A DNA stretch of 64,000 nt from Sedimentibacter sp. MB35-C1. GTDB lineage: Bacteria; Bacillota; Clostridia; Tissierellales; Sedimentibacteraceae. The position numbers and the translations under genes are program-made. The stretch covers positions 2,542,001 to 2,606,000 of the forward strand of contig NZ_CP133188.1 of assembly GCF_030913635.1 (NCBI RefSeq), written 5' to 3'. The notes under the pieces are model-generated. The model saw nothing but the letters and a program-made list of their open reading frames with translations, was not told the DNA's origin and did no database searches. Below, one piece after another: positions 1-64,000 of this stretch; within the stretch, counting starts at the first letter, position 1, and each line of letters begins with the position of its first letter.

Positions 1-1167
1 AAAGAATTTGGTATCCCCATTATAAACAAAAGAATTTCCGTAACTCCCGTTTCATTAATTGCAGGTTCATGCAATGACACCGACTATGTAAAATTTGCAC
101 AGACTCTAGACAAAGCTGCAGATACAGCCGGAGTTGACTTCATAGGAGGATACTCTGCTCTAGTTCAAAAAGGGTTTACTAAGGGAGATTTAATCTTAAT
201 AAATTCAATTCCTGAAGCTTTGGCTTCAACAGAAAAAGTTTGTTCTTCAATTAACGTAGCTTCAACTAAAGCAGGTATAAATATGGATGCAATAAAGTTA
301 ATGGGCAAAATTGTTAAAGATACCGCTTATCTTACAAGAGATAACAACAGCATTGGTTGTGCAAAATTGGTTATATTCGCAAATGCTGTTGAGGACAATC
401 CCTTTATGGCAGGAGCATTTCATGGGCCCGGACAACCTGAAGCTTCAATAAATGTAGGCGTAAGCGGCCCCGGAGTCGTTAAAAACGCACTTGAACAAAT
501 AAGGGGTCAGGACTTCACATCAGTATGCGAGACAATAAAGAAAACAGCTTTTAAGCTTACAAGAGCCGGAGAAGTTGTTGCAAAGGAAATTTCACAAATA
601 TTGGACATACCATTTGGCATAATGGATTTATCTCTTGCTCCTACTGCAGATATAGGTGATAGTGTTGCAAGAATTCTGGAAGAAATAGGGCTTGAAAGCT
701 GCGGAGCTCACGGTACAACTGCAGCCCTGGCACTGCTAAATGATGCCGTTAAAAAGGGAGGAATTATGGCTTCTTCAAACGTGGGAGGCTTGAGCGGCGC
801 TTTTATACCTGTAAGTGAGGACGAAGGAATGATAAATGCAGTTAACAGAGGTTCTTTGGTCATTGAAAAACTTGAAGCAATGACTTGTGTTTGTTCAGTG
901 GGATTAGATATGATTGCTATACCGGGAGATACAAAAGCAAGCACAATTTCTGCAATAATGGCTGATGAATGTGCCATAGGTGTTATTAATCAGAAAACAA
1001 CAGCCGTAAGATTAATTCCGGTATACGGAAAAAGCCTAGGCGATACGGCAGAATTTGGAGGTCTGCTGGGCAGAGCACCAATAATGCCTGTAAGTAAATT
1101 TTCAAGCGATAAATTCATAGAAAGAGGAGGTAAAATACCTGCTCCGATACACAGCTTTAAAAATTAG
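1..1167 (+). CDS. UPF0210 / DUF711 (PFL-like) family protein, 5'-truncated by window edge
   Basis: The reading frame is open from base 1, so about 388 residues of C-terminal protein are visible and roughly 60 N-terminal residues lie outside the window (family members are about 450 aa). The visible start carries the family-typical stretch [14 protein letters not shown], followed by glycine-rich segments such as [14 protein letters not shown] and [10 protein letters not shown]. The internal TTG at 220 is not the start, because conserved sequence continues upstream without a stop. The family is widespread in anaerobes, often paired with an ACT-domain protein, and has no settled biochemical role. 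It faces grdD convergently. Confidence 0.85.
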
Positions 1168-1197
1168 AATTATCTATGCAGTGCTTTTCTTCAAATA

Positions 1198-1230
1198 ATA
1201 TGGGCAGGTGCAAGAAGCACTGCCCATAAT
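1198..1230 (+). terminator. Hairpin downstream of the UPF0210 gene
   Basis: The arms TATGGGCAG(G)TGC and GCACTGCCCATA pair with one bulged G around an AAGAA loop. No good T-run follows on the plus strand, so this is a hairpin of probable terminator or stabiliser function rather than a textbook terminator. Confidence 0.45.
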
Positions 1231-1233
1231 GTT

Positions 1234-1280
1234 AAAAAAGTCCGTCTGCATTACGATGCCTTGCGCAGGACGAACTTTTT
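1234..1280 (-). terminator. Rho-independent terminator of the grdA-grdC-grdD unit
   Basis: The arms AAAAAGTCCGTC (1235-1246) and GACGAACTTTTT (1269-1280) pair with one G-U, and CTGC/GCAG extends the stem inward. Read on the minus strand the stem is followed by a run of T, 20 bp after the grdD stop codon. Confidence 0.75.
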
Positions 1281-1299
1281 CAACAACCTTCCACAGGTA

Positions 1300-2469
1300 T
1301 CAACAATCAGATTTTTCTTTAGCAATATACTCATTTTCGGCAAGAATTTCAATTGCCTTATCAATATTTGCATCATTTACTAAAATTATAGGTCCGGTAC
1401 ATCCCATTCCGCTTTCAGCGTAAATTCCGTTTTTCCATAAAAGCTTAACGGCATCTTCCAAGTCCATTATTTCAACACCTGAAATCTGAGAAGTTACCAC
1501 TTGTTTTTCCGGAGCCTTTATTTCTTCTTCGGCAGGCTTTTTAGAAGATTTAAGCCCGCTTAATATTTCTGTCAGGCCGGCCTTGTGAGCCTTTTCAAAT
1601 TCCTTTTTAGCTATTTCAAGGCATCCTCCCTTAACCAGCTCAGCAGCAAATTTGATTGCTCCTTCAACCAGCGGCGAACCTGAAGCTCTTGAAATAATAA
1701 GAATCAGTTTATCAAAGTTTTCTCCTATTCCGGGGCCGTAGCCATATCCTAATGATTCGTAGCTTCCGCCTGTTGTATAGGAAGAAAAGATTTTTATCAT
1801 TAAATTTCCTGTCAGCGAATCCATTACCATGACGTCTGCAGAACCTGTTAGAAGGTCATTTCCTCTCATAACAGCACCGCCGTCTGCTCTTTGTGATGCT
1901 GCGAAGTTTATGTCGTAACCTTGGTCTTTAAGTTTCTTAAGTGCTATTTCTGTTTGTCTTGCTCCGTCAACATTTAATATACCTACTGTAGGATTTTTTA
2001 TCCCGCATGCTTTGGCTGTTATTATGCCGTAAATAGCATTTTTAACCATACCTTCCACTTTATCGGTTGAGGATGTTCCTGTTGTTGTTGCTATGAACAT
2101 CTCTTTTCCTTTTCCGGGAGTTACTACTCTTCCTACTGTTGAAACTCCTATGGGGAATGGATAATGCATCGTTACCGCTGCATCTACTTCTTTGGAATTA
2201 AGTAGTGATTCCATGGTTGTATGTGCTTCGTCTTCTGTATTTACAAATGCTGTTTTTACACCTTCTGCTTCTTTTGATCCGATTACGGTAGTATCTATTC
2301 CGCTTTTTGCTGCTTTTACTGCTGCTGAATAAATATTATCTTCACCGTGTTCGCTTCCCATGGCAGTAACGGCTACCTTCGGCTTCTGTCCGTATTCTCC
2401 GCTAATCAGTGTGTCTGCCAGCTGATCGAACACTTTGCCTATTATTTGTTTTACTTGTTTTTCAGACAT
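1300..2469 (-). CDS. grdD: Glycine reductase complex component C, alpha subunit GrdD
   Basis: GrdD (389 aa, normal length) has a PlsX-like phosphate acyltransferase fold. With GrdC it forms protein C, which takes the carboxymethyl-selenoether carried by GrdA and releases acetyl phosphate with inorganic phosphate. The conserved cysteine of the C-terminal GMGCTGPIILV motif lies at about residue 357 and is the residue expected to carry the acetyl thioester. It is the last gene of trxB-trxA-grdA-grdC-grdD, 12 bp after grdC, and is followed by a terminator. The segment between about 320 and 340 is a Lys/Glu-rich linker. Confidence 0.93.
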   Translation of the reverse strand: MSEKQVKQIIGKVFDQLADTLISGEYGQKPKVAVTAMGSEHGEDNIYSAAVKAAKSGIDTTVIGSKEAEGVKTAFVNTEDEAHTTMESLLNSKEVDAAVTMHYPFPIGVSTVGRVVTPGKGKEMFIATTTGTSSTDKVEGMVKNAIYGIITAKACGIKNPTVGILNVDGARQTEIALKKLKDQGYDINFAASQRADGGAVMRGNDLLTGSADVMVMDSLTGNLMIKIFSSYTTGGSYESLGYGYGPGIGENFDKLILIISRASGSPLVEGAIKFAAELVKGGCLEIAKKEFEKAHKAGLTEILSGLKSSKKPAEEEIKAPEKQVVTSQISGVEIMDLEDAVKLLWKNGIYAESGMGCTGPIILVNDANIDKAIEILAENEYIAKEKSDC

Positions 2470-2481
2470 ATAAATGCCCTC

Positions 2482-4014
2482 CTATTCTGCCAATAGATTT
2501 GAAGCGAAGTTCTTCAGAGCTTCTGCAATAAGTCCTTTTACTTTTTCCTCTGAAATTGTTGACTGCGGTTCTTGTTCTCCTTTATTTGCTTCAATAATAA
2601 AGGATACGCCGTCAAACAGGTTTGTCATTCTTCCTAGGAAGAGACTTCCTTTTCCTACTATCATAGTATTTTTTATTTTTCCGTCCATGATATCTTGTCT
2701 GCAGAATCCTATGTAAGGAACTCCTGAAGGTATATGTCCTTGTGTAGGTGCCCAGCCAACCATACCATGTTTAGCTGTGAACTCTGCTAATTCTTTTCTC
2801 TCCATGTGACCCATTTTTACTGCCAGGGCTCCTATCATCTTGTAGTTTGCCAATGGCACATCTCCTGCTCCTGCTGGTTTTGTTATGTCTGGGTTTTGCA
2901 TTTCTACTGAGTATTTATCTACATCTGTTATTTTCATGCCTGCTTTTTCTAAGGATGAAACTAATGATGATATAACTGCCTGTGGTGATGATCCTGTTCC
3001 TACTGTGTGTTTTCCTACCAGGTCTAGGTTTATTTCGGGGCTTACTCCGTCATTTTTGCTTATGAGTATGGCAAAGCCGCCTAATACGTCTTCTAAAATC
3101 GGAAGTCCTTTTTTTATGTGGTCTTTTCCGTTCATTCCAAGTTTTGCTGTGCATCCACCGGCGGATACTACAACGTTGTTGAATACTCCTGCTTTTACTA
3201 ATGCTGCTGCTTCTATCAGCGCATGGGTCGGTCCTGCACAGAATCCTCTTGTGTCTGATCCTGTTGCATTTACAAATCCTGCTACTTCTGCGCAGGCTTT
3301 TGCAAAGTTTCCTCCGCCTCTTTGGTTCATATCTCCGCATGCTTCTTCGCAGCAGTCTATTACATAGTCTATTTCTTCTTTGTTTATGTCGTTTTTGTAT
3401 GTGAGGTTTAATAATGCAAGTACGTTTGATGCTTTTGATACTAAGTTTTCCATCATTACATGGGCGCTTAGGTTAACGTCTATGTCGTGTGCTCTTTTTA
3501 CGCAGCCTACTAGTTTGCCGTCGTTGTATAATGGTTCTGAATGTTCTTCATCAACGTATTTTTTTATTGTTTCTGCTTCTTCTCCCTGCTTGATTCTGCT
3601 TAGCAATGCTTCATCAAATAATGGATGTTTTTCAAGCTTTGCTTTTGTTTCGGCTAAGAAGTTGTTTTCTATTTTTACAAGGTCGAATACGTCACACATC
3701 TGCATCAGAACTATAAATTCGTCCTGCGGCATTATTTCTCCGAATTTTCCCCATCTTTCTGCTTTTTCGAGCTTTTTGTCGTTCCATGGCTGTGCGTATC
3801 CTGCAAGTTCTTCTGGTGTTATGTTTCCTATATATGTCTGGTTTGGAAGATAGTTCACTACTTCTTCAAAGGTTCTCAGGTGGTCTTTTATTTGTTTTAG
3901 GTATTCTGAGTTTGGATTTACGGTTCTTTCAGTTGTTTGGGTTGTTCCGTTATGGATAACCATATCAGGAGTAAATGCCAATATATAGCTGGCTCCTTTT
4001 ATTACACTGTTCAT
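2482..4014 (-). CDS. grdC: Glycine reductase complex component C, beta subunit GrdC
   Basis: GrdC (510 aa) is the large subunit of protein C and belongs to the thiolase/KAS III-like superfamily. The start MNSVIKGASYILAFTPDMV and the segment GFCAGPTHALIEAAAL are typical. It works with GrdD to convert the Se-carboxymethyl group on GrdA to acetyl phosphate, common to the glycine, sarcosine and betaine reductases. It lies downstream of grdA, separated by a perfect hairpin. An AGG-type site precedes the ATG. Confidence 0.94.
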   Translation of the reverse strand: MNSVIKGASYILAFTPDMVIHNGTTQTTERTVNPNSEYLKQIKDHLRTFEEVVNYLPNQTYIGNITPEELAGYAQPWNDKKLEKAERWGKFGEIMPQDEFIVLMQMCDVFDLVKIENNFLAETKAKLEKHPLFDEALLSRIKQGEEAETIKKYVDEEHSEPLYNDGKLVGCVKRAHDIDVNLSAHVMMENLVSKASNVLALLNLTYKNDINKEEIDYVIDCCEEACGDMNQRGGGNFAKACAEVAGFVNATGSDTRGFCAGPTHALIEAAALVKAGVFNNVVVSAGGCTAKLGMNGKDHIKKGLPILEDVLGGFAILISKNDGVSPEINLDLVGKHTVGTGSSPQAVISSLVSSLEKAGMKITDVDKYSVEMQNPDITKPAGAGDVPLANYKMIGALAVKMGHMERKELAEFTAKHGMVGWAPTQGHIPSGVPYIGFCRQDIMDGKIKNTMIVGKGSLFLGRMTNLFDGVSFIIEANKGEQEPQSTISEEKVKGLIAEALKNFASNLLAE

Positions 4015-4034
4015 AATAACCTCCGTTATTCAAA

Positions 4035-4062
4035 ATTTGCTTCGCATTTCTGCGAAGCAAAT
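4035..4062 (-). terminator. Perfect 12-bp hairpin between grdA and grdC
   Basis: The arms ATTTGCTTCGCA and TGCGAAGCAAAT pair perfectly around a TTTC loop. On the minus strand it is followed only by TTTTG, so it is probably a partial terminator or 3'-end stabiliser, giving more grdA message than grdCD message. Confidence 0.6.
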
Positions 4063-4093
4063 AAATTCGATTGTCTATATAAAGTACTAAATA

Positions 4094-4567
4094 TTAAAGA
4101 TATTTACAATAGTCTTCTCTTATTGGTGTCATTTCGCTTATTATATCGTCAACATCCAATACCATTTCCATCATACTGATTTGCTCGTCGTAAACGGCTT
4201 CGTCTACTTCTTCTTTTATTTCTGGTTCGCACACGTGGAATACTGAGAGTCCTAACTGAACTCCTGTCAATGGACCTGCAAATGTTGGGTCTCCGTTTGT
4301 TACGGTTTCTGCAGCTAATCCTGCTGCTTCTCCTTCTGCTGCTCCAAGTACTACTACTAGGTTCTCTGCACCGTACTTTTCTGCAAATTCTTTAACCCTT
4401 TTTTGATTTTCCAAATCCATTGCTCCTGCGCTTGTTCAGACGAAGCATTCTGTTGATGAAAATACTGTTTCGCCGCCTGCGGTTTTTACGCATTCTTCTA
4501 TGGCTGGTCCTGGTATTCCATCTCTGTCGCCTATTATTATTACTTTTTTACCTTTTAATAAGCTCAT
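4094..4567 (-). CDS. grdA: Glycine reductase selenoprotein A (GrdA), in-frame TGA read as selenocysteine
   Basis: GrdA is the small (157 aa) selenoprotein carrying the carboxymethyl group from protein B to protein C. Conventional translation starts only at an internal ATG (4420), but the frame continues upstream through TGA (4436-4438) to an ATG at 4567 with a GGAGG-type site at 4571-4580. The N-terminus [20 protein letters not shown] and the redox motif CFV-Sec-TSAGA are textbook GrdA, with Sec at residue 44 as in characterised GrdA proteins. It follows trxA, whose product supplies electrons. This is not a pseudogene. I did not identify a convincing SECIS fold for this TGA by eye. Confidence 0.95.
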
Positions 4568-4594
4568 TTTTTTCCTCCTTATTTGGTTTTTTTG

Positions 4595-4912
4595 TTATAT
4601 ATATTTTTTTATCATTGCTTCTACATTGTCGGGTGTAGCGTCTTCTTTTATGAGTTCTTCTACTTTTTCTCCGTCTTTATAGATTGCAATAACTGGTAAG
4701 CCAAGTACTTTCTGTCCTATTGCTACTCTTCTTGCTTTTGTTGTGTTTAGTTTTGTGAATTTTATTTTGCCGTCGTATTTTTCTGACAGTGCTTCTACGT
4801 GGGGCATTAATGCTTCGCATGGTGCGCATCCGTCTCCGAAAAAGTCTACTAATATGTATCCTTCGCCTTTTAATACTTCTGGTTCAAATGTGGTTTTATC
4901 GAGTACTAACAT
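4595..4912 (-). CDS. trxA: Thioredoxin of the glycine reductase system
   Basis: A 105-aa thioredoxin passing electrons from TrxB to the selenoprotein. Active-site cysteines are at residues 29 and 32 in the sequence [10 protein letters not shown]. The usual WCGPC is replaced by GCAPC, a variation also known from thioredoxins of glycine reductase operons. Later elements ([13 protein letters not shown], containing the cis-proline) are normal. It lies between trxB and grdA. Confidence 0.93.
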
Positions 4913-4922
4913 TCTTTCCCTC

Positions 4923-5858
4923 CTATAATGATTCTATATATTTTTCTGCCTGTACTGCTGCTATGGCTCCGTCTCCGGCTGCCGTAACTACTTGTCTCAG
5001 GCTTTTTACTCTAATATCTCCGGCTGCGTATACGCCTTCTATGTTTGTTTTCATGTTTTCGTCGGTTTCTACATAGCCTCTTTCTAATTTAAGTATTCCT
5101 TCGTACAGTTTGGTCTTTGGCTCGTATCCTATGAATACGAATATACCGAATGTACCGTCTTCTTCGTCGGCTTTTATTTCTGTTGTTTCTTTGGTTTTTA
5201 CATTTTCTAAAACCATTGTATCTACTATGCCGTCGCCTTTTATTTCTTTTACTACTGAATCCCATATAAAGTTAATTTTTGGATTTGCTTTGGCTTTTTC
5301 TTGTATTGATTTTGCGGCTCTTAATTCGTCTCTTCTGTGTATTATGGATACTTTTCTTGCGAATTTTGTCAGATACATTGCTTCTTCTACTGCTGTGTCT
5401 CCGCCTCCTACAACGAATACTTCAAAGTCTTCGAAGAATGCTCCGTCGCAAGTCGCACAGTATGAAACGCCTTTTCCTGTAAATACTTTCTCTCCGGGGC
5501 ATCCTATTGGTTTGGATGTTGCTCCTCCGGCGATTATTACTGTTTTTCCTACGTATTCGCCTTTTTTTCCTACTAGTACTTTTTCTTTGCCTTCGAGTTT
5601 TACTTCTACTATTTCATCGTATACTTTTTCGGCTCCAAAATGTTTTGCCTGTTCTGCCATCCTGTCAATCAATGTAGGTCCTGATTCTCCTTCCAGGCAG
5701 CCTGGATAGTTTTCTACTTCTGATGTGAGCGCTATTTGCCCTCCGTCTTTTTCTTTTTCGATTATCAAAGTGCTCAGTCTTGCTCTTCCGGCATACAGCC
5801 CTGCTGATAATCCCGCCGGTCCTGCTCCGACTATTAAAACGTCATATACTTTGCTCAT
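4923..5858 (-). CDS. trxB: Thioredoxin reductase
   Basis: A 311-aa FAD-dependent pyridine nucleotide-disulfide reductase of the low-molecular-weight type. The FAD motif [10 protein letters not shown] is at residues 11-20, the redox pair CATC at 134-137, a second nucleotide motif [12 protein letters not shown] near 150, and the C-terminal FAD motif YAAGDIR near 280. It reduces TrxA for glycine reductase. It is the first gene of the trxB-trxA-grdA-grdC-grdD unit, with an AGAGGTG ribosome site before the ATG. Confidence 0.94.
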
Positions 5859-5910
5859 TTCACACCTCTTTTCTAGCGTTGTTATAAAACTTTTTTATAC
5901 TATGACCTCA

Positions 5911-5955
5911 TTTTAACATAATCATGATTATATTTCAATCATGATTATGTTAAAA
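5911..5955 (-). promoter_or_regulatory. 19-bp perfect inverted repeat in the trxB leader
   Basis: The arms 5911-5929 and 5937-5955 are exact reverse complements around a 7-nt loop. Each arm contains the palindrome AATCATGATT (5920-5929 and 5937-5946), so the element is also a pair of dyads 17 bp apart. It is 53 bp upstream of trxB and has no T-run after it, so an operator or leader structure is more likely than a terminator. Confidence 0.6.
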
Positions 5956-6021
5956 TATTATCTATTTTTGCAAATAATTTTTATCGTTCCATGCAAAGCA
6001 GTATTTTCCTAGTATAGCAAC

Positions 6022-6050
6022 TTTATACCACACACGAAATAGCAATGCAA
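6022..6050 (-). promoter_or_regulatory. Candidate sigma-70-type promoter of the trxB-grdD unit
   Basis: On the minus strand TTGCAT (6045-6050) and TATAAA (6022-6027) are separated by 17 bp. This would give a leader of about 155 nt containing the 19-bp inverted repeat. No experimental support; the -35 element is a 4/6 match. Confidence 0.4.
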
Positions 6051-6168
6051 TACAAAACAATATTTATTGTAAATTTTCAAAATACTTTCATTTTTATTAT
6101 ATCCTAAGTTAATATCAATATTAATGATATTTATTATAGAATAAAATTTTATGGAAACGCCACAACAT

Positions 6169-6201
6169 AAGTATCTGGCAGATTAAAACCTGCCAGTACT
6201 T
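6169..6201 (-). terminator. Hairpin after grdB
   Basis: AAGTATCTGGCAG (6169-6181) pairs with CTGCCAGTACTT (6190-6201) with one unpaired base. It lies 45 bp after the grdB stop codon. There is no strong T-run, so termination may be weak. The rest of the 5859-6245 spacer is AT-rich with no gene visible. Confidence 0.45.
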
Positions 6202-6245
6202 GTGCAATGGCAAATAATCTCAAAAAATTTATCGATTATCAACTC

Positions 6246-7550
6246 TTATTTTTCAAATACGGTTTGTTCTGTAACCTCAGTTTCCAAAGCTTTCAATGCT
6301 CTTGCAACCAAATCTCTTCTTATAGCTCTTTCTTCTTCAAGAGTAAGTGCCGGATTTCCAAGAGGATGAGGTATTGCTATAGTAGGTACTATTCTGTTAG
6401 CTCCTACTGTTAGTGATATAGGAACTACGGTACACATATGTACTACAGGAATTCCCGCTCTTTCTATTTCTTTTACCATCGTTGCGCCGCAACGTGTACA
6501 GGTGCCTCAGGTTGATGTTAATATAACTGCATCAACTCCGTCAGCTTTTAGTTCTTGAGCGTACTCAGCTGCAAATGCTTTTGCGTTTTTAACTGCCGTA
6601 CCGTTACCAACTGTTGTATAGAAATATCTGTGAAGGCTGCCTATCTTACCTTCTTTTTCAAATTCTCTTAATATATCAACTGGCAACACTCTGTCTGGAT
6701 CTTGATTAGCATAAACCGGGTCATATCCACCGTGTGCTGTAGCAAATGTTTCTTCGGTTAAGTCCATAACACCCTCAATATCATACTTACCGAATTTTGA
6801 AGCACTTGATGACTCAATATGGTCAGGATTTCCTTTTGGAACAATACCGCCTGATGTAACAAGTGCAACTTTGCATTTTGTTATATCTTTAACAGCCGGA
6901 TTCGGTTCTACTCTGTCAAAGTCGGGCATAGGGAACTCTGTAACATATTCCTTGCCGCTAAGCTTATTAAGAAGCATTTTAACTGCTCTCTTGGATCCTC
7001 TTTCTTTATCGAAAAAGTTAACTCTTATACCGTTTGGCATGTAACCTTCTTCAATAGATGCACCTATTTTTTCTTTCTTAGCAAGTTTCAGTGCCAATGG
7101 TGCCATTTTCTTGACAGCATCTCTCATACCTGCAGCAGAATTCTTTGTTGAAACAATATACAGACTGTTTTTAAACATATCTGCACCTGGATTTTCTATA
7201 TACATACCCGTTAGTACAGGGATTCCCAGTTCATCCTTTACAGCCTGAGCAATAGTTCCGCATGCAACTCCATATCTTCCTGCATTGAAAGCCGGCCCTG
7301 CTATAAACAAGTCTGGTTTGTATTTTTTTACCATTTCAATAATATTGTTCTTTGCTTCTTCAAGGTTTTCATTGAAGTATGAGTCTCCGCATACAACAGT
7401 TGCAACTATTTCTGCTTCATCTTTGAATGCTTGCTGGAAAGCTAATCCAGGTCCTACGATGCCTTCTCTTAATTCAGCAGGAATGTGAGCCATTTCTTCT
7501 CCGCCTATATTTGCAAAGAATTGATTTATATAATGAACAACTTTTAGCAT
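6246..7550 (-). CDS. grdB: Glycine reductase protein B, 47-kDa selenoprotein subunit GrdB, in-frame TGA read as selenocysteine
   Basis: GrdB (434 aa with Sec counted) is the glycine-binding selenoprotein subunit of protein B. It appears split at TGA 6507-6509, but the frame reads through as ILTST-Sec-GTCTRCGATMVKEIERAG, the conserved Sec motif, with Sec at residue 348. The start chosen is ATG 7550 (MLKVVHYINQFFANIGGEE), which has AAGGAGGAG at ideal spacing; the longer frame from 7577 would place the ribosome site inside the gene. It is preceded by grdE and followed by a hairpin. A compact hairpin just after the TGA is a good SECIS candidate. Confidence 0.95.
6480..6494 (-). promoter_or_regulatory. 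Candidate bacterial SECIS hairpin in grdB
   Basis: In the mRNA, CGUUGC-GGC-GCAACG forms a perfect 6-bp stem with a GGC apical loop beginning 18 nt after the UGA. A small apical loop with G in its first two positions, 16-37 nt after the UGA, fits the general bacterial SECIS rule. Confidence 0.6.
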
Positions 7551-7566
7551 TATTTTCTCCTCCTTC

Positions 7567-8847
7567 CTATCTCGCACTCAATTTGTTGAAGCCCATTTCA
7601 TTTGTAGCTCCTGTTATTACCTGAAGCTCCGCAGTAATGCTTCCATCTTTATGTAAACTTCCGTCAAAACCTCCTGCAATAATATCAGCTACATCAGCAT
7701 AGCCGATTACTTTATCCATAGCCGGGAGTTCTATTACTTCGTTTGCATTACCTCCTGTTACCACAGCATCAGCACTTGCATCTGCATCGGCAAGAGATTG
7801 TGATGAACCGTCTCTACCAGCATATTCATCCGTAATTATTACAGTCTTAATGCCTTTAGCTTCTATCTTTTTACAGTTCATTATCAAGTCTGTATCCGGA
7901 TTACCGAAGCCTTCCTGAGATATTACAACGCCGTCAACTCCTAAAAGTTCAGCAAGTTTTGCACTCCAGTTTGATGATCTTTCCTTGTCAGCAAGGTATA
8001 CATTTTCATTTGTTATTATTACTCCAACAAAATTCAATGTTTTCCCATGTTCTTCAAACAAATCGTGAATTACAGGATTATTTAAATGATGATATGTGGT
8101 GTTTTTATCACATGCAGAAACACAGTTTCCACTCACAATTGCACCGTCAAAAATTTCTGTAGGGTAAATCATTGTTGTCAATGATTGTTTAGCATCTACT
8201 CCGTAAACATATGTATCGTGCATCAATCCTTGACTCTGAAGCATTAATACATAAGCTACTCTAGGAAGTTCAGGATAAAGTTTTATTCCTTCAACTAAAT
8301 TAGGAGTCTCAAAAGTATGTACTTCATCTGGTGTTAAAGTTCTAGCAAGTTCTCCTAAATATGCTGCTACTTTGTATCCTGCAAATCTAAGAGCTTTTTC
8401 ATGTTCATGCTGTTTTAATCCATCAATAGGTTCGCATACCGCCACTAAATTGTTTAGTTTAGAAAAAGGAGTATACTCAGCGCCAGATCCATCCATATCT
8501 ATGATACCTTCCTGGAATCCAACAATTTTTCCTGTAGTAACAACAGCAGCTCCCTTTAAAACATTTGTCTTGCCTGAGCCTACAGTCTCAACCTTATTGA
8601 GCATTCCAGGAAAAATTCCTCCGGCACCTTCAACTTTTACCCTCGGTTCAATAACATCTTTAACGGGCATAATTCTAATACTTTCGCCAGGTCTAGCCAA
8701 TTCAATTTCCGCTGACTTAAAATTTTGTTCTTCTAGAATTAATGCTTTTACTTCATCTTTGTTCACATACAATGTTCCGTTTTCAACCTTAGAATGTTCA
8801 GCGAACTGAATATCCTTAATAAAAACATAGCCTAATTCTAATTTCAA
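7567..8847 (-). CDS. grdE: Glycine reductase protein B proprotein GrdE (alpha/beta subunits)
   Basis: GrdE (426 aa) is the proprotein of the two smaller protein B subunits, cleaved at an Asn-Cys bond so that the new N-terminal cysteine becomes a pyruvoyl group that binds glycine as a Schiff base. The motif SGNCVSACDK places this Cys at residue 242, which matches characterised GrdE and supports the chosen start. The start is TTG 8847 (LKLELGYVFIKDIQF): the ATG at 8862 overlaps the GGAGGTGA ribosome site. It lies between grdX and grdB. Confidence 0.93.
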   Translation of the reverse strand: MKLELGYVFIKDIQFAEHSKVENGTLYVNKDEVKALILEEQNFKSAEIELARPGESIRIMPVKDVIEPRVKVEGAGGIFPGMLNKVETVGSGKTNVLKGAAVVTTGKIVGFQEGIIDMDGSGAEYTPFSKLNNLVAVCEPIDGLKQHEHEKALRFAGYKVAAYLGELARTLTPDEVHTFETPNLVEGIKLYPELPRVAYVLMLQSQGLMHDTYVYGVDAKQSLTTMIYPTEIFDGAIVSGNCVSACDKNTTYHHLNNPVIHDLFEEHGKTLNFVGVIITNENVYLADKERSSNWSAKLAELLGVDGVVISQEGFGNPDTDLIMNCKKIEAKGIKTVIITDEYAGRDGSSQSLADADASADAVVTGGNANEVIELPAMDKVIGYADVADIIAGGFDGSLHKDGSITAELQVITGATNEMGFNKLSAR

Positions 8848-8874
8848 AACACTCACCTCCATAATTATTCATGG

Positions 8875-9234
8875 TTATATATTTAACGCGCTTTCAAGCA
8901 CTGTTAAATCAATTAATTTAAAATCATTTTCAATCTTTTCAGTTAGATTGATGAGCTTGTTCTTATTAAATCTGTCATATGTCACTATTGAATTTTCTAT
9001 AATGTAAACAGAATCGTAATTCAACTCAGACTTATTATCTGCAATTATCACAGATTTATAAGGCGTTTCATTTGGTTTTAAACTGCTCGACAAAGGATGT
9101 GTTAAAAGCTCGTACCCTTCATGTATCTTGTCCCTTGTTTTGACCAATACATCTCTATAGCTTCCGACTATATAAATTACACTGTATGTATCCTTGTGCT
9201 TATTGTATACCCAATCATTATTCGTAATTATCAT
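8875..9234 (-). CDS. grdX: GrdX family protein
   Basis: A 119-aa protein of the GrdX family, found almost only in glycine/betaine reductase operons. Its biochemical role is unknown. Visible features are the N-terminal IITNNDWVYNK, a central GSYRDVLVKTRDKIHEGYELLTHPLSSSLKPNETPYKS core (conserved HPLSSSxKPNxTPY type motif) and an acidic C-terminus. It is the first gene downstream of the glycine riboswitch, so its expression should follow glycine. Translation starts at ATG 9234. Confidence 0.88.
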   Translation of the reverse strand: MIITNNDWVYNKHKDTYSVIYIVGSYRDVLVKTRDKIHEGYELLTHPLSSSLKPNETPYKSVIIADNKSELNYDSVYIIENSIVTYDRFNKNKLINLTEKIENDFKLIDLTVLESALNI

Positions 9235-9301
9235 AGTTTCATCCTTAAAATGAAGATTTTTATTCTTGAAAATTATGTCATTATTATGTTGTAAAAGCCG
9301 A

Positions 9302-9344
9302 ATAAAAAAGCAGAAAGCATAATAAATTCATTCTGCCTTCTGCT
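9302..9344 (-). terminator. Expression-platform terminator of the glycine riboswitch
   Basis: In RNA, AGCAGAAGGCA (9344-9334) pairs with UGCUUUCUGCU (9319-9309) and is followed by U7. Its 5' arm overlaps the 3' strand of the P1 stem of the second aptamer, so glycine binding should disfavour this hairpin and turn grdX-grdE-grdB on. Confidence 0.85.
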
Positions 9345-9515
9345 CTGTTACAAACCTGAGAGATTCCTCTTCTCTATATAAGAGTTGCTCCTTCGGTGCT
9401 TACGCTTTTCAGAGTTTTGTCAGTTTGCGGTCCTTTTGCCTGAGATCATCATAAAATATGGCTAATATTTTATTTATTCCTTCGGCGCTGTTAATAACAT
9501 AACAGTCTCTCCCGC
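9342..9515 (-). ncRNA. Tandem glycine riboswitch (gcvT type) controlling grdX-grdE-grdB
   Basis: Two consecutive glycine aptamers on the minus strand. Aptamer 1 (9515-9427) has GCGGGAGAG, the GCCGAAGGA segment and CTCAGGCAAAAGGACCGC. Aptamer 2 (9416-9342) has ACTCTG, AGCACCGAAGGAGCAACTC and CTCTCAGG, closed by CAGAG. A short linker joins them, and a terminator follows. This is the standard cooperative two-aptamer arrangement. P1 of aptamer 2 competes with the terminator, which predicts activation by glycine. The promoter is immediately upstream. Confidence 0.95.
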
Positions 9516-9544
9516 AAACGTCATTCAAATATTTATTTGTTTTA

Positions 9545-9573
9545 ATTATATATAATAATTTTTAATAAATCAA
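9545..9573 (-). promoter_or_regulatory. Promoter of the glycine riboswitch transcript
   Basis: On the minus strand TTGATT (9573-9568), a 17-bp spacer and TATAAT (9550-9545). The predicted start near 9538 lies about 23 nt before the first aptamer. Confidence 0.7.
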
Positions 9574-9722
9574 GTACTATTTATAAATTTTTTTATTAGA
9601 ATATGAAAACCTTTAATTCTTCTGAAATTAGGCGTTTGACTTAAATTAGTAAACAAGAAAAACGCATAAAGCTTATTAAATTTTTAACATTGTCTAAAGA
9701 ATAACACTATGTATTTTTTATA

Positions 9723-10193
9723 TCAAATCATATCATAAAATCCCAATTGCCTTAAGGCTTCGTACATTACAATATTTACAGAATTTGACAAATTCAACGA
9801 TCTTGCATGTACATTATCTATCATCGGTATTTTTATTCTTGTATTAATATATTCCTCGTGTATATAATCCGGAAGGCCTTTTGTTTCTTTTCCAAACATA
9901 ATGTAGCATTCATCCTCGTACACAACGTCTGTATAAAATCTGCTTTCCTTTGTAGTTGAAATAAAAACAGGTTTATTGCCTATTGATTCTTTAAACTCTT
10001 CAAAATTATCATAATAAGTAATATTTACAAGATCCCAATAATCAAGACCCGCCCTCTTTAAATATTTATCGCTTACTGAAAAACCAAGAGGTTTTATTAA
10101 ATGAAGGTTAGAGCCGGTAGCTGCACATGTCCTTGCAATATTTCCTGTGTTCTGTGGTATTTCCGGTTCAAACAATACAATGTTTAATGCCAT
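9723..10193 (-). CDS. trmL: tRNA (cytidine/uridine-2'-O-)-methyltransferase TrmL
   Basis: A 156-aa SPOUT-fold methyltransferase (length normal). It is expected to methylate the 2'-OH of position 34 of tRNA-Leu species using S-adenosylmethionine. The start ALNIVLFEPEIPQNTGNIARTC and the later FGKETKGLP and RSLNLSNSVNIVMYEALRQ are the knot motifs of the family. It follows nth in a minus-strand run queG-DUF503-nth-trmL. Confidence 0.92.
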   Translation of the reverse strand: MALNIVLFEPEIPQNTGNIARTCAATGSNLHLIKPLGFSVSDKYLKRAGLDYWDLVNITYYDNFEEFKESIGNKPVFISTTKESRFYTDVVYEDECYIMFGKETKGLPDYIHEEYINTRIKIPMIDNVHARSLNLSNSVNIVMYEALRQLGFYDMI

Positions 10194-10220
10194 TTTTTTC
10201 TCCTGTTACATATATTTTTA

Positions 10221-10865
10221 TCACGTCTTGCTATTTAGTTTTTTTGTTTCTTTATAAAAATTGCATAAGCCTTTCAAGCTGCAACTCTCACATTTCGGAT
10301 TTTGAGCAATGCATAAGTTCCTTCCGTGGGTAATTAGCAGGTGGTGCATTAAATGCCACTTATACTTTGGAAGCTTTTTCATCATCTCATCAGATACTTT
10401 GTCAGGTGTAGAACCTGATGCCAGTCCTATTCGCCTTGTAAGTCTGAATACATGAGTGTCAACTGGAAAAGCAGGTATATTGAACGCTTCAACAAGCACC
10501 ACCGACGCCGTCTTTCTTCCAACACCCGGCAAAGACATCAAATCTTCCATATTTTGAGGCACCTGACTATTATGCTTGTCCCTCAGTTCACGGCACATGT
10601 TATAGATACTTTTTGATTTATTTTTGTACAGGCCGATTTTCTTTATTTTTTCGGCTATTTCTTCTTGACTAAGCTTAAGAAAAGAATCTAAATCCGGATA
10701 TTCCTTGTATAAATTTTCAGTCAATGCATTAACGCTTTTGTCAGTTGCCTGCGCGCTAAGCATTGTAGATACAAGCAGCTGAAACGGCGTTTTATAGTTC
10801 AATCCACAGCTTGCAAAAGGGTAGTCTTCTTTTAACAATTCATAAACCTTATCTGCTTTTGTCAT
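10221..10865 (-). CDS. nth: Endonuclease III
   Basis: A 214-aa DNA glycosylase/AP lyase for oxidised pyrimidines in base excision repair. The helix-hairpin-helix LPGVGRKTASVV contains the catalytic Lys, and the catalytic Asp is in FPVDTHVFR. The C-terminal CIAQNPKCESCSLKGLC holds the [4Fe-4S] cluster (C-X6... pattern with CX2C and CX5C). Start ATG 10865 overlaps the stop codon of the DUF503 gene by one base, indicating translational coupling. Confidence 0.95.
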   Translation of the reverse strand: MTKADKVYELLKEDYPFASCGLNYKTPFQLLVSTMLSAQATDKSVNALTENLYKEYPDLDSFLKLSQEEIAEKIKKIGLYKNKSKSIYNMCRELRDKHNSQVPQNMEDLMSLPGVGRKTASVVLVEAFNIPAFPVDTHVFRLTRRIGLASGSTPDKVSDEMMKKLPKYKWHLMHHLLITHGRNLCIAQNPKCESCSLKGLCNFYKETKKLNSKT

Positions 10866-11146
10866 CAGTTAACCTCCATATAACGGTTTATAATCTCTAC
10901 TCTATTATCGTTATCTATAAAATCAATTATTTTTAAAAGCATGGACTCACATAAAGCCTTTTTATTAGAAACGACCGCAACGCCGATTACTGATCTGTTC
11001 CATAAATCATTATAATCAATTTCTGCAGCGGATGCGTTAAATCTTGATTTAATTCTTTCAATAATGCTCTTGATAACATGTCTTTTTTCCTTAAGAGAGT
11101 TAGCTTCGTAAATTATCAATTCTATTTCACATGTACCTACTATCAT
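10865..11146 (-). CDS. DUF503 (YlxP-like) family protein
   Basis: A 93-aa protein of the DUF503/YlxP family, recognised by the start IVGTCEIELIIYEANSLKEKRHVIKSI and by VIGVAVVSNK. The family has a ferredoxin-like fold, is often near ribosome-maturation genes, and has no firmly assigned activity. Here it sits between queG (ATGA overlap) and nth (one-base overlap), so the three are translated as a unit. Confidence 0.85.
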   Translation of the reverse strand: MIVGTCEIELIIYEANSLKEKRHVIKSIIERIKSRFNASAAEIDYNDLWNRSVIGVAVVSNKKALCESMLLKIIDFIDNDNRVEIINRYMEVN

Positions 11147-12234
11147 ACCCCGCCTCCAGCTAATTTAATAAACTCCTCTCTAACTTTATCATTTTCATAT
11201 TTAATAAAATTATGCAGTATATCCATTGATTTAGATCTGTCTAATTCAGTCAAAGTCCATGCAGCATATATTTTTATCATGTCAGATTCATTGTTCAACT
11301 CATCTCTGACAAGTTCAAACATAGATTTAAGTTTCAAATTGCCTATTGCTATCAATGCATTTCTCTTCCAGATGTTTTTTCCTCTCCAGCTTCCTGACAT
11401 ATTTTTATACCTTGACAAAAATTCTTTATTAGACATTTTCATTAATTCTTCTAAGTCAATTACTAGACTTCTATAATCATTGTCTGCTGATTTTTCTGAA
11501 TTCTTCCTATTTTTAGGACATACAAGCTGGCACATGTCACAGCCGTATATTTGATTTCTCATATTTTTTCTGTATTCCAGAGGAATGTAATCCTTTGTCT
11601 GCGTAAGATATGAAACGCATTTTTTTGAGTTAATACCTCCATTTTTTTGCAAAGCTTTATTTGGACAGCTTTCAATGCATATGTTACATGCACCACAAAT
11701 ATTAATATTTTCTGCTACTCCGCCACTCAGTATCTCTAAATCTGTCAACAAGTATCCTATGTTTATAAACGATCCCAGTTTATCATTGATAAGAAGCATG
11801 TTTTTGCCATAGTTGCCAATTCCGGCATTTTTGCATATTTCTCTGTCTATCAGCGGAGATGTATCAACACAAATTTTATACTCAAAACTTATGTCCTTTT
11901 TTATTTCTTCAGCTATACTCTTCAATATGCTGCTTAATTTTTTATGGTAATCTTCGCCATACGAAACAACACTCAAAAGGCCCTTGTCTTTTACAACAGG
12001 CTTCTTATAGCCCTCAGCGTAAGGCACAGCAATAGCAACTATACTTTTGCAATTGGGCATAATATTTCTGACGTCAATTCTTTTATTTATATTTTGTTCT
12101 TCAAATTCACAACTATATCCTTTATTAAGCCTATCCGATAAAAGATCTGATAAGTAGCTGTAATTTAAAACAGACGTAAATCCTATTTCTTCTATTCCTA
12201 AAGAATTTGCAATTTCTATAATTCTTTGCTTCAT
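11143..12234 (-). CDS. queG: Epoxyqueuosine reductase QueG
   Basis: A 363-aa cobalamin-dependent reductase making queuosine from epoxyqueuosine in tRNA. It has an N-terminal cobalamin-binding region with VAIAVPYAEGY, and two ferredoxin-type clusters, CGACNICIESCPNKAL near residue 180 and CDMCQLVCPKNR near residue 235. The C-terminus is a HEAT-like repeat (WRGKNIWKRNALIAIGNL). It is the first gene of the queG-DUF503-nth-trmL run. Confidence 0.92.
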   Translation of the reverse strand: MKQRIIEIANSLGIEEIGFTSVLNYSYLSDLLSDRLNKGYSCEFEEQNINKRIDVRNIMPNCKSIVAIAVPYAEGYKKPVVKDKGLLSVVSYGEDYHKKLSSILKSIAEEIKKDISFEYKICVDTSPLIDREICKNAGIGNYGKNMLLINDKLGSFINIGYLLTDLEILSGGVAENINICGACNICIESCPNKALQKNGGINSKKCVSYLTQTKDYIPLEYRKNMRNQIYGCDMCQLVCPKNRKNSEKSADNDYRSLVIDLEELMKMSNKEFLSRYKNMSGSWRGKNIWKRNALIAIGNLKLKSMFELVRDELNNESDMIKIYAAWTLTELDRSKSMDILHNFIKYENDKVREEFIKLAGGGV

Positions 12235-12327
12235 ATAATTATCCCTTTTCTGCCGGCTTCCCTTTTGTTCAAATTAACTGTTTTATTTTACATATTACAT
12301 ATTGATTATAACATATTTTTTATGTAA

Positions 12328-12349
12328 AAAAAGCCCCTCAGGGCTTTTT
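12328..12349 (-). terminator. Terminator of the Na/phosphate transporter gene
   Basis: AAAAAGCCC and GGGCTTTTT pair around CTCA, with T-runs on both sides. It lies 8 bp after the transporter stop codon and may act in both directions. Confidence 0.85.
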
Positions 12350-12356
12350 AACTCAT

Positions 12357-13964
12357 TTATTTTGCAATTGCTTCAAGTATTGATTCCGCTATATTTGATG
12401 CATGATCTCCTATTCTCTCTAAATTCCCTATGATATCAAGGAATATGACTCCGGCATTTGGTTCGCATACATAAGTATTTAATCTTTCTATATGATTTTT
12501 TCTTAAATTTTTATACATTACATCAATTTTTTTATCATTTACAATAACCTTGTTACAGTCTTCTTTATCTATAGTTTGTATCGCGTCCAGCGTTGACTTA
12601 TAGACAAACATTGCAGTATCAAACATTTCTCTAACTTCGTCACTGGCTTCGTCCGAAAAATTAACATTATTTTCTAGTTTGTAAAGTACAAGTTCGCCAA
12701 TGTTGTCAGCATGATCCCCAACTCTTTCAATATCATTTAAAGCATTTATAAGTACAACCACTTTGTCTTTTTCATAATTTGTCATCGATACCTTATCAAG
12801 CTTGACTAAGTATTCCAGTGTGGCTCTGCAAAGCTCGTTAACCTTTTTTTCAAGTTCAAAGACCTTATATGCCAATTCCTCATTGTTTTCAAAAAAAGCA
12901 TTTACTGCAGTAAAAAATTCTTCGTATGCTAGATTACCCAAGTGCAGAACTTCCTTTGCGGTTTGTGTCAGTGCTATTGACGGCGTTATAAGAAGTCTTT
13001 CATCTATATATTTTGTTACATGCTCGGATTCACTGTCATCTTTTCTGACAATAAGTTCCGATGCTTTTACAAGTAAGCCTGAAAATGGAAATATTAATAT
13101 TACATTTAAAACGTTGAACAAAATATGACCTGCTGCTATTTGCCGCGGAACATAGGAAGGCACAACATCCAGGATCAACCATTCGACAGGATTTTTCAAT
13201 AAGAGCATAAATAATAACGTACCGCTTAAATTAAACAATAAATGTATAACTGCGGCTCTTTTGGCCGTCTTACTAGCTCCGATACTGGACAGCATAGCAG
13301 TTATACATGTTCCGATATTTTGGCCGAAAATAACCGGATATGCCTGCTCAAAAGTCATAACACCTGTTGTGGCAACTGCTATCAATAAACCTGTGGTAGC
13401 ACTGCTACTCTGGAGAATCGCAGTCATTATAATTCCTACCATTATTCCGAGAATCGGATTATTAAATTTTGTTATAAGTCCGGTAAATTGAGGATTTTCC
13501 TCTAGAGGCTTCATGGCATTTCCCATCATTTTCATTCCTATGAAGAGAATACTGAACCCAATTATTACCTCTGCTATGCTTTTTACTTTTTTCTTCTTAG
13601 ATGCTAAAAGCATAAAAACACCTATTCCAACCATAAGTGTTGCAACTTTTGTAATGTTCAAAGATACTAAGAAAGCAGTTACGGTTGTACCTATATTGGC
13701 CCCCATTATAATACCAACAGCCTGATTCAAATTCATAAGTCCTGCATTAACAAATCCAACCACCATTACTGTAGTTGCGCTACTGCTTTGTATTACCCCT
13801 GTAACTAACGCTCCCACTAATACACCCATAAACTTGTTCTTTGTGAGAGCCGCTAAAATATCTTTCATTTTGCTTCCGGCAGTTTTTTGAAGACCGTCCC
13901 CCATATAGCTCATTCCAAAAAGGAACAGCCCGAGCCCTCCAATCAAATTAATGGCAATATCCAT
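12357..13964 (-). CDS. Na+/phosphate cotransporter with C-terminal PhoU-like domain
   Basis: A 535-aa membrane protein of the Na/Pi cotransporter II (NptA/YjbB) family. Residues 1-300 carry about eight hydrophobic segments in two inverted halves, each with the signature QSSSATT (near 59 and 185). Residues 330-535 are a helical PhoU-like domain with two copies of a NDIERVGDHADNI/LERIGDHASNI motif. It should import or export phosphate with sodium. It is monocistronic, between its own terminator and a spacer with three Pho-box-like hexamers. Confidence 0.9.
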   Translation of the reverse strand: MDIAINLIGGLGLFLFGMSYMGDGLQKTAGSKMKDILAALTKNKFMGVLVGALVTGVIQSSSATTVMVVGFVNAGLMNLNQAVGIIMGANIGTTVTAFLVSLNITKVATLMVGIGVFMLLASKKKKVKSIAEVIIGFSILFIGMKMMGNAMKPLEENPQFTGLITKFNNPILGIMVGIIMTAILQSSSATTGLLIAVATTGVMTFEQAYPVIFGQNIGTCITAMLSSIGASKTAKRAAVIHLLFNLSGTLLFMLLLKNPVEWLILDVVPSYVPRQIAAGHILFNVLNVILIFPFSGLLVKASELIVRKDDSESEHVTKYIDERLLITPSIALTQTAKEVLHLGNLAYEEFFTAVNAFFENNEELAYKVFELEKKVNELCRATLEYLVKLDKVSMTNYEKDKVVVLINALNDIERVGDHADNIGELVLYKLENNVNFSDEASDEVREMFDTAMFVYKSTLDAIQTIDKEDCNKVIVNDKKIDVMYKNLRKNHIERLNTYVCEPNAGVIFLDIIGNLERIGDHASNIAESILEAIAK

Positions 13965-13981
13965 AGTTCCTCCTAACTATT

Positions 13982-14009
13982 TGTAAAGAGTTTGCAATTT
14001 ATTTGTAAA
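13982..14009 (-). promoter_or_regulatory. Pho-box-like hexamer array upstream of the phosphate transporter
   Basis: On the minus strand TTTACA (14009-14004), ATTGCA (13998-13993) and TTTACA (13987-13982) are spaced exactly 11 bp. Gram-positive PhoP boxes are TT(A/T/C)ACA-type hexamers with 11-bp periodicity. The array is 18-45 bp before the ATG of a phosphate transporter. This is inference. Confidence 0.4.
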
Positions 14010-14150
14010 TATCCAGTAATCAAACCCAAGCAATTATATCATTATTTGTCGATATAATAAAGACAAAACTTTTTTTATTTCTTACAATTTATTTACAATT
14101 AAAATTGACATAAATCTATAAATAAATACAATTTATAAATTTGTAAAATT

Positions 14151-14177
14151 AAAAAAAGCCCCGAAGGGCTTCTTTTA
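14151..14177 (-). terminator. Terminator of the ptb-buk-vor operon
   Basis: GCCC and GGGC (14158-14161, 14166-14169) pair around CGAA, flanked by A7 and TTCTTTT, immediately after the last vor gene. Confidence 0.8.
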
Positions 14178-14180
14178 ATT

Positions 14181-14726
14181 TTATACTGATTTTACTGATT
14201 CCGCACCTTTTGTCAAAGCATCTTTATTCAGAGGGACTAAGTGACTTTTGTTTTCACCGAATACTTTTACAAAAGCCTTAAGAACAGAATCGAACTCAAC
14301 TGTTTTTGCTAATTCCAAATATGCACCAAGCATTACCATATTTGCTACCTTGCTGTTTCCCAATTCCAACGCCAACTCATTTGCATTTACATAGTATGCT
14401 TCAATGTCAGTTCTTGTTGGTTTTACATCTATCAATGATTTGTTTATAACTAATTTCCCGCCAGGAACCAGTTCCTGTTCAAATTTAACAAGTGAAGGCA
14501 GGTTCATAACTATTGCTGCCGTACCATCTTTAGATATAAGCGGAGATCCTACTTCATCATCTGATACAACAACTGCGCAGTTTGCAGTACCGCCTCTCAT
14601 TTCCGGTCCGTAGGAAGGCATCCATGTAACATTTCTTCCTTCAATCATTCCTGCATAAGCCAAAAGTTTTCCTATAGCCATAACACCCTGACCGCCAAAT
14701 CCAGCCATTATTACTTTTTGTTCCAT
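14181..14726 (-). CDS. 2-Oxoacid:ferredoxin oxidoreductase (Vor type), gamma subunit
   Basis: A 181-aa gamma subunit of a four-subunit 2-oxoacid:ferredoxin oxidoreductase, with the family signature IMAGFGGQGVMAIGKLLAYA at the N-terminus and PSYGPEMRGGTANC further on. The start is ATG 14726, which has a GGAGGGAAAATA ribosome site; the frame upstream to 14744 overlaps the end of the beta subunit gene. It is the last gene of the operon, followed by a terminator. Substrate preference (branched-chain oxoacid versus 2-oxoglutarate) is inferred from the neighbours ptb and buk and from the VorB-like alpha subunit. Confidence 0.88.
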   Translation of the reverse strand: MEQKVIMAGFGGQGVMAIGKLLAYAGMIEGRNVTWMPSYGPEMRGGTANCAVVVSDDEVGSPLISKDGTAAIVMNLPSLVKFEQELVPGGKLVINKSLIDVKPTRTDIEAYYVNANELALELGNSKVANMVMLGAYLELAKTVEFDSVLKAFVKVFGENKSHLVPLNKDALTKGAESVKSV

Positions 14727-14727
14727 A

Positions 14728-15474
14728 TTATTTTCCCTCCTCAAAATCTCTGAAATTTCCTAACGGATAATATGGAATCATATTATCTCTAAGCCAATCC
14801 AACGCTTTTACAGGAGTCAGTCCCCAGTTAGTAGGACATGATGACAATACTTCAACTATTGCAAAGCCTTCACCTTTTATCTGACATTCAAATGCTCTTT
14901 TTATTGCTTTTTTAGCTTTTCTTACGTTAGCAGGTGTATCAACTGAAACTCTTTCAACAAATTTAGCTCCGTTTATTGTTGCCAGCATCTCTGCAATTCT
15001 TATAGGTCTTCCGCAAAGATCTTCATCTCTTCCAAGAGGAGATGTAGTAGTTTTCTGACCTACCAAAGTCGTAGGTGCCATCTGGCCGCCTGTCATGCCG
15101 TAAATAGCGTTATTTACAAATATTGTAGTTATTTTTTCTGCTCTGTGAGCCGCATGTACTATTTCTGCTGACCCTATTGATGCAAGGTCGCCATCTCCTT
15201 GGTACGTAAATACAACCTTGTCTGGAAGAGCTCTTTTAATTCCTGTAGCTACTGCAGGAGCTCTTCCGTGTGCAGCTTCCTGCATATCACAGTTAAAATA
15301 ATTATAAGCAAGAACTGAGCATCCAACAGGAGCAACGCCTATGGCTTCACCCAGCACTCCCAATTCTACTAATGTTTCCGCAACTAATTTATGAATAACA
15401 CCGTGGGTGCAACCTGGACAGTAATGAAACGGAACATCTGTCAAGCCTTTTGATTTTTCATATACAATTGTCAT
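14728..15474 (-). CDS. 2-Oxoacid:ferredoxin oxidoreductase (Vor type), TPP-binding beta subunit
   Basis: A 248-aa thiamine-pyrophosphate subunit. [15 protein letters not shown] near residue 17 and the TPP/Mg motif GDGDLASIG...[11 protein letters not shown] (residues about 95-130) are diagnostic. It decarboxylates the 2-oxoacid to form the acyl-CoA with electrons passed to ferredoxin. Its ATG overlaps the stop codon of the alpha subunit by one base, so the subunits are translationally coupled. Confidence 0.9.
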
Positions 15475-16535
15475 TATTTTGTACCTCCTGCTATTTTTTC
15501 AATATCCGCCAGAATACTAGCCGGTGTAGGAACCATACCGCCCTGTGTTCCATTGAAATAAACAGGTAATTTTCCAGCGATACCGATTTTAACATCGTCA
15601 ACCATCTGGCCGGCACTCATTTCCACTGTCAATATACCCTTAGCATTATTTCCTATAGTATTGAATACATCATACGGGAATGGCCACAAAGTTATCGGTC
15701 TTATAATTCCTACTTTTATCCCTTTTTGTTCAGCCTGCTTCATAGCTGTTTTAACTATTCTTGAAGTAGTTCCGTATGCAACCAGCACAACTTCGGCTTC
15801 TTCTAATCCGTATGCTTCATACATTACTTCATTTTCTTCCATTAATTTATATTTTTTCTCAAGGTTAGAATTGTGGATTTGAAGAGCTTCTGCCTGTAAG
15901 TAAAGTGAGTTAATAATGTTTGGCTTTCTTTCTTCTTTAGTACCTGTAGTTGCCCATTCCTTAGGAGGAAGATCAACTTTTTTAGGTTCTTTAAATTCAA
16001 CAGCCTCCATTATCTGACCTATCATACCGTCTGCGCATATAAGAACTGGATTTCTGTAATAATCCGCTTTATCAAAACCCATTATAATTAAATCAACTAT
16101 CTCCTGGATGCTGGCAGGTGCATAGCAAAGTGTACGATAATCGCCGTTTCCACCGCCTCTTGTTGACTGGAAGTAGTCTGCCTGACCTGGTTGAATACTT
16201 CCAAGACCAGGGCCGCCTCTCATCATGTTTACAATAACGCATGGTATTTCAGCACCAGCCGCATACGTAATTCCTTCTTGCTTCAATGATATTCCCGGGC
16301 TTGAAGAAGCTGTCATACATCTCGCACCTGCTCCTCCTGCTCCATAAACCATATTTATAGCAGCAATTTCACTTTCTGCCTGTAAAAATACTCCTCCGGC
16401 CTCCGGCAATGCTTTTGACATATATTCTGGGATTTCACTTGAAGGAGTAATTGGATATCCAAAAAAATATTTGCAGCCTGCTTTTATAGCTGCAGCTCCA
16501 ACAGCCTCATTACCTTTCATTAATACTTTAGACAT
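15474..16535 (-). CDS. vorB: 2-Oxoacid:ferredoxin oxidoreductase alpha subunit (3-methyl-2-oxobutanoate type, VorB)
   Basis: A 353-aa alpha subunit resembling VorB of clostridial 2-ketoisovalerate:ferredoxin oxidoreductase. Signatures are the start [28 protein letters not shown], the segment [15 protein letters not shown] and the C-terminal [15 protein letters not shown]. The enzyme oxidises 2-oxoacids from valine, leucine and isoleucine to acyl-CoA. The presence of ptb and buk in the same operon supports this over a pure 2-oxoglutarate role. Confidence 0.88.
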
Positions 16536-16550
16536 AATCTACCTCCACTA

Positions 16551-16766
16551 TTATAATCTTTCTACTGTTATTACTGAATCAGGACACATAATTGCACAGC
16601 TGCCGCAAGCAATACATTTCTCTTGGTCAACTACATGAGCAGGGCAATATCCTTTTCCATTAATTTTATCTTTGTTCAATTCGATAATTTTTACCGGACA
16701 TACCGTTACACACAATTCGCAACCCTTGCATGCATCCTCATTAAATGTAACTTTTCCTTTTGCCAT
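16551..16766 (-). CDS. 2-Oxoacid:ferredoxin oxidoreductase delta subunit (2x[4Fe-4S] ferredoxin)
   Basis: A 71-aa ferredoxin-like subunit. It has two CX2CX2CX3CP motifs, CKGCELCVTVCPVKI (near residue 14) and CIACGSCAIMCPDSV (near 52). It carries electrons from the TPP site to soluble ferredoxin. It lies 15 bp upstream of the alpha subunit gene in the same operon. Confidence 0.9.
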   Translation of the reverse strand: MAKGKVTFNEDACKGCELCVTVCPVKIIELNKDKINGKGYCPAHVVDQEKCIACGSCAIMCPDSVITVERL

Positions 16767-16782
16767 TATAATACCTCCATTC

Positions 16783-17457
16783 TCAACTCATCCATTCTTC
16801 CCTCATATAAAGATTTATGGGGAACAATTTTTCTAATATTTCTTTGTTTTTTATATCAGCTGCTGCCTTGTTGATAACAACTTCATATCTAATGGGAATA
16901 TCTGTTTCCCATGATACTTTCTCTGTTAATTCATGACCAAACTCAACATCTTCTGCCGTTGTTTCCTTCAGCATATGCGTATTGTTAATTAATCCAGTCA
17001 CTTTCAATTTTGACGTTGCTTCTATTAAGCGTAAATATTTCAATGCACCTTCAACAGTGCTCGTCTCGGGCCTGTTTCCATTTATTACGAAAAACATATC
17101 ATAATCAGTGCTCTTAATTTGATCTGAGTACCTTGCAAGAACTCTCGCACCTACAGGATCCCCCCCAACGTCAAGTATAGACTTTTCATTTGGATTCAAT
17201 ATTACACCTGTTAATTCTGCTGGTAACGCAGGTATATCAATTGCAGTATTTTTTATGCTTGAATCAAATACCTTAACTCCGATTTTTTCGAAAAAATCTC
17301 TTTTTTCTCTAGATCTGAAGTAAGGGTTTACTATGTCCAAATCGGCGATGCTCACATTTTCATATTGCTCTTTCATTTTTACTGCATAGTTAACAGAAAA
17401 TTCAGACTTACCGCTTCCATAGTGACCTATTATAATAACTAGTCTCTTATCCAGCAT
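16783..17457 (-). CDS. P-loop ATP-binding protein of the ptb-buk-vor operon, function unknown
   Basis: A 224-aa P-loop protein with Walker A GHYGSGKSE near residue 10, a MinD/CobQ-like ADLDIVNPYFRSREK (deviant switch) near 40, and ILDVGGDPVGARVLARY near 95. Start ATG 17457 has GGGAGGG upstream; the ATG at 17478 would overlap that site. It sits between buk and the ferredoxin subunit, so it belongs to the operon. A role in cofactor handling or assembly of the oxidoreductase is only a guess from position. Confidence 0.8.
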   Translation of the reverse strand: MLDKRLVIIIGHYGSGKSEFSVNYAVKMKEQYENVSIADLDIVNPYFRSREKRDFFEKIGVKVFDSSIKNTAIDIPALPAELTGVILNPNEKSILDVGGDPVGARVLARYSDQIKSTDYDMFFVINGNRPETSTVEGALKYLRLIEATSKLKVTGLINNTHMLKETTAEDVEFGHELTEKVSWETDIPIRYEVVINKAAADIKNKEILEKLFPINLYMREEWMS

Positions 17458-17481
17458 ATTATCCCTCCCTTCGGTCATACA

Positions 17482-18549
17482 CTATTTGTATTCCTTAGCA
17501 GATTCTTCGTGGTTCAATACTCTGAGCCCTCCCTGAGCTAAAGCTAAAAGCTCGTCCTCACCGGGATAAGCAATTACTTCTGATATGAATTTAACTTTTT
17601 TCTCAATCATATCTACAAAGTATTTATCGTAGGCTATTCCTCCTGTAATCAGAATTGCATCAACCTCACCATCAAGAACTACTGCATATTCTCCTATGGC
17701 CTTTGCAACCTGGTATGCCATTGATCCATATACCAGCTCTGCCTTCTTATCTCCTGCCTGTGCTTTATCACTTACATCCTTTGCACTGTTAGTGCCAAGA
17801 TATGCGCTGAGACCGCCTTTTCCAACAAGCATCTTTTTTATTTCTTTCTGTGTATATTTCCCGCTGAAGCACGCGTTAATTAGCTGTTCAGCCGGAAGGG
17901 AACCTGATCTTTCCGGTGAAAATGGGCCTTCTCCATTTAAAGCGTTATTAACATCAATTACCTTTCCTTTTTTGTGTGCCCCTATGGAAATTCCTCCTCC
18001 CAAGTGAGCCACAACAAAGTTCATATCTTCATATTTTTTATTAAACCTTTCAGATGCTGCTCTTCTGGCAACTGCTTTTTGATTAAGCGCATGCCATATG
18101 CTGATTCTTTCAAAATCAGGATGACCGCTGATTCTTGCAGTTTCATTAAGTTCATCCACAACTACAGGATCTACTATGAATGACGGTATTCCTACTTCGT
18201 CTGCAATAGAACGAGCTATCAAGCCTCCAAGATTTGATGCATGCTCTCCAATTGCGTTTGAAGTCAAATCTTCAACCAGTTTATCATTTACGGCGTAAGT
18301 TCCTCCCTCTATTGGTTTTAACAAACCGCCTCTTCCAACAACTGCATCCAGTGATTTAAGTAATATATTATTATTTTTAAGCGCATCAACAATTAAATTT
18401 TTCCTGAATTCAAATTGTTCAGCAACTTTAGAGTATTTGCCCAGTTCCTCATTTGAATGCCTGAGCGTAGTCTCAAATACAGAGTTTTCATCATCATAAA
18501 CCGCAATCTTTGTTGACGTGCTTCCTGGGTTTATTATTAATTGTTTCAT
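17482..18549 (-). CDS. buk: Butyrate (branched-chain fatty acid) kinase
   Basis: A 355-aa acetate/butyrate kinase family enzyme making ATP and butyrate or branched acids from acyl phosphate. The N-terminal phosphate motif NPGSTSTKIAVYDDE, the adenosine motif VAHLGGGISIGAHKKGK and ILITGGIAYD are present. It follows ptb with one base between them and precedes the P-loop and vor genes. In Bacillus subtilis ptb and buk lie in the sigma-54-dependent bkd operon, a parallel arrangement. Confidence 0.94.
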   Translation of the reverse strand: MKQLIINPGSTSTKIAVYDDENSVFETTLRHSNEELGKYSKVAEQFEFRKNLIVDALKNNNILLKSLDAVVGRGGLLKPIEGGTYAVNDKLVEDLTSNAIGEHASNLGGLIARSIADEVGIPSFIVDPVVVDELNETARISGHPDFERISIWHALNQKAVARRAASERFNKKYEDMNFVVAHLGGGISIGAHKKGKVIDVNNALNGEGPFSPERSGSLPAEQLINACFSGKYTQKEIKKMLVGKGGLSAYLGTNSAKDVSDKAQAGDKKAELVYGSMAYQVAKAIGEYAVVLDGEVDAILITGGIAYDKYFVDMIEKKVKFISEVIAYPGEDELLALAQGGLRVLNHEESAKEYK

Positions 18550-18550
18550 A

Positions 18551-19471
18551 CTATTCTCCTTTAAAAGATGAAACTAATACAGAAAGTGCGATTGAATTTA
18601 ATTTCGCTTTATCTGAATCAGCTCTCGACGTTAACACTATAGGAGCTCTTGCTCCTAATATTATTCCTGCGTTTTCGGCATTAGCCAGATATGTCAAAGC
18701 CTTATAAAATACATTTCCTGCTTCAATATTCGGCATAAGAAGTATATCGGCGTCTCCTACTACATCACCCTTAATGCCCTTTAATTCTGCAGACTCTTTA
18801 GAAATTGCATTATCTAATGCATAGGGGCCTTCAACTATACACCCTGAAATTTTTCCTTCTTTCTGCATTTCAACAAGTTCATGTGCGTCCAAAGTCGCCT
18901 GCATTTTAGGATTTACCTTTTCTTTTGCACATATTACTGCAACCTTAGGCACTTCTGCTCCAAGAGCACGACTTAGTTTTATCGAATTTTCTATTATCTG
19001 TCTTTTATCGTCGGCATTGGGAGCTATGCTCATAGCCGCATCAGTAATAATGAAAAATTTGTGATAAGTATCAGTTGAGAAAACTGCGGCATGGCTAAGT
19101 ATATTTCCTGTTCTTAGTCCTATTTCTTTGTTTAAAACAGCCTTCAAAATAATTGATGTGTCTATTAATCCTTTCATAACCACGTCGGCTTTTTTGCTGC
19201 TTACCAATGCAACTGCTTTTTTGCAAGCCTCAGGTCCATCTTTTTCATCTATTATTTCAATATTTTTTAGATCAAATTTTATTTCTTTTGATATATCAAT
19301 TATTTTTTCTTTATCACCTATTAAAATAGGCTCGCAGATTTTTTCATCTACAGCTGTCTTAATCGCTTTTAAAACATCTTCATCCTGAGCAAAAGCTACT
19401 GCTATTTTTGAAGGTCCATGTGCTTCAGCATATTCTTGGGCATGTCTTATTATTTCTACAAATTTCTTCAC
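18551..19471 (-). CDS. ptb: Phosphate butyryltransferase
   Basis: A 306-aa phosphotransacylase converting butyryl-CoA or branched-chain acyl-CoA to the acyl phosphate for Buk. The start is GTG 19471 (VKKFVEIIRHAQEYAEAHGPSKIAV), because GAGGTG lies 5 bases upstream and the longer frame to 19546 runs through the promoter. Core motifs include VMKGLIDTSIILKAVLN and SHAAVFSTDTYHKFFIITDAAM. It is the first gene of a seven-gene operon behind a sigma-54 type promoter. Confidence 0.93.
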   Translation of the reverse strand: MKKFVEIIRHAQEYAEAHGPSKIAVAFAQDEDVLKAIKTAVDEKICEPILIGDKEKIIDISKEIKFDLKNIEIIDEKDGPEACKKAVALVSSKKADVVMKGLIDTSIILKAVLNKEIGLRTGNILSHAAVFSTDTYHKFFIITDAAMSIAPNADDKRQIIENSIKLSRALGAEVPKVAVICAKEKVNPKMQATLDAHELVEMQKEGKISGCIVEGPYALDNAISKESAELKGIKGDVVGDADILLMPNIEAGNVFYKALTYLANAENAGIILGARAPIVLTSRADSDKAKLNSIALSVLVSSFKGE

Positions 19472-19495
19472 TTTCTCACCTCGCATTAAATATTG

Positions 19496-19511
19496 AGCAA
19501 TTTTCATGCCA
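19496..19511 (-). promoter_or_regulatory. Sigma-54 (-24/-12) promoter of ptb-buk-vor
   Basis: TGGCATGAAAATTGCT matches the sigma-54 consensus TGGCAYRNNNNTTGCW at every defined position. The predicted start is near 19485, leaving a short leader that still includes the GAGGTG site of ptb. Confidence 0.85.
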
Positions 19512-19537
19512 ACTTTGATAATCTGATAAATAAAAAT

Positions 19538-19565
19538 GCCAATCACTGAAATTTCAATGATTGGC
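19538..19565 (-). terminator. Hairpin/terminator between the activator gene and ptb
   Basis: GCCAATCA (19538-19545) pairs with TGATTGGC (19558-19565) around the inner palindrome TGAAATTTCA, followed on the minus strand by ATTTTTATTTA. It probably ends the activator transcript about 100 nt after its stop codon. Confidence 0.6.
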
Positions 19566-19605
19566 TTATGTGAATAATTTTACTAAAATTACATTAAAAA
19601 TAACT

Positions 19606-19663
19606 TTGCATTAATTTGCGTGCAATTCCTTGCAACTTATGTTTTTTTTGCATTTTTTTGCAA
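19606..19663. promoter_or_regulatory. Candidate upstream activator sites for the ptb operon (TTGCA/TGCAA dyads)
   Basis: A 30-bp dyad, TTGCA-N5-TTGCG directly joined to TGCAA-N5-TGCAA (19606-19635), is followed by TTGCA-N6-TGCAA (19648-19663). The cluster is about 95-165 bp upstream of the -24/-12 promoter, the usual distance for enhancer sites of sigma-54 activators. Confidence 0.5.
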
Positions 19664-19666
19664 TCA

Positions 19667-21058
19667 TTATGAAATCCCGTGCTTTTCCATTTTGTAGTAA
19701 AGGGACCTGAGTGAAATACCCAGCACCTTCGCAGTTTCTGTCTTATTTTTATTTAGTCTGAAATATACGCTTTGTATATAATCTGATTCCGCTTTTTCAA
19801 TTACATTACTCAATCTGGTCAGCTTCGCTTCTTTTTCCACAACACACTGCTGAGAGCTTTGCTTCTTACTGTACAGCAGATGCGGAAGATGTTCAACCTG
19901 AATAATTCTTTCGTTAATATTCATATTGATTATAGAACGTCCGACAATGTTTTCAAGCTCTCTTACATTTCCAGGCCAGTTATAATGAATGAGAATATAT
20001 AATGCATCATCTGCAATATCTTGTATGTGCCTTCCATACTCATCGTTGAATTTTACAATAAAATTTTTAATAAGTAATGGTATATCTTCTTTGCGGTCTC
20101 TCAAAGGGGGTATCACAATTGGAAGTATATTTAATCTATAAAATAAATCTTCTCTGAATTTTCCTTCTTTTACAGCTTTAATAAGATCAGCATTTGTTGC
20201 AGCAATAATTCTGACATCCACCGAAATCGGATGGTTGCTTCCGACTTTCATAATTTCTTTTTCCTGCAACACTCTAAGGAGCTTAGCCTGAGTATTCATG
20301 CTTATTTCAGATATTTCATCCAAAAATATTGTTCCTTTATCGGCTTCTTCAAAAAGGCCCTTTTTACCTCCTTTTAAAGCTCCTGTAAATGAACCTTCCT
20401 CATATCCGAAGAGCTCACTTTCAAGTAAAGTGTCTGAAAGCGCAGCACAATTTACTCTTACAAAGTTATTTTCTGACCTTTTACTTTGAGCATGTATTGA
20501 ATTTGCAAAAAGTTCTTTTCCTGTTCCGCTTTCGCCTCTAAGCAATACTGTTGCAGGCACCTTTGCTGCTCTTTCTATCATTTTTTTGACTTCAAGCATT
20601 GCCGCAGATTCACCGATTATATCTTCAGGCTTATATTTGTTTGAAAGCTCTCTTAATTTTTTTTCAGCTTTGTTTAGTTTGTCTGTCAAGTCCTTAATTC
20701 CAGAAATATCATGAAGCACTGCAACGCTGCCTTTCATTGCACCGTTTACTATAATCGGTGCCGCCTGAGCTACAACAGTCTTGCCGCTAGGTCTAATTTT
20801 AAGCTTTGTGTTTTCCACAGGCTTTTTTGTGGTAAGAACCTTCATATGAAGGCTTTCTCCCTTTTCTATATCATATAATGCATCTTTACCTATAATGTCT
20901 TCTTTATCAAGTCCGGTAATTTTGGTATAAGCAGGGTTCACAAGTATGTGTTCCCCCTCTTCATTTACAACACTTATTGCATCTTGTGTCGCAAGAAGTA
21001 CCGCTTCAAGCATTCCTTGATAATCCATGTTGTTAATTTCTATGTTAATATTATTCAT
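19667..21058 (-). CDS. Sigma-54-dependent activator, PAS-AAA+-Fis type (BkdR-like role)
   Basis: A 463-aa enhancer-binding protein. A PAS domain (about residues 15-120) is followed by the AAA+ domain with Walker [11 protein letters not shown], the sigma-54 contact loop EGSFTGA (GAFTGA variant), Walker B GTIFLDEI, and a C-terminal Fis-type helix-turn-helix (TETAKVLGISLRSLYYKMEKHG). Start ATG 21058 follows GGGAG. It lies just upstream of the ptb-buk-vor operon, as BkdR precedes bkd in Bacillus, so control of that operon is likely. It begins 11 bp after cdaR, so it may be co-transcribed with the c-di-AMP genes. Confidence 0.92.
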   Translation of the reverse strand: MNNINIEINNMDYQGMLEAVLLATQDAISVVNEEGEHILVNPAYTKITGLDKEDIIGKDALYDIEKGESLHMKVLTTKKPVENTKLKIRPSGKTVVAQAAPIIVNGAMKGSVAVLHDISGIKDLTDKLNKAEKKLRELSNKYKPEDIIGESAAMLEVKKMIERAAKVPATVLLRGESGTGKELFANSIHAQSKRSENNFVRVNCAALSDTLLESELFGYEEGSFTGALKGGKKGLFEEADKGTIFLDEISEISMNTQAKLLRVLQEKEIMKVGSNHPISVDVRIIAATNADLIKAVKEGKFREDLFYRLNILPIVIPPLRDRKEDIPLLIKNFIVKFNDEYGRHIQDIADDALYILIHYNWPGNVRELENIVGRSIINMNINERIIQVEHLPHLLYSKKQSSQQCVVEKEAKLTRLSNVIEKAESDYIQSVYFRLNKNKTETAKVLGISLRSLYYKMEKHGIS

Positions 21059-21069
21059 ACTCACTCCCG

Positions 21070-22308
21070 CTATTCTTCAGCTGTAGTTGAAGCCGGAGAT
21101 TCTGTAACTTCAATACTGATTTGCCCCTGGGAAACAGATATAGTGTTAACTGTTTTTCCCGTAGTACATTCCAAATTTACATTGTTCGTGCCAGGTACAA
21201 CAGTACTTAAATCCGCTGCAAGTGTCAAATCATTTTTCTTTAATTGGTTTACGACACTTACAGGTCCGACTACATTAACTGTTATTTCATGTTCAGAATC
21301 TGGTATATCTACATTAATACCTTCAGCTAAATTATTAAACTGAATTTCAGATGCTTCAAATACAAAGTCTTTCTCAACAGTCTTTTCAATAACCGCGCTA
21401 ACAACAGGATTTGTATTCAAATCCAGTATAATCAAGCTCTCAGTATCAAGTATTTCCCTTGAAGATAAAATATTGTTAAACTCTCCCGTTATATCAAGCT
21501 CAGAAACTTCAAGTTCGTTTATCGTATCTAATATATCTTTTCTTGCCGCAATTTTTATTTTATCAGGCTTAACAGTAACGTCTGTAAGCTGATAACCTTC
21601 TTCGGGAGTTCCTGTTATATTTGGTACAAGTTTCACATACTTGGTAGGATAAATTGGAACTGTTACCTCAACATTGTCTATTGGCGCAGACATAAATATT
21701 TCCGTATCCGTTCCGTCGTAGACTCTGACCGGAACAGTCTTAGTAACATTGTCGGCAGCTCCTTCTATATTTACTGTCGCCACAGCCATAGTAGCTGAAT
21801 TTACAACACTTCTCGGCCCTGTAATCTTGACTGATGACGGTTTTGATATAGGAAACAGCCTGTAGTAATCATCTGCCTGACTGCCTTCATACTGAACATC
21901 CACATCCATAACTTTTGAAATAATGCTTTCTATGTTGCACGCAATTTGCGAAGGATAAAAATTCGTAATTTCAAGCCCGCTTGGTCCTGAAACTTCTATT
22001 TTTGCATTTGTTATACCTTCTGAAAATCCAAGCAAATCTATATATGCCGAAAAGTCGCTGTTAGCAATATTGGTAAACTGATCGCTTGTACCTTTCACTT
22101 TTACATTCACCATAAAATGATCCTTGTCCGAATTCATCAAAACAAGGTTTGAATTTTCAAGTGCGCTTAAGTTTTTGATGGTAACGGGAATACTGTTATA
22201 ATACTGTTCAAAAGGAGGATTTGTTTCAACCATTATGAACATCCACAATATTACAGAAACTACTAAACATGTTATTTGAATTAATATCTTATCGTTTTTT
22301 ATTTTCAT
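21070..22308 (-). CDS. cdaR: YbbR-domain regulator of diadenylate cyclase (CdaR)
   Basis: A 412-aa protein with one N-terminal membrane anchor (ILIQITCLVVSVILWMFIM) and repeated extracytoplasmic YbbR domains (for example VKVKGTSDQFTNI, VTGPRSVVNSA, VTVKPDKIKIAA). CdaR proteins bind and modulate CdaA. Start ATG 22308 is chosen over the upstream TTG (22329). It overlaps the end of cdaA by about 20 bp. A Thr/Glu-rich tail ends the protein. Confidence 0.9.
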   Translation of the reverse strand: MKIKNDKILIQITCLVVSVILWMFIMVETNPPFEQYYNSIPVTIKNLSALENSNLVLMNSDKDHFMVNVKVKGTSDQFTNIANSDFSAYIDLLGFSEGITNAKIEVSGPSGLEITNFYPSQIACNIESIISKVMDVDVQYEGSQADDYYRLFPISKPSSVKITGPRSVVNSATMAVATVNIEGAADNVTKTVPVRVYDGTDTEIFMSAPIDNVEVTVPIYPTKYVKLVPNITGTPEEGYQLTDVTVKPDKIKIAARKDILDTINELEVSELDITGEFNNILSSREILDTESLIILDLNTNPVVSAVIEKTVEKDFVFEASEIQFNNLAEGINVDIPDSEHEITVNVVGPVSVVNQLKKNDLTLAADLSTVVPGTNNVNLECTTGKTVNTISVSQGQISIEVTESPASTTAEE

Positions 22309-23116
22309 TTCTGTTTCTCCATTTATCAATAATATTTACTTTATCATTGTCCACATAAATGCCTGATAAAAGGTATTCTAATTCTTCAATTTGAATATTT
22401 CTATACAGTCTTCCTTCCACAGCGTAGGAAATATAACCTGTTTCCTCAGACACTATCAAGGCTATGGAGTCAGATTTTTCCGTCATTCCTATAGCAGCTC
22501 TGTGCCTGGTTCCTATATCTTTTGAAAGAAGATTATTTTCTGTAAGCGGCAAAAAACATCCTGCGGCTCGTATAGTATAATCCTTTATAATTACAGCACC
22601 GTCATGAAGAGGAGTATTAGGTATAAATATATTAATTAACAATCCGCTTGATATAGTTGCATTAAGCCTTGTTCCGCTTTCTACTATGTCGTTAAGCCCT
22701 ATCTTCTGTTCAAAAATTATGAGAGCCCCTATTTTTTGTCTGGCCAGTGAAGATGTGGCAGATACTATTTCTTTTATAACCTGTTCTGACGTCTGAGCAT
22801 TTTTTTCTAAAGCCGAAAGTGTAAATGATGTTCTCCCTATATATTCCAACGCCTTTCTAATCTCCGGCTGGAACACAACGACCAGTGCTATTACTCCAAC
22901 CTGAAATGTATGCTCCAATATATACTTGACCATGTAAAGATCGAATAGTTCCGATATAGGAATCAGAGCAACTAAAAGTACAATTCCCTTAACCAGCTGT
23001 TTTGCTCTCATATCACGTATCAACATATATCCATGATACAATACATAGTAAACGAGTCCTATATCCACTATACTGTTAAATCCGATATTAGAAAATATTA
23101 ATTTAATATACTCCAT
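22289..23116 (-). CDS. cdaA: Diadenylate cyclase CdaA
   Basis: A 275-aa membrane enzyme making cyclic di-AMP from two ATP. Three transmembrane segments occupy residues about 10-80, followed by the DAC domain with PLHDGAVIIKD and GTRHRAAIGMTE, the catalytic DGA and RHR motifs. It is followed by cdaR, and CapA lies 27 bp upstream on the same strand. c-di-AMP controls potassium and osmolyte balance in Firmicutes. Confidence 0.95.
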   Translation of the reverse strand: MEYIKLIFSNIGFNSIVDIGLVYYVLYHGYMLIRDMRAKQLVKGIVLLVALIPISELFDLYMVKYILEHTFQVGVIALVVVFQPEIRKALEYIGRTSFTLSALEKNAQTSEQVIKEIVSATSSLARQKIGALIIFEQKIGLNDIVESGTRLNATISSGLLINIFIPNTPLHDGAVIIKDYTIRAAGCFLPLTENNLLSKDIGTRHRAAIGMTEKSDSIALIVSEETGYISYAVEGRLYRNIQIEELEYLLSGIYVDNDKVNIIDKWRNRNENKKR

Positions 23117-23143
23117 GACACCACATCCCCAATATAATTTATG

Positions 23144-24427
23144 TTATTCCACCGTATTGCTTTCCAACAGCTGCATCTGTTTGGAAGTATCACTCAATGA
23201 TCTTTTCATTCTAATTTTTGTGTTTTCGTTAAGCTCTGAGCTTTCAATATATTCCATTATTGGATAAACAACATGCTCTGTTCCGCCGCCATCAGTAGTT
23301 CCTTTATATACCCATAGAGGTATGTATGTAATTTCTTTAATATTTACTTCACCGGTTTCACCATTTTTTTCAATGTTTATGTCTACAATTACTCCATCCT
23401 CGGTATATTTTGAAACCTCTTCTGATAAACCATATGGCAATAACGTTTCAACTCTTTGATTTGACAGAAAATTTCCCATTGAATATGCTACAAATTTAGT
23501 TTTTCCGCCGTATTCAAGCTTTTGTGCAGGCTGTATTACGTGGGGATGACTTCCAAGAATTATATCTACGCCTTCTTCAAACATTTTATCGGCAAGCACT
23601 TCCTGTCTTTCTGCCTGAAATCTTGAATATTCGTCTCCCCAATGCATACATGCAATTATGACATCTGCATTTTGGCTTTTTGCATAAACAATGTCTTCTG
23701 AAATCTTTGTTTCATCTATTATATTTATCATTGCATCCAGATCTGCTGAAGACATAACAGATTCCAGACCGTTTACCATTTCCGTGTAAGAAAGAAACGC
23801 AAGTTTTATACCCTTAATCTCTTTAATCAATACTCTTGTTTCAGGCTTTTCTGTATATGTCCCGATAGGATCCATACCCCTTGCACTTATCTCATTAACG
23901 GTTCTTATTACACCAGCTTTTCTTGTATCAAGGCTGTGATTATTAGCCGTTGATAAAACATCAAATCCTGCATCTTTTATTGCATCCAGCACCTCATCCG
24001 GCGCATTGAAAATAGGGTACCCTTGGTATGCATACACAGAATCTCCTGCTGTTGTTCCTTCAAAATTTGCAATTGCCAAATCAGCTGACTGAAATAATCC
24101 CTTAACGGCTTTAAAACTATTTTTAAAATCATATTTGCCTGTTTTTGAATCATATGCACCATCCAACTGAGATGGGTGAAACATAATATCGCCGGTTGCT
24201 TTAAGGTTAATTGTAACATTTGGCTTTGCTACCGGTTCAATCGGTATCTCCGGTTGAGAAACATTTGTAACATCTTCGAAATCTGCTTCTCCAATATCAT
24301 TTTTTCCTTTGCTGTCCTTGCCCATGCCATTTACAACAAATGATGCTGCCAAAATACTTACAATTACAAACAGCCCCAGTGACAGCAGCCGAATTCTTTT
24401 TTTTCTACGTCTATATTTTCTGCTCAT
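23144..24427 (-). CDS. CapA family protein (metallophosphatase-like, membrane-anchored)
   Basis: A 427-aa protein with a basic N-terminus, one membrane segment (LLSLGLFVIVSILAASFVV, residues about 14-33) and an extracytoplasmic CapA domain. Motifs are TGDIMFHPSQ, NFEGTTAG, STANNHSLDTRK, MHWGDEY and LGSHPHVIQP, consistent with a calcineurin-like metal site. CapA proteins are linked to poly-gamma-glutamate capsule synthesis, but no capBC genes are nearby, so the substrate is unknown. It precedes cdaA. Confidence 0.87.
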   Translation of the reverse strand: MSRKYRRRKKRIRLLSLGLFVIVSILAASFVVNGMGKDSKGKNDIGEADFEDVTNVSQPEIPIEPVAKPNVTINLKATGDIMFHPSQLDGAYDSKTGKYDFKNSFKAVKGLFQSADLAIANFEGTTAGDSVYAYQGYPIFNAPDEVLDAIKDAGFDVLSTANNHSLDTRKAGVIRTVNEISARGMDPIGTYTEKPETRVLIKEIKGIKLAFLSYTEMVNGLESVMSSADLDAMINIIDETKISEDIVYAKSQNADVIIACMHWGDEYSRFQAERQEVLADKMFEEGVDIILGSHPHVIQPAQKLEYGGKTKFVAYSMGNFLSNQRVETLLPYGLSEEVSKYTEDGVIVDINIEKNGETGEVNIKEITYIPLWVYKGTTDGGGTEHVVYPIMEYIESSELNENTKIRMKRSLSDTSKQMQLLESNTVE

Positions 24428-24521
24428 TTAATTACCTCTTTATTTATATTCCATATTTAATATTAACTTACCATGAAAGATTTTGCAATAAATTAATTAT
24501 TAAAAAACACTTAAAATTAAA

Positions 24522-26318
24522 TTACACAGGCTTCCTAGGCTTTATAAGACACTTGGGACCATATCCGATTAGATCATGCCTGTTTTCCTTTTGCAAAGCT
24601 TTTAAAACTAAGTTGTAATTCTCTCTTTTACTGTATTGCATAAGAGCACGCTGCATTCTTTTGTCTTCTCTTTCTTTAGGAACATATATACTTTCACCTG
24701 TGAGAGGATTAAAACCCGTATAATACATACAAGTTGAAAGAGTTCCCGGTGTCGGATAAAAATCCTGAACCTGTTCTGGTATATACCCCATATCTCGTAT
24801 ATATTCCGCAAGTTCAATGGCATCTTTAAGATGTGAACCCGGATGTGATGATATAAAATATGGAACGATATATTGTTCTTTATTAATTTTTTTGCTCTCC
24901 GCATAAAATTTTCTTACAAATTTATTATAAATATTTATCGATGGTTTTCCCATAAGTTTAAGTACAGATTCTGAAACGTGCTCAGGTGCCGTTCTCAGCT
25001 GACCACTTACATGATATTTGCATAGTTCTTTTATAAATTCGTCATTATTATCATATATCGCATAATCATATCTTATACCAGAACGAATAAAAACTTTTTT
25101 AATTCCTTTTACATTTCTTATTTTTCTGAGAAGCTCTAGATAATCACTGTGATCAACCCGAAGGTTTTTGCATTTTTCAGGACTAAGGCACTCTCTGTCT
25201 TTACACACCCCGTACTTACTCTGTTTCTTACATGCTCTGATTCTAAAATTTGCCGTTGGTCCGCCTACATCATGTATATACCCTTTGAACTCTTTATCAT
25301 TCAATATCTTATCAACTTCTTTCAATATTGAATCGTGACTTCTGCCCTGCACAACTCTTCCCTGATGGAAATTCAGAGCACAAAAACTGCAGCCACCGAA
25401 ACAGCCTCTCACACTGGTTATGCTGAATTTTATTTCTTTTAATGCCGGCACTCCGCCTGATTTTTTATAAATAGGGTGGCAGTCCATCATATAATTCAGG
25501 TCATAAATATCATCCAATTCCTGCATTGTCAACGGATCCATAGGTGGATTCTGCACAACATACACTGTATCATATTGTTCAACCAACGTTCTGCCTGTCT
25601 TAGAATCTGTATTTTCATATTGAATCTTAAAGCTTTTTCCAAATTTTTGCTTAGAAGAAGCTGTCTCTTCATAAGAAGGTAAGAAAATTGGATCAAATGG
25701 TCTATCTTTGTCCTTGGTTTTATATACCGTTCCGTTAATAAATGTTATTTCATTTACCGGTATTCCGGCTTCTAACGCCTCGGCAATTTGCAGTATTGAT
25801 TTTTCTCCCATACCGTAAACAAGCAAATCAGCACCAGAATCCATCAGTACAGACCTCTTCATACTGTCGCTCCAATAGTCATAATGGCTTAATCTTCTTA
25901 AACTTGCCTCAATGCCGCCTATAATTATAGGTACATGCTTATATGCCTCTCTAATGCGATTCGAATATACTGTTACTGCCCTATCCGGTCTCAGCCCGGA
26001 CTTACCTCCCGGCGAATATGCATCAGTACTTCTTTTTTTCTTAAAGGAGGTGTAATGATTCACCATTGAATCAATGTTACCGGAATTAACCAAAAAACCC
26101 AGTCTAGGTTCGCCAAGCTTTTTAAAAGAATTAATATCTTTCCAGTCAGGCTGAGCAATTATTCCTACCTTATAGCTGTATCTCTCCAATAATCTGGATA
26201 TAATTCCTGTAGCGAAAGAAGAATGATCTACATATGCATCACCTGTCACAAAGACAAAATCGCACTGAGCCCACCCTCTTTTATTCATATCTTCTATGCT
26301 TATTGGTAAAAAATCCAT
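24522..26318 (-). CDS. YgiQ family radical SAM protein
   Basis: A 598-aa radical SAM protein of the YgiQ (UPF0313) family. An N-terminal B12-binding-like domain with [16 protein letters not shown] is followed by the SAM cluster motif [16 protein letters not shown] near residue 310, which has the CX3CX2C spacing. A further Cys cluster, [21 protein letters not shown], follows near 375. No substrate is known. It is apparently monocistronic. Confidence 0.9.
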
Positions 26319-26412
26319 TTTCCCTCCGTATCTTTTATTATGTTTGTTAACCTCATTATACCATTATATATATTTTTTACAAAGTACAAATACAGTAACT
26401 CTCCGCATAAAA

Positions 26413-26438
26413 ATAAACAGGAGAGCACTCCTGTTTAT
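26413..26438 (-). terminator. Terminator after pduL
   Basis: ATAAACAGGAG and CTCCTGTTTAT form a perfect 11-bp stem around AGCA; TTTATTTTT follows on the minus strand. Confidence 0.85.
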
Positions 26439-26455
26439 CCATTATATTGCACAAC

Positions 26456-27034
26456 TTATTCAGCAATAACTTCTACAGTATCTCCATTAGAAAGTCCGGC
26501 AGCATTTCCCTCTTCAACATCAAGGTGCATATCAAGTGCATATGTATCACTAACTCTGATTAATACATTATCAAATGTTACACCTCTGGGACCTCCAGCC
26601 TTTACCTTAACAATATCTTTATCTTTTAAGCCATACTTTTCTGCATCTGTAGTATGCATATGAATATGTCTTGCAGCAGCAATTACTCCTCTTTCCAATA
26701 CAACTTCACCTTTTGGTCCTACTAGTTTGATTCCTGGAGTACCTTCAGTTTTACCTGAATCTCTTACAGGAAGATTTTTTAAACCAAGAGTGAAACCATC
26801 TGAAAGAGACAGCTCTACCTGAGATTCTTTTCTTGCAGGTCCGAGAATTCTAACTCCGCTTATTGTCCTTTTCGGTCCCACTAAATCAACTTTCTCATCG
26901 CATGCAAATTGTCCAGGCTGGCTTAAATCTTTTATAGGTGTTAATTCATGATCCGCTCCGAATAATATATCTATATGCTCCTTTGTAAGATGAACATGTT
27001 TGTTTGACAACCCTACTGTAACTTTAAAATTCAT
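26456..27034 (-). CDS. pduL: Phosphate propanoyltransferase PduL
   Basis: A 192-aa PduL-type phosphotransacylase, unrelated in sequence to Pta and Ptb, interconverting acyl-CoA and acyl phosphate. Two metal-binding histidine clusters are visible, LSNKHVHLT near residue 10 and RHIHMHTTD near 127, plus DMHLDVEEGNAAG. No microcompartment shell genes and no N-terminal targeting peptide are present, so it is probably cytosolic and used for acetyl- or propionyl-CoA. It could serve MegL-derived 2-oxobutyrate after oxidation to propionyl-CoA (inference). Confidence 0.93.
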   Translation of the reverse strand: MNFKVTVGLSNKHVHLTKEHIDILFGADHELTPIKDLSQPGQFACDEKVDLVGPKRTISGVRILGPARKESQVELSLSDGFTLGLKNLPVRDSGKTEGTPGIKLVGPKGEVVLERGVIAAARHIHMHTTDAEKYGLKDKDIVKVKAGGPRGVTFDNVLIRVSDTYALDMHLDVEEGNAAGLSNGDTVEVIAE

Positions 27035-27122
27035 TATTATCCTCCATAATTTATATTTCCAATAAAAATTATATTATATTTTGAAGGTTTTATCAATGGT
27101 TAAATTTTATTTTTTGCACATC

Positions 27123-28022
27123 TTAATTCCCGGTTTCCTTAGAAATATACTTGACCCATATCATATAGAGCCCGCTTACTACCGTCAACAAAATAAAATA
27201 GTATGAAATATATATAGAGATGGTATTGTTAGGCATAGCTGCTGATGTTATATAGAAAAAAACCGCCGCAAATACATAAACAATTATCTTTTTATTATCA
27301 AAAACATTATTTTTAAGTTTGCTTTTTTTCTTTACAAATGATTTTTCTTCATATATTTTTTTAGAAAAGTATTCTTTTCCGGGAAGTATACCCGCCTCAT
27401 CCATCATATTGAACAAAGCGTTCGAATCTATTATTTCTATGTGAAGTTTATCTTCGAATTTTTCTAATAATTTTTTGGCTTCCTCATTGATTTCAACGGT
27501 CGTCACAAGATATCCAATTTTAATGCTGCTGCTGCACATAAAAGAAATCATACTTCTTACATCTGTTTTCTCAAGTTCTGTTCCTTGGTAAAGTTTATAA
27601 ATTTTTATGCAATTTATCAGACCGTCTTTTTCCGCAAGAAACATATGCCTCCCTTTTTTAATAAAATTTCTGCAGCCTTTTTTTTCAAATAAAAAACCTA
27701 TAAGCATCCCAAAATCATCATTGTTTATTTCCTCAATTTTTTTCCTGAAATGTTCAGTTTTCAGCCTATAAATTAACTTTTCCTCACCTTCGCGCCTCTT
27801 TCTTGTTATATTCAGCTTATTGACAAGAGTAAAAATCAAAAAAACTTCTGCTGCTATTAAAATTGAAAACTTCAAATCTGAAGTTATAAAAAAAATTACT
27901 AAAAGAACAATCATGCTGAGCAATACTTTGTACAATACCAAATCAGCCCTGTAACTGAAATAGTTTCTTGTTCCTATAGCTTCACTTATGTACCCTTTTT
28001 TTATTTTATTTTTCTCTTCCAT
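27123..28022 (-). CDS. Membrane protein with degenerate restriction-endonuclease-like (Mrr-type) domain
   Basis: A 299-aa protein not assignable to a named family by eye. Two hydrophobic segments at about 33-66 and two at about 245-290 flank a soluble core. The core (about 95-215) follows the order of Mrr-like domains: DFGMLIGFLFEKKGC, then AEKDGLINCIKIYKLY, then GYLVTTVEINEEAKKLLEKF and IEIIDSNALFNMM. The usual catalytic D...QxK is reduced to IKIYK, so it may be inactive. Its ribosome site is inside a hairpin. Function unknown. Confidence 0.65.
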   Translation of the reverse strand: MEEKNKIKKGYISEAIGTRNYFSYRADLVLYKVLLSMIVLLVIFFITSDLKFSILIAAEVFLIFTLVNKLNITRKRREGEEKLIYRLKTEHFRKKIEEINNDDFGMLIGFLFEKKGCRNFIKKGRHMFLAEKDGLINCIKIYKLYQGTELEKTDVRSMISFMCSSSIKIGYLVTTVEINEEAKKLLEKFEDKLHIEIIDSNALFNMMDEAGILPGKEYFSKKIYEEKSFVKKKSKLKNNVFDNKKIIVYVFAAVFFYITSAAMPNNTISIYISYYFILLTVVSGLYMIWVKYISKETGN

Positions 28023-28024
28023 AA

Positions 28025-28065
28025 AAAATCACCTCTTAGAAATTATTTCCAAAAAAGGTGATTTT
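28025..28065 (-). promoter_or_regulatory. Hairpin covering the ribosome site of the 299-aa gene
   Basis: AAAATCACCT (28025-28034) and AGGTGATTTT (28056-28065) are exact reverse complements. On the minus strand the second copy is the AGGTGA ribosome site 6 nt before ATG 28022, so it could be sequestered. It may also act as the 3' hairpin of the small upstream gene. Confidence 0.5.
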
Positions 28066-28071
28066 ATACCA

Positions 28072-28245
28072 CTATATTCCGTTTACTGCTTCCTCAAGCT
28101 TATCAAGGTGTTTAATTGGGAAATATGCAAGCAGTTCTTTAAACTGTTCAACAGTAAGCCCTTGTGCATGAGTGTATAATTTTATTTTTTCATCTAAACT
28201 TGCATTTATAAATTCTTGTTTAAGTTCTTCAAATTTTTTCTCCAT
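28072..28245 (-). CDS. Small hypothetical protein
   Basis: A 57-aa charged, helical protein (MEKKFEELKQEFINASLDEKIKLYTHAQGL...). ATG 28245 is chosen because AAGGAG precedes it by 4 nt. The second half, LTVEQFKELLAYFPIKHLDKLEEAV, resembles a small helical bundle. It lies 28 bp after the XRE/cupin gene on the same strand, which suggests co-transcription. No family recognised. Confidence 0.6.
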   Translation of the reverse strand: MEKKFEELKQEFINASLDEKIKLYTHAQGLTVEQFKELLAYFPIKHLDKLEEAVNGI

Positions 28246-28273
28246 GTTTCTCCTTTTCATCATTTATGGTATT

Positions 28274-28819
28274 TTAAGCCGCAGGTGAAATAATACAAAG
28301 CAATTCTGTTTCTTCTTCTGACGGATTAAATAATTTATGAGGCACATTTGAACAAATATAAATACTGTCACCTTCCTCAACTATTTCATTGTAATCAATG
28401 AAATTAACAATCAATTTTCCTTTTATTATTATTACACATTTATCAGAATCTATTATGGAAAAATTATCATTATCCCACATGCCGGGTCTTAAAGAATATC
28501 TGTAAATATTCATCTTTATCTTGCTTTTATATTCTTCTGTAATAGGAACAATATATTCAAGTTCGCTGTCATTTGCAGGAATTTTTAATTTTTGCCTGTC
28601 TTCTTTCCTTGTAACAACAACGCTGTTGCTGTCGTCAAGGAAATAGTACGGAGAAACATTCAGTACTTCGCAAATCTTCTTCAGCGCTGTTAATGATGGT
28701 TCAATTAAATTTCTTTCTACTTGTGATATATAACTTGCTGTAAAACCTGATTTTACTGATAGTTCTTCAATTGTCATTCTATTAAATTTTCTTAATTTCC
28801 TTACTTTATTACCGTCCAT
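28274..28819 (-). CDS. XRE-family regulator with C-terminal cupin domain
   Basis: A 181-aa transcription factor. The N-terminal helix-turn-helix is MTIEELSVKSGFTASYISQVERNLIEPSLTALKKI (residues about 15-50). A short linker leads to a cupin (about 105-180) with GDSIYICSNVPHKLFNPSEEE. This HTH-cupin architecture senses a small ligand such as an amino acid, polyamine or sugar acid. The ligand is unknown. It is followed by the 57-aa gene. Confidence 0.88.
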   Translation of the reverse strand: MDGNKVRKLRKFNRMTIEELSVKSGFTASYISQVERNLIEPSLTALKKICEVLNVSPYYFLDDSNSVVVTRKEDRQKLKIPANDSELEYIVPITEEYKSKIKMNIYRYSLRPGMWDNDNFSIIDSDKCVIIIKGKLIVNFIDYNEIVEEGDSIYICSNVPHKLFNPSEEETELLCIISPAA

Positions 28820-28978
28820 TTACATACTCCGAATAAAATTTGTATGAAGATATTACTCCAATTTGCAAAAATAGTCAATAAAATTTTAAACGGATAAAAC
28901 ATAATTATATCTGTTTTTCAACATCATTGATTTTATTAAAGCACTTTAACGGCAAACTTCATTGCATGTCTCCAAAAA

Positions 28979-29203
28979 TCAATACCAGCTGTTATAATCT
29001 ATTCCCTGAAAAGTTGCATCATTATTGTACATTGACAAAGATGCCCATCGGCTGCACGCATCTTTAAAATTACTTTCATCTACCTTTTCATTGCCTTTTA
29101 TGTGGATATATGATACCAAGTTATTTGTAAGTAAATCATATGCGTTGATGCGATGCAAATTTTCATCATATTTAAAATACAAATTATTCATTGTATATTC
29201 CAT
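28979..29203 (-). CDS. Small hypothetical protein
   Basis: A 74-aa protein starting MEYTMNNLYFKYDENLHRIN. The ATG at 29203 has AGGAGG six bases upstream, so the longer TTG frame from 29218 is not used. Asn/Tyr-rich, no membrane segment, ending FQGIDYNSWY. No family recognised. It is flanked by short AT-rich spacers. Confidence 0.5.
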   Translation of the reverse strand: MEYTMNNLYFKYDENLHRINAYDLLTNNLVSYIHIKGNEKVDESNFKDACSRWASLSMYNNDATFQGIDYNSWY

Positions 29204-29360
29204 TACATGCCTCCTCAATACATTTTTTATTCTCTTATAAAGTATTTTCCTAATTATTATTTAATATTCACCTTTTTAACATATACCTTGTGTTGGAATA
29301 ATACTCTAACTTAAGGAAAACATATAAATGAGTTTTAAAAAAATACAAGGAGGTGAAATA

Positions 29361-29582
29361 ATGAGCAAGGGTAACGGCAGAAATACAAAAAAAGGAATGG
29401 GCAATGGATTTGATAATTTTAAAGGAACAAGCAATGGTGTTTCGTCAAGCATTGAAGACCGATTGAATGATCTTAATTCGTACCCGAGGAAACCAAATTC
29501 GCTTGATAACAAAGCTGGAAACTTCAAATATACAAATCCCTCAAACAAGGATATAAAAGAATTTAAAAATAAAATTAAATAA
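29361..29582 (+). CDS. Small basic hypothetical protein
   Basis: A 73-aa protein with a Gly/Asn/Lys-rich, probably unstructured N-terminus (MSKGNGRNTKKGMGNGFDN) and a Lys-rich end. ATG 29361 is preceded by AAGGAGGTG, a strong ribosome site, and a clear terminator follows, so it is very likely expressed. No family recognised. The length and composition recall small spore- or nucleic-acid-associated proteins of clostridia, but there is no direct evidence. Confidence 0.65.
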   Translation: MSKGNGRNTKKGMGNGFDNFKGTSNGVSSSIEDRLNDLNSYPRKPNSLDNKAGNFKYTNPSNKDIKEFKNKIK

Positions 29583-29584
29583 AT

Positions 29585-29608
29585 AAAAGCCGGAAATTTC
29601 CGGCTTTT
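29585..29608. terminator. Palindromic terminator after the 73-aa gene
   Basis: AAAAGCCGGAAA and TTTCCGGCTTTT form a perfect 24-bp palindrome directly after the stop codon. Confidence 0.85.
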
Positions 29609-29682
29609 CACTTTTTATTAGTTATTTTTAATTTAAAACACATATAATATTAATAGTATTAAATTAATATCAGGGGGTAGAG

Positions 29683-30132
29683 ATGGCACACTCAAGCAAT
29701 CCATATCGAGTCAGGAACAGGCTCTGCAATAAATCAAACGCCATTCCAGACGAAACAGGTACATTAGACATTACTGTTTATCACAAAGATTTAGTAGAAC
29801 CATTGTCTAATGCATTGGTAAAAGTGTATAAAATATCTGTTTCTGGCCAATACGGCGAAGTTGGTGAAGGACGGCTGGTTCATCAGGCAATAACAGACAG
29901 CTCAGGAAAAATCCCTCCGGTCAAGTTATCTGCAGTCAATGAACTTATGGATGATAATTATAGCTTTTATTCTATAGCGATTCATCATCCAACACACCAC
30001 AGCGCTTATATTTTTAATGTTGAAATATTCCCGGACGTAGCAACAAAATACGATGTGTCACTTAAATTTATGTACAATAATGAGGACTTTTTTGAGTTTA
30101 TTATGCAGCCTAGGAAATCTCAAACAATGTAG
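29683..30132 (+). CDS. Hypothetical protein with a prealbumin/carboxypeptidase-regulatory-like beta domain
   Basis: A 149-aa soluble protein with no signal peptide. TGTLDITVYHKDLVEPLSNALVKVYKIS followed by a glycine-rich turn and TDSSGKIPPVKL resembles the beta-sandwich of carboxypeptidase-regulatory-like domains. A His-rich segment, IHHPTHHSAY, lies near residue 105. It has a GGGGG ribosome site at 29671-29675. The comparison is by eye and the function is unknown. Confidence 0.6.
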   Translation: MAHSSNPYRVRNRLCNKSNAIPDETGTLDITVYHKDLVEPLSNALVKVYKISVSGQYGEVGEGRLVHQAITDSSGKIPPVKLSAVNELMDDNYSFYSIAIHHPTHHSAYIFNVEIFPDVATKYDVSLKFMYNNEDFFEFIMQPRKSQTM

Positions 30133-30191
30133 AATGTAGATTAATCAAAGAATATTTAGATGAATTTACGATGTATGCAGCCACATAATAA

Positions 30192-31103
30192 CTAGATCAG
30201 CCATTCACCAAGCAGCGATCCCATAAGAGTAACCGCTGTCTTGGCAGTTTGATTTTTAGTATCAATTATAGGATTTACTTCAACAAATTCTGCACTTACG
30301 AGCTGTTCCGACAAGGCAATCATTTCAAGAGCTAAGTGGCTTTCTCTTAAAGTAAGTCCTCCAGGAACTCTTGTTCCTGTACCATGCACATAGGTAGGGT
30401 CTATACTATCCATATCAAAACTAACATGTATTCCGTCCGTACCGTTACCTGCAATTTTAATAGCTCTTTCTATAATATCCGCCATTCCGTAACGATCAAT
30501 TTCATGCATGGTAAATACTGTAATACCAAGTTTTTTTAATATTTTTCTTTCTCCCTGATCCAGATCCCTGCACCCGATAAAAACAATCTTATCCGCCATA
30601 AGTTTAGAATCATTTCCTCCTATTGACGTCAATGATTCATGCCCGATTCCAAGGCTCACAGCAACCGGCATACCATGTATATTTCCTGTTGGAGATGTTT
30701 CCTCGGTATTTATGTCTCCATGGGCATCAAACCAAATCACACCAAGATTTTTCTTATTCTGCAGCACTCCAGCAATAGTACCTATGGCAATGCTGTGGTC
30801 TCCTCCGAGCACAAGCGGAAATCTGCCTTCGACCATTACCTCAGACACTTTGTTACAAAGTTCTGTGTTTACTCTTGCAACTTCTTCCAAGTATCTGAGC
30901 TTAATACCGTCAGATAACGGACTTACCGGCTTATTAGCAAGTATATCTCCTTCATCTTTAACGTCATAGCCTATGGCAGTCAGTCTTTCTGTAACTCCTG
31001 CATAACGTATTGCTGCCGGCCCGAGACTTACTCCCGGAGTTCCCGCACCTAAATCAATTGATACTCCAATTATTGAAATTTTAGAATTTATTGATGATTT
31101 CAT
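30192..31103 (-). CDS. rocF: Arginase
   Basis: A 303-aa ureohydrolase with the Mn2+ ligands of the family: GGDHSIAIG (His), WFDAHGDINT (Asp-X-His-X-Asp) and SFDMDSIDP (Asp-X-Asp). GNIHGMPVAVSLG and AEFVEVNPIID are arginase-type rather than agmatinase-type. It hydrolyses arginine to ornithine and urea, a further amino-acid-degrading function. It is monocistronic, with an AGGAGG site before the ATG. Confidence 0.92.
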   Translation of the reverse strand: MKSSINSKISIIGVSIDLGAGTPGVSLGPAAIRYAGVTERLTAIGYDVKDEGDILANKPVSPLSDGIKLRYLEEVARVNTELCNKVSEVMVEGRFPLVLGGDHSIAIGTIAGVLQNKKNLGVIWFDAHGDINTEETSPTGNIHGMPVAVSLGIGHESLTSIGGNDSKLMADKIVFIGCRDLDQGERKILKKLGITVFTMHEIDRYGMADIIERAIKIAGNGTDGIHVSFDMDSIDPTYVHGTGTRVPGGLTLRESHLALEMIALSEQLVSAEFVEVNPIIDTKNQTAKTAVTLMGSLLGEWLI

Positions 31104-31199
31104 ACTTCCTCCTTTTATAATCTATTACACTATGCATATTAGTCTGTTCCTATAAAAAGATTTTAATCGAATATTTTTATACTATATTCAAAATTAAAA

Positions 31200-32039
31200 T
31201 TATGAAAATGCGCGCAGTGTTACAACTACAAGTTCCGGGCGATTAAATATGCGAAGCGGGAAAATGCTGTTTCCAAGTCCTCTGCTCACTGACATCGATG
31301 TTATTCCATCTGTAATTATTCCCTCTGAATATTTAGGAAAAAAGCCCTGGTTTGGAGATAGTATTCCTCCTAAAAACGGCAACCTTATCTGTCCGCCGTG
31401 TGCATGACCTGCAAATACAAAATCTATTCCTGCCCTTTTGTATAAACTGAAATATTCTGGCCTGTGGGAAAGAAGAATATTAAAATCCGTCAATGACTGT
31501 TGCAATAATTTATTTACGCTATCCTCCATATATGACACATTAATCTCAGCTCCATAACCCTTCATATAAAAATTAATTGCAGGATCAGCCGTCCCCATAA
31601 TACCAATTGCTGATTTTTGTCTGTTTATAGCGACATATGAACCATCCATAATTTTTACATTCAAATCACTTAATGTTTGCTGCAATTTATTGTAATGTTC
31701 CGACATCTGCTCATGATTTCCCGTTACATAGTACACAGGAGCAGTTTTCACAATCTCCCTTAAAAAAACTGCTCCTGCCCCAACATCTGTTCTTCTTCTG
31801 TCTATCAGATCTCCGGTTATTACTATTATATCCGGTTTTATTTTAAATATGGCATCGTCTAGCCTTCCTCTAAAGTTTTTGTTGTGCAGGTCGGAAATAT
31901 GAAGAATCTTAAATCCATCAAATTCTTTCGGCAGATTTTTTTTAATGATACTGTGTCTAGTTACTTCCAAAGCATTATTCTGCCATACAAAAAAGAAAAC
32001 AGATGCCGCTATTGCAGCAATTATTTGATATGCTTTCAT
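31200..32039 (-). CDS. Membrane-anchored metallophosphoesterase (YkuE/YaeI-like)
   Basis: A 279-aa calcineurin-like phosphoesterase. An N-terminal hydrophobic segment (residues about 4-19) is followed by KILHISDLHNK (Asp-X-His), VITGDLIDRR (Gly-Asp), YVTGNHEQMS (Gly-Asn-His-Glu), LLSHRP and FAGHAHGGQIRLP (Gly-His-X-His). The relatives act on phospholipid-derived substrates at the outer face of the membrane. It follows the DUF2007 gene by 9 bp. Confidence 0.9.
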   Translation of the reverse strand: MKAYQIIAAIAASVFFFVWQNNALEVTRHSIIKKNLPKEFDGFKILHISDLHNKNFRGRLDDAIFKIKPDIIVITGDLIDRRRTDVGAGAVFLREIVKTAPVYYVTGNHEQMSEHYNKLQQTLSDLNVKIMDGSYVAINRQKSAIGIMGTADPAINFYMKGYGAEINVSYMEDSVNKLLQQSLTDFNILLSHRPEYFSLYKRAGIDFVFAGHAHGGQIRLPFLGGILSPNQGFFPKYSEGIITDGITSMSVSRGLGNSIFPLRIFNRPELVVVTLRAFS

Positions 32040-32048
32040 ACGCCTATT

Positions 32049-32306
32049 TTACTCCGAAGAATCTTCTTCCCTAACTGGTTTTAAAAGCTCTCTGGCTAAT
32101 TCTGACATATGTGTAGGCACATATATGTCTATACCGTATAAATTCACTCCCGTATATATCTCCATTATCTCCCCGCTACCCTTTGATTTCTTCAGGACAG
32201 GTATACCATACGACGTAAGTTTTGAAGCAATTATTTCTGCCTCAATCGTATTGAGGTTTGAAGCAAGTAATTCTTCTTTATTATCATCAACATTATCATT
32301 AATCAT
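32049..32306 (-). CDS. DUF2007-type protein
   Basis: An 85-aa protein with the DUF2007 pattern: LLASNLNTIEAEIIASKLTSYGIPV near the start and GIDIYVPTHMSELARELL near the end. The family is called a putative signal-transducing protein, without a proven role. It forms a two-gene unit with the phosphoesterase downstream. Confidence 0.75.
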   Translation of the reverse strand: MINDNVDDNKEELLASNLNTIEAEIIASKLTSYGIPVLKKSKGSGEIMEIYTGVNLYGIDIYVPTHMSELARELLKPVREEDSSE

Positions 32307-32413
32307 GGCATTCTCCTAATTAATTACTTTACTACTTTACTTAATTATATCAGATAAAATATAATATTACCATAAAAATCCTTTGCATACTGCCTTTTAT
32401 TACAAATAAAAAA

Positions 32414-32458
32414 AGGCCGAGCTACATTAATTTTATCAAAAATTAAAAGCTCAAGCCT
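32414..32458 (-). terminator. Terminator after niaX
   Basis: AGGCCGAGCT (32414-32423) pairs with AGCTCAAGCCT (32448-32458) with one mismatch and a bulge; ATTAATTTT/AAAATTAA pairs inside. The minus strand continues with T7. Confidence 0.75.
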
Positions 32459-32465
32459 CCTAATT

Positions 32466-33029
32466 TTAATTATTTGCCTGTCTAGGAATTTTAACAGCTT
32501 TTGAAACAGACTTCCAAACAGCTTGTGCAAGGTAAAAGTCAACCATGCTGTGAACCACCGTTCCGACACCTACCAGAATGATAACAGACATTACAAAACC
32601 CTTAGCATAATATCCTGCGCTCATACCGTTGCCGAAATAAAATGGAATTACTGCAACAATTTCGCTGAATCCATGGATCACTGCTATTACAAATGAATAA
32701 ACCAGAGAATTCTTAAAAGAATTTAAGGTATTCGGAAATCTTTTCAAATATAATGCCCCCGCCAATGCAAAAACAATATGAGACGCTGCACGAAATACTA
32801 CCACTATTGGAAAACCCGCGAGCAAAAAACCTACTGAAGTACCTATTGCAACAGCCGCAGCTGTTATCGGAGAAATAAACATTGCAATAAAAATTGCAAC
32901 ATGACTGGCAAGAGTAAACGATGCCGGTTCCATAGTTATTTTAATTGGAGAGATTATAGGTATTAATATTCCAATTGCACATAAAAGTGCTGCTGTTACA
33001 GTTGAATTAAGACTATTATTTCTGTTCAT
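32466..33029 (-). CDS. niaX: Niacin uptake protein NiaX (ECF substrate-binding component)
   Basis: A 187-aa membrane protein with about six hydrophobic segments (for example TVTAALLCAIGILIPIISP, SHVAIFIAMFISPITAAAVAIGTSVGFLLAG). Its identity rests on general ECF S-component character and on the neighbouring niaR gene. It would work with ECF ATPase and T subunits encoded elsewhere. The start is placed at ATG 33029, the third codon of the longer frame, for correct spacing from AAAGGA. It has its own consensus promoter with an operator-like repeat. Confidence 0.8.
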   Translation of the reverse strand: MNRNNSLNSTVTAALLCAIGILIPIISPIKITMEPASFTLASHVAIFIAMFISPITAAAVAIGTSVGFLLAGFPIVVVFRAASHIVFALAGALYLKRFPNTLNSFKNSLVYSFVIAVIHGFSEIVAVIPFYFGNGMSAGYYAKGFVMSVIILVGVGTVVHSMVDFYLAQAVWKSVSKAVKIPRQANN

Positions 33030-33049
33030 ATACATTTCCTTTCGTTGTC

Positions 33050-33071
33050 TGTCTTGTCATGTGTCTTGACA
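33050..33071 (-). promoter_or_regulatory. Candidate NiaR operator
   Basis: Two TGTCTTG elements (plus strand 33050-33056 and 33062-33068) are spaced 12 bp, followed by ACAC. They lie just downstream of the -10 element of the niaX promoter, where a repressor would block transcription. NiaR is encoded next to it. Confidence 0.55.
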
Positions 33072-33083
33072 CTAATTGATATT

Positions 33084-33112
33084 ATTATAGCCTTCTGCAT
33101 TGGAAATGTCAA
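33084..33112 (-). promoter_or_regulatory. Consensus promoter of niaX
   Basis: TTGACA (33112-33107), 17-bp spacer, TATAAT (33089-33084): a perfect match to the vegetative consensus between niaR and niaX. Confidence 0.85.
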
Positions 33113-33119
33113 TATGAAA

Positions 33120-33638
33120 TTATTCTTCAAAAATAATGCCGTCTTTCTTTAATGATTCTATTATTCTGTCCCTTGCTTCTTTGTCTTTGCACTTGATTCT
33201 GTGAAGATGTACACCTTTCGTAAGTCTCATGAGCGGCTGAGTATCATTGCATAATATCTTTTTCAGAAATTCGTCTGCTTCATATCTTGTGGAAATTCTA
33301 AGCTCTCCGGAAATTTCACCGTATACGGCGTGCTCTACTGTTACATCGAGGATTGTACCTCCATTGTCTACGACAGCATACAATTCATCGCGCATATTTC
33401 CCTCATTGTGACAGCATGCAACGGTAAATATAAAATCCTTTTCTTCCTTTGCACAATCAAGTACGTATCCTCTGGGGGTTGCAGATATTTCTAATCCTGA
33501 TGCTCGCATAAGAGCTATATCTCCCACAATAACCTGCCTGCTGACCGAATATTTTTTTGCAAGAGCAGTAGCTGTTATCGGAGAAGAATTTTTGCTTAAC
33601 ACATCCTGTATTTTTTTTCTTCTTTCTTCAGATGTCAT
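33120..33638 (-). CDS. niaR: Niacin-responsive repressor NiaR (HTH + 3H domain)
   Basis: A 172-aa repressor. The N-terminal winged helix (ITATALAKKYSVSRQVIVGDIALMRASG) is followed by the 3H domain with its three conserved histidines, in ACCHNEG, VEHAVYG and KGVHLHRIK. NiaR uses nicotinic acid as co-repressor of NAD synthesis or niacin uptake genes. It precedes niaX. A GGTGAG site lies before ATG 33638. Confidence 0.92.
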   Translation of the reverse strand: MTSEERRKKIQDVLSKNSSPITATALAKKYSVSRQVIVGDIALMRASGLEISATPRGYVLDCAKEEKDFIFTVACCHNEGNMRDELYAVVDNGGTILDVTVEHAVYGEISGELRISTRYEADEFLKKILCNDTQPLMRLTKGVHLHRIKCKDKEARDRIIESLKKDGIIFEE

Positions 33639-33663
33639 ATACTCACCACCATATATAATAAAA

Positions 33664-33693
33664 TCCCGTCAGAAATTACTCTTACAGGATTTC
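33664..33693 (-). terminator. Terminator after tRNA-Pro
   Basis: On the minus strand AAATCCTGT pairs with ACGGGATTT (one G-U) followed by TTATTA, between the tRNA and niaR. Confidence 0.6.
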
Positions 33694-33709
33694 GTTCTTA
33701 TTTTAAAAA

Positions 33710-33783
33710 TCGGAGTGAAAGGATTTGAACCTTCGGCCTCATGGTCCCGAACCATGCGCGATACCAAGCTTCGCTACACCCCG
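33710..33783 (-). tRNA. tRNA-Pro (anticodon CGG)
   Basis: A 74-nt cloverleaf on the minus strand. The acceptor stem is CGGGGTG/CACTCCG with one G-T, and the D arm contains AGCTTGGTATCGC. The anticodon stem CATGG/CCATG encloses the loop TTCGGGA, which gives anticodon CGG, and the T arm contains GGTTCAAATCC. The discriminator is A. CCA is not encoded. Confidence 0.93.
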
Positions 33784-33894
33784 AAAACATTACTATTATA
33801 TATCAAGCAAGGTTGTTTGTCAATTTATTTTTATTGTTTTTAAGGCTATTAATTAGAAGCTAATTTTTACTCTTGCTAATACAGCATACTCTGC

Positions 33895-33942
33895 AAAACA
33901 TCATTTATATAAGTAATAAAGGCGGAAAATATATGATGTTTT
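33895..33942. repeat. Inverted repeat in the spacer between ogg and tRNA-Pro
   Basis: AAAACATCAT (33895-33904) is repeated inverted as ATGATGTTTT (33933-33942), with ATAT elements inside. It is 50 bp from the ogg stop codon and may be its 3' hairpin; no strong T-run follows on the minus strand. Confidence 0.4.
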
Positions 33943-33993
33943 GTATTACACCTTTCCTTATCATATAAAATTTATGAATTGAAACTAATATAA

Positions 33994-34863
33994 TTATTTT
34001 CCTATTCCGTTCTCTCGGGCATAGAAAAAAAGATACTGCTGAGCGTAGCCTGAGAATTCCCCAAATTTGTTTTCAGCAAATTTTCTTATATCGACATCTT
34101 TTGTAGTTTTGTCTACATACAAAGTTTGCATCACCCTTCTAACCCAAACATCAACAGGAAATGTATCAAATTGTCTCATTGAAAATAAAAGTACACAATT
34201 TGCAACCTTGTCCCCTATTCCTGCATAGGTTTTAAGGTAAGCCAGCCCCTCATCATATGATGTATTTTTTATATTGTAAACAATATCTCTTTCATTCAAA
34301 AATCTTTCTGCAGCCTCCTTAATCCTCGGTGATCTGAAGCCCGCCTTGCATTCCTGTATTTTTTCTACTTCAGCTTTTGACAACTGCTCTGCATCGGGAA
34401 AGCTGAAGTAATCCCTTCCTCTGTAGTTTCCAATATAATTTCCAAAAGCCGCGCTCAAATTCTCTATAACCTTTTTAATCATCGGAATTCTATTATTTGC
34501 TGAAATCATAAATGAAACCATGGTTTCCCATTCGTCCTGATTCAAAATTCTTATACCGTATCCGAATTTTATCGCTTCGGACATAATTTCATCTGTGTCT
34601 ACACGTTTTTTTATTTCTGCATAATCGGTTTTTAGATCAAAATATTCTTCAATAAGGTCAATATCGCTTTCAGTAACATTGTTAATAATAACATCCGAAT
34701 CATTCTGTTCAACATTTATAACCTTGTTTTGAATCACTCCCGTATATGTTCCATCCTCTTCTCTGTTCCACCTGAAGCATTGTCCGCACTCAAAAATATG
34801 TTTAATATTAAAATCTCTCACATCACTGAGTATTAATTTGTTTTTTTTGTAATCTATATTCAT
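33994..34863 (-). CDS. ogg: 8-Oxoguanine DNA glycosylase (OGG-type)
   Basis: A 289-aa glycosylase/AP lyase of the OGG1 family. The N-terminal domain has the FECGQCFRWNREEDG motif. The helix-hairpin-helix YAGIGDKVANCVLLFS contains the catalytic Lys and FDTFPVDVWVRR the catalytic Asp. No iron-sulfur motif is present, as expected. It removes 8-oxoguanine opposite C. AGGGG precedes the ATG. Confidence 0.92.
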   Translation of the reverse strand: MNIDYKKNKLILSDVRDFNIKHIFECGQCFRWNREEDGTYTGVIQNKVINVEQNDSDVIINNVTESDIDLIEEYFDLKTDYAEIKKRVDTDEIMSEAIKFGYGIRILNQDEWETMVSFMISANNRIPMIKKVIENLSAAFGNYIGNYRGRDYFSFPDAEQLSKAEVEKIQECKAGFRSPRIKEAAERFLNERDIVYNIKNTSYDEGLAYLKTYAGIGDKVANCVLLFSMRQFDTFPVDVWVRRVMQTLYVDKTTKDVDIRKFAENKFGEFSGYAQQYLFFYARENGIGK

Positions 34864-34874
34864 CTTGGTCCCCT

Positions 34875-35513
34875 CTAAAGCTTTTCAATAAAGCTACCGT
34901 GTCCGTAATTTCTTGCTTCTTCCATGCTATCTTCCGCATCTTCCAGCTTATCTTGCATCTCAAGTATTCTGCTTTTAAAATAATATCCAATTGAAATTCT
35001 ATAATCATTTCCCGCTGCTTCTATCAAATTGTTGAAAAATTCTCTGCACTTGGATATATTTCCATTGTAGAAGTCAGAAACCGCATAAATCAATTCAATA
35101 GTTATCTTGTTATAATCCCTGCTGTAATATTTGTCAATGGTAGCTCTTACATCATCCAGCACTTCATTTGCCTTTTCAATACTGCCGTTAAAATACATAC
35201 TTAAAAGCATGTTATGATAATATATTACCTGCCAGTTTGGAGGTATTTTAGTTACTTGCTCGGTCAAAATGTCTATAGCTTCGCTAAATTCTCCGGCATA
35301 AAAAAGTCCGGTTGTTTTCTGAATAAGATTAATGTTCTTTTCCTTTTCGCTCAGCATTCTCATAAGCAGTTTATCAACTTCGGCGATGTATTTTTCAGGA
35401 TTTTTTTCGATGTATAAAAGTCTCTTGAATAAATTTACCTGTTTTTCCAAAACACTTTTTCTCCTGATCGTATAAGCAAAAACAATTGCCAGGACTACCA
35501 GTATTAAATACAT
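34875..35513 (-). CDS. Membrane-anchored TPR-like protein, paralogue 1
   Basis: A 212-aa protein with one N-terminal membrane segment (residues 2-16) and a soluble helical part with TPR-like repeats. It shares the core NLIQKTTGLFYAGEFSEAIDILTEQ and YGHGSFIEKL ending with its neighbour 12 bp upstream, so they arose by tandem duplication. No family function known. It may be a scaffold at the membrane. Confidence 0.7.
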   Translation of the reverse strand: MYLILVVLAIVFAYTIRRKSVLEKQVNLFKRLLYIEKNPEKYIAEVDKLLMRMLSEKEKNINLIQKTTGLFYAGEFSEAIDILTEQVTKIPPNWQVIYYHNMLLSMYFNGSIEKANEVLDDVRATIDKYYSRDYNKITIELIYAVSDFYNGNISKCREFFNNLIEAAGNDYRISIGYYFKSRILEMQDKLEDAEDSMEEARNYGHGSFIEKL

Positions 35514-35525
35514 ATCTTCTCCTCA

Positions 35526-36164
35526 TTATTGTACGGAAAATTTTTCTATAAAACTTCCCTTCCCGTACTCCATTGCTTTTTTAAAATTTTCATCAGAATC
35601 TTCTAAATTCTTTTCCTTTTTTTCGATCATGCCCAAAAAATAATACCCAAAAGATTTTCTGTAGTCATTGGCTCCCGTTTCAGCCAAGTGAGTAAAATAC
35701 TTTTTAGAAGCTTTCCCATTGTAAAATTCAGATACCGAATATACTATATCTATAAATTCTTTGTAATATTCATTTTTCCTGAATTCTTCAAATATAGGCT
35801 TTGCCTCCTTGAACTTTTCGTTTGCTTTATTCTTATCTTTTTTGAAGTAATACGCCAGCACCATGTTCTGATAATATATTGGTAACCAATTTTTTGGAGC
35901 ATTATTGAATTTTTCCAGCTCATTGATTACTTCATCGAACCTTCCGGCGTATAAAAGGCCTGTTGTTTTTTGAATTGTATTTATAACGATATTCTTTTCT
36001 GTCTGTTTTTTTAAAAGAATATTGTTCATTTCTTCGATGTATTTTTCAGGTTCCTTTCTTGCATACAAAATATCGTTTAAATAGTTAACCTCTTTTATTT
36101 GCTTTTTAATTTTTACAAAAACAAATACTAACAACAGCACTGTTACGACCATTGCATATTGCAT
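35526..36164 (-). CDS. Membrane-anchored TPR-like protein, paralogue 2
   Basis: A 212-aa paralogue of the downstream gene with the same layout: membrane segment at 2-18, then TPR-like helices. Shared segments are KEPEKYIEEMN, NTIQKTTGLLYAGRFDEVI, WLPIYYQNMVLAYYFKKDKNKANE and the C-terminal YGKGSFIEKF. The identical length and shared termini show a tandem duplication. It lies 30 bp after topB. Function unknown. Confidence 0.7.
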   Translation of the reverse strand: MQYAMVVTVLLLVFVFVKIKKQIKEVNYLNDILYARKEPEKYIEEMNNILLKKQTEKNIVINTIQKTTGLLYAGRFDEVINELEKFNNAPKNWLPIYYQNMVLAYYFKKDKNKANEKFKEAKPIFEEFRKNEYYKEFIDIVYSVSEFYNGKASKKYFTHLAETGANDYRKSFGYYFLGMIEKKEKNLEDSDENFKKAMEYGKGSFIEKFSVQ

Positions 36165-36193
36165 GGATTTTCTCCTTTAAATATATTTATCTA

Positions 36194-38368
36194 TCAAAGT
36201 TTTAATTTAGACAAAGCATCTGCCAGAGCGGTATTCAATACTTCGTCTTGTTTTTTGTTTTGCTTTGACATATATTTTGCTGCATCTTTTTTAGAAATTG
36301 ATGTTTTCTCTTTTTCTTTTCTTTTATTAAATGCAGTCAACTTTTCTCTGTAACCGCACTTGCACACAAAAATCTTACCTTCTCCTTCTCCCTTAAGCTC
36401 AAGTTTTTTGTGGCAGTTTGGGCATCTTGCGTTTGTTATTTGAGAGATTCCTTTTCTATATCCACACTCTCTGTTTTGGCACACGAGCATCGTTCCTTTT
36501 TTCCCGTTCACCTCAAGCAGATAACTTCCGCACTCGGGACACTTTTCTCTTGTTTCATTATCGTGTACAAATGTTTTGCTGCTTGTTTTAATATCTTTGA
36601 TTATCTTATTTGTATAATCGATCATTTCTCTGATAAAATCATTTTTGTCAGTGTGACCTTTAGAAATATCCGTCAATTTTTGCTCCCATTCAGCTGTAAG
36701 AACCGGAGATTTCAGCTCCTGCGGAGCAAGGTCAAGGAGCTGCCTCCCCTTAGAAGTTGTATGGATATATTTATCCTTCTTTTCTATTACAAAACTGTTG
36801 AACAGCTTATCAATTATGTCTGCTCTTGTTGCAACTGTTCCGAGACCTCCTGTCATTCCAATGGTTTTTTTCAGATCCCTGTCAGCATTTTTCATGAATT
36901 TTATTGGATTTTCCATAGCAGACAACAGAGTTGCTTCTGTAAACATTGCAGGAGGCTTAGTTTCACCAGTTGTTTTCTTCAGAGATGCAGCTCTTATCTG
37001 CACTCCATTTTTAAGGCTGTTTAATTTTTCAAGAGTGTAATCCTCAAGAATTTCATCATCTTCATAATTACCATAGACTTCCTTCCACCCTGCTGACAAT
37101 GTTATTCTGCCTTCGGAGGTAAAAACCTCATTTTCAATTTTCCCTTTTATTGAGATTTTTTCATATTCAAATGGTTTCGAAAGCACAGCAAAAAATCTTT
37201 TAACGACCAGATCATATATCTTTCTTTCTCTATCTGAAAAATTCGCCAAAAATACAGGCTGCTCAGTAGGTATAATTGCATGGTGATCAGAAACTTTTCC
37301 GTTATTTACAAAATTTTTATTCCCTTTAATTGCGTTAGAAGCTATTTTAAATCCTATTTTTGAATAAGGTCCTACGCTGCAAGCCCTCACCCTGTCTTTT
37401 AAAGTTTCAACTACATCTTCAGTTAGATACCTCGAATCGGTTCTTGGATACGTAAGCACTTTATGTCTCTCATATAGTAACTGCATTGTGTTTAACGTTT
37501 CCTTTGCCGAAAAATTATACATGTTGTTGGCATCTCTTTGAAGCTCAGTTAAGTCATACAGCAATGGAGCCTGCTTAAAAGATTTTTTTCGGGATATATC
37601 AGTAATTTCAATTTTTTTATTTGAAATTTTGCTAATTATTTTATCGCATTTTTCAGCGTTAAACGTTTTTGTATCATTGTTTTTATCGTGCCATTTAAAT
37701 TTAAATCCTCCAGCCGACAGTTCTATACCGTAAAATTTCGAGGGTTTAAATTCTCGTATTTCATCTTCCATAGCTGCGATCATGGCAATTGTCGGGGTTT
37801 GCACTCTTCCACAGGATAGCTGAGCATTATATTTCGACGTCAATGCTCTTGTAGCATTAATTCCAACAATCCAGTCAGCTTCTGCACGCGCTTCTGCTGA
37901 TTTATATAAATTATCGTACTGTGCAGCATCTCTTAATCCGCTGAAACCGTCCTTTATTGCTTTGTCAGTTACTGAAGAAATCCAAAGCCTCTTAATAGGT
38001 TTTCTCACTTCGGCTTTTTCAATAATCCATCTTGCAACAAGTTCTCCTTCTCTTCCTGCATCAGTTGCAATTACAATTTGTGTTATATCTTTTCTCAGCA
38101 TAAGACTTTTTACTACACCAAACTGTTTCCTGGTTTTTTTAATCACTTCTGTTCGCATTCTTCGCGGAATGATAGGAAGATGCTCTAGCTCCCATCGAGC
38201 ATATTTTGAATCATAGCTTTCAGGATCAGCCAGCGTTACAAGATGCCCCAGTGCCCATGTTACGATGTATTCCTTGCCTTCAACATAACCGTTTGAACTT
38301 TTGTTACATTTTAAAACTTTTCCTATATCCTTCCCAACAGAAGGTTTTTCTGCCAATACTAAAATCAT
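36194..38368 (-). CDS. topB: DNA topoisomerase III (TopB), with C-terminal zinc ribbons
   Basis: A 724-aa type IA topoisomerase. The TOPRIM start is MILVLAEKPSVGKDIG, with TDAGREGELVARWI later; the catalytic tyrosine is in VLTYPRTDSRYL. The C-terminus carries zinc-ribbon modules, CPECGSYLLEVNGKKGTMLVC and CPNCHKKLELKGEGEGKIFVC. Start ATG 38368 has AGGAAAAG upstream; the longer frame to 38410 lacks similarity. It relaxes and decatenates DNA and is near an SSB-like gene. Confidence 0.93.
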   Translation of the reverse strand: MILVLAEKPSVGKDIGKVLKCNKSSNGYVEGKEYIVTWALGHLVTLADPESYDSKYARWELEHLPIIPRRMRTEVIKKTRKQFGVVKSLMLRKDITQIVIATDAGREGELVARWIIEKAEVRKPIKRLWISSVTDKAIKDGFSGLRDAAQYDNLYKSAEARAEADWIVGINATRALTSKYNAQLSCGRVQTPTIAMIAAMEDEIREFKPSKFYGIELSAGGFKFKWHDKNNDTKTFNAEKCDKIISKISNKKIEITDISRKKSFKQAPLLYDLTELQRDANNMYNFSAKETLNTMQLLYERHKVLTYPRTDSRYLTEDVVETLKDRVRACSVGPYSKIGFKIASNAIKGNKNFVNNGKVSDHHAIIPTEQPVFLANFSDRERKIYDLVVKRFFAVLSKPFEYEKISIKGKIENEVFTSEGRITLSAGWKEVYGNYEDDEILEDYTLEKLNSLKNGVQIRAASLKKTTGETKPPAMFTEATLLSAMENPIKFMKNADRDLKKTIGMTGGLGTVATRADIIDKLFNSFVIEKKDKYIHTTSKGRQLLDLAPQELKSPVLTAEWEQKLTDISKGHTDKNDFIREMIDYTNKIIKDIKTSSKTFVHDNETREKCPECGSYLLEVNGKKGTMLVCQNRECGYRKGISQITNARCPNCHKKLELKGEGEGKIFVCKCGYREKLTAFNKRKEKEKTSISKKDAAKYMSKQNKKQDEVLNTALADALSKLKL

Positions 38369-38464
38369 CTTACTTTTCCTTTGTTTTTGATAAATATTAT
38401 TGTAACACATTATTGTAAATTTAAAAATATATATTTAAAAATAACTCATCACAAAAAATCAAAA

Positions 38465-38484
38465 AGAAACCTTTTACGGTTTCT
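38465..38484 (-). terminator. Terminator after the SSB-like gene
   Basis: AGAAACC and GGTTTCT pair around TTTTAC and are followed on the minus strand by TTTTTGATTTTTTG. Confidence 0.75.
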
Positions 38485-38529
38485 CAAATTTTGCAACAAA
38501 ACTTTTATATCTTATTTTTATATCTTATA

Positions 38530-39225
38530 TTATTCCTCAAAATCATCTTCATTATCTTCATTATCTTCAACATCTCTTTTTCTGTTGTTTTCTGTCTTTA
38601 TATGTTCTAATTTTGTAACAGATACTTCATATGCTGTCTTCGTTTCATAGGTATCGTTTTCACATTTTTTCTGATATTTCCTGCTCTGAATTCTTCCCCA
38701 TATTTTTATATGGTCTCCAACCTCTAACTTTTCACAGTACCTAGCATTTCTCCCCCACGCTATGCATGGTATATAGTCTGATTTGTTATATGACCTGTTA
38801 ACAGCAATCAGCATATCTGTAATTTCTCTGCCGAAAGGCGTAGTTCTGAATTTTGTTTCTTTGCAGAGATATCCATTAAGAAAAACTTCATTTGGGTGCC
38901 TTATTAGTTCTTCAAATTCGTCACCGGGTAGCAGTATATCTCTTACAAATACTCTAAGAAGAAGTTTATTGCTTGTTTCTTCATATCTGTTATAGGATCT
39001 GAATTGACCGTCAATAACAATGAAATTTCCGGGACTCATGTCAATATCATTTATCAGCCTTTCAGATATTATAACAGGCAGCAAATCCTTGGTGTCGCTT
39101 AATCTAGGTACTTCCATAGAAAATTCGTAGAACTTTTCTCCGAATACTTCGTGGCTGAATTCCAAATTACTGTTTATTTTTCCGACAATCCTTATATAGT
39201 TTGACTGCATCTGTTTATCGTTCAT
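38530..39225 (-). CDS. Two-OB-fold single-stranded DNA-binding protein
   Basis: A 231-aa protein with two SSB-like OB domains. The first spans about 8-95 (YIRIVGKINSNLEFSHEVFGEKFYEF). The second spans about 110-200 (NEVFLNGYLCKETKFRTTPFGREITDMLIAVNR, CIAWGRNARYCEKLEVGDHIKIWGRIQSR). A strongly acidic tail, EDNEDNEDDFEE, replaces the usual DDIPF tip. It is probably an auxiliary SSB rather than the housekeeping one. It is followed by topB after a terminator. Confidence 0.85.
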   Translation of the reverse strand: MNDKQMQSNYIRIVGKINSNLEFSHEVFGEKFYEFSMEVPRLSDTKDLLPVIISERLINDIDMSPGNFIVIDGQFRSYNRYEETSNKLLLRVFVRDILLPGDEFEELIRHPNEVFLNGYLCKETKFRTTPFGREITDMLIAVNRSYNKSDYIPCIAWGRNARYCEKLEVGDHIKIWGRIQSRKYQKKCENDTYETKTAYEVSVTKLEHIKTENNRKRDVEDNEDNEDDFEE

Positions 39226-39440
39226 ATTTACTTTTTCCCCCTATAATTTGTCTTATATATACCATACTATTCATTGCAATTTAATATATGCTTTATATAA
39301 TAAAAAAAATTGCTGTTGACAATTACTTTGCACCACATTAATACGGTTTAAGAAAATGTATTGAAGTTTAGTTTTTTATGTTATATAATAATTTGAGTAA
39401 ATTTGGATTTGTAAGAAACGAAAGGACGGTAATACGTTTT

Positions 39441-40532
39441 ATGAAATTAGGAATAGTAGGGCTTCCAAACGTAGGCAAAAGTACATTGTTTAATGCAATA
39501 ACTTCAGCAGGAGCTGAATCTGCAAATTATCCATTTTGTACAATTGAGCCCAATGTTGGTGTAGTGGAAGTTCCAGATAAAAGATTGAACTTTTTAACTA
39601 AAATGAGCAATTCAGGAAAAACGGTTCCTGCAGTTATAGAATTTTTTGATATAGCCGGGCTTGTGAAAGGAGCCAGCAAAGGCGAGGGGCTTGGAAACAA
39701 ATTTCTTTCACATATCAGAGAAGTTGAGGCTATAGTCCATGTTGTAAGATGCTTTGATGATGAAAATGTAATACATGTGGAAAGTTCAGTAAACCCAATA
39801 AGAGATATAGAAATAATTGAGCTTGAGCTTGTGCTGGCAGATCTGGAAGTGATGGCAAAAAGACTTGAAAGGCTAAGCAAGCTGGTTAAAAATGACAAAT
39901 CGCTTCTACCTGAGCTTGAGCTTGTAAAGAAAATAGTAAGTGCGCTGGAAAATGAAAAGCAAGCAAGATTCTTAGATTATACAGATGAAGAGCTGAAACT
40001 GCTTAAAACCTTTAATCTGATTACTGCTAAGCCTGTACTTTATGCTGCAAATGTTGATGAAGACTACCTTTCAGACCCTTCAGAAAACAAATATGTTGAA
40101 GATGTAAAAAAACACGCTGCCCAAGATAACTCAGAAGTTATTACTGTTTGCGGAAAAATAGAAGAAGAAATTTCAGTTCTGGAAGATGATGAAAAAATTG
40201 AGTTTCTCCAAGAGCTGGGGCTTGAAGAATCAGGACTCGATAAACTAATAAGAGCAAGTTATAAGCTTCTAGGATTGATTAGCTTTTTTACAACAGGTCC
40301 CATGGAGTCCAAAGCTTGGACAATTATAGACGGAACCAAAGCTCCACAGGCAGCCGGAAAAATTCATTCCGATATAGAAAGAGGATTTATCCGTGCAGAA
40401 GTAACCTCATATGAGGATGCCGAAAAATATGGAACCATGCAGGTTGTTAAAGAAAAAGGTCTGATGCGCCTGGAAGGAAAGGAATATACTGTACAAGACG
40501 GAGACATCATCCTATTTAGGTTTAATGTATAG
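39441..40532 (+). CDS. ychF: Obg-like ATPase YchF
   Basis: A 363-aa P-loop ATPase of the YchF/OLA1 family. G1 is GLPNVGKSTLF near residue 6, and FDIAGLVKGASKGEGLGNKFL is the G3 region. The G4 motif is non-canonical (NVDE instead of NKxD), which explains the preference for ATP. The C-terminal TGS domain begins about residue 280. Start ATG 39441 (MKLGIVGLPNV) is the family start; the frame from 39378 is an extension. Role in ribosome or stress control. Confidence 0.95.
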   Translation: MKLGIVGLPNVGKSTLFNAITSAGAESANYPFCTIEPNVGVVEVPDKRLNFLTKMSNSGKTVPAVIEFFDIAGLVKGASKGEGLGNKFLSHIREVEAIVHVVRCFDDENVIHVESSVNPIRDIEIIELELVLADLEVMAKRLERLSKLVKNDKSLLPELELVKKIVSALENEKQARFLDYTDEELKLLKTFNLITAKPVLYAANVDEDYLSDPSENKYVEDVKKHAAQDNSEVITVCGKIEEEISVLEDDEKIEFLQELGLEESGLDKLIRASYKLLGLISFFTTGPMESKAWTIIDGTKAPQAAGKIHSDIERGFIRAEVTSYEDAEKYGTMQVVKEKGLMRLEGKEYTVQDGDIILFRFNV

Positions 40533-40544
40533 ACAAAAAATTAT

Positions 40545-40583
40545 AAAAAGAGTTTGAGTTCAGTTTAGCCCAAACTCTTTTTT
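40545..40583 (+). terminator. Terminator after ychF
   Basis: AAAAAGAGTTTG (40545-40556) pairs with CAAACTCTTTTTT (40571-40583), ending in T6. Confidence 0.9.
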
Positions 40584-40605
40584 ATAAACTTAGGGGGTTG
40601 AAGTT

Positions 40606-41271
40606 TTGGGTTATAAAATATATGCAGTATTGATTATTTTAACTTTTGGTTTTACTTTTTTTGAGATTTTCAATATCAGTTCAAGAATTAAGAAAAGATT
40701 AATTGAAGAAATAATCATATTAAATTATAATATTAGCAATTTTATATATGCTTTTATCTATATTATAATACTAATATCTTGGCTTGTATTGCTGAACAAT
40801 AAAATACGAAACGTTAATTTTCTAATAGCGGGAAATTATATTCGTAATATTTTTCAATTACTTGATTTTGAAGCCTTGAGATCTGCAAAGGAATATTTCT
40901 ATGAAAATAATATGGTAGCGCACTTTTATCAAACGGTGATATTTATAAAAGATTTTCCAAATTATTTATTTTGGTCCAGCTTTTCCTTATGTATGTCAAT
41001 TCTATTCCTTTATAAGGGTTTTCAGAAAAATAGAATTTACGAAAGCGGCATCATGCATAACTGTAAAATAATTAAATGGCCTGGTATTAAGAATTATATA
41101 TGGAGTGACCCGTACAAAAGTAAAGTACTTGATAAAAATGAATATTGTAAACTTATAATTGATTTGCCGACTTTTTTTAATTTAAACACAAAAGTAAAAT
41201 TAAAAATTAAATGCGAAACAAAAGATGCAGTCGATAATATTTTAAACATTCATACGAATATAAAATCATAA
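40606..41271 (+). CDS. Hypothetical membrane protein
   Basis: A 221-aa protein starting at TTG 40606 with GGGGG about 10 nt upstream. Hydrophobic segments lie at about 4-20, 46-65 and 122-142. The C-terminus (about 150-221) is a soluble basic domain with two tryptophans in KWPGIKNYIWSDPYKSK. Unusually AT-rich (Ile/Asn/Lys-rich). No family recognised; the layout resembles membrane-bound DUF5673-type proteins, but this is only a guess. Confidence 0.6.
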   Translation: MGYKIYAVLIILTFGFTFFEIFNISSRIKKRLIEEIIILNYNISNFIYAFIYIIILISWLVLLNNKIRNVNFLIAGNYIRNIFQLLDFEALRSAKEYFYENNMVAHFYQTVIFIKDFPNYLFWSSFSLCMSILFLYKGFQKNRIYESGIMHNCKIIKWPGIKNYIWSDPYKSKVLDKNEYCKLIIDLPTFFNLNTKVKLKIKCETKDAVDNILNIHTNIKS

Positions 41272-41290
41272 AAACAATATCATATAGGCT

Positions 41291-41322
41291 AAAACCGCTT
41301 TAACTAAGCTTAAAGCGGTTTT
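41291..41322. terminator. Bidirectional terminator between convergent genes
   Basis: AAAACCGCTTTAA and TTAAAGCGGTTTT form a perfect 13-bp stem, usable for both the 221-aa gene and the dehydrogenase gene. Confidence 0.85.
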
Positions 41323-41331
41323 CCGTAATTC

Positions 41332-42408
41332 CTAAATATTTTTGTTATATGACTCCAGATATTCAAAAGCATTCTTTATCATTTCCGGTGTAACTTTGTA
41401 CGGATAATGACGCACGTCTATACCTTTCAATGCCTTTTCTATTACACTATCCACATCGTCCATTGAGCAATGTATATCTTCAAGCTTTGTGGGCAAACCT
41501 ATAGTTTTGTTGAAATTAAAAATTCGTTCAAATTCCTTTTCTTGTTTATCAACTATGAGCAAAATTAAAATACCATATGAAACTATTTCACCATGCAAAT
41601 GTCCATATTTCTCAATTTGCGGTATTATTGTAAACCCGTTGTATATTGCATGTGCAAGGCCTGTTGTTATATCTATGCTAACAAGATTTGAAACAAAACC
41701 TGTTGATATAATAACACCAAGTATTATTTCTTCCAATTCACTAGATACCCTATTATTTTTACAATCATCCAAGGCTTTAATTCCATATTTTACAAAGGGT
41801 TTACTGCACATATTTGCCACGTACACACCCATCGCCTGTGAATGTTTCAGTTCATCTCCTCTGCTGGATACAGAACTTTCATAATATTTCGCCATGGAAT
41901 CGCCTATTCCTGCCCAAAGATATTTATCAGACGCCTGCGCTATTATTTCGCTGTCGATAAATATGTGAGTTGCCGGAATAGTTGAAAATGAATATTCTCT
42001 CAATGATCCGTCTGGATGATATAATATACCAAGGCTAGTACATGCAGCACATGTAGATGCTATAGTAGGAAACGTAAAGAATTTCCTGTTAGTCCTTTGA
42101 GCCAGCACCTTACATGTATCCATTGCTTTGCCTCCCCCAACAGCGAAAATCATGTTTGCCTCAATCACTTCGGGTATGGAATTCAATCTTTCGATGTTTT
42201 CCACCGAAGCTTCTCCTCCGTATGGGAAAAAGCCTGTGATTTCAAGCTCACTTCCTTTTACAGACTCCTGAATTTTATTTTTAGCGGCATTTATAGCTCT
42301 TTCTCCCCCTATAACAACCGCCTTTTTTCCGAATGGGCTGCATATTTTTACTACTTCCTTATAAGCATCAGGTCCTATTGTGTAACCTGGAAATAATTGT
42401 GTATTCAT
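41332..42408 (-). CDS. Iron-containing alcohol/glycerol dehydrogenase family protein
   Basis: A 358-aa dehydrogenase of the GldA/iron-alcohol dehydrogenase group. The NAD(P) motif is IFAVGGGKAMDTCK near residue 90. Metal ligands are in WAGIGDSMAKYYE (Asp), TTGLAHAIYNG (His) and KYGHLHGEIVSYG (His). Length and the FPTIASTCAACTS segment suit the glycerol dehydrogenase-like branch, but the substrate cannot be read from sequence. It is 30 bp downstream of the T-box-controlled permease, so it is probably co-transcribed. Confidence 0.85.
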   Translation of the reverse strand: MNTQLFPGYTIGPDAYKEVVKICSPFGKKAVVIGGERAINAAKNKIQESVKGSELEITGFFPYGGEASVENIERLNSIPEVIEANMIFAVGGGKAMDTCKVLAQRTNRKFFTFPTIASTCAACTSLGILYHPDGSLREYSFSTIPATHIFIDSEIIAQASDKYLWAGIGDSMAKYYESSVSSRGDELKHSQAMGVYVANMCSKPFVKYGIKALDDCKNNRVSSELEEIILGVIISTGFVSNLVSIDITTGLAHAIYNGFTIIPQIEKYGHLHGEIVSYGILILLIVDKQEKEFERIFNFNKTIGLPTKLEDIHCSMDDVDSVIEKALKGIDVRHYPYKVTPEMIKNAFEYLESYNKNI

Positions 42409-42442
42409 AATTTTGTCTCCTTTATTATAATTGCTAAACTTA

Positions 42443-43642
42443 CTAACATTCTGTTTTTTCGGCGAATCCGTTGTATGGTTCAGTTAATATGTCAGCTTTA
42501 TCACAGCTTTGTTCCTTTATGAATTTTCTATTCTTGTAAACACCTATTGTCAAGAACGGAACTATTATAATTGCAATACCCAGATATCCCATATAGCCGT
42601 AGCCATATTTTATAATCTTATCTAATCCTACCATTGAAATCCCCATAGATAAAAGCATAATAAACCCTGATACTATAATTCTTCTTCCTATAACATTCTT
42701 TATGCCTTCAAGCATTTTAGACTTGTCAAATTTATCAACAAAGCCATAAATTGTTGTCACGCCTGTGGAAATAAAGCAAAGGAACAAGCATATATTGTAT
42801 GCCCAAAATACATATGATTTACCCAGCTGCTTAGCTATATACAGAGCCGGCAGAGTCATTTCTCCGGCCTGAGTAAACTCCGCATACCACCCTAACAGCA
42901 TTATTACCGACAACACCAGCGCAATTGAATTAATTATAAATGAAATCATCATGGAACGAGATACCGCCTTAGGACTTTTTAATGCCCTGCCGCAAGATAT
43001 CATCGTAGGTATAACCACCGATTGAAAGCCAGCATAAGTAAATGCTTTTAGGATTCCTGTTCCAATGTTCGCAGTCCCGGATTTAACAGCAAATATATTT
43101 GATACTTCAGGCATTCTTGCATTGATTCCCAGTATGAATATTACAGCGCACGAAGTTAATATTCCTATTGACATTACAGTTGATGCTTTAGCAACCAGCG
43201 TTGCTCCAAAAATAGTCAATAAAAGCAGAATTCCTCCTACTGTCAAAACAGCATACACATATTGAATACCATATGTTTTGTTAAGTAACGATGCCGCTCC
43301 TGCAATAACAGCACCCACCGCACACAAAACCATCGTATAAAAGTAAATATCAAACAATATAGAAATTTTATCAAACGGATGGTACAGAGTCTGAAACAGC
43401 TCCTTAGAGCTGGTAAGCCCCCTGGTATTGTACATAATAATGCATTCTCGAATAGTCAAGGTCAGTATTGCCATAGCAATCACTGCCATAAAAGGTGCAA
43501 ACCACCCATACTGCACATAATACTGTGTTGCCTGATTTCCTGTAGCAAAGCCTCCTCCGGCATGCGAACTAAACAGGACACATGCAACTGAAATTACTCC
43601 TGCCATACTCATGTTTCTTGTTACTTGTCTTTGTTTTTCCAT
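42443..43642 (-). CDS. YkvI-type amino-acid permease-like membrane protein, T-box controlled
   Basis: A 399-aa membrane protein with 10-11 hydrophobic segments. The start has a broken first helix, VLFSSHAGGGFATGNQATQYY, a glycine-rich pattern found in LeuT-fold amino-acid transporters. It resembles the YkvI family, whose substrates are unproven. A T-box leader upstream with a probable CUA specifier implies regulation by uncharged tRNA-Leu, which suggests leucine or a related branched-chain compound. Confidence 0.8.
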   Translation of the reverse strand: MEKQRQVTRNMSMAGVISVACVLFSSHAGGGFATGNQATQYYVQYGWFAPFMAVIAMAILTLTIRECIIMYNTRGLTSSKELFQTLYHPFDKISILFDIYFYTMVLCAVGAVIAGAASLLNKTYGIQYVYAVLTVGGILLLLTIFGATLVAKASTVMSIGILTSCAVIFILGINARMPEVSNIFAVKSGTANIGTGILKAFTYAGFQSVVIPTMISCGRALKSPKAVSRSMMISFIINSIALVLSVIMLLGWYAEFTQAGEMTLPALYIAKQLGKSYVFWAYNICLFLCFISTGVTTIYGFVDKFDKSKMLEGIKNVIGRRIIVSGFIMLLSMGISMVGLDKIIKYGYGYMGYLGIAIIIVPFLTIGVYKNRKFIKEQSCDKADILTEPYNGFAEKTEC

Positions 43643-43701
43643 TTTTAATACCTCTCATGATTTTAGTTTAAATACACTGGTTGTCAGTTATCCATGAGAA
43701 A

Positions 43702-44016
43702 GGCAAAAAAAACTCCATCTCTCAGGGTATACTAATCCCTAAGAGACGGAAGACATATATCTTTCGCGGTACCACTCTTATTCATTTCATATGAAATGCA
43801 CTCTCCAGATACGGGTTATTTCTAATCGATATCCTGCCATTTTTAACGATTGGCTTATTCGTACCTACCTACTTAAATTTTCGGAAGATCCGCTCCAAGG
43901 CTAGTTCAGCATCTCGTAGAATATTGTTTTTCACCGGCCAACAACTCTCTGAATTCACTAAAAATGCTTAATACTCCTTATCACAGCGTTTATGTTGCTC
44001 ATTAATTTATGTATTT
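43702..44016 (-). ncRNA. T-box leader, probable leucine (CUA) specifier
   Basis: On the minus strand the conserved T-box element AAGAGTGGTACCGCGAA lies at 43779-43763. Stem I contains AGTA, AGCAT/ATGCT, GAACTAG and CCTTGGAGC; the specifier loop opposite AGTA reads GAA-CUA-G, a leucine codon. A terminator, TCCGTCTCTTAGGG/CCCTGAGAGATGGA (43750-43714) with T8, follows. It should switch on the permease when tRNA-Leu is uncharged. The T-box call is secure; the specifier is inferred by fold. Confidence 0.9.
43705..43750 (-). terminator. T-box leader terminator
   Basis: TCCGTCTCTTAGGG pairs with CCCTGAGAGATGGA with wobble pairs, followed by T8 on the minus strand. The alternative antiterminator uses the T-box element upstream. 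Confidence 0.9.
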
Positions 44017-44022
44017 TTTAGG

Positions 44023-44051
44023 ATTATACACCTGTACAAATTCTTTGTCAA
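44023..44051 (-). promoter_or_regulatory. Consensus promoter of the T-box transcript
   Basis: TTGACA (44051-44046), 17 bp, TATAAT (44028-44023): perfect vegetative promoter. Confidence 0.85.
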
Positions 44052-44203
44052 TATAAATTTATAAATATGCTATTTTTTTTATAATCACCTTTAACATTCT
44101 TTTATTACATAATTAGATTCATTTATTGAACAAAAAATCTGCAGCTTAATATTATAGTATATGATATTTATTTTTATCAAAATTATCGGAAAGGAATTAT
44201 GAA

Positions 44204-44695
44204 ATGGTAAATTTAAATCCAGATGATCTATATATTGAATTTGTAGATGTTAATGCCACAGAACCCATCATACCCAGACGTTACACTTTAACTCATTCTG
44301 ATTTAACAGGAGAATTGTTTTTAACAATTGGTTTGGAGTTTGCTTATAATAGAATTAACCCTAAAAGAGATGAAGTTATGGGAGAATGGATACAGAATGG
44401 AGAAAGTTATCTCTACTACGTTTATTTATATGTAAACGGCAGGTTCACTACTCCAGAAGTCAAGGCAGTACGCGAAGCCATATTCAGAAATAACCTCCCT
44501 ACAGCTCTAGAAGCCATAAGATACGGCGATAGGAAATTATTTGCCGCTCACCCCGAGCTTGACAACATTCCAATAATAGTATATTTTCTATCCACTGATC
44601 CTAATTTTAACAAAACAGAAAATTGGGGCACATTTTCTGATTACAATATGACTTTTGCCCAAAGATATCGATATAATAAAAAAAGCCCGAAATAA
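44204..44695 (+). CDS. Staygreen family protein
   Basis: A 163-aa protein of the staygreen family. Characteristic segments are IIPRRYTLTHSDLTGELFLTIGLEF, NRINPKRDEVMGEWIQNG and FRNNLPTALEAIRYGDRKLF. In plants the related SGR protein extracts Mg from chlorophyll; in anaerobic bacteria the role is unknown. It has no signal peptide. The stop codon lies in the loop of a terminator shared with the convergent operon. Confidence 0.85.
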   Translation: MVNLNPDDLYIEFVDVNATEPIIPRRYTLTHSDLTGELFLTIGLEFAYNRINPKRDEVMGEWIQNGESYLYYVYLYVNGRFTTPEVKAVREAIFRNNLPTALEAIRYGDRKLFAAHPELDNIPIIVYFLSTDPNFNKTENWGTFSDYNMTFAQRYRYNKKSPK

Positions 44696-44701
44696 TCGGG
44701 C
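44685..44701. terminator. Bidirectional terminator
   Basis: GCCCGA and TCGGGC pair around AATAA, with A/T runs on both sides. It ends both the staygreen gene (+) and the 3-hydroxybutyrate operon (-). Confidence 0.85.
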
Positions 44702-44730
44702 ATTTTTATTATATCTTTCTAAAATTTACA

Positions 44731-45675
44731 TCAGCTGTTATGAATATGCTTCAGCATTTTGTAGAAGTTTTCATCTCTTCTGGCCATAGCCTCATCACCC
44801 TTACCGTCTGAATAATCATACCATCCCTTTCCGGATTTAACTCCAAACACACTGCTATCCATCAGCTCTTGCTGAAGTTTTGTTGGATTTTTTTCATCGC
44901 TAAGTTCATTAAACAAGTATGATGATATATAGTAGAAGGTGTCAAGTCCGCCTAAATCTGCCGTCTCGAAAGGACCAAGCACAGGATATCTGAACCCAGG
45001 CCCGTACTTCATAGCTTTATCAACATCTTCAACAGTTGCTATACCTTCTTCTACAATTTTTAACGCTTCTCTATATACTGCAAATTGTATTCTGTTTCCT
45101 ATAAAACCGTTGACGTCCTTCAATACAACAACAGACTCTTTACCTATTCTATCAACTATCTGCTGTAATGTTTCAACTGTTTCTTCAGATGTTTCGTCTG
45201 ATTTTATTAGTTCAATTAACGGTATGATGTGCGGCGGATTCCACCAATGCATTCCTATAAATCTTTTTTTATTTATTACTTTTTCGCATATTCCATTTAT
45301 ACTCAAGCCTGACGTGTTTGTGGCAAATATGCAGTCATTTTTAGCAATTGATTCAACCTCAGCCCAATAATCCTGCTTAATACCCATTTTTTCTATTATT
45401 GCTTCTATAATCAGATCTGCATCCTCGAAAGCTTTTTTTTCAGTAGAAAACGAAATGTGTTTTAATGCATCCTGAGCCTCTTTTTCAGTTAGCAAACCTT
45501 CATTTATTAATGTTTTTTGATTTAAATTTATAATTCTTTTTGTGTTTTCTAAAAACTTTTCAGCTAAATCCACAACAACTACATCATATCCGTTCTGTGC
45601 AAAAATTTGGGCTATACCTGAGCCCATTGTGCCTCCTCCGGCAACTCCTATTTTTTTAATGTCTTCTGCTTTCAT
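44731..45675 (-). CDS. hbd: 3-Hydroxybutyryl-CoA / 3-hydroxyacyl-CoA dehydrogenase
   Basis: A 314-aa NAD(P)-dependent dehydrogenase. The Rossmann motif is KIGVAGGGTMGSGIAQIFA, the catalytic His is in GMHWWNPPHIIPLIE, and VNGFIGNRIQFAVYREAL is typical. It interconverts acetoacetyl-CoA and 3-hydroxybutyryl-CoA. ATG 45675 has AGGAGG six bases upstream; the longer frame to 45711 is not used. The HWWNPPH variation differs from the usual FFNPAP of Hbd, so another 3-hydroxyacyl substrate is possible. It is the last gene of the operon. Confidence 0.88.
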   Translation of the reverse strand: MKAEDIKKIGVAGGGTMGSGIAQIFAQNGYDVVVVDLAEKFLENTKRIINLNQKTLINEGLLTEKEAQDALKHISFSTEKKAFEDADLIIEAIIEKMGIKQDYWAEVESIAKNDCIFATNTSGLSINGICEKVINKKRFIGMHWWNPPHIIPLIELIKSDETSEETVETLQQIVDRIGKESVVVLKDVNGFIGNRIQFAVYREALKIVEEGIATVEDVDKAMKYGPGFRYPVLGPFETADLGGLDTFYYISSYLFNELSDEKNPTKLQQELMDSSVFGVKSGKGWYDYSDGKGDEAMARRDENFYKMLKHIHNS

Positions 45676-45716
45676 TTCATTCCTCCTTATGTAAACATCA
45701 ACAAAATTCATACAAT

Positions 45717-45746
45717 AATGAAGATGCGGTTTTCTGCATCTTCATT
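45717..45746 (-). terminator. Intra-operon hairpin between gntP-type gene and hbd
   Basis: AATGAAGATGC and GCATCTTCATT form a perfect 11-bp stem around GGTTTTCT. It is followed by ATTATTG only, so it is probably an attenuator or processing site. Confidence 0.55.
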
Positions 45747-45756
45747 AAACTATTTT

Positions 45757-47043
45757 CTAGTAAATTCCTAAACTTCCTATAAGAATTGCAGGTATTGATG
45801 CAACTAACGGTAGTACAAGTGAAGTCATACAAATATCTATATAGGAATCCTTGTGAGTCATTCCCGTAACTGCCAAAAGCGTTAATACTGCACCATTGTG
45901 CGGAAGTGTATCAAGGCCTCCTGATGCCAGAGATGCCACTCTGTGGAATGCCTCAGGACTTATTCCTGTCTCCATTGCTATTGCCAGATATTTTTCACCC
46001 AATGCCTCAAGAGCTATACTCATGCCGCCTGATGCAGAACCTGTAGCGCCTGCCAGCAAGTTAACTGCAATTGCTTCAGAAATAAGTGGAGTTCCTGGAA
46101 CATTGAGCAATATTCCGGTTAAAGTTGCAAAGCCGGGAACTGATTTAACTACCGTTCCAAATCCAACAGCAGCCGCAGTATTTAGTATAGCAGTAATGGA
46201 ACCGACTGCACCGTTACTGATTGATTTTGTAAACCCTTGATATTTATTGAAATTTAAAATCATTGCTAAGATAATGCCGCATAGTAATGCAATAACAATA
46301 TCCCAGTCAAAAATGTTCATGGTAACTATTACAGTAACCAGCGGGAGGAATGATAGAAACGGGTTCGGAAGTTTGCTGTAATCAATAACTGCTGCCTCTT
46401 TGTTTTTAGGTTCAGTAAAAACATCTCCGGCTGCAGTAAATTTCTTTTCCCTTCTCTGAAGCCACAAAACTCCAAGTACAAACATCAGCACCGCTGCTAA
46501 TGTTCCCATTATAGGAGCAGCCGTAGGTGAAGTGCCGTAATAATTTGTCGGAATAATATTTTGGATTTGAGGTGTACCTGGTATTGCAGTCATGGTAAAT
46601 GTAAACGATCCTAGTGCGATAGCTCCTGGTATCAACTTTCTTGTAATGTTAGCTTCTCTAAACAATTCAAGTGCCAAAGGATACATTGCAAAAACAACAA
46701 CAAACAGTGAGATTCCACCATACGTTAAAACTCCACACCCTACAACTACTCCGATAATTGCCCTTTTTGCTCCCAGTGTCTTAGTCAGCCAATGAGCTAT
46801 TGATTTTGCAGAGCCTGTATAATCCATTAAATGGCCAAATATTGCACCAAGCATAAATACAGGGAACCACGATTTAACATATCCTGCAAGCCCGGTCATA
46901 TATGTTTCTCTGTACAGATCAAGAGCATTAAGACCTCCTGACAAACCAACTACCAATGCACAAACAGGCGCAACCCATAAAATTGAATACCCTCTATAGG
47001 CTAAAAACATTAAAAGAACTAATCCTATAATAATACCTAACAT
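45757..47043 (-). CDS. GntP family permease
   Basis: A 428-aa transporter with about 12 hydrophobic segments. FGHLMDYTGSAKSIAHWL, GVLTYGGISLFVVVFAMYPLA, TGSASGGMSIALEALG and SGGLDTLPHNGAVLTLL are typical GntP family segments. Members import gluconate or other hydroxy acids. In this operon 3-hydroxybutyrate is the likely substrate. It is flanked by hairpins in the operon, which suggests separate control of its dose. Confidence 0.87.
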   Translation of the reverse strand: MLGIIIGLVLLMFLAYRGYSILWVAPVCALVVGLSGGLNALDLYRETYMTGLAGYVKSWFPVFMLGAIFGHLMDYTGSAKSIAHWLTKTLGAKRAIIGVVVGCGVLTYGGISLFVVVFAMYPLALELFREANITRKLIPGAIALGSFTFTMTAIPGTPQIQNIIPTNYYGTSPTAAPIMGTLAAVLMFVLGVLWLQRREKKFTAAGDVFTEPKNKEAAVIDYSKLPNPFLSFLPLVTVIVTMNIFDWDIVIALLCGIILAMILNFNKYQGFTKSISNGAVGSITAILNTAAAVGFGTVVKSVPGFATLTGILLNVPGTPLISEAIAVNLLAGATGSASGGMSIALEALGEKYLAIAMETGISPEAFHRVASLASGGLDTLPHNGAVLTLLAVTGMTHKDSYIDICMTSLVLPLVASIPAILIGSLGIY

Positions 47044-47078
47044 ATATTTTCCTCCTGTCTTTTTTATTAAAATTTGTG

Positions 47079-47105
47079 TGCAGCCTCAGCATTGCCGAAG
47101 CTGCA
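47079..47105 (-). terminator. Intra-operon hairpin upstream of the permease gene
   Basis: TGCAGC and GCTGCA (47079-47084, 47100-47105) pair, with further TC/GA and GC/GC pairs inside. It lies between the SDR gene and the permease gene. Confidence 0.4.
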
Positions 47106-47114
47106 ATTAAAATG

Positions 47115-47876
47115 CTAAGATGCAGTCCATCCGCAGTCAATTGTAAACATGCTGCCTGTTATGCAGTCTCCTGTTTCCGAGCACAAAAATTTTGTAACTT
47201 CAGCAACATCTTTAGGCTCCAATAACTTTTTAACGAATGCCTTTGTAAGCATTATGTCAGAAACAACCTTATCTTCTGGAATTCCGTGACTCTTTGCTTG
47301 ATCCGCAATTTGCTTATCAACCAATGGAGTTCTTACATATGAAGGACAAATCATATTGCAGGTAATACCGTATTTCCCGCCTTCGACTGCGGAAGTTTTT
47401 GTTAATCCTCCGAGACCATGTTTAGCGGATATATACGCAACCTTATATTCTGAAGCAATTAATCCGTGGATTGACCCCATGTTTATGATTCTTCCCCATC
47501 CTTGAGCTTTCATGGACGGCCAGACATATTTTGTTAATAGGAACGGCGCTGTCAACATTAAATCCATCATAAATTTCCATTTATCCTCAGGAAAATCTTC
47601 AATCGGGCATACTGTCTGTATTCCTGCAACATTGACAAGCACATCAACCTTAGTATGTTTCTCAAGAGCAAAATCGACTAAGCTCTTGCAGTCTTCCTGT
47701 TTACTCAAATCTGTCTTTATATACGAAGCACCCAATCTGTCTGCTTCTTCTTTTAATTTATCTTCATTAATATCAGCCATTACTACTTTAGCACCTTCAT
47801 TTGAAAACGCTTCTGCTATAGCCAGACCTATTCCGCTGGCAGCTCCGGTAACTATGCAAACTCTATTTTCTAACAT
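47115..47876 (-). CDS. bdhA: 3-Hydroxybutyrate dehydrogenase (SDR family)
   Basis: A 253-aa short-chain dehydrogenase. The NAD motif is TGAASGIG, LVNVAGIQ replaces NNAG, the catalytic Ser lies in NMGSIHGLIAS, and YISAKHG provides Tyr-X3-Lys. The spacing and the CPSYVRTPLVDKQI segment are those of D-3-hydroxybutyrate dehydrogenases. It oxidises 3-hydroxybutyrate to acetoacetate, the substrate of the CoA transferase encoded just upstream. Confidence 0.88.
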   Translation of the reverse strand: MLENRVCIVTGAASGIGLAIAEAFSNEGAKVVMADINEDKLKEEADRLGASYIKTDLSKQEDCKSLVDFALEKHTKVDVLVNVAGIQTVCPIEDFPEDKWKFMMDLMLTAPFLLTKYVWPSMKAQGWGRIINMGSIHGLIASEYKVAYISAKHGLGGLTKTSAVEGGKYGITCNMICPSYVRTPLVDKQIADQAKSHGIPEDKVVSDIMLTKAFVKKLLEPKDVAEVTKFLCSETGDCITGSMFTIDCGWTAS

Positions 47877-47901
47877 GAAATCCTCCTGTTTAATTAATTT
47901 A

Positions 47902-48552
47902 CTATATTTCTATATGCTTAAGATTTTCATCAACAATCAGTGTTGCTTCTGTAGCAGCCTGAACATCCTCAACAGAATATTCCGGGTTGATTTCTTTCAG
48001 TACAATTCCTTTATTTGTAACTTCCATAACTCCCATTTCCGTAACTATTAAGTCTACGGCATTAACGGCTGTCAACGGAAGCTTGCATTGCTTCAATATT
48101 TTGTGGTTTCCTTTTGCTGTATGGCTCATGGCAACGATAACCCTTTTTGCTCCTGTTACCAAATCCATTGCTCCACCCATTCCGGGAACCATTTTTCCTG
48201 GTACCATCCAGTTTGCAAGATTTCCTTTTTCATCAACCTCCAATGCTCCGAGAACCGTAGCATCTACATGACCACCTCTGATAATAGCGAATGAATCGGC
48301 ACTGTCAAAAAATGAGCCTCCCGGATTTATCGTAACAGGTATCCCTCCTGCATTTACAAGATACGGATCTTCCTTACCCTCTTCAGGCACAGGACCAATT
48401 CCAAGAAATCCGTTTTCTGACTGCAATGTAATTTCTATTCCTTCAGGAAGAAAATTTGCAACCATTGTAGGAAGTCCTATTCCAAGATTAACAACATCTC
48501 CGTCATTTAATTCCTTGGCGACTCTTCTGGCAATATATTCTTTATCATTCAT
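47902..48552 (-). CDS. atoA: Acetate/butyrate-acetoacetate CoA-transferase, beta subunit
   Basis: A 216-aa subunit with the catalytic glutamate motif SENGFLGIGPVPEEG near residue 45 and PGKMVPGMGGAMDLV. It transfers CoA to acetoacetate to form acetoacetyl-CoA. The ATG (48552) overlaps the stop codon of the alpha subunit gene, indicating coupled translation. GGAGGTGAAG precedes it. Confidence 0.9.
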   Translation of the reverse strand: MNDKEYIARRVAKELNDGDVVNLGIGLPTMVANFLPEGIEITLQSENGFLGIGPVPEEGKEDPYLVNAGGIPVTINPGGSFFDSADSFAIIRGGHVDATVLGALEVDEKGNLANWMVPGKMVPGMGGAMDLVTGAKRVIVAMSHTAKGNHKILKQCKLPLTAVNAVDLIVTEMGVMEVTNKGIVLKEINPEYSVEDVQAATEATLIVDENLKHIEI

Positions 48553-49214
48553 TACGCTTCACCTCCAACATCAACAATATAATCTACGAATATTCCTGGT
48601 GTCATAACATCGTCAGGATCAATTTCTCCCACTTCAACAACTTGATCAGCTTCAACAACTACCACATCAGCTGCAGTTGCCATAATAGTATTAAAGTTCC
48701 TTGTGGCTTTCGCATACCTTACGTTGCCTTTTTTATCAACCTTTGCACCTACTATTAGTGCTATATCAGCTTTCAAAGGCTTCTCCAGAAGATATTCTTT
48801 TCCATCTATTGTTAAGATGTCTTTTCCTTCAGCAACTATCGTACCAATTCCTGTAGGTGTTAATACGCCTCCCAGACCTGCACCAGCTGCCCTTATCCTC
48901 TCTGCAAGTGTCCCTTGCGGAACAAGTTCAACATCCATTTCTCCTGAATTCATTTGTCTTCCTGTTTCTTTGTTTGTTCCAACATGCGATGCTATTAATT
49001 TCTTTACCTGCTTATTAACTATTAATTTTCCTATGCCTATTTCCGGGAAAGATGTGTCATTGGCTATAAGAGTTAAGTCCTTTACACCTTTTTCTACCAA
49101 TGCATCAACAATAACATAAGGGTTTTTGCAACCTAAAAATCCTCCAACCATTATTGTCATTCCGTCATGAATCATTTCCACTGCTTCTTCAACTGTTATC
49201 AATTTATCTTTCAA
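48552..49214 (-). CDS. atoD: Acetate/butyrate-acetoacetate CoA-transferase, alpha subunit
   Basis: A 220-aa CoA-transferase family I subunit. IMVGGFLGCKNPYVIVDAL contains the glycine-rich CoA loop; VPQGTLAERIRAAGAGLGG and FLEKP-like EYLLEKPLKADIA are typical. Start TTG 49214 follows GGGGGATT. It works with the beta subunit encoded next to it and lies 12 bp after thl. Confidence 0.9.
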   Translation of the reverse strand: MKDKLITVEEAVEMIHDGMTIMVGGFLGCKNPYVIVDALVEKGVKDLTLIANDTSFPEIGIGKLIVNKQVKKLIASHVGTNKETGRQMNSGEMDVELVPQGTLAERIRAAGAGLGGVLTPTGIGTIVAEGKDILTIDGKEYLLEKPLKADIALIVGAKVDKKGNVRYAKATRNFNTIMATAADVVVVEADQVVEVGEIDPDDVMTPGIFVDYIVDVGGEA

Positions 49215-49225
49215 AGTGAATCCCC

Positions 49226-50404
49226 CTATCTCTTAACGATTAATGCAGTACCCTGACCGCCGCCTATACATAATGTTGCCAAGCCTGTTTTTGCATCTCT
49301 TTTAACCATTTCATGGATTAAAGTTACAAGAATTCTGGTACCGGAACATCCAACCGGATGCCCTAATGCAATAGCACCGCCATTAACATTTGTTTTTTCA
49401 GCATCTAAGTTCAAATCTCTGACAACTGCAATAGATTGTGCTGCAAAAGCTTCATTTGCTTCTACTAAATCAATGTCTTCAATAGTCATTCCCGCTTTTG
49501 ATAATGCTTTTTTTGTTGCAGGAACGGGGCCGTAGCCCATTATTTTAGGATCAACGCCCGCAGAGGCATATGATACTATAACAGCCAAAGGTTCAACGCC
49601 CAGTTCCTCGGCTTTTTCCTTTGACATTAACAATACTGCTGCTGCTCCGTCATTGATACCTGACGATGATCCAGCTGTAACAGTTCCGTCTTTTTTAAAT
49701 GCTGGTCTCAGCTTTGACAAACCTTCCAAGGTTGCTCCGAATCTGGGAAATTCATCCGTATCAACAACTATCGGATCACCTTTCCTTTGAGGAATAGATA
49801 CAGGAACAATTTCATCTTTGAATTTTCCTTCTTTTATTGCCTTTTCTGCCCTATTCTGACTTCTTACCGCAAATTCATCCTGCTCATTTCTGGTTATATT
49901 CCATTGTTCTGCAATATTTTCTGCCGTGATGCCCATATGATAGTTATTAAATATATCTGTTAAGCCATCTGCAACCATTGAATCTATAATAGCTGCATCA
50001 CCCATTCTGAAGCCCCATCTTCCCTTTGGAATAATATATGGAGCCATACTCATGTTTTCTGATCCTCCTGCCAGAACAACATCGGCTTCACCAAGAGCTA
50101 TTGCTTGAGCAGCCAGCTGTACTGTCTTTAGCCCCGAACCACAAACTTTGTTTATTGTCATCGAAGGCACCTCAATAGGAACGCCTATAGCTACTGATAC
50201 TTGTCTGGCCAGGTTTTGTCCAATACCGGCCTGAAGAACATTTCCAAATATAACCTCATCTACCGCTTCCGGACTAACGTTTGCCTTTTTAAGAGCAGCA
50301 TCTGCGGCAGCGGCACCCAGCTTAACTGCAGATACATCTTTAAAACACCCACCAAAACTGCCTATTGGTGTTCTTACCGCACTTGCTATTATAACTTCTC
50401 TCAT
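49226..50404 (-). CDS. thlA: Acetyl-CoA acetyltransferase (thiolase)
   Basis: A 392-aa thiolase of degradative/biosynthetic acetoacetyl-CoA type. The nucleophilic Cys is in [15 protein letters not shown] near residue 88, with [18 protein letters not shown] (His and Cys) near the C-terminus and [12 protein letters not shown] at the end. It condenses or cleaves acetoacetyl-CoA. It is the first gene of a six-gene operon, 35 bp downstream of the predicted start of a sigma-54 promoter. Confidence 0.94.
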
Positions 50405-50449
50405 GATTCCTCCTTAAATTTTTTAGTTAGTGTGTATGTTAATATATAA

Positions 50450-50465
50450 AGCAAGTACTGTGCCA
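50450..50465 (-). promoter_or_regulatory. Sigma-54 (-24/-12) promoter of the 3-hydroxybutyrate operon
   Basis: TGGCACAGTACTTGCT matches TGGCAYRNNNNTTGCW fully. The predicted start is near 50439, about 35 nt before thlA. Confidence 0.88.
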
Positions 50466-50551
50466 ATTGATTAAAATATTTTTAGATTAATTAATAATGC
50501 TAAAATTTCAATGTTTTTAAAGGAATATAGATCAAAATAAATTATATACAT

Positions 50552-50589
50552 AAAAATACAGTGTAGATGTTTGTCTACACTGTATTTTT
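50552..50589. promoter_or_regulatory. Long inverted repeat: activator site 1 and probable terminator of the activator gene
   Basis: A perfect 16-bp inverted repeat (50552-50567 and 50574-50589) with a 6-nt centre. It includes GTGTAGA-N6-TCTACAC and is flanked by A5 and T5. It is a plausible terminator of the activator gene and also the first of three TGTAGA-N6-TCTACA sites about 105 bp upstream of the -24 element. Confidence 0.7.
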
Positions 50590-50641
50590 GTTAATTAATA
50601 AACTATTTAATTATATATATAATCATGAGATTAATTAGAAC

Positions 50642-50659
50642 TGTAGATATATTTCTACG
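50642..50659. promoter_or_regulatory. TGTAGA-N6-TCTACA activator site 2
   Basis: TGTAGA-TATATT-TCTACG, one mismatch from the dyad. It lies about 185 bp upstream of the -24/-12 promoter. Confidence 0.55.
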
Positions 50660-50670
50660 CTTTTTTAATT

Positions 50671-50688
50671 TGTAGATATTATTCTACA
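50671..50688. promoter_or_regulatory. TGTAGA-N6-TCTACA activator site 3
   Basis: TGTAGA-TATTAT-TCTACA, a perfect dyad with the same spacing. It overlaps the stop codon of the activator gene. Confidence 0.55.
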
Positions 50689-52387
50689 CAATGTTTTTGA
50701 TGTCTATACCATATCCCGAAAGCTTTTTATATAGGGCCGTCCTGTGTATCCCAAGCTTTTTAGCTGCTTCTGTCCTGCTTCCTTTTGAAGCTCTTAATGC
50801 TGATATTATTGCATTTATTTCTGCTTCTGCTATTTTATCCTTTAATTGCTTATTTGCTGATTTTTTTGATTCCATAACAAGTTTGTCACTTATAAAATCC
50901 GGAAGATGCTGCATTGAAACATAATTTCCCATGGATATATTTGATGCTCTTTCTAGTACATTTCTTAATTCTCTGACATTGCCAGGCCAATCATACAACC
51001 TCATGGCAAGTATGGCCTTATCCGTCACCTTCTTATGATTTAATCCTGCCTCCAGCTGTTTAGTCAGTATATCCTCACATAAGGTCTCAAGGTCGTCTAT
51101 GCGTTCTCTTAATGGTGGTATCTTAATTTCAACAACATTAAGCCTGTAGAACAAATCCTGTCTGAAAAGACCCTTTTCAACTAATTTCTCCAATCCTTCA
51201 TTTGTGCACGCTATAACTCTTATGTCGATCTTGATTCCTTCATTTCCGCCGATCCTCTCAAATTCCCTTTCTTCTAAAACTCTTAAAAGTTTTGCCTGCA
51301 TACTGAAAGGCAAAGAGCTTATCTCATCCAATAAAACTGTACCACCGTTTGCCAATTCAAGCTTTCCCATTTTGCCTTCCTTCTTTGCACCTGTAAATGC
51401 GCCTGATTCATATCCAAACAGTTCTGACTCTAAAAGTTCATGAGGAATTGCGGCACAATTGATTCTTACAAACGGACTTTTTCTCCTGCTGCTTGCATCA
51501 TGAATCGCATGAGCAAAAAATTCCTTACCAGTACCGCTCTCGCCCTCTATCAATATGGTTGAAGATGAACTTGCAGCTTTTAAGGCTATGCTTTTAATAG
51601 CAATCATTTTTTTATTTTTAGTAATAATGTCATCAAAAGTATAGTTTGCACAATACATTTTTCCTATTTCATTTTTATAAATGCTTACTGTGTTTTCAAG
51701 AATTTTAAGCCTTGTTGCCAGATCCTTAACCTCCTTGACATCCTTGAACAATACTGTTCCCACAGCTCCGATTACTTTGCCGTCCTTAATTATGGGTGTC
51801 CTGCTGGCTATCATGTCATGTCCCTGAATTCTTTGGATATCATACAACTCCTTATTGCCCGTTTTAAGAACTATATGCAGTCTCGTGTTTTCTATTACAT
51901 CTTCGACAGGTTTTCCCAATACATCCTCTTCCTTTATTCCAAAAAGCTTTTCATAATTCCACTTAATTATTTTTCCTTCATCATTTATCAACACAATACC
52001 TTGGTAAGCATTGTCCAAAATATCCTTCATACTGCTTAAGCCTAACTTAAGTTCCTCAATTTCCGATTTAGTCTCCTCAATGTCTATTATTTCTTTAAAT
52101 ATCAAGCCTTTGTAATCGTTTTCATCAAATGTACTAAAATTATATGACTCCACAATAATTTTCTTTTGATTCATACTTATTTCTTTTTCTGTTATTTCAT
52201 TACCGGTCAATATGTTTGTAATACCGAACTGATTCAAGATTTCCGTTACTTTAAAGTGTTCTCCATACTTAATATTAAATAAAATCTTGAAACTCTTGTT
52301 AATTATGATATTTTTCTTTTCGTCAATTAACAATATTCCGTCGCTAAGATTGTCAATAAAACTCCTGAATTCATCAAAATTCTTCAT
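50684..52387 (-). CDS. Sigma-54-dependent activator with two PAS domains, AAA+ and Fis-type HTH
   Basis: A 567-aa enhancer-binding protein. PAS domains lie at about 8-105 and 120-225. The AAA+ domain has Walker [11 protein letters not shown], the sigma-54 contact loop SGAFTGAKKEG, Walker B GTVLLDEI and the sensor segment RLNVVEIKIPPLRER. The C-terminal HTH contains GSRTEAAKKLGIHRTALYKKLSGYG. It lies directly upstream of the 3-hydroxybutyrate operon and probably binds the three dyads next to its own stop codon. Its ribosome site is preceded by a run of eight G. Confidence 0.93.
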   Translation of the reverse strand: MKNFDEFRSFIDNLSDGILLIDEKKNIIINKSFKILFNIKYGEHFKVTEILNQFGITNILTGNEITEKEISMNQKKIIVESYNFSTFDENDYKGLIFKEIIDIEETKSEIEELKLGLSSMKDILDNAYQGIVLINDEGKIIKWNYEKLFGIKEEDVLGKPVEDVIENTRLHIVLKTGNKELYDIQRIQGHDMIASRTPIIKDGKVIGAVGTVLFKDVKEVKDLATRLKILENTVSIYKNEIGKMYCANYTFDDIITKNKKMIAIKSIALKAASSSSTILIEGESGTGKEFFAHAIHDASSRRKSPFVRINCAAIPHELLESELFGYESGAFTGAKKEGKMGKLELANGGTVLLDEISSLPFSMQAKLLRVLEEREFERIGGNEGIKIDIRVIACTNEGLEKLVEKGLFRQDLFYRLNVVEIKIPPLRERIDDLETLCEDILTKQLEAGLNHKKVTDKAILAMRLYDWPGNVRELRNVLERASNISMGNYVSMQHLPDFISDKLVMESKKSANKQLKDKIAEAEINAIISALRASKGSRTEAAKKLGIHRTALYKKLSGYGIDIKNIV

Positions 52388-52424
52388 AACACCCCCCCCT
52401 TCAGGTTACTAAATATATACCCAT

Positions 52425-52479
52425 GTTATATAAATTTATTCTATATTATGTAAAAAAAAACGAAAAAATTTTATATAAC
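52425..52479. repeat. Inverted repeat upstream of the second activator gene
   Basis: GTTATATAAA (52425-52434) and TTTATATAAC (52470-52479) are reverse complements 35 nt apart, in the spacer between this activator gene and ttcA. A regulatory site is possible; low sequence complexity weakens the case. No gene is visible in the spacer. Confidence 0.3.
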
Positions 52480-52592
52480 AAAAAGAAGCTTTTTACAAAA
52501 ACTAACATTTTATTTAGGGCTATAAATTATTCTGTCTTCATTACTAGCCAAAGCACATATTCATTCATCCAATAGTTCATAAACACGTTCTC

Positions 52593-53420
52593 TTATTTAT
52601 CATAATCATCTAAGAAGCTGTGTCGTTTATTGCCTTTTTTATAACCTATTATGGTTTCCAAGTTAACATTATGAATACTTCTGAAAATATTTGCGTCTAT
52701 ATGATGATTTGTCTTTCTGAGCTTTCTTATAAGTTCCTTTATTTCCTGGCGCTTAGACCCCATGCCTTCATCTCCTGCGGCGCAGGATTCAGTTAATCTG
52801 CAGGCGCATCGTATAAATTGTAGATCATTATATCTTTTCCATGCTATGATATCGTCCTCCTTAATTTTGTACATAGGTCTAATCAGTTCCATTCCTTCAT
52901 GATTTGTACTTTTGAGCTTAGGCATCATAGTTTTGAATTCAGCAGCATAAAGAGTGCTCATTAATACAGTTTCAATAACATCGTCAAAATGATGTCCCAA
53001 AGAAATTTTATTGCAGCCCAGTTCTCTTGCATATCTGTACAAATACCCTCTTCTCATTCTTGCACACAAATAGCAAGGCGTTTCTTCGATATTTGCAACT
53101 ATATCATATATTTGCGTATTAAACACTTTAATAGGCACGTTTAACAGTCTGGCATTATCTTCTATAATCTGTCTGTTTATTTCATTGTAGCCTGGATTCA
53201 TAACAATATATTCAGTTTCAAAATTAACATCACTGTATTTTTGAAGCTGCTGCATGCATTTGGCCATGAGCATGGAATCTTTACCTCCGGAAATACATAC
53301 CGCAATTTTATCCCCATCCTTAATTAATTTATATTCTTTAACTGCAGATATAAACTTTGACCATATGCTTTTTCTAAATTTTTTAACTATACTTCTTTCT
53401 ACTTCTTCATATTTTTCCAT
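52593..53420 (-). CDS. ttcA: tRNA 2-thiocytidine synthetase TtcA-like protein
   Basis: A 275-aa PP-loop ATPase. The PP-loop is CISGGKDSMLMAKCM near residue 41 and a CXXC pair is CYLCARMRRGYLYRYA near residue 117. A further Cys-containing segment, RCACRLTESCAAGDEG, lies near 210. It thiolates C32 of some tRNAs using an iron-sulfur cluster. A related U54 or other tRNA thiolase cannot be excluded. Apparently monocistronic. Confidence 0.85.
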   Translation of the reverse strand: MEKYEEVERSIVKKFRKSIWSKFISAVKEYKLIKDGDKIAVCISGGKDSMLMAKCMQQLQKYSDVNFETEYIVMNPGYNEINRQIIEDNARLLNVPIKVFNTQIYDIVANIEETPCYLCARMRRGYLYRYARELGCNKISLGHHFDDVIETVLMSTLYAAEFKTMMPKLKSTNHEGMELIRPMYKIKEDDIIAWKRYNDLQFIRCACRLTESCAAGDEGMGSKRQEIKELIRKLRKTNHHIDANIFRSIHNVNLETIIGYKKGNKRHSFLDDYDK

Positions 53421-53833
53421 ATAAACCTACTTTACATATTTTTCATAACATTTATCAAACGCACCAGAAAACAGTGCGCTAGTTTAATATCCTATATATT
53501 AAATATGTTCACCACATGTTCATAAACAGGAGTAGTTTGCCGCATAATATAAATAAAATTATATTATATATTAATTATATTAATTATATTAAATTTTTAC
53601 AAGCTAAATTTATAATATATATTGCACGCAGTTATATTTTTTGCTAAACTGAAGTATAAATATAATACTAAACTGAGCAGCTAAGATAGTAGCAGATTGC
53701 AAAAATTTCAATATGTAGAACCATCTACCGCAAAGTACAATTAATATTTTGCAATGTTAATTTAGATATAATGTTATAATGTTTGCCAAAAACAATTATA
53801 TACCGCAAGGGTAGAACTTTAAAGGAGGTAACA
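53421..53833. other. AT-rich intergenic region without recognised gene
   Basis: About 410 bp between divergent ttcA and the TIGR00266 gene. It holds a short CGCAC/GTGCG dyad near 53460-53478, a low-complexity run of TTAATTATA-like units (about 53560-53595) and two TATAAT-like hexamers near 53765-53780. No convincing promoter pair, RNA or coding frame was seen. Confidence 0.5.
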
Positions 53834-54646
53834 ATGGAAAGAGCTCACCAAATAGACTACCGGGTTTACGGGGATGATATCCAATTTGTAGAAATCTCGT
53901 TGGACTACGGCGAAACCATAATTGCAGAACCTGGTGCAATGATGTACATGGATGCCGACATAGAGATGGATACCGTCTTTGGAGACGGAAACAGAAGAGA
54001 ATCTTCAAAAGGCTTTAAAGGAATCTTGGCCACAGCAGGCAAGCGCGTTCTTTCAGGTGAAAATTTATTTACTTCAACATTTACAAACAAATCCATAGAA
54101 AAAAAATCTCTGGCATTTGCAGCTCCATATCCAGGAAAAATAATACCGGTTAATCTTATGGATTACGGAGGGCAACTAATTTGTCAAAGAGATTCCTATC
54201 TTTGTTCCGCTAAGGGAATAGAAATCAGCATAGCATTCCAGAAAAAAATAGGTGTTGGTTTCTTCGGCGGAGAAGGATTTATAATGCAAAAACTAAGGGG
54301 TGATGGACTGGCGTTCTTGCATGCGGGCGGAACGATTATAAAAAGAGAACTTAATGCTGGGGAGATGCTGAAATTAGATACAGGATGCCTTGTTGCGTTC
54401 ACAGCTGGAGTTGAATATGATGTACAGTTCGTAGGCAATGTAAAAAGCGCCCTGTTCGGAGGAGAAGGGTTGTTCCTTGCAACACTTAGAGGACCGGGAA
54501 CAGTGTGGCTTCAATCACTTCCTTTCAGCAGGATGGCTGACAGGATATTTTCTGCCAGCAAAAAAGCTAATTCAGGTGCATCAAGCAAGGGAGAAGGAAG
54601 TCTACTGGGAAGCATAGGTATCGGAAACCTGTTTGGAGAGGATTAA
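53834..54646 (+). CDS. TIGR00266 (AIM24-like) family protein
   Basis: A 270-aa all-beta protein of the TIGR00266/AIM24 family. Typical segments are VEISLDYGETIIAEPGAMMYMDADIEMDT, GFFGGEGFIMQKLRGDGLAFLHAGGT and GGEGLFLATLRGPGTVWLQSLPFSR. Start ATG 53834 has AAAGGAGG upstream; the longer frame from 53783 lacks family sequence. A Ser/Gly-rich tail ends the protein. Function unknown in bacteria. Confidence 0.88.
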   Translation: MERAHQIDYRVYGDDIQFVEISLDYGETIIAEPGAMMYMDADIEMDTVFGDGNRRESSKGFKGILATAGKRVLSGENLFTSTFTNKSIEKKSLAFAAPYPGKIIPVNLMDYGGQLICQRDSYLCSAKGIEISIAFQKKIGVGFFGGEGFIMQKLRGDGLAFLHAGGTIIKRELNAGEMLKLDTGCLVAFTAGVEYDVQFVGNVKSALFGGEGLFLATLRGPGTVWLQSLPFSRMADRIFSASKKANSGASSKGEGSLLGSIGIGNLFGED

Positions 54647-54669
54647 CGGTCGAAAATAATTTATAAAAA

Positions 54670-54699
54670 AGGCTGTCAAAAATGTTTTTTCGACAGCCT
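54670..54699. terminator. Bidirectional terminator
   Basis: AGGCTGTC and GACAGCCT pair around a T-rich loop, with A and T runs on both sides, between convergent genes. Confidence 0.8.
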
Positions 54700-54720
54700 A
54701 AAATTTTGCTTGCTTAGTTA

Positions 54721-54909
54721 TTATTCAATACTAATTGCATCTGTTGGACAACCATCTGCAGCTTCTTTTGCACAATCTTCGTTCTCATCCGCTACCGGAT
54801 CCTGTATTACAGTTGAGATATCTTCATCATCCATTTCAAATACTCCGGGACACACAGATACACACAGTCCGCAGCTGATACATGCGTCTCTGTCTACTAT
54901 AGCTTTCAT
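54721..54909 (-). CDS. Ferredoxin, single [4Fe-4S] type
   Basis: A 62-aa acidic ferredoxin. CISCGLCVSVCPGVF provides three cysteines plus the fourth, and CAKEAADGCPTDAI has a remaining CX7CP pair. The second motif lacks the CX2CX2C needed for a second cluster, so one [4Fe-4S] cluster is expected. It could accept electrons from Vor. Monocistronic, with AGGAGG before the ATG. Confidence 0.9.
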   Translation of the reverse strand: MKAIVDRDACISCGLCVSVCPGVFEMDDEDISTVIQDPVADENEDCAKEAADGCPTDAISIE

Positions 54910-54964
54910 ATTATCCTCCTTTATTGATTAATATTGTTACTAAAATAGTGTTAAGGCATAATTA

Positions 54965-55147
54965 TTATAATTCCTTATGATGAATAGAATTAATTATAAT
55001 CTGTTTTGCCTTTTCATGTCCGTATTTAGCTTTACCTTGTATTTCAGGAACAGGTGGCTCTTCATTTTTTTTGAAATGCTGCTTTTTATTGCTTTCTGTT
55101 CCATGCGGATCTCTTGGATCCGGCCTTCTCATTCCTGCTTTTGCCAT
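54965..55147 (-). CDS. Small hypothetical protein, proline- and charge-rich
   Basis: A 60-aa hydrophilic protein (MAKAGMRRPDPRDPHGTESN...), with AGAGGTG before the ATG. Its RRPDPRDPHG segment and unstructured composition resemble a group of small conserved clostridial proteins of unknown role, but this is recalled only loosely. No membrane segment. Confidence 0.55.
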   Translation of the reverse strand: MAKAGMRRPDPRDPHGTESNKKQHFKKNEEPPVPEIQGKAKYGHEKAKQIIINSIHHKEL

Positions 55148-55219
55148 AAAATCACCTCTGTTTTAGTGTGATTTATTTTTCTGCATTTATTCATTGAGGC
55201 AGCACTATAATTTAAAAAA

Positions 55220-55654
55220 TTAACTTAAAATTTCGATTTTATTTCCCGGCTTAATCCATCCTGCTTTCAAAACTTTTGTAAATATTCCTTCTCTTGGCAT
55301 TACGCAATCTCCTACAAGCTTTTTAATCGCACATCCTGCGTGACATTCTTTTCCTATTTGTGTCACTTCCATCTCTGTTTCACCTATTCTAAGTTTTGTA
55401 CCAACCGGAAGTTCATAGAGTACAATTCCTTCAGTTGTTAAATTTTCTGCAAATTTTCCAACGCATAAATCTAAATTGCCTGCTGCATTTGCTTTATCTA
55501 TACTTTCCTGTCCTAAAAGACTTACCTGTCTGTGCCAGTTTCCTGCATGAGCATCTCCATTAAGCCCATGATTCACTTCAAAAAAACCTTTATCAATAGG
55601 TTCTTTAGGAACTCCTTTGGTTTCACTTATATTTACAGCTAATACTTTTGCCAT
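55220..55654 (-). CDS. MOSC domain protein
   Basis: A 144-aa MOSC-domain protein (small stand-alone type). The motifs GDAHAGNWHRQVSLLGQES and CHAGCAIKKLVGDCVMPREGIF include the conserved cysteine of the fold. MOSC domains act on molybdenum cofactor or sulfur carriers. It is the last gene of the minus-strand unit mogA-moaA-moaC-MOSC, which supports a role in cofactor sulfuration or handling. Confidence 0.9.
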   Translation of the reverse strand: MAKVLAVNISETKGVPKEPIDKGFFEVNHGLNGDAHAGNWHRQVSLLGQESIDKANAAGNLDLCVGKFAENLTTEGIVLYELPVGTKLRIGETEMEVTQIGKECHAGCAIKKLVGDCVMPREGIFTKVLKAGWIKPGNKIEILS

Positions 55655-55666
55655 TTTACTTTCTCC

Positions 55667-56140
55667 TTATTTTCTTTCAAATAGTCCCGATTTGCCGCCC
55701 GATTTTTTCATGAGCATAACATCTGAAACTATCATTCCTCTGTCTATTGCCTTGCACATATCATAGATTGTAAGTCCGGCAATTGAAACCGCCGTAAGCG
55801 CTTCCATTTCAACTCCGGTCTGCCCTGTATTCTTCACTGTTGCAGTTATCTCAATTCTATTTTTTTCAAAATTCAGCACAAACCCCATGTCGCATCCCGA
55901 AATCATTATAGGATGACACATTGGAATTATCTGAGACGTTTTCTTTGCTCCCATGATTCCTGCCACCTGTGCAACAGAAAGCACGTCTCCCTTTTTTATT
56001 GTTCCTTCTTGAATTTTTTCAAGGGTTTCTCTTTTCATATATACATTTCCGCATGCAACAGCCTCTCTCAGGGTATCTTGCTTATCACTGACATCAACCA
56101 TTTTTGCTCTGCCTTGTTCATTAATATGCGTTAACTCCAT
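55667..56140 (-). CDS. moaC: Cyclic pyranopterin monophosphate synthase MoaC
   Basis: A 157-aa MoaC with the hallmark MVDVSDKQDTLREAVACG, IPMCHPIMISGCD and GMEALTAVSIAGLTIYDMCKA-like core (VEMEALTAV). It completes the cyclic pyranopterin made by MoaA. One base separates its start from the moaA stop. Confidence 0.95.
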   Translation of the reverse strand: MELTHINEQGRAKMVDVSDKQDTLREAVACGNVYMKRETLEKIQEGTIKKGDVLSVAQVAGIMGAKKTSQIIPMCHPIMISGCDMGFVLNFEKNRIEITATVKNTGQTGVEMEALTAVSIAGLTIYDMCKAIDRGMIVSDVMLMKKSGGKSGLFERK

Positions 56141-56141
56141 A

Positions 56142-57098
56142 CTAGCCTCCTATTTGAAACATCATTCTTTTTGTGTCACTTTTTCCTTCAGTTTCTAAAT
56201 GATGTTCTGCCGGTTTATTATAAACAGCCGTTTTAATTACTTCAAGCAATTTTTGATCATCGTTAATATATGGTCTTAAATTAACTTCTTCTGCAGAATG
56301 AAGGCATGGCTTAATAGAACCCGTTGAAGTTAGCCTTATGCGGTTACATTCTTCGCAAAACTTACAGCTTACTGGACTTATAAGTCCTACTTTGCCCGCA
56401 GCACCTGGAAGCTTGTACACTGAAGCCACCCTGCTATCATCTTTAACCGGCACAAGTTCAGGATACATCTCTAATATTTCTTCAACCTTCATTTCGCATT
56501 TTTCAAAATATTTAATACCCTCACCAATGGGCATAAGTTCTATAAACCTTACCTGAATAGGACTGTCCATTGTTAATCTTAAAAAATCTCCTATTTCGTC
56601 ATCATTCATGCCTCGCATCAGCACAGCATTGATTTTAACAGGCGTCATACCCAAACTAATGCATTTTTCAATTGCTTTGTAAACCTTATTTATATCTCCG
56701 CCTCTTGTAATTTTTTTATACTTTTCTGGCTGCAAAGTATCCAAACTTACATTCACACGTTTCAAACCTGCTTTTTTTAAATCTTCAGCCATCTCTGCAA
56801 GCAGAATCCCATTTGTTGTAAGGGATATATCCTCAATACCGGGCATAGATGCGGTGTATCTTATAAGTTCATCTATTCCTTTGAGAACAAGAGGCTCTCC
56901 TCCTGTAAACCTAACCTTTTTAACTCCAAGAGTGGTACAGGCTGCGATTATTTTTTCAATTTCTTCAAAACGGAGTATTTCATCATGGCATTTTTTTTCA
57001 ATGCCCTTTTCCGGCATGCAGTAAACACATCGGAGATTACACCTATCTGTAAGAGATATTCTTAAATAATCAATATTTCTACCTTTTTTATCAAGCAT
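56142..57098 (-). CDS. moaA: GTP 3',8-cyclase MoaA
   Basis: A 318-aa radical SAM enzyme for the first step of molybdenum cofactor synthesis. The N-terminal cluster is CNLRCVYCMP; the second cluster is CKFCEECNRIRLTSTGSIKPC. RFTGGEPLVLKG and LTTNGILL are present. The C-terminal GG needed for activity is the final pair in FQIGG. It is followed by moaC. Confidence 0.95.
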   Translation of the reverse strand: MLDKKGRNIDYLRISLTDRCNLRCVYCMPEKGIEKKCHDEILRFEEIEKIIAACTTLGVKKVRFTGGEPLVLKGIDELIRYTASMPGIEDISLTTNGILLAEMAEDLKKAGLKRVNVSLDTLQPEKYKKITRGGDINKVYKAIEKCISLGMTPVKINAVLMRGMNDDEIGDFLRLTMDSPIQVRFIELMPIGEGIKYFEKCEMKVEEILEMYPELVPVKDDSRVASVYKLPGAAGKVGLISPVSCKFCEECNRIRLTSTGSIKPCLHSAEEVNLRPYINDDQKLLEVIKTAVYNKPAEHHLETEGKSDTKRMMFQIGG

Positions 57099-57183
57099 TT
57101 CTCTGCTCCTTGTAAAATAATTGTGTCATTGTAAATAGTTCGCTCGCTATCTATGCAAACTTATTCCTGAATCTTACAAATAA

Positions 57184-57672
57184 CTATCTGGCACATTCTC
57201 CTCCGGTTCCGTTAAGAATTTCTATTCCGTGCGGCAGTGCAGGAAGAATAAAATTCAAGTTTTCAACTGCTCCCTTCGGACTTCCAGGCAAATTAATAAT
57301 CAGTGTATTATCTCTAATACCTGCAGTTGCTCTGGAAAGCATTGCCTTAGGAGTTATTGCAAGCGACTTTTGTCTCATGGCCTCCGGAATACCCGGAACT
57401 TGTTTTTTTATTACTTTCATCGTAGCTTCAGGAGTTACATCTCTCTTTGAAAACCCTGTCCCTCCGTTTGTGAGAATCAAATCTAGATGAAGCTCATCAC
57501 ACATTTTTATTAATTCCTCACATATTAAATCCATTTCATCAGGTATTATATTATAATATTCAACCGAGTATATGCTCGGCTCTAATGTATCTTTTATAGC
57601 GGGGCCGGTTAAATCTATCCTTTCGTTCCTCGATCCTTTGTCGCTTATTGTAAGTACTCCAGTTCTTACCAT
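57184..57672 (-). CDS. mogA: Molybdopterin adenylyltransferase (MogA/MoaB family)
   Basis: A 162-aa MogA/MoaB family protein. VLTISDKGSRNERIDLTGPAI at the start, LILTNGGTGFSKRDVTPEATM, INLPGSPKGAVENL and the end LNGTGGECAR are typical. It adenylates molybdopterin before metal insertion. It is first in the unit and is transcribed away from the DtxR-type gene. Confidence 0.9.
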   Translation of the reverse strand: MVRTGVLTISDKGSRNERIDLTGPAIKDTLEPSIYSVEYYNIIPDEMDLICEELIKMCDELHLDLILTNGGTGFSKRDVTPEATMKVIKKQVPGIPEAMRQKSLAITPKAMLSRATAGIRDNTLIINLPGSPKGAVENLNFILPALPHGIEILNGTGGECAR

Positions 57673-57908
57673 ATGGGCCTCCTTTTTCTTTTGCTCATTT
57701 CAATTCTAATGCCTAATTATTAACTTGTCAATCTTCTTAGTAAATATTTGTATATTATTTATTAAAATATCCAGCAATTAACATTACTGGATAAAAATCA
57801 AGTTTTTAAAGCGCCCTATTTCCAAATAAAAATTTAAGTCTGCCATAAGCTTTGTTAAATCTTGTTTAATCAGGCTCAGTCTAACTGGTTTTTTAACATT
57901 TTATAAGT

Positions 57909-57937
57909 TTGATTTTCAGTCTAATATGTGATAATAT
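57909..57937 (+). promoter_or_regulatory. Candidate promoter of the DtxR-type gene
   Basis: TTGATT (57909-57914), 17-bp spacer, TAATAT (57932-57937). Plausible but not strong. The rest of the 57673-57950 spacer is AT-rich, with one short hairpin (TATCCAG/CTGGATA near 57769-57796). Confidence 0.45.
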
Positions 57938-57967
57938 ATATTAAATTCATATATGGGAGATGATGTT

Positions 57968-58336
57968 TTGAAAATTCAGGAATCTGCTGAGATGTACCTT
58001 GAGACAATCTTGATTTTATCAAAGGAAAGCCCCCCGGTACGTTCAATTGACATTGCAAATGAACTTGAATATACAAAACCCAGTGTCAGTGTTGGAATGA
58101 AAAATCTTCGCGAAAACGGTTATATTGAAATGGATGCTGATAGCTATATTACATTAACTGAAAAAGGCATGGCAATAGCAAAATCTGTGTATGAGAAACA
58201 CATTTTATTATCTGAATGGCTTACCTTCTTAGGAGTAAACAAAAAAACAGCAACAGAAGACGCATGCCGCATTGAACATGTTATCAGCGAAGAAAGCTTT
58301 GAAGCCATTAAAAGGCACGTACAAAAACATAATTAA
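57968..58336 (+). CDS. DtxR-family metal-dependent regulator (iron-type metal site)
   Basis: A 122-aa metalloregulator lacking the SH3-like third domain. The winged helix is RSIDIANELEYTKPSVSVGMKNLRENGYI. Metal-site residues are SAEMYLE (Met), EKHILL (His) and DACRIEHV (Cys, Glu, His). Cys at that position is the DtxR/iron pattern, where MntR has Glu. The start is TTG 57968, because GGGAG lies 8 nt upstream and overlaps the ATG at 57953. Two matching operators occur beyond the convergent gene. Confidence 0.88.
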   Translation: MKIQESAEMYLETILILSKESPPVRSIDIANELEYTKPSVSVGMKNLRENGYIEMDADSYITLTEKGMAIAKSVYEKHILLSEWLTFLGVNKKTATEDACRIEHVISEESFEAIKRHVQKHN

Positions 58337-58359
58337 AACTAAACTAATAAACAATAAAA

Positions 58360-58383
58360 TAGCCCGCTTTCCAGCGGGTTTTG
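58360..58383. terminator. Terminator between the DtxR-type and DUF2325 genes
   Basis: CCCGCT and AGCGGG pair around TTCC, followed by T4 on the plus strand and with A-rich sequence on the other side. Confidence 0.75.
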
Positions 58384-58392
58384 TACTGTTAT

Positions 58393-58689
58393 TTAAGCCT
58401 TACTATTTCTTGATACATGTTCCTCTAACAAAGTGTTTAATGCGGTGGCACTGCTTGAACGAATTCTTGCAACAGGTATGTTGTTTCGCTTGGCTTCTCC
58501 TACTGCGCTGATGACCATTTTATGAGATACTGTATTTGTGAAAAGAACCATCAAGTCAGGTGCTCCGATTTTTTTCTTTAACGATCCATTTTCCTTTGCA
58601 AAAACTTTTACTTTGTATCCATAATTTTTGCATATATCTTCGTATTGACATACCATTCTTTCATTACCACCTATAATTACAATACTCAA
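58393..58689 (-). CDS. DUF2325 family protein
   Basis: A 98-aa protein with the DUF2325 pattern: IVIIGGNERMVCQYEDICKNYGYKVKVF at the start, PDLMVLFTNTVSHKMV in the middle and IPVARIRSSSATALNTLL at the end. The family lies near metal-related genes and has a Rossmann-like fold with no known activity. TTG 58689 follows AGAGGTG. Its promoter carries DtxR-type operators, so iron control is likely. Confidence 0.82.
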   Translation of the reverse strand: MSIVIIGGNERMVCQYEDICKNYGYKVKVFAKENGSLKKKIGAPDLMVLFTNTVSHKMVISAVGEAKRNNIPVARIRSSSATALNTLLEEHVSRNSKA

Positions 58690-58705
58690 TTTGTCACCTC
58701 TTTTT

Positions 58706-58723
58706 GGTTAGTTGCATCTAACC
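58706..58723. promoter_or_regulatory. DtxR-type operator 1
   Basis: GGTTAG-TTGCAT-CTAACC, perfect 6-bp half sites, just upstream of the DUF2325 gene. Confidence 0.65.
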
Positions 58724-58760
58724 TTAAAGTATTTTTTTAGGGCTAATTACTAACTCATTT

Positions 58761-58788
58761 CAGTAGGTTAGTTAAAACTAACCTACTG
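58761..58788. promoter_or_regulatory. DtxR-type operator 2
   Basis: A 28-bp near-perfect palindrome with 13-bp arms (CAGTAGGTTAGTT and its complement) and an AA centre. It contains the same GGTTAG-N6-CTAACC core as operator 1 and lies at the predicted transcription start. Confidence 0.75.
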
Positions 58789-58789
58789 A

Positions 58790-58818
58790 AGAATATCATA
58801 TTATCAATTTGTTGTCAA
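58790..58818 (-). promoter_or_regulatory. Promoter of the DUF2325 gene
   Basis: TTGACA (58818-58813), 17 bp, TATTCT (58795-58790). Operator 2 begins immediately downstream. Confidence 0.7.
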
Positions 58819-58919
58819 GCAATTTTCAAAAAAACACATTAAAGATTTATCATCAGTAATGTGTTTTTCGAATTTTTATTTAATAGCAATACAACTATTC
58901 CCAGATATTTTACCCTTTG

Positions 58920-60113
58920 TTAAACCAACAAATCTAGTGCCTGTTTTAGATCATTAATTATATCTTCAGCATCTTCCAACCCAATTGACAGTCTAACAAG
59001 ACCTTCTGTTATACCTGATAATGCTCTTTCCTCAGGTGTGTAAGGAGAATGTGTCATTGAAGCCGGATGCTGTATTAATGTTTCAGTATCTCCCAGGCTT
59101 ACTGCCAGAGCACACAGATTCAAACTATTCATTAATTTTCTTCCTGCTTCCAGCCCTCCCTTTATTTCAAAAGCAATCATTGCACCTGGTAGCGCCATCT
59201 GTTTTTTTGCTAATTCATATTGCGGAAAGCTTTTCAGCCCCGGGTAAGCTATTTTTTCGACTGCAGGATGCGTTTCAAGGAACTCTGCAACTTTTTGGGC
59301 GTTTGAACAATGTTTTTCCATTCGGATTTGCAAAGTTTTCATTCCCCTATTTATTAAATAAGCATCAAAGGGGCTAAGTACTGAACCTGTCATATCCTTA
59401 ATGCCCACAAGCCTTACTTCATTTATAAACTCCTGTTTTCCTGCGGCAAATCCGGCAATTACGTCTCCATGACCGTTCAAGTATTTTGTTGCAGAATGAA
59501 CAACAACATCTGCACCTAAATCTAAAGGTCTTTGTATATATGGAGTACAATACGTATTATCAACCACAACAATACATCCTTTATTTTCATGAGCTATGGC
59601 AGAAATTTTTTCTATGTCTGATATAAGCATATTAGGATTAGCTGGAGTTTCTAAGTACACCACTCTTGTATTAGGTTTCATGGCCTTTCTTACATTTTCC
59701 GGATCAGATGTATCCACGAAAGTTGTAGTTACACCAAACTTCGATAATCCGTGATTTAAAAATGCAAATGTACATCCATACAAAGTTTTTGCAGCTACTA
59801 CATGGTCACCTTCCTTTAAAGCAGACCATAATACAGATGTAATTGCTCCAATTCCTGATGCCATTGAAACAGAGGCCTCTGCATTCTCAAGATTTGCAAG
59901 CTTATCTTCCACCTGAGTGCTGGTTGGATTTCCAAGTCTTGTATAAATATATCCTTCTTCTTCTAATGCAAATCTTCTCCCACCTTGTTCTGCTGAATCA
60001 AATATAAAAGTTGATGTCTGATAAATTGGTGTTGCAAGAGCACCGTATTCGTTTTTTTTGTATCCTGCATGCACAGCTCTGGTTGCAAATTTCATTTCAC
60101 TTAAGTTTTCCAT
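58920..60113 (-). CDS. megL: Methionine gamma-lyase
   Basis: A 397-aa PLP enzyme of the Cys/Met metabolism family. The PLP lysine is in [41 protein letters not shown] and [17 protein letters not shown] are present. The cysteine in [13 protein letters not shown] occupies the place characteristic of methionine gamma-lyases rather than cystathionine enzymes. It produces methanethiol, ammonia and 2-oxobutyrate. It lies 20 bp after a TyrR-like activator gene and so forms an operon with it. Confidence 0.9.
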
Positions 60114-60133
60114 CTAAATATAACCTCCTAAAA

Positions 60134-61684
60134 TTAATAATTTGATATTTGATTTAAATTTATATTGTATTTTTTCATTCTGTTAATAAGAAGAGTATGG
60201 GTAACCTCAAGATTTCTGGCGGCTTCTCTGATGCTCTTTGACTGTCGAAGACTTTCTATAATTTTCTTTTTTTCAAGTTTTTCAATATATTCCTTTAGAG
60301 AGCCGGAACTTGAATTTTCCTCCGGAAGGATAGCATAATTAAGCACTATGTCTCTAGGCATTATTTCCTTTGATGTTGCAAGAGCTACAGCTCTTTCCAA
60401 AACATTCTGGAATTCCCGCACATTTCCCGGCCAATTATAGTTTATGAGCTTACGCATTGCGTCCTTATCTATCCCTGTTATTTCCTTATGATACCTTTTA
60501 GCATGCATATTCGTAAAATGCTCATATAGTATGGGAAGATCCTCCTTTCTTTCGCGAAGCGAAGGAATTGACAAATTAAAAATGTTGATTCTAAAGAGAA
60601 GTTCCAATCTAAATTCTTTATTTTTTACCATTTCATCAATATTTTGATTTGTCGCCGAAATCAATCTTACATCAACGCTTACTTCTTTTACGCCGCCTAC
60701 CCTTCTCACTTTTTTTTCTTGTAGCACTCTTAGCAGTTTTGCCTGAAGATGAGAAGCCATATCTCCTATTTCATCCAAAAAAACTGTTCCGCCGCTTGCT
60801 ATTTCAAATATGCCAGCTTTGCCTTCTTTTCTGCCGCCTGTAAACGTCCCCCCCTCATAACCGAAAAGCTCACTTTCAAGCAGCTGATCAGGAATTGCCG
60901 CGCAATTAATTGCTATGAACGGTTTATTTTTTCTTTTACTTTCATTATGTATGGCTCTTGCAAAAAGCTCTTTTCCCGTACCGCTTTCGCCTGTTATTAA
61001 TACAGGAGAATCGGATTTTGAATATAGTTTTCCTCGATCAATGGTTTCAAGCATTTTGTTGCTTTCTGCGTAGATGTCTTTAAAGGTTATTGGATTATCA
61101 TAGCGGTCATACATATCGGTATCAACATCATAAAATGACAACAAATAGCTGCTCAATACGTTTTCCTCATTGATAATCGGCTGTAACTTAACTTCATAAA
61201 GCTGATTTCCAATTGTCATTTTTTCTCTTACAATGTTTTTCTTTGTAGTATTGCTTCTTAACTGGATTAAATACTTATCACAGTCAATATACTTATTGAT
61301 GTTGGTTCCGGTTATATCCTTGCCCTCTGTATTGAATATTTTTTCGGCTGCAAAATTATTAAAATATTTAATATCTCCATTTCTATTCAGCAGCGTTACA
61401 CCATGTAAAATAACATCCAATACATTTTTCATTTCCGTATCTTTTTCTTCAAAAGGAAAAAGATCTATTTCTTCAAGCGATTCCCAACAGCTTAAATTTT
61501 GCAGCTCTCTTTTGATATTTTCCCACACATCATCCTCTACAGGCATCAATTTAATATATGCTACATAAGCGTAAACCTCCATCCAAATTAATCCTACATC
61601 ATATTTATGAAGCACGGATAACGTCTCATAAGTAATATGTGGCCTGTCTTCTGCGGCTGTTAATTTAATTTTCTTTGCTTCCAT
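60134..61684 (-). CDS. TyrR-like activator: ACT-like, PAS, AAA+ and HTH domains
   Basis: A 516-aa regulator. The N-terminal ~80 residues look like the ACT domain of TyrR ([29 protein letters not shown]). A PAS region (about 88-195) and the AAA+ domain follow: [10 protein letters not shown], then [11 protein letters not shown], a variant of the GAFTGA loop, and [10 protein letters not shown]. The [24 protein letters not shown] is TyrR-like. ATG 61684 has GGAG upstream; the frame from 61723 reads through the promoter. It precedes megL, so amino-acid sensing is likely. Confidence 0.88.
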
Positions 61685-61706
61685 ACTTTCTCCTCTCTTT
61701 TTCAGT

Positions 61707-61722
61707 TGCATTAAGTATGCCA
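61707..61722 (-). promoter_or_regulatory. Sigma-54-like promoter of the TyrR-like regulator-megL operon
   Basis: TGGCATACTTAATGCA matches TGGCAYRNNNNTTGCW at all but one defined position (A for T before TGC). The predicted start is near 61696, which leaves a very short leader, as at ptb. Confidence 0.65.
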
Positions 61723-61766
61723 ATTAAACATAGTAGAATATCAACGTTTTTTTTATTTATATAAAG

Positions 61767-61816
61767 CACAGTCCTACAATCATGGAATAATATCGTTCCA
61801 TAATTGCAGGACTGTG
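61767..61816 (-). terminator. Long hairpin after the nitroreductase gene
   Basis: Arms 61767-61787 and 61796-61816 (21 nt each) pair at 19 positions; the two exceptions are G-U pairs only in the minus-strand RNA. That points to a minus-strand 3' structure, though a T-run is lacking. Confidence 0.55.
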
Positions 61817-61835
61817 GAATGTTGCAGTTTGTTGC

Positions 61836-61851
61836 GGTTTATTATTAATCC
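61836..61851. promoter_or_regulatory. Candidate activator site (imperfect GGTTTA palindrome)
   Basis: GGTTTATTATTAATCC, 14/16 identical to the neighbouring perfect palindrome, exactly 20 bp from it. Confidence 0.45.
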
Positions 61852-61855
61852 ATCA

Positions 61856-61871
61856 GGTTTAATATTAAACC
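61856..61871. promoter_or_regulatory. Candidate activator site (perfect 16-bp palindrome)
   Basis: GGTTTAATATTAAACC is a perfect palindrome about 140 bp upstream of the sigma-54-like promoter of the TyrR-like regulator gene. Confidence 0.55.
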
Positions 61872-61908
61872 ATTTTTACAAATTTTACAAGCAAGAAATT
61901 TTATCTAT

Positions 61909-62748
61909 TCATTCTAACCATTTAAATCCTTGTTTTTTCATGTAATTAACATAACCGCTTAAATCAAGGAAATCATCCTGCTTTAAATAATAATATCCAA
62001 ACCAGAACTGATATGCGCTGATTTTATTGAAATTCAATGCATTGCTTCTAAACTTTTCAGCCATTTCTATTCCATTATACTTTAAGCATGTATCGTAAAT
62101 ACTGTCGACTAGTTTTTTTGTAGGTTTCATATTCCAATTTTCATATTTATTCTCATATTCATTATTAAGACTATTAATTTCAATATCTTTATATTTTTCG
62201 TCGTGCACCAATACAGTTCTGTTATATTTTTCAGACATCACAGGTTTATTTTTAGGGTATCCCAAAACAACCATTACCGACGGACATACATATTTAGGAA
62301 TATTCAAAAGTTCAGATACCTTGTCAACAGTATTTATTATATTCCCCACATAAACTGATTTCAAATTTTCAGCCTCAGCTGCAAGGCAAGCCGTATGAGC
62401 ACATATGGCCGTACTGAGTACGGCCATCCAAAAGTCCATAAAATTATTTATTGCTTCACATGGAGCAGGTAATACGTCACAAATTTTCTTTATTCTTCTG
62501 TAGTCTATGCAGAATAATAAGCACACCGGTGCTTTTTCTATAAACATTTGGTTTCTGCAAAGCTCTGCAAGCTTTTTCTTTGTTTTACTATTTTTTATTT
62601 TTATAATGGAATATGCTTGAAACCCTCCTGCCGACGGTGATTTGCATGCTGCATTCAGGATTTTTTCAAGACATTCGTCCGAAACTTCTCTGTCTGAGAA
62701 GTTTCTGCAGCTTGAACGGTTATTTATTATGTAATAGATATTATCCAT
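61909..62748 (-). CDS. Nitroreductase family protein
   Basis: A 279-aa FMN-dependent nitroreductase-like protein. The N-terminal NNRSSCRNFSDREVSDECLEKILNAACKSPSAGGFQAYSIIKIKN is the FMN-binding start, and a PSVMVVLGYPKNKPVM-type segment follows. The C-terminal about 70 residues extend beyond the core family and end in YVNMKKQ-like YVNYMKKQGFKWLE. The physiological substrate is unknown. It lies 40 bp after the DUF917 gene. Confidence 0.85.
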   Translation of the reverse strand: MDNIYYIINNRSSCRNFSDREVSDECLEKILNAACKSPSAGGFQAYSIIKIKNSKTKKKLAELCRNQMFIEKAPVCLLFCIDYRRIKKICDVLPAPCEAINNFMDFWMAVLSTAICAHTACLAAEAENLKSVYVGNIINTVDKVSELLNIPKYVCPSVMVVLGYPKNKPVMSEKYNRTVLVHDEKYKDIEINSLNNEYENKYENWNMKPTKKLVDSIYDTCLKYNGIEMAEKFRSNALNFNKISAYQFWFGYYYLKQDDFLDLSGYVNYMKKQGFKWLE

Positions 62749-62789
62749 ATCGCCTGCCTCCTGAAATTATTGACAGCATGATATAACCA

Positions 62790-63896
62790 TTAAATTATAT
62801 CCTCAATTCTTCTATAATCCATATTGTATCCAAAAAATCTCGGCCCGAATATATCAACCGCTTCTTTTGTTCTCCATTCTTCAAATGCCTTTAGGACAAA
62901 AACCGTAACTTTCATACCGGGTTTTCCGTTAGGATTAAGCAGCGGCATCTTTTCATCCCGATTATAAATGTTTATTGAATCCGGTGCAGTTGCAAAAACT
63001 TCTCCGTTTTTCCATGACATTATATATTCGTTTTGAAACCATATATCAAGCTTTTGCCCGCTGTATTCTCCCTCTCCGCTGATGCTCAGGTTTCCGAAAG
63101 TAAATCCTTCCCTGTCTTCCCAGTCAGCTTCGGTTATTTCACCCTCAAACACTACATATCCGTTGAACTTTTCAGCCACATCATAAGCAAAATTTCTTCC
63201 TTCTTCTTTTGCGGCTCTTGCTGTCCTTCCAATTTCCAGGCAATATGTAATTGTATTTTTTATCAGAGCATTCTTTAGATTTTTCCAATATCCCGGATGG
63301 TCAACGACTCCTACTGAATTGAAGCTTGCAACTGCTGTCTGTCGAGCAAAAAGTTCAGCTCTGTCATCATTTGCCACGTTTGTTATAACCATAGAGTCCC
63401 CAAATTCATTTGCCAGGCCCATAGGTGTTATGGAAACATCATTTAAAAACAAAGTTGAATGCTGTAGGCACGGCACACTTCTACCTGCCGGGTCTGCATC
63501 CACTATAGGTTTCCCAAGCCTTGCTGCCACATTAAGTGCTGCAGCAGTGTTTCCTCCACCCAATTCAGTTGCTATAACGCCGTAAAATTCATTTCCGAAG
63601 TACTCTTCTAAAACTTTTATTGCTCTTACTTCTTTTGCTTCTTTTATTTTAGGCAAAGCATCATATTTGCTTTTCTGTTCTTGAGAAAGTTCTCCTATTG
63701 AGCCACATGTGTATGGACTTGCGATTAAAGCATCGTCTGGTATTTCATTGATTTCTGCCAGCGTAAATTCAAATCCTTCATCATATGCCTTATCTACTAA
63801 TTCAATTCCTTCTTTAAGGCTTCCGCCGCCTCCTGTTCCTACTATGGCAGCGCCTAGTAGTATATCATGCAAATCTTGTTTTGTTAGTTTTTTCAT
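62790..63896 (-). CDS. DUF917 family protein (S-methyl thiohydantoin desulfurase-like)
   Basis: A 368-aa DUF917 family protein. The start LLGAAIVGTGGGGSLKEGIELVDKA, ATELGGGNTAAALNVAARLGKPIVDADPAGRSVP and PMGLANEFGDSMVI are family motifs. Such genes often sit next to hydantoinase or allied amide-hydrolase genes. It overlaps no neighbour and starts 1 bp after the stop codon of a partial upstream gene, so they are one operon. Confidence 0.88.
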   Translation of the reverse strand: MKKLTKQDLHDILLGAAIVGTGGGGSLKEGIELVDKAYDEGFEFTLAEINEIPDDALIASPYTCGSIGELSQEQKSKYDALPKIKEAKEVRAIKVLEEYFGNEFYGVIATELGGGNTAAALNVAARLGKPIVDADPAGRSVPCLQHSTLFLNDVSITPMGLANEFGDSMVITNVANDDRAELFARQTAVASFNSVGVVDHPGYWKNLKNALIKNTITYCLEIGRTARAAKEEGRNFAYDVAEKFNGYVVFEGEITEADWEDREGFTFGNLSISGEGEYSGQKLDIWFQNEYIMSWKNGEVFATAPDSINIYNRDEKMPLLNPNGKPGMKVTVFVLKAFEEWRTKEAVDIFGPRFFGYNMDYRRIEDII

Positions 63897-63897
63897 A

Positions 63898-64000
63898 TTA
63901 TGCCCTCTTAAATATTTTATCTTCGTAATCTTTTAATTCTTTGTGGATAAATTTTCCTTTATCCAACACTTGCACATCGTCCAGCCATACTGAAGCATTC
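63898..64000 (-). CDS. 3' end of an unidentified gene (truncated by window edge)
   Basis: Open minus-strand frame of 33 codons ending in TAA 63898-63900: NASVWLDDVQVLDKGKFI..., then a Lys/Glu-rich end. It is one base before the ATG of the DUF917 gene. Too short to assign; the WLDD...DKGKF segment suggests the end of a beta-rich enzyme domain, but this is inference. Confidence 0.55.
   Translation of the reverse strand, partial: NASVWLDDVQVLDKGKFIHKELKDYEDKIFKRA

Follow-up and report, generated by a model that had tools for sequence, protein, structure and literature searches.

A leucine T-box leader before a permease and a dehydrogenase gene

The window, a stretch of 64,000 nucleotides from the genome of Sedimentibacter sp. 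MB35-C1, carried on its minus strand a T-box leader followed by genes encoding a YkvI-like permease and an iron-type dehydrogenase (Fe-ADH). The features of this locus are as follows.

44023..44051, minus strand: promoter TTGACA-17-TATAAT, 12/12 matches
43739..43993, minus strand: T-box leader, Stem I to antiterminator (RF00230, 135.1 bits)
43902..43904, minus strand: leucine specifier codon CUA, with G next at 43901 (Rfam model columns 92-94)
43765..43775, minus strand: antiterminator motif GUGGUACCGCG, with the U of UGGU facing the tRNA discriminator A
43705..43752, minus strand: intrinsic terminator hairpin, then U8 (from sequence and folding)
42443..43642, minus strand: YkvI-like permease of 399 aa with a LeuT/APC fold, a proposed importer of 2-hydroxyisocaproate
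41332..42408, minus strand: Fe-ADH/GldA-fold dehydrogenase, 358 aa, Cys120 at the position of GldA Asp121

In an Rfam covariance search, minus-strand positions 43739-43993 matched RF00230 over the full length of the model (positions 1-219) at 135.1 bits (E 6.8e-30), above the gathering score of 93 bits. Of 17 promoter-like sites that the promoter scan returned, TTGACA-17-TATAAT ranked top; as 15 such sites are expected from shuffled sequence, only this perfect match carries much meaning. The terminator half formed a long stem with a minimum free energy of -38 kcal/mol; shuffled sequence averaged -23.8 (z -4.3), and none of 200 shuffles reached this stability. A simple terminator scan, which found none in the region, missed this hairpin. 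In the competing antiterminator, UGGU is complementary to the discriminator A73 of tRNA-Leu(UAG). The T-box, terminator, and perfect promoter that the first-pass annotation had read from the letters are therefore all present.

That annotation had also proposed a leucine specifier and an alignment to T-box models as its check. Under the covariance model, CUA sits in the specifier columns (92-94, counted by hand on the printed Rfam alignment) and is followed by a purine (G) and then the helix AAGG/CCUU, with AGUAUUA as the opposite strand of the loop. CUA is cognate to the tRNA-Leu with anticodon UAG, one of the tRNA-Leu anticodons (UAA, CAG, GAG, UAG, and CAA) found in the fetched stretches, which cover a part of the tRNA matches. 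The leucine reading was thus borne out, and the relatives described below use four synonymous leucine codons.

The genome (3.62 Mb, single contig) contained 27 T-box matches, 24 of them over the cut-off. Specifiers agreed with the downstream genes, named by eye from translations, in nearly all nameable cases, leaving aside the three matches below the cut-off (L025-L027): UCC for serS, GCA for alaS, CUC for leuS and leuA, AUC for ileS, ilvA, and ilvC, GUA for valS and ilvB, UUC for pheS, AGA for argG, CCC for proS and proC, ACU for thrS, UAC for tyrS, GGA for glyS, and AUG for metG. The exception was L010 (G000:C1:3520772-3521023), where AAC and UGGU precede an aspS-like gene, encoding an AspRS-like protein, though the discriminator of tRNA-Asn is G. 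The specifier script placed L018 wrongly and failed on L020, L022, L024, L026, and L027; L005, which was read correctly, and L024 scored 19, under the later threshold of 19.5.

Reading the specifier of the window in another register would give AAC (asparagine), as GAAC precedes the variable base in the leucine class and L010 combines AAC with UGGU. Against this, the Rfam columns and the register of specifier, purine, and helix give CUC for the genome's own leuS and leuA, and the discriminators (A in tRNA-Leu, G in tRNA-Asn) favour leucine, even if a U-G pair is possible. Additionally, the third codon base is free in the leucine class and the flanking helix covaries (AAGG/CCUU, GAGG/CCUC, GCGG/CCGC, GTGG/CCAC, and GCAG/CTGC), and a free third base next to a helix changing in step on both strands supports the register. 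The asparagine reading was rejected on the Rfam columns and the leuS/leuA comparison, and we regard it as hardly credible.

Several other elements were observed. Two proS genes lie behind identical T-boxes (L015, G000:C1:7751-7951, and L016, G000:C1:3611345-3611545), the proS frame downstream of L015 being split into two ORFs, and L017 and L019 form a tandem proline T-box pair before proC. Within the window, the Rfam search placed a SECIS_4 element at 6469-6506 and a glycine riboswitch at 9418-9524, both on the minus strand. A member of the Staygreen family (PF12638, 180 bits), known from chlorophyll breakdown in plants, is encoded at 44204-44695 on the plus strand, divergently from the T-box operon.

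Relatives of the permease and their gene neighbourhoods

A gap of 96 nt separates the T-box from the start of the permease gene downstream, and the dehydrogenase gene follows 34 nt after the permease gene on the same strand. No significant Pfam or NCBIfam match was obtained for the permease, and the name YkvI, which we take to correspond to COG3949, is the label given by the first-pass annotation. A Pfam scan of 26 permeases yielded no convincing family (best match SSF at 1.4e-4; 4 of 26 matching at E up to 1). The fold search returned only LeuT/APC-type folds, which alone do not reveal the substrate.

The nearest named relative in the search was a Sedimentibacter MAG with a permease 96% identical. 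All eight same-genus orthologous loci scanned (L059-L066) carried a T-box that passed the gathering score and had CUA as its specifier; among 12 further loci in the same scan, L067 had an isoleucine T-box (AUC), L075 a phenylalanine T-box (UUC), and 10 had none. A wider set comprised 80 loci with 86 permease copies, the best 80 of 116 loci chosen by permease similarity in named genomes. A T-box motif lay within 700 nt upstream of 61 of these 86 copies, with the specifiers CUG (23), CUA (15), CUC (15), and CUU (2), making 55 leucine codons, and AUC (6, isoleucine), and with no other amino acid; 42 were read by script and 19 by eye (18 Leu, 1 Ile) by a reader who knew the hypothesis. The motif was absent from 25 copies, and none of the 14 of these loci scanned with Rfam had a T-box at the gathering score; a second copy in L199, with its motif 801 nt upstream, was scored as absent. 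The C. difficile relatives (L142-L145) had neither a T-box motif nor a linked dehydrogenase.

Of 56 permease copies with a T-box, 46 had an Fe-ADH homologue encoded no more than 3.5 kb downstream, against 5 of 22 lacking a T-box (Fisher p = 1.5e-6, 8 contig-end copies left out); counted once per locus, so that no dehydrogenase in a tandem locus serves two permease copies, the figures were 43 of 52 loci with and 3 of 20 without a T-box (p = 1.6e-7, 8 contig-end loci left out), both p values being too good, as the loci are related and not independent. A branched-chain aminotransferase (cluster c7) directly followed the permease at 7 loci in 6 genomes (L122 and L202 belong to the same organism), including some Peptoniphilus and Anaerococcus. 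The order permease, aminotransferase, Fe-ADH was found at six of the seven (5 genomes), the seventh stopping at a contig edge, and the three aminotransferases run against HMMs, out of seven, all scored over both curated cut-offs. Computation thus shows a T-box with a leucine specifier, a tRNA to match, and a gene order that is conserved among relatives, and regulation by leucine is well supported by sequence.

The same genome also encodes a ykvI paralogue (G000:C1:2978517-2979614) under a phenylalanine T-box (UUC).

Operon under the Phe T-box, lying beyond the window: G000:C1:2975166-2979659 (L259:1667-6160)

The paralogue is followed by genes for EtfB, EtfA, and a GlcD-type FAD enzyme (TIGR00387, 323 bits, below the equivalog cut-off of 568), a kind of 2-hydroxyacid dehydrogenase unrelated to the GldA-fold enzyme. 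This order and UUC were found at all six same-genus loci with a permease at least 68% identical and enough flank (L259, L261-L265); L266 (permease 75%) stood outside the count, as its flank ends too early. No EtfBA or GlcD neighbours were found at L267, L268, and L269, with permeases 31-41% identical to the phenylalanine type, and in L270 (another family, 31%) EtfA, permease, and GlcD-type genes are adjacent. The operon probably serves phenyllactate salvage. A reading frame for a D-2-hydroxyacid dehydrogenase was also observed upstream of it on the same strand (L259:7221-7937).

Among T-box-free relatives, the permease adjoins LarA, over its cut-off, in L176 and a D-2-hydroxyacid dehydrogenase homologue (BLAST, 35%) in L167. 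According to passages of PMC11770544, 2-hydroxyisocaproate is one of the compounds that enzymes of the LarA family can racemise.

These neighbourhoods bear on the cargo of the permease. Leucine itself might be transported, with the dehydrogenase as an accessory, e.g., for internally made 2-oxoisocaproate or hydroxyisocaproate. T-boxes before leucine transporters are already known, with YvbW, LIVCS, and NSS given in excerpts of PMC2494555 as ordinary leucine transporters under leucine T-boxes; the LeuT/APC fold would also fit such transport. In addition, nine permease copies with a leucine T-box had no linked Fe-ADH; their genomes held an unlinked Cys-type homologue in five cases, with no T-box detected upstream of any of the five, and none in four. 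Against leucine as cargo stand the dehydrogenase linked to 46 of 56 T-box copies, the phenylalanine-type paralogue paired with another type of hydroxyacid dehydrogenase, and the LarA and D-2-hydroxyacid dehydrogenase genes that adjoin relatives lacking a T-box; we consider this cargo unlikely, if still a serious candidate.

In Peptostreptococcus (L147, L165, L170, and L171), genes assigned by cluster to had, from the reductive fermentation of leucine, lie next to the permease homologue, HadB of L170 scoring over its cut-off and HadC of L171 reaching 562 against 700. This adjacency would suit the reverse direction, with reduction of 2-oxoisocaproate by the dehydrogenase and export of the resulting hydroxy acid through the permease. 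Such a role is very improbable in our view: a T-box induces when leucine is scarce, a state in which a cell should not discard its carbon, and the had-linked loci had no T-box at the gathering score (L147 and L165) or no T-box motif (L170 and L171). Furthermore, EtfAB with a GlcD-type enzyme, as encoded beside the paralogue, drives lactate oxidation.

Identity and relatives of the dehydrogenase

The dehydrogenase is an Fe-ADH by Pfam. Its best NCBIfam match was glycerol dehydrogenase (NF006941/PRK09423) at 226.7 bits, below the cut-off of 336, and NF007880/PRK10586, which we take to be the model of E. coli YbdH/HcxA, gave 175 bits against an equivalog cut-off of 429. The predicted structure (pLDDT 93) matched GldA structures, with TM scores of 0.87-0.90 for the top five PDB entries. 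The Asp at 121 (E. coli GldA numbering) of glycerol dehydrogenases is replaced by Cys. Among 83 aligned proteins (81 of the rows differ, and those of L105-L109 are BLAST segments rather than whole genes), this column held Cys in 76, including the window protein and E. coli HcxA, and Asp in 7, and the three positions that we assumed to be metal ligands were kept in all 83. The seven Asp proteins, E. coli GldA included, formed one clade (100/100), and the Cys/Asp split may represent a single evolutionary event. A plain glycerol dehydrogenase was rejected on the score (226.7 < 336) and on Cys in place of Asp121.

The fold matches included PDB 6csj, a double mutant of Bacillus coagulans polyol dehydrogenase that acquired D-lactate dehydrogenase activity and presumably carries D121N and F245S. 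A mutated glycerol dehydrogenase is also described as working as a D-lactate dehydrogenase, with the residue unnamed, in part of PMC4222570. The window enzyme is probably a 2-hydroxyisocaproate dehydrogenase, judging by its active-site residue and neighbours. The first-pass annotation saw no obvious connection between this gene and leucine; the aminotransferase in related operons and the active-site Cys, which suggest a 2-hydroxyacid dehydrogenase, speak against that view.

In the dehydrogenase tree, leucine labels clustered (8 changes against a shuffled mean of 26.3), as did tryptophan labels (2 against 4.9), and isoleucine labels did not (6 against 6.8; 72 of 500 shuffles as low). E. coli HcxA, 31% identical to the window enzyme, lies on a long branch of unsure placement. 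Its gene adjoins the methionine transaminase gene ybdL, and part of PMC3228920 lists ybdH as a MetJ regulon member with methionine salvage genes, its function being called unknown.

Further neighbours were found beside other homologues. A tryptophan T-box (UGG) and TrpX-like ABC genes lie beside the Fe-ADH homologue in L119, L120, L229, L231, and L239 (TrpX model scores of 259-275 in three of the five, below the equivalog cut-off of 390), and TrpX-like genes follow the homologue in L113, L114, L115, and L117, where no T-box was detected. In L111 the homologue stands alone under an isoleucine T-box. A class I aminotransferase adjoins the homologue at five loci (three by Pfam, two by BLAST only), LarC in L238 (equivalog, over cut-off), and a TRAP transporter in L121 (Pfam). 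Homologues with neighbours of no evident link include L112, L116, L118, L230, L234, L235, and L242.

Two further rows were observed. In Fusobacteriaceae (L140:3440-8623), two permeases, an M20 amidohydrolase, and an Fe-ADH occur without a T-box, one possibility being that processing starts from an N-acyl form. In L160:7636-10050 (also L146 and L150), the dehydrogenase is followed by an MbcS-like acyl-CoA ligase (429 bits, below the cut-off of 850) that also carries HTH and cupin domains; in L160 this gene has its own T-box, read by eye as isoleucine (AUC). The ligase might perhaps serve 2-methylbutyrate assimilation to isoleucine.

The dehydrogenase could also be a passenger under leucine control whose substrate is some alcohol or polyol with no relation to leucine. 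The Fe-ADH/GldA fold, glycerol dehydrogenase as the best, sub-threshold NCBIfam match, and the aldose epimerase gene next to the homologue in L235 would agree with this. Cys at the Asp121 position and the recurrent aminotransferase, T-box, and hydroxyacid-enzyme neighbours argue against it, making such a role quite improbable.

Proposed hydroxy-acid salvage and known systems

The recurrent partners are 2-hydroxyacid enzymes of unrelated families and aminotransferases, for which import, oxidation, and transamination provide the best explanation. Since the neighbours and the active-site residue suggest a 2-hydroxyacid dehydrogenase, the cargo of the permease may be 2-hydroxyisocaproate, the 2-hydroxy analogue of leucine and a Stickland fermentation product, rather than leucine, and control by starvation suggests the oxidative direction. 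We therefore favour, as a reasonably probable account, a route switched on by starvation in which 2-hydroxyisocaproate is taken up and oxidised to the keto acid, from which transamination yields leucine. The leucine-specific transcriptional T-box would sense uncharged tRNA-Leu(UAG), whose binding would form the antiterminator, so that in leucine starvation the two-gene operon would be read through and permease and dehydrogenase would be made. The permease would take up 2-hydroxyisocaproate, the GldA-fold dehydrogenase would convert it with NAD(P)+ to 2-oxoisocaproate, and a branched-chain aminotransferase encoded outside the window operon would complete the route to leucine. We infer co-transcription, substrate, direction, and salvage role, as well as transport and catalysis, from sequence.

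More broadly, and with about equal weight for and against, clostridial YkvI-like permeases could be 2-hydroxyacid importers tied by leucine, isoleucine, and phenylalanine T-boxes to 2-hydroxyacid dehydrogenases, with isoleucine and tryptophan T-boxes tying related dehydrogenases. At least two unrelated enzyme types (GldA-fold Cys and GlcD/EtfAB) would then belong to a starvation-controlled programme in which hydroxy acids released by neighbouring Stickland fermenters and lactic bacteria are turned back into branched-chain and aromatic amino acids. In this case, excreted 2-hydroxyisocaproate, phenyllactate, and indolelactate would be shared amino-acid precursors in anaerobic communities, T-box specifiers could be used to assign such enzymes, one amino acid after another, and both poorly known protein families would gain a function. 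A permease family without a matching model and look-alikes of glycerol or iron-type alcohol dehydrogenases are thereby turned into testable hypotheses with named substrates.

A search for 'T-box' with 'YkvI' gave no literature matches. Excerpts of PMC2494555 leave the YkvI-like family unnamed, with 'COG3949' and 'dehydrogenase' occurring 0 times; the C. difficile T-box table, as excerpted from PMC11477304, has no permease/dehydrogenase pair of this kind, and passages of PMC3766115 make no mention of one. Among the matches listed for T-boxes, hydroxy acids, HcxA, LarA, and GldA mutants, titles and abstract openings report no T-box-run hydroxy-acid salvage operon, from which we do not claim its absence from print.

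Leucine-class T-boxes (RF00230) such as that of B. subtilis yvbW likewise are complete and canonical, with a leucine specifier before a transporter gene; here, by contrast, the transporter belongs to another family, a dehydrogenase gene follows, and the proposed cargo is the hydroxy analogue rather than leucine. The dehydrogenase shares with GldA its fold (TM 0.87-0.90) and metal-ligand positions, and differs in Cys for Asp121 and in that no glycerol genes were recognised alongside it. E. coli HcxA (b0599, formerly YbdH), MetJ-repressed together with the methionine transaminase YbdL, resembles our system in belonging to the GldA-fold family with Cys where GldA has Asp121, in aminotransferase adjacency, and in amino-acid-responsive control; the two differ in sequence (31% identity, long branch), in regulator (RNA versus protein repressor), and in amino acid (leucine versus methionine), and the comparison is meant to suggest that they may work alike. 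Finally, like the lactate dehydrogenase/EtfAB complex LctD-EtfBA of acetogens, the phenylalanine T-box operon encodes EtfB, EtfA, and a GlcD-type FAD enzyme, here beside a permease; unlike it, the operon is T-box controlled, its GlcD score lies below the equivalog cut-off, and its presumed substrate is phenyllactate rather than lactate.
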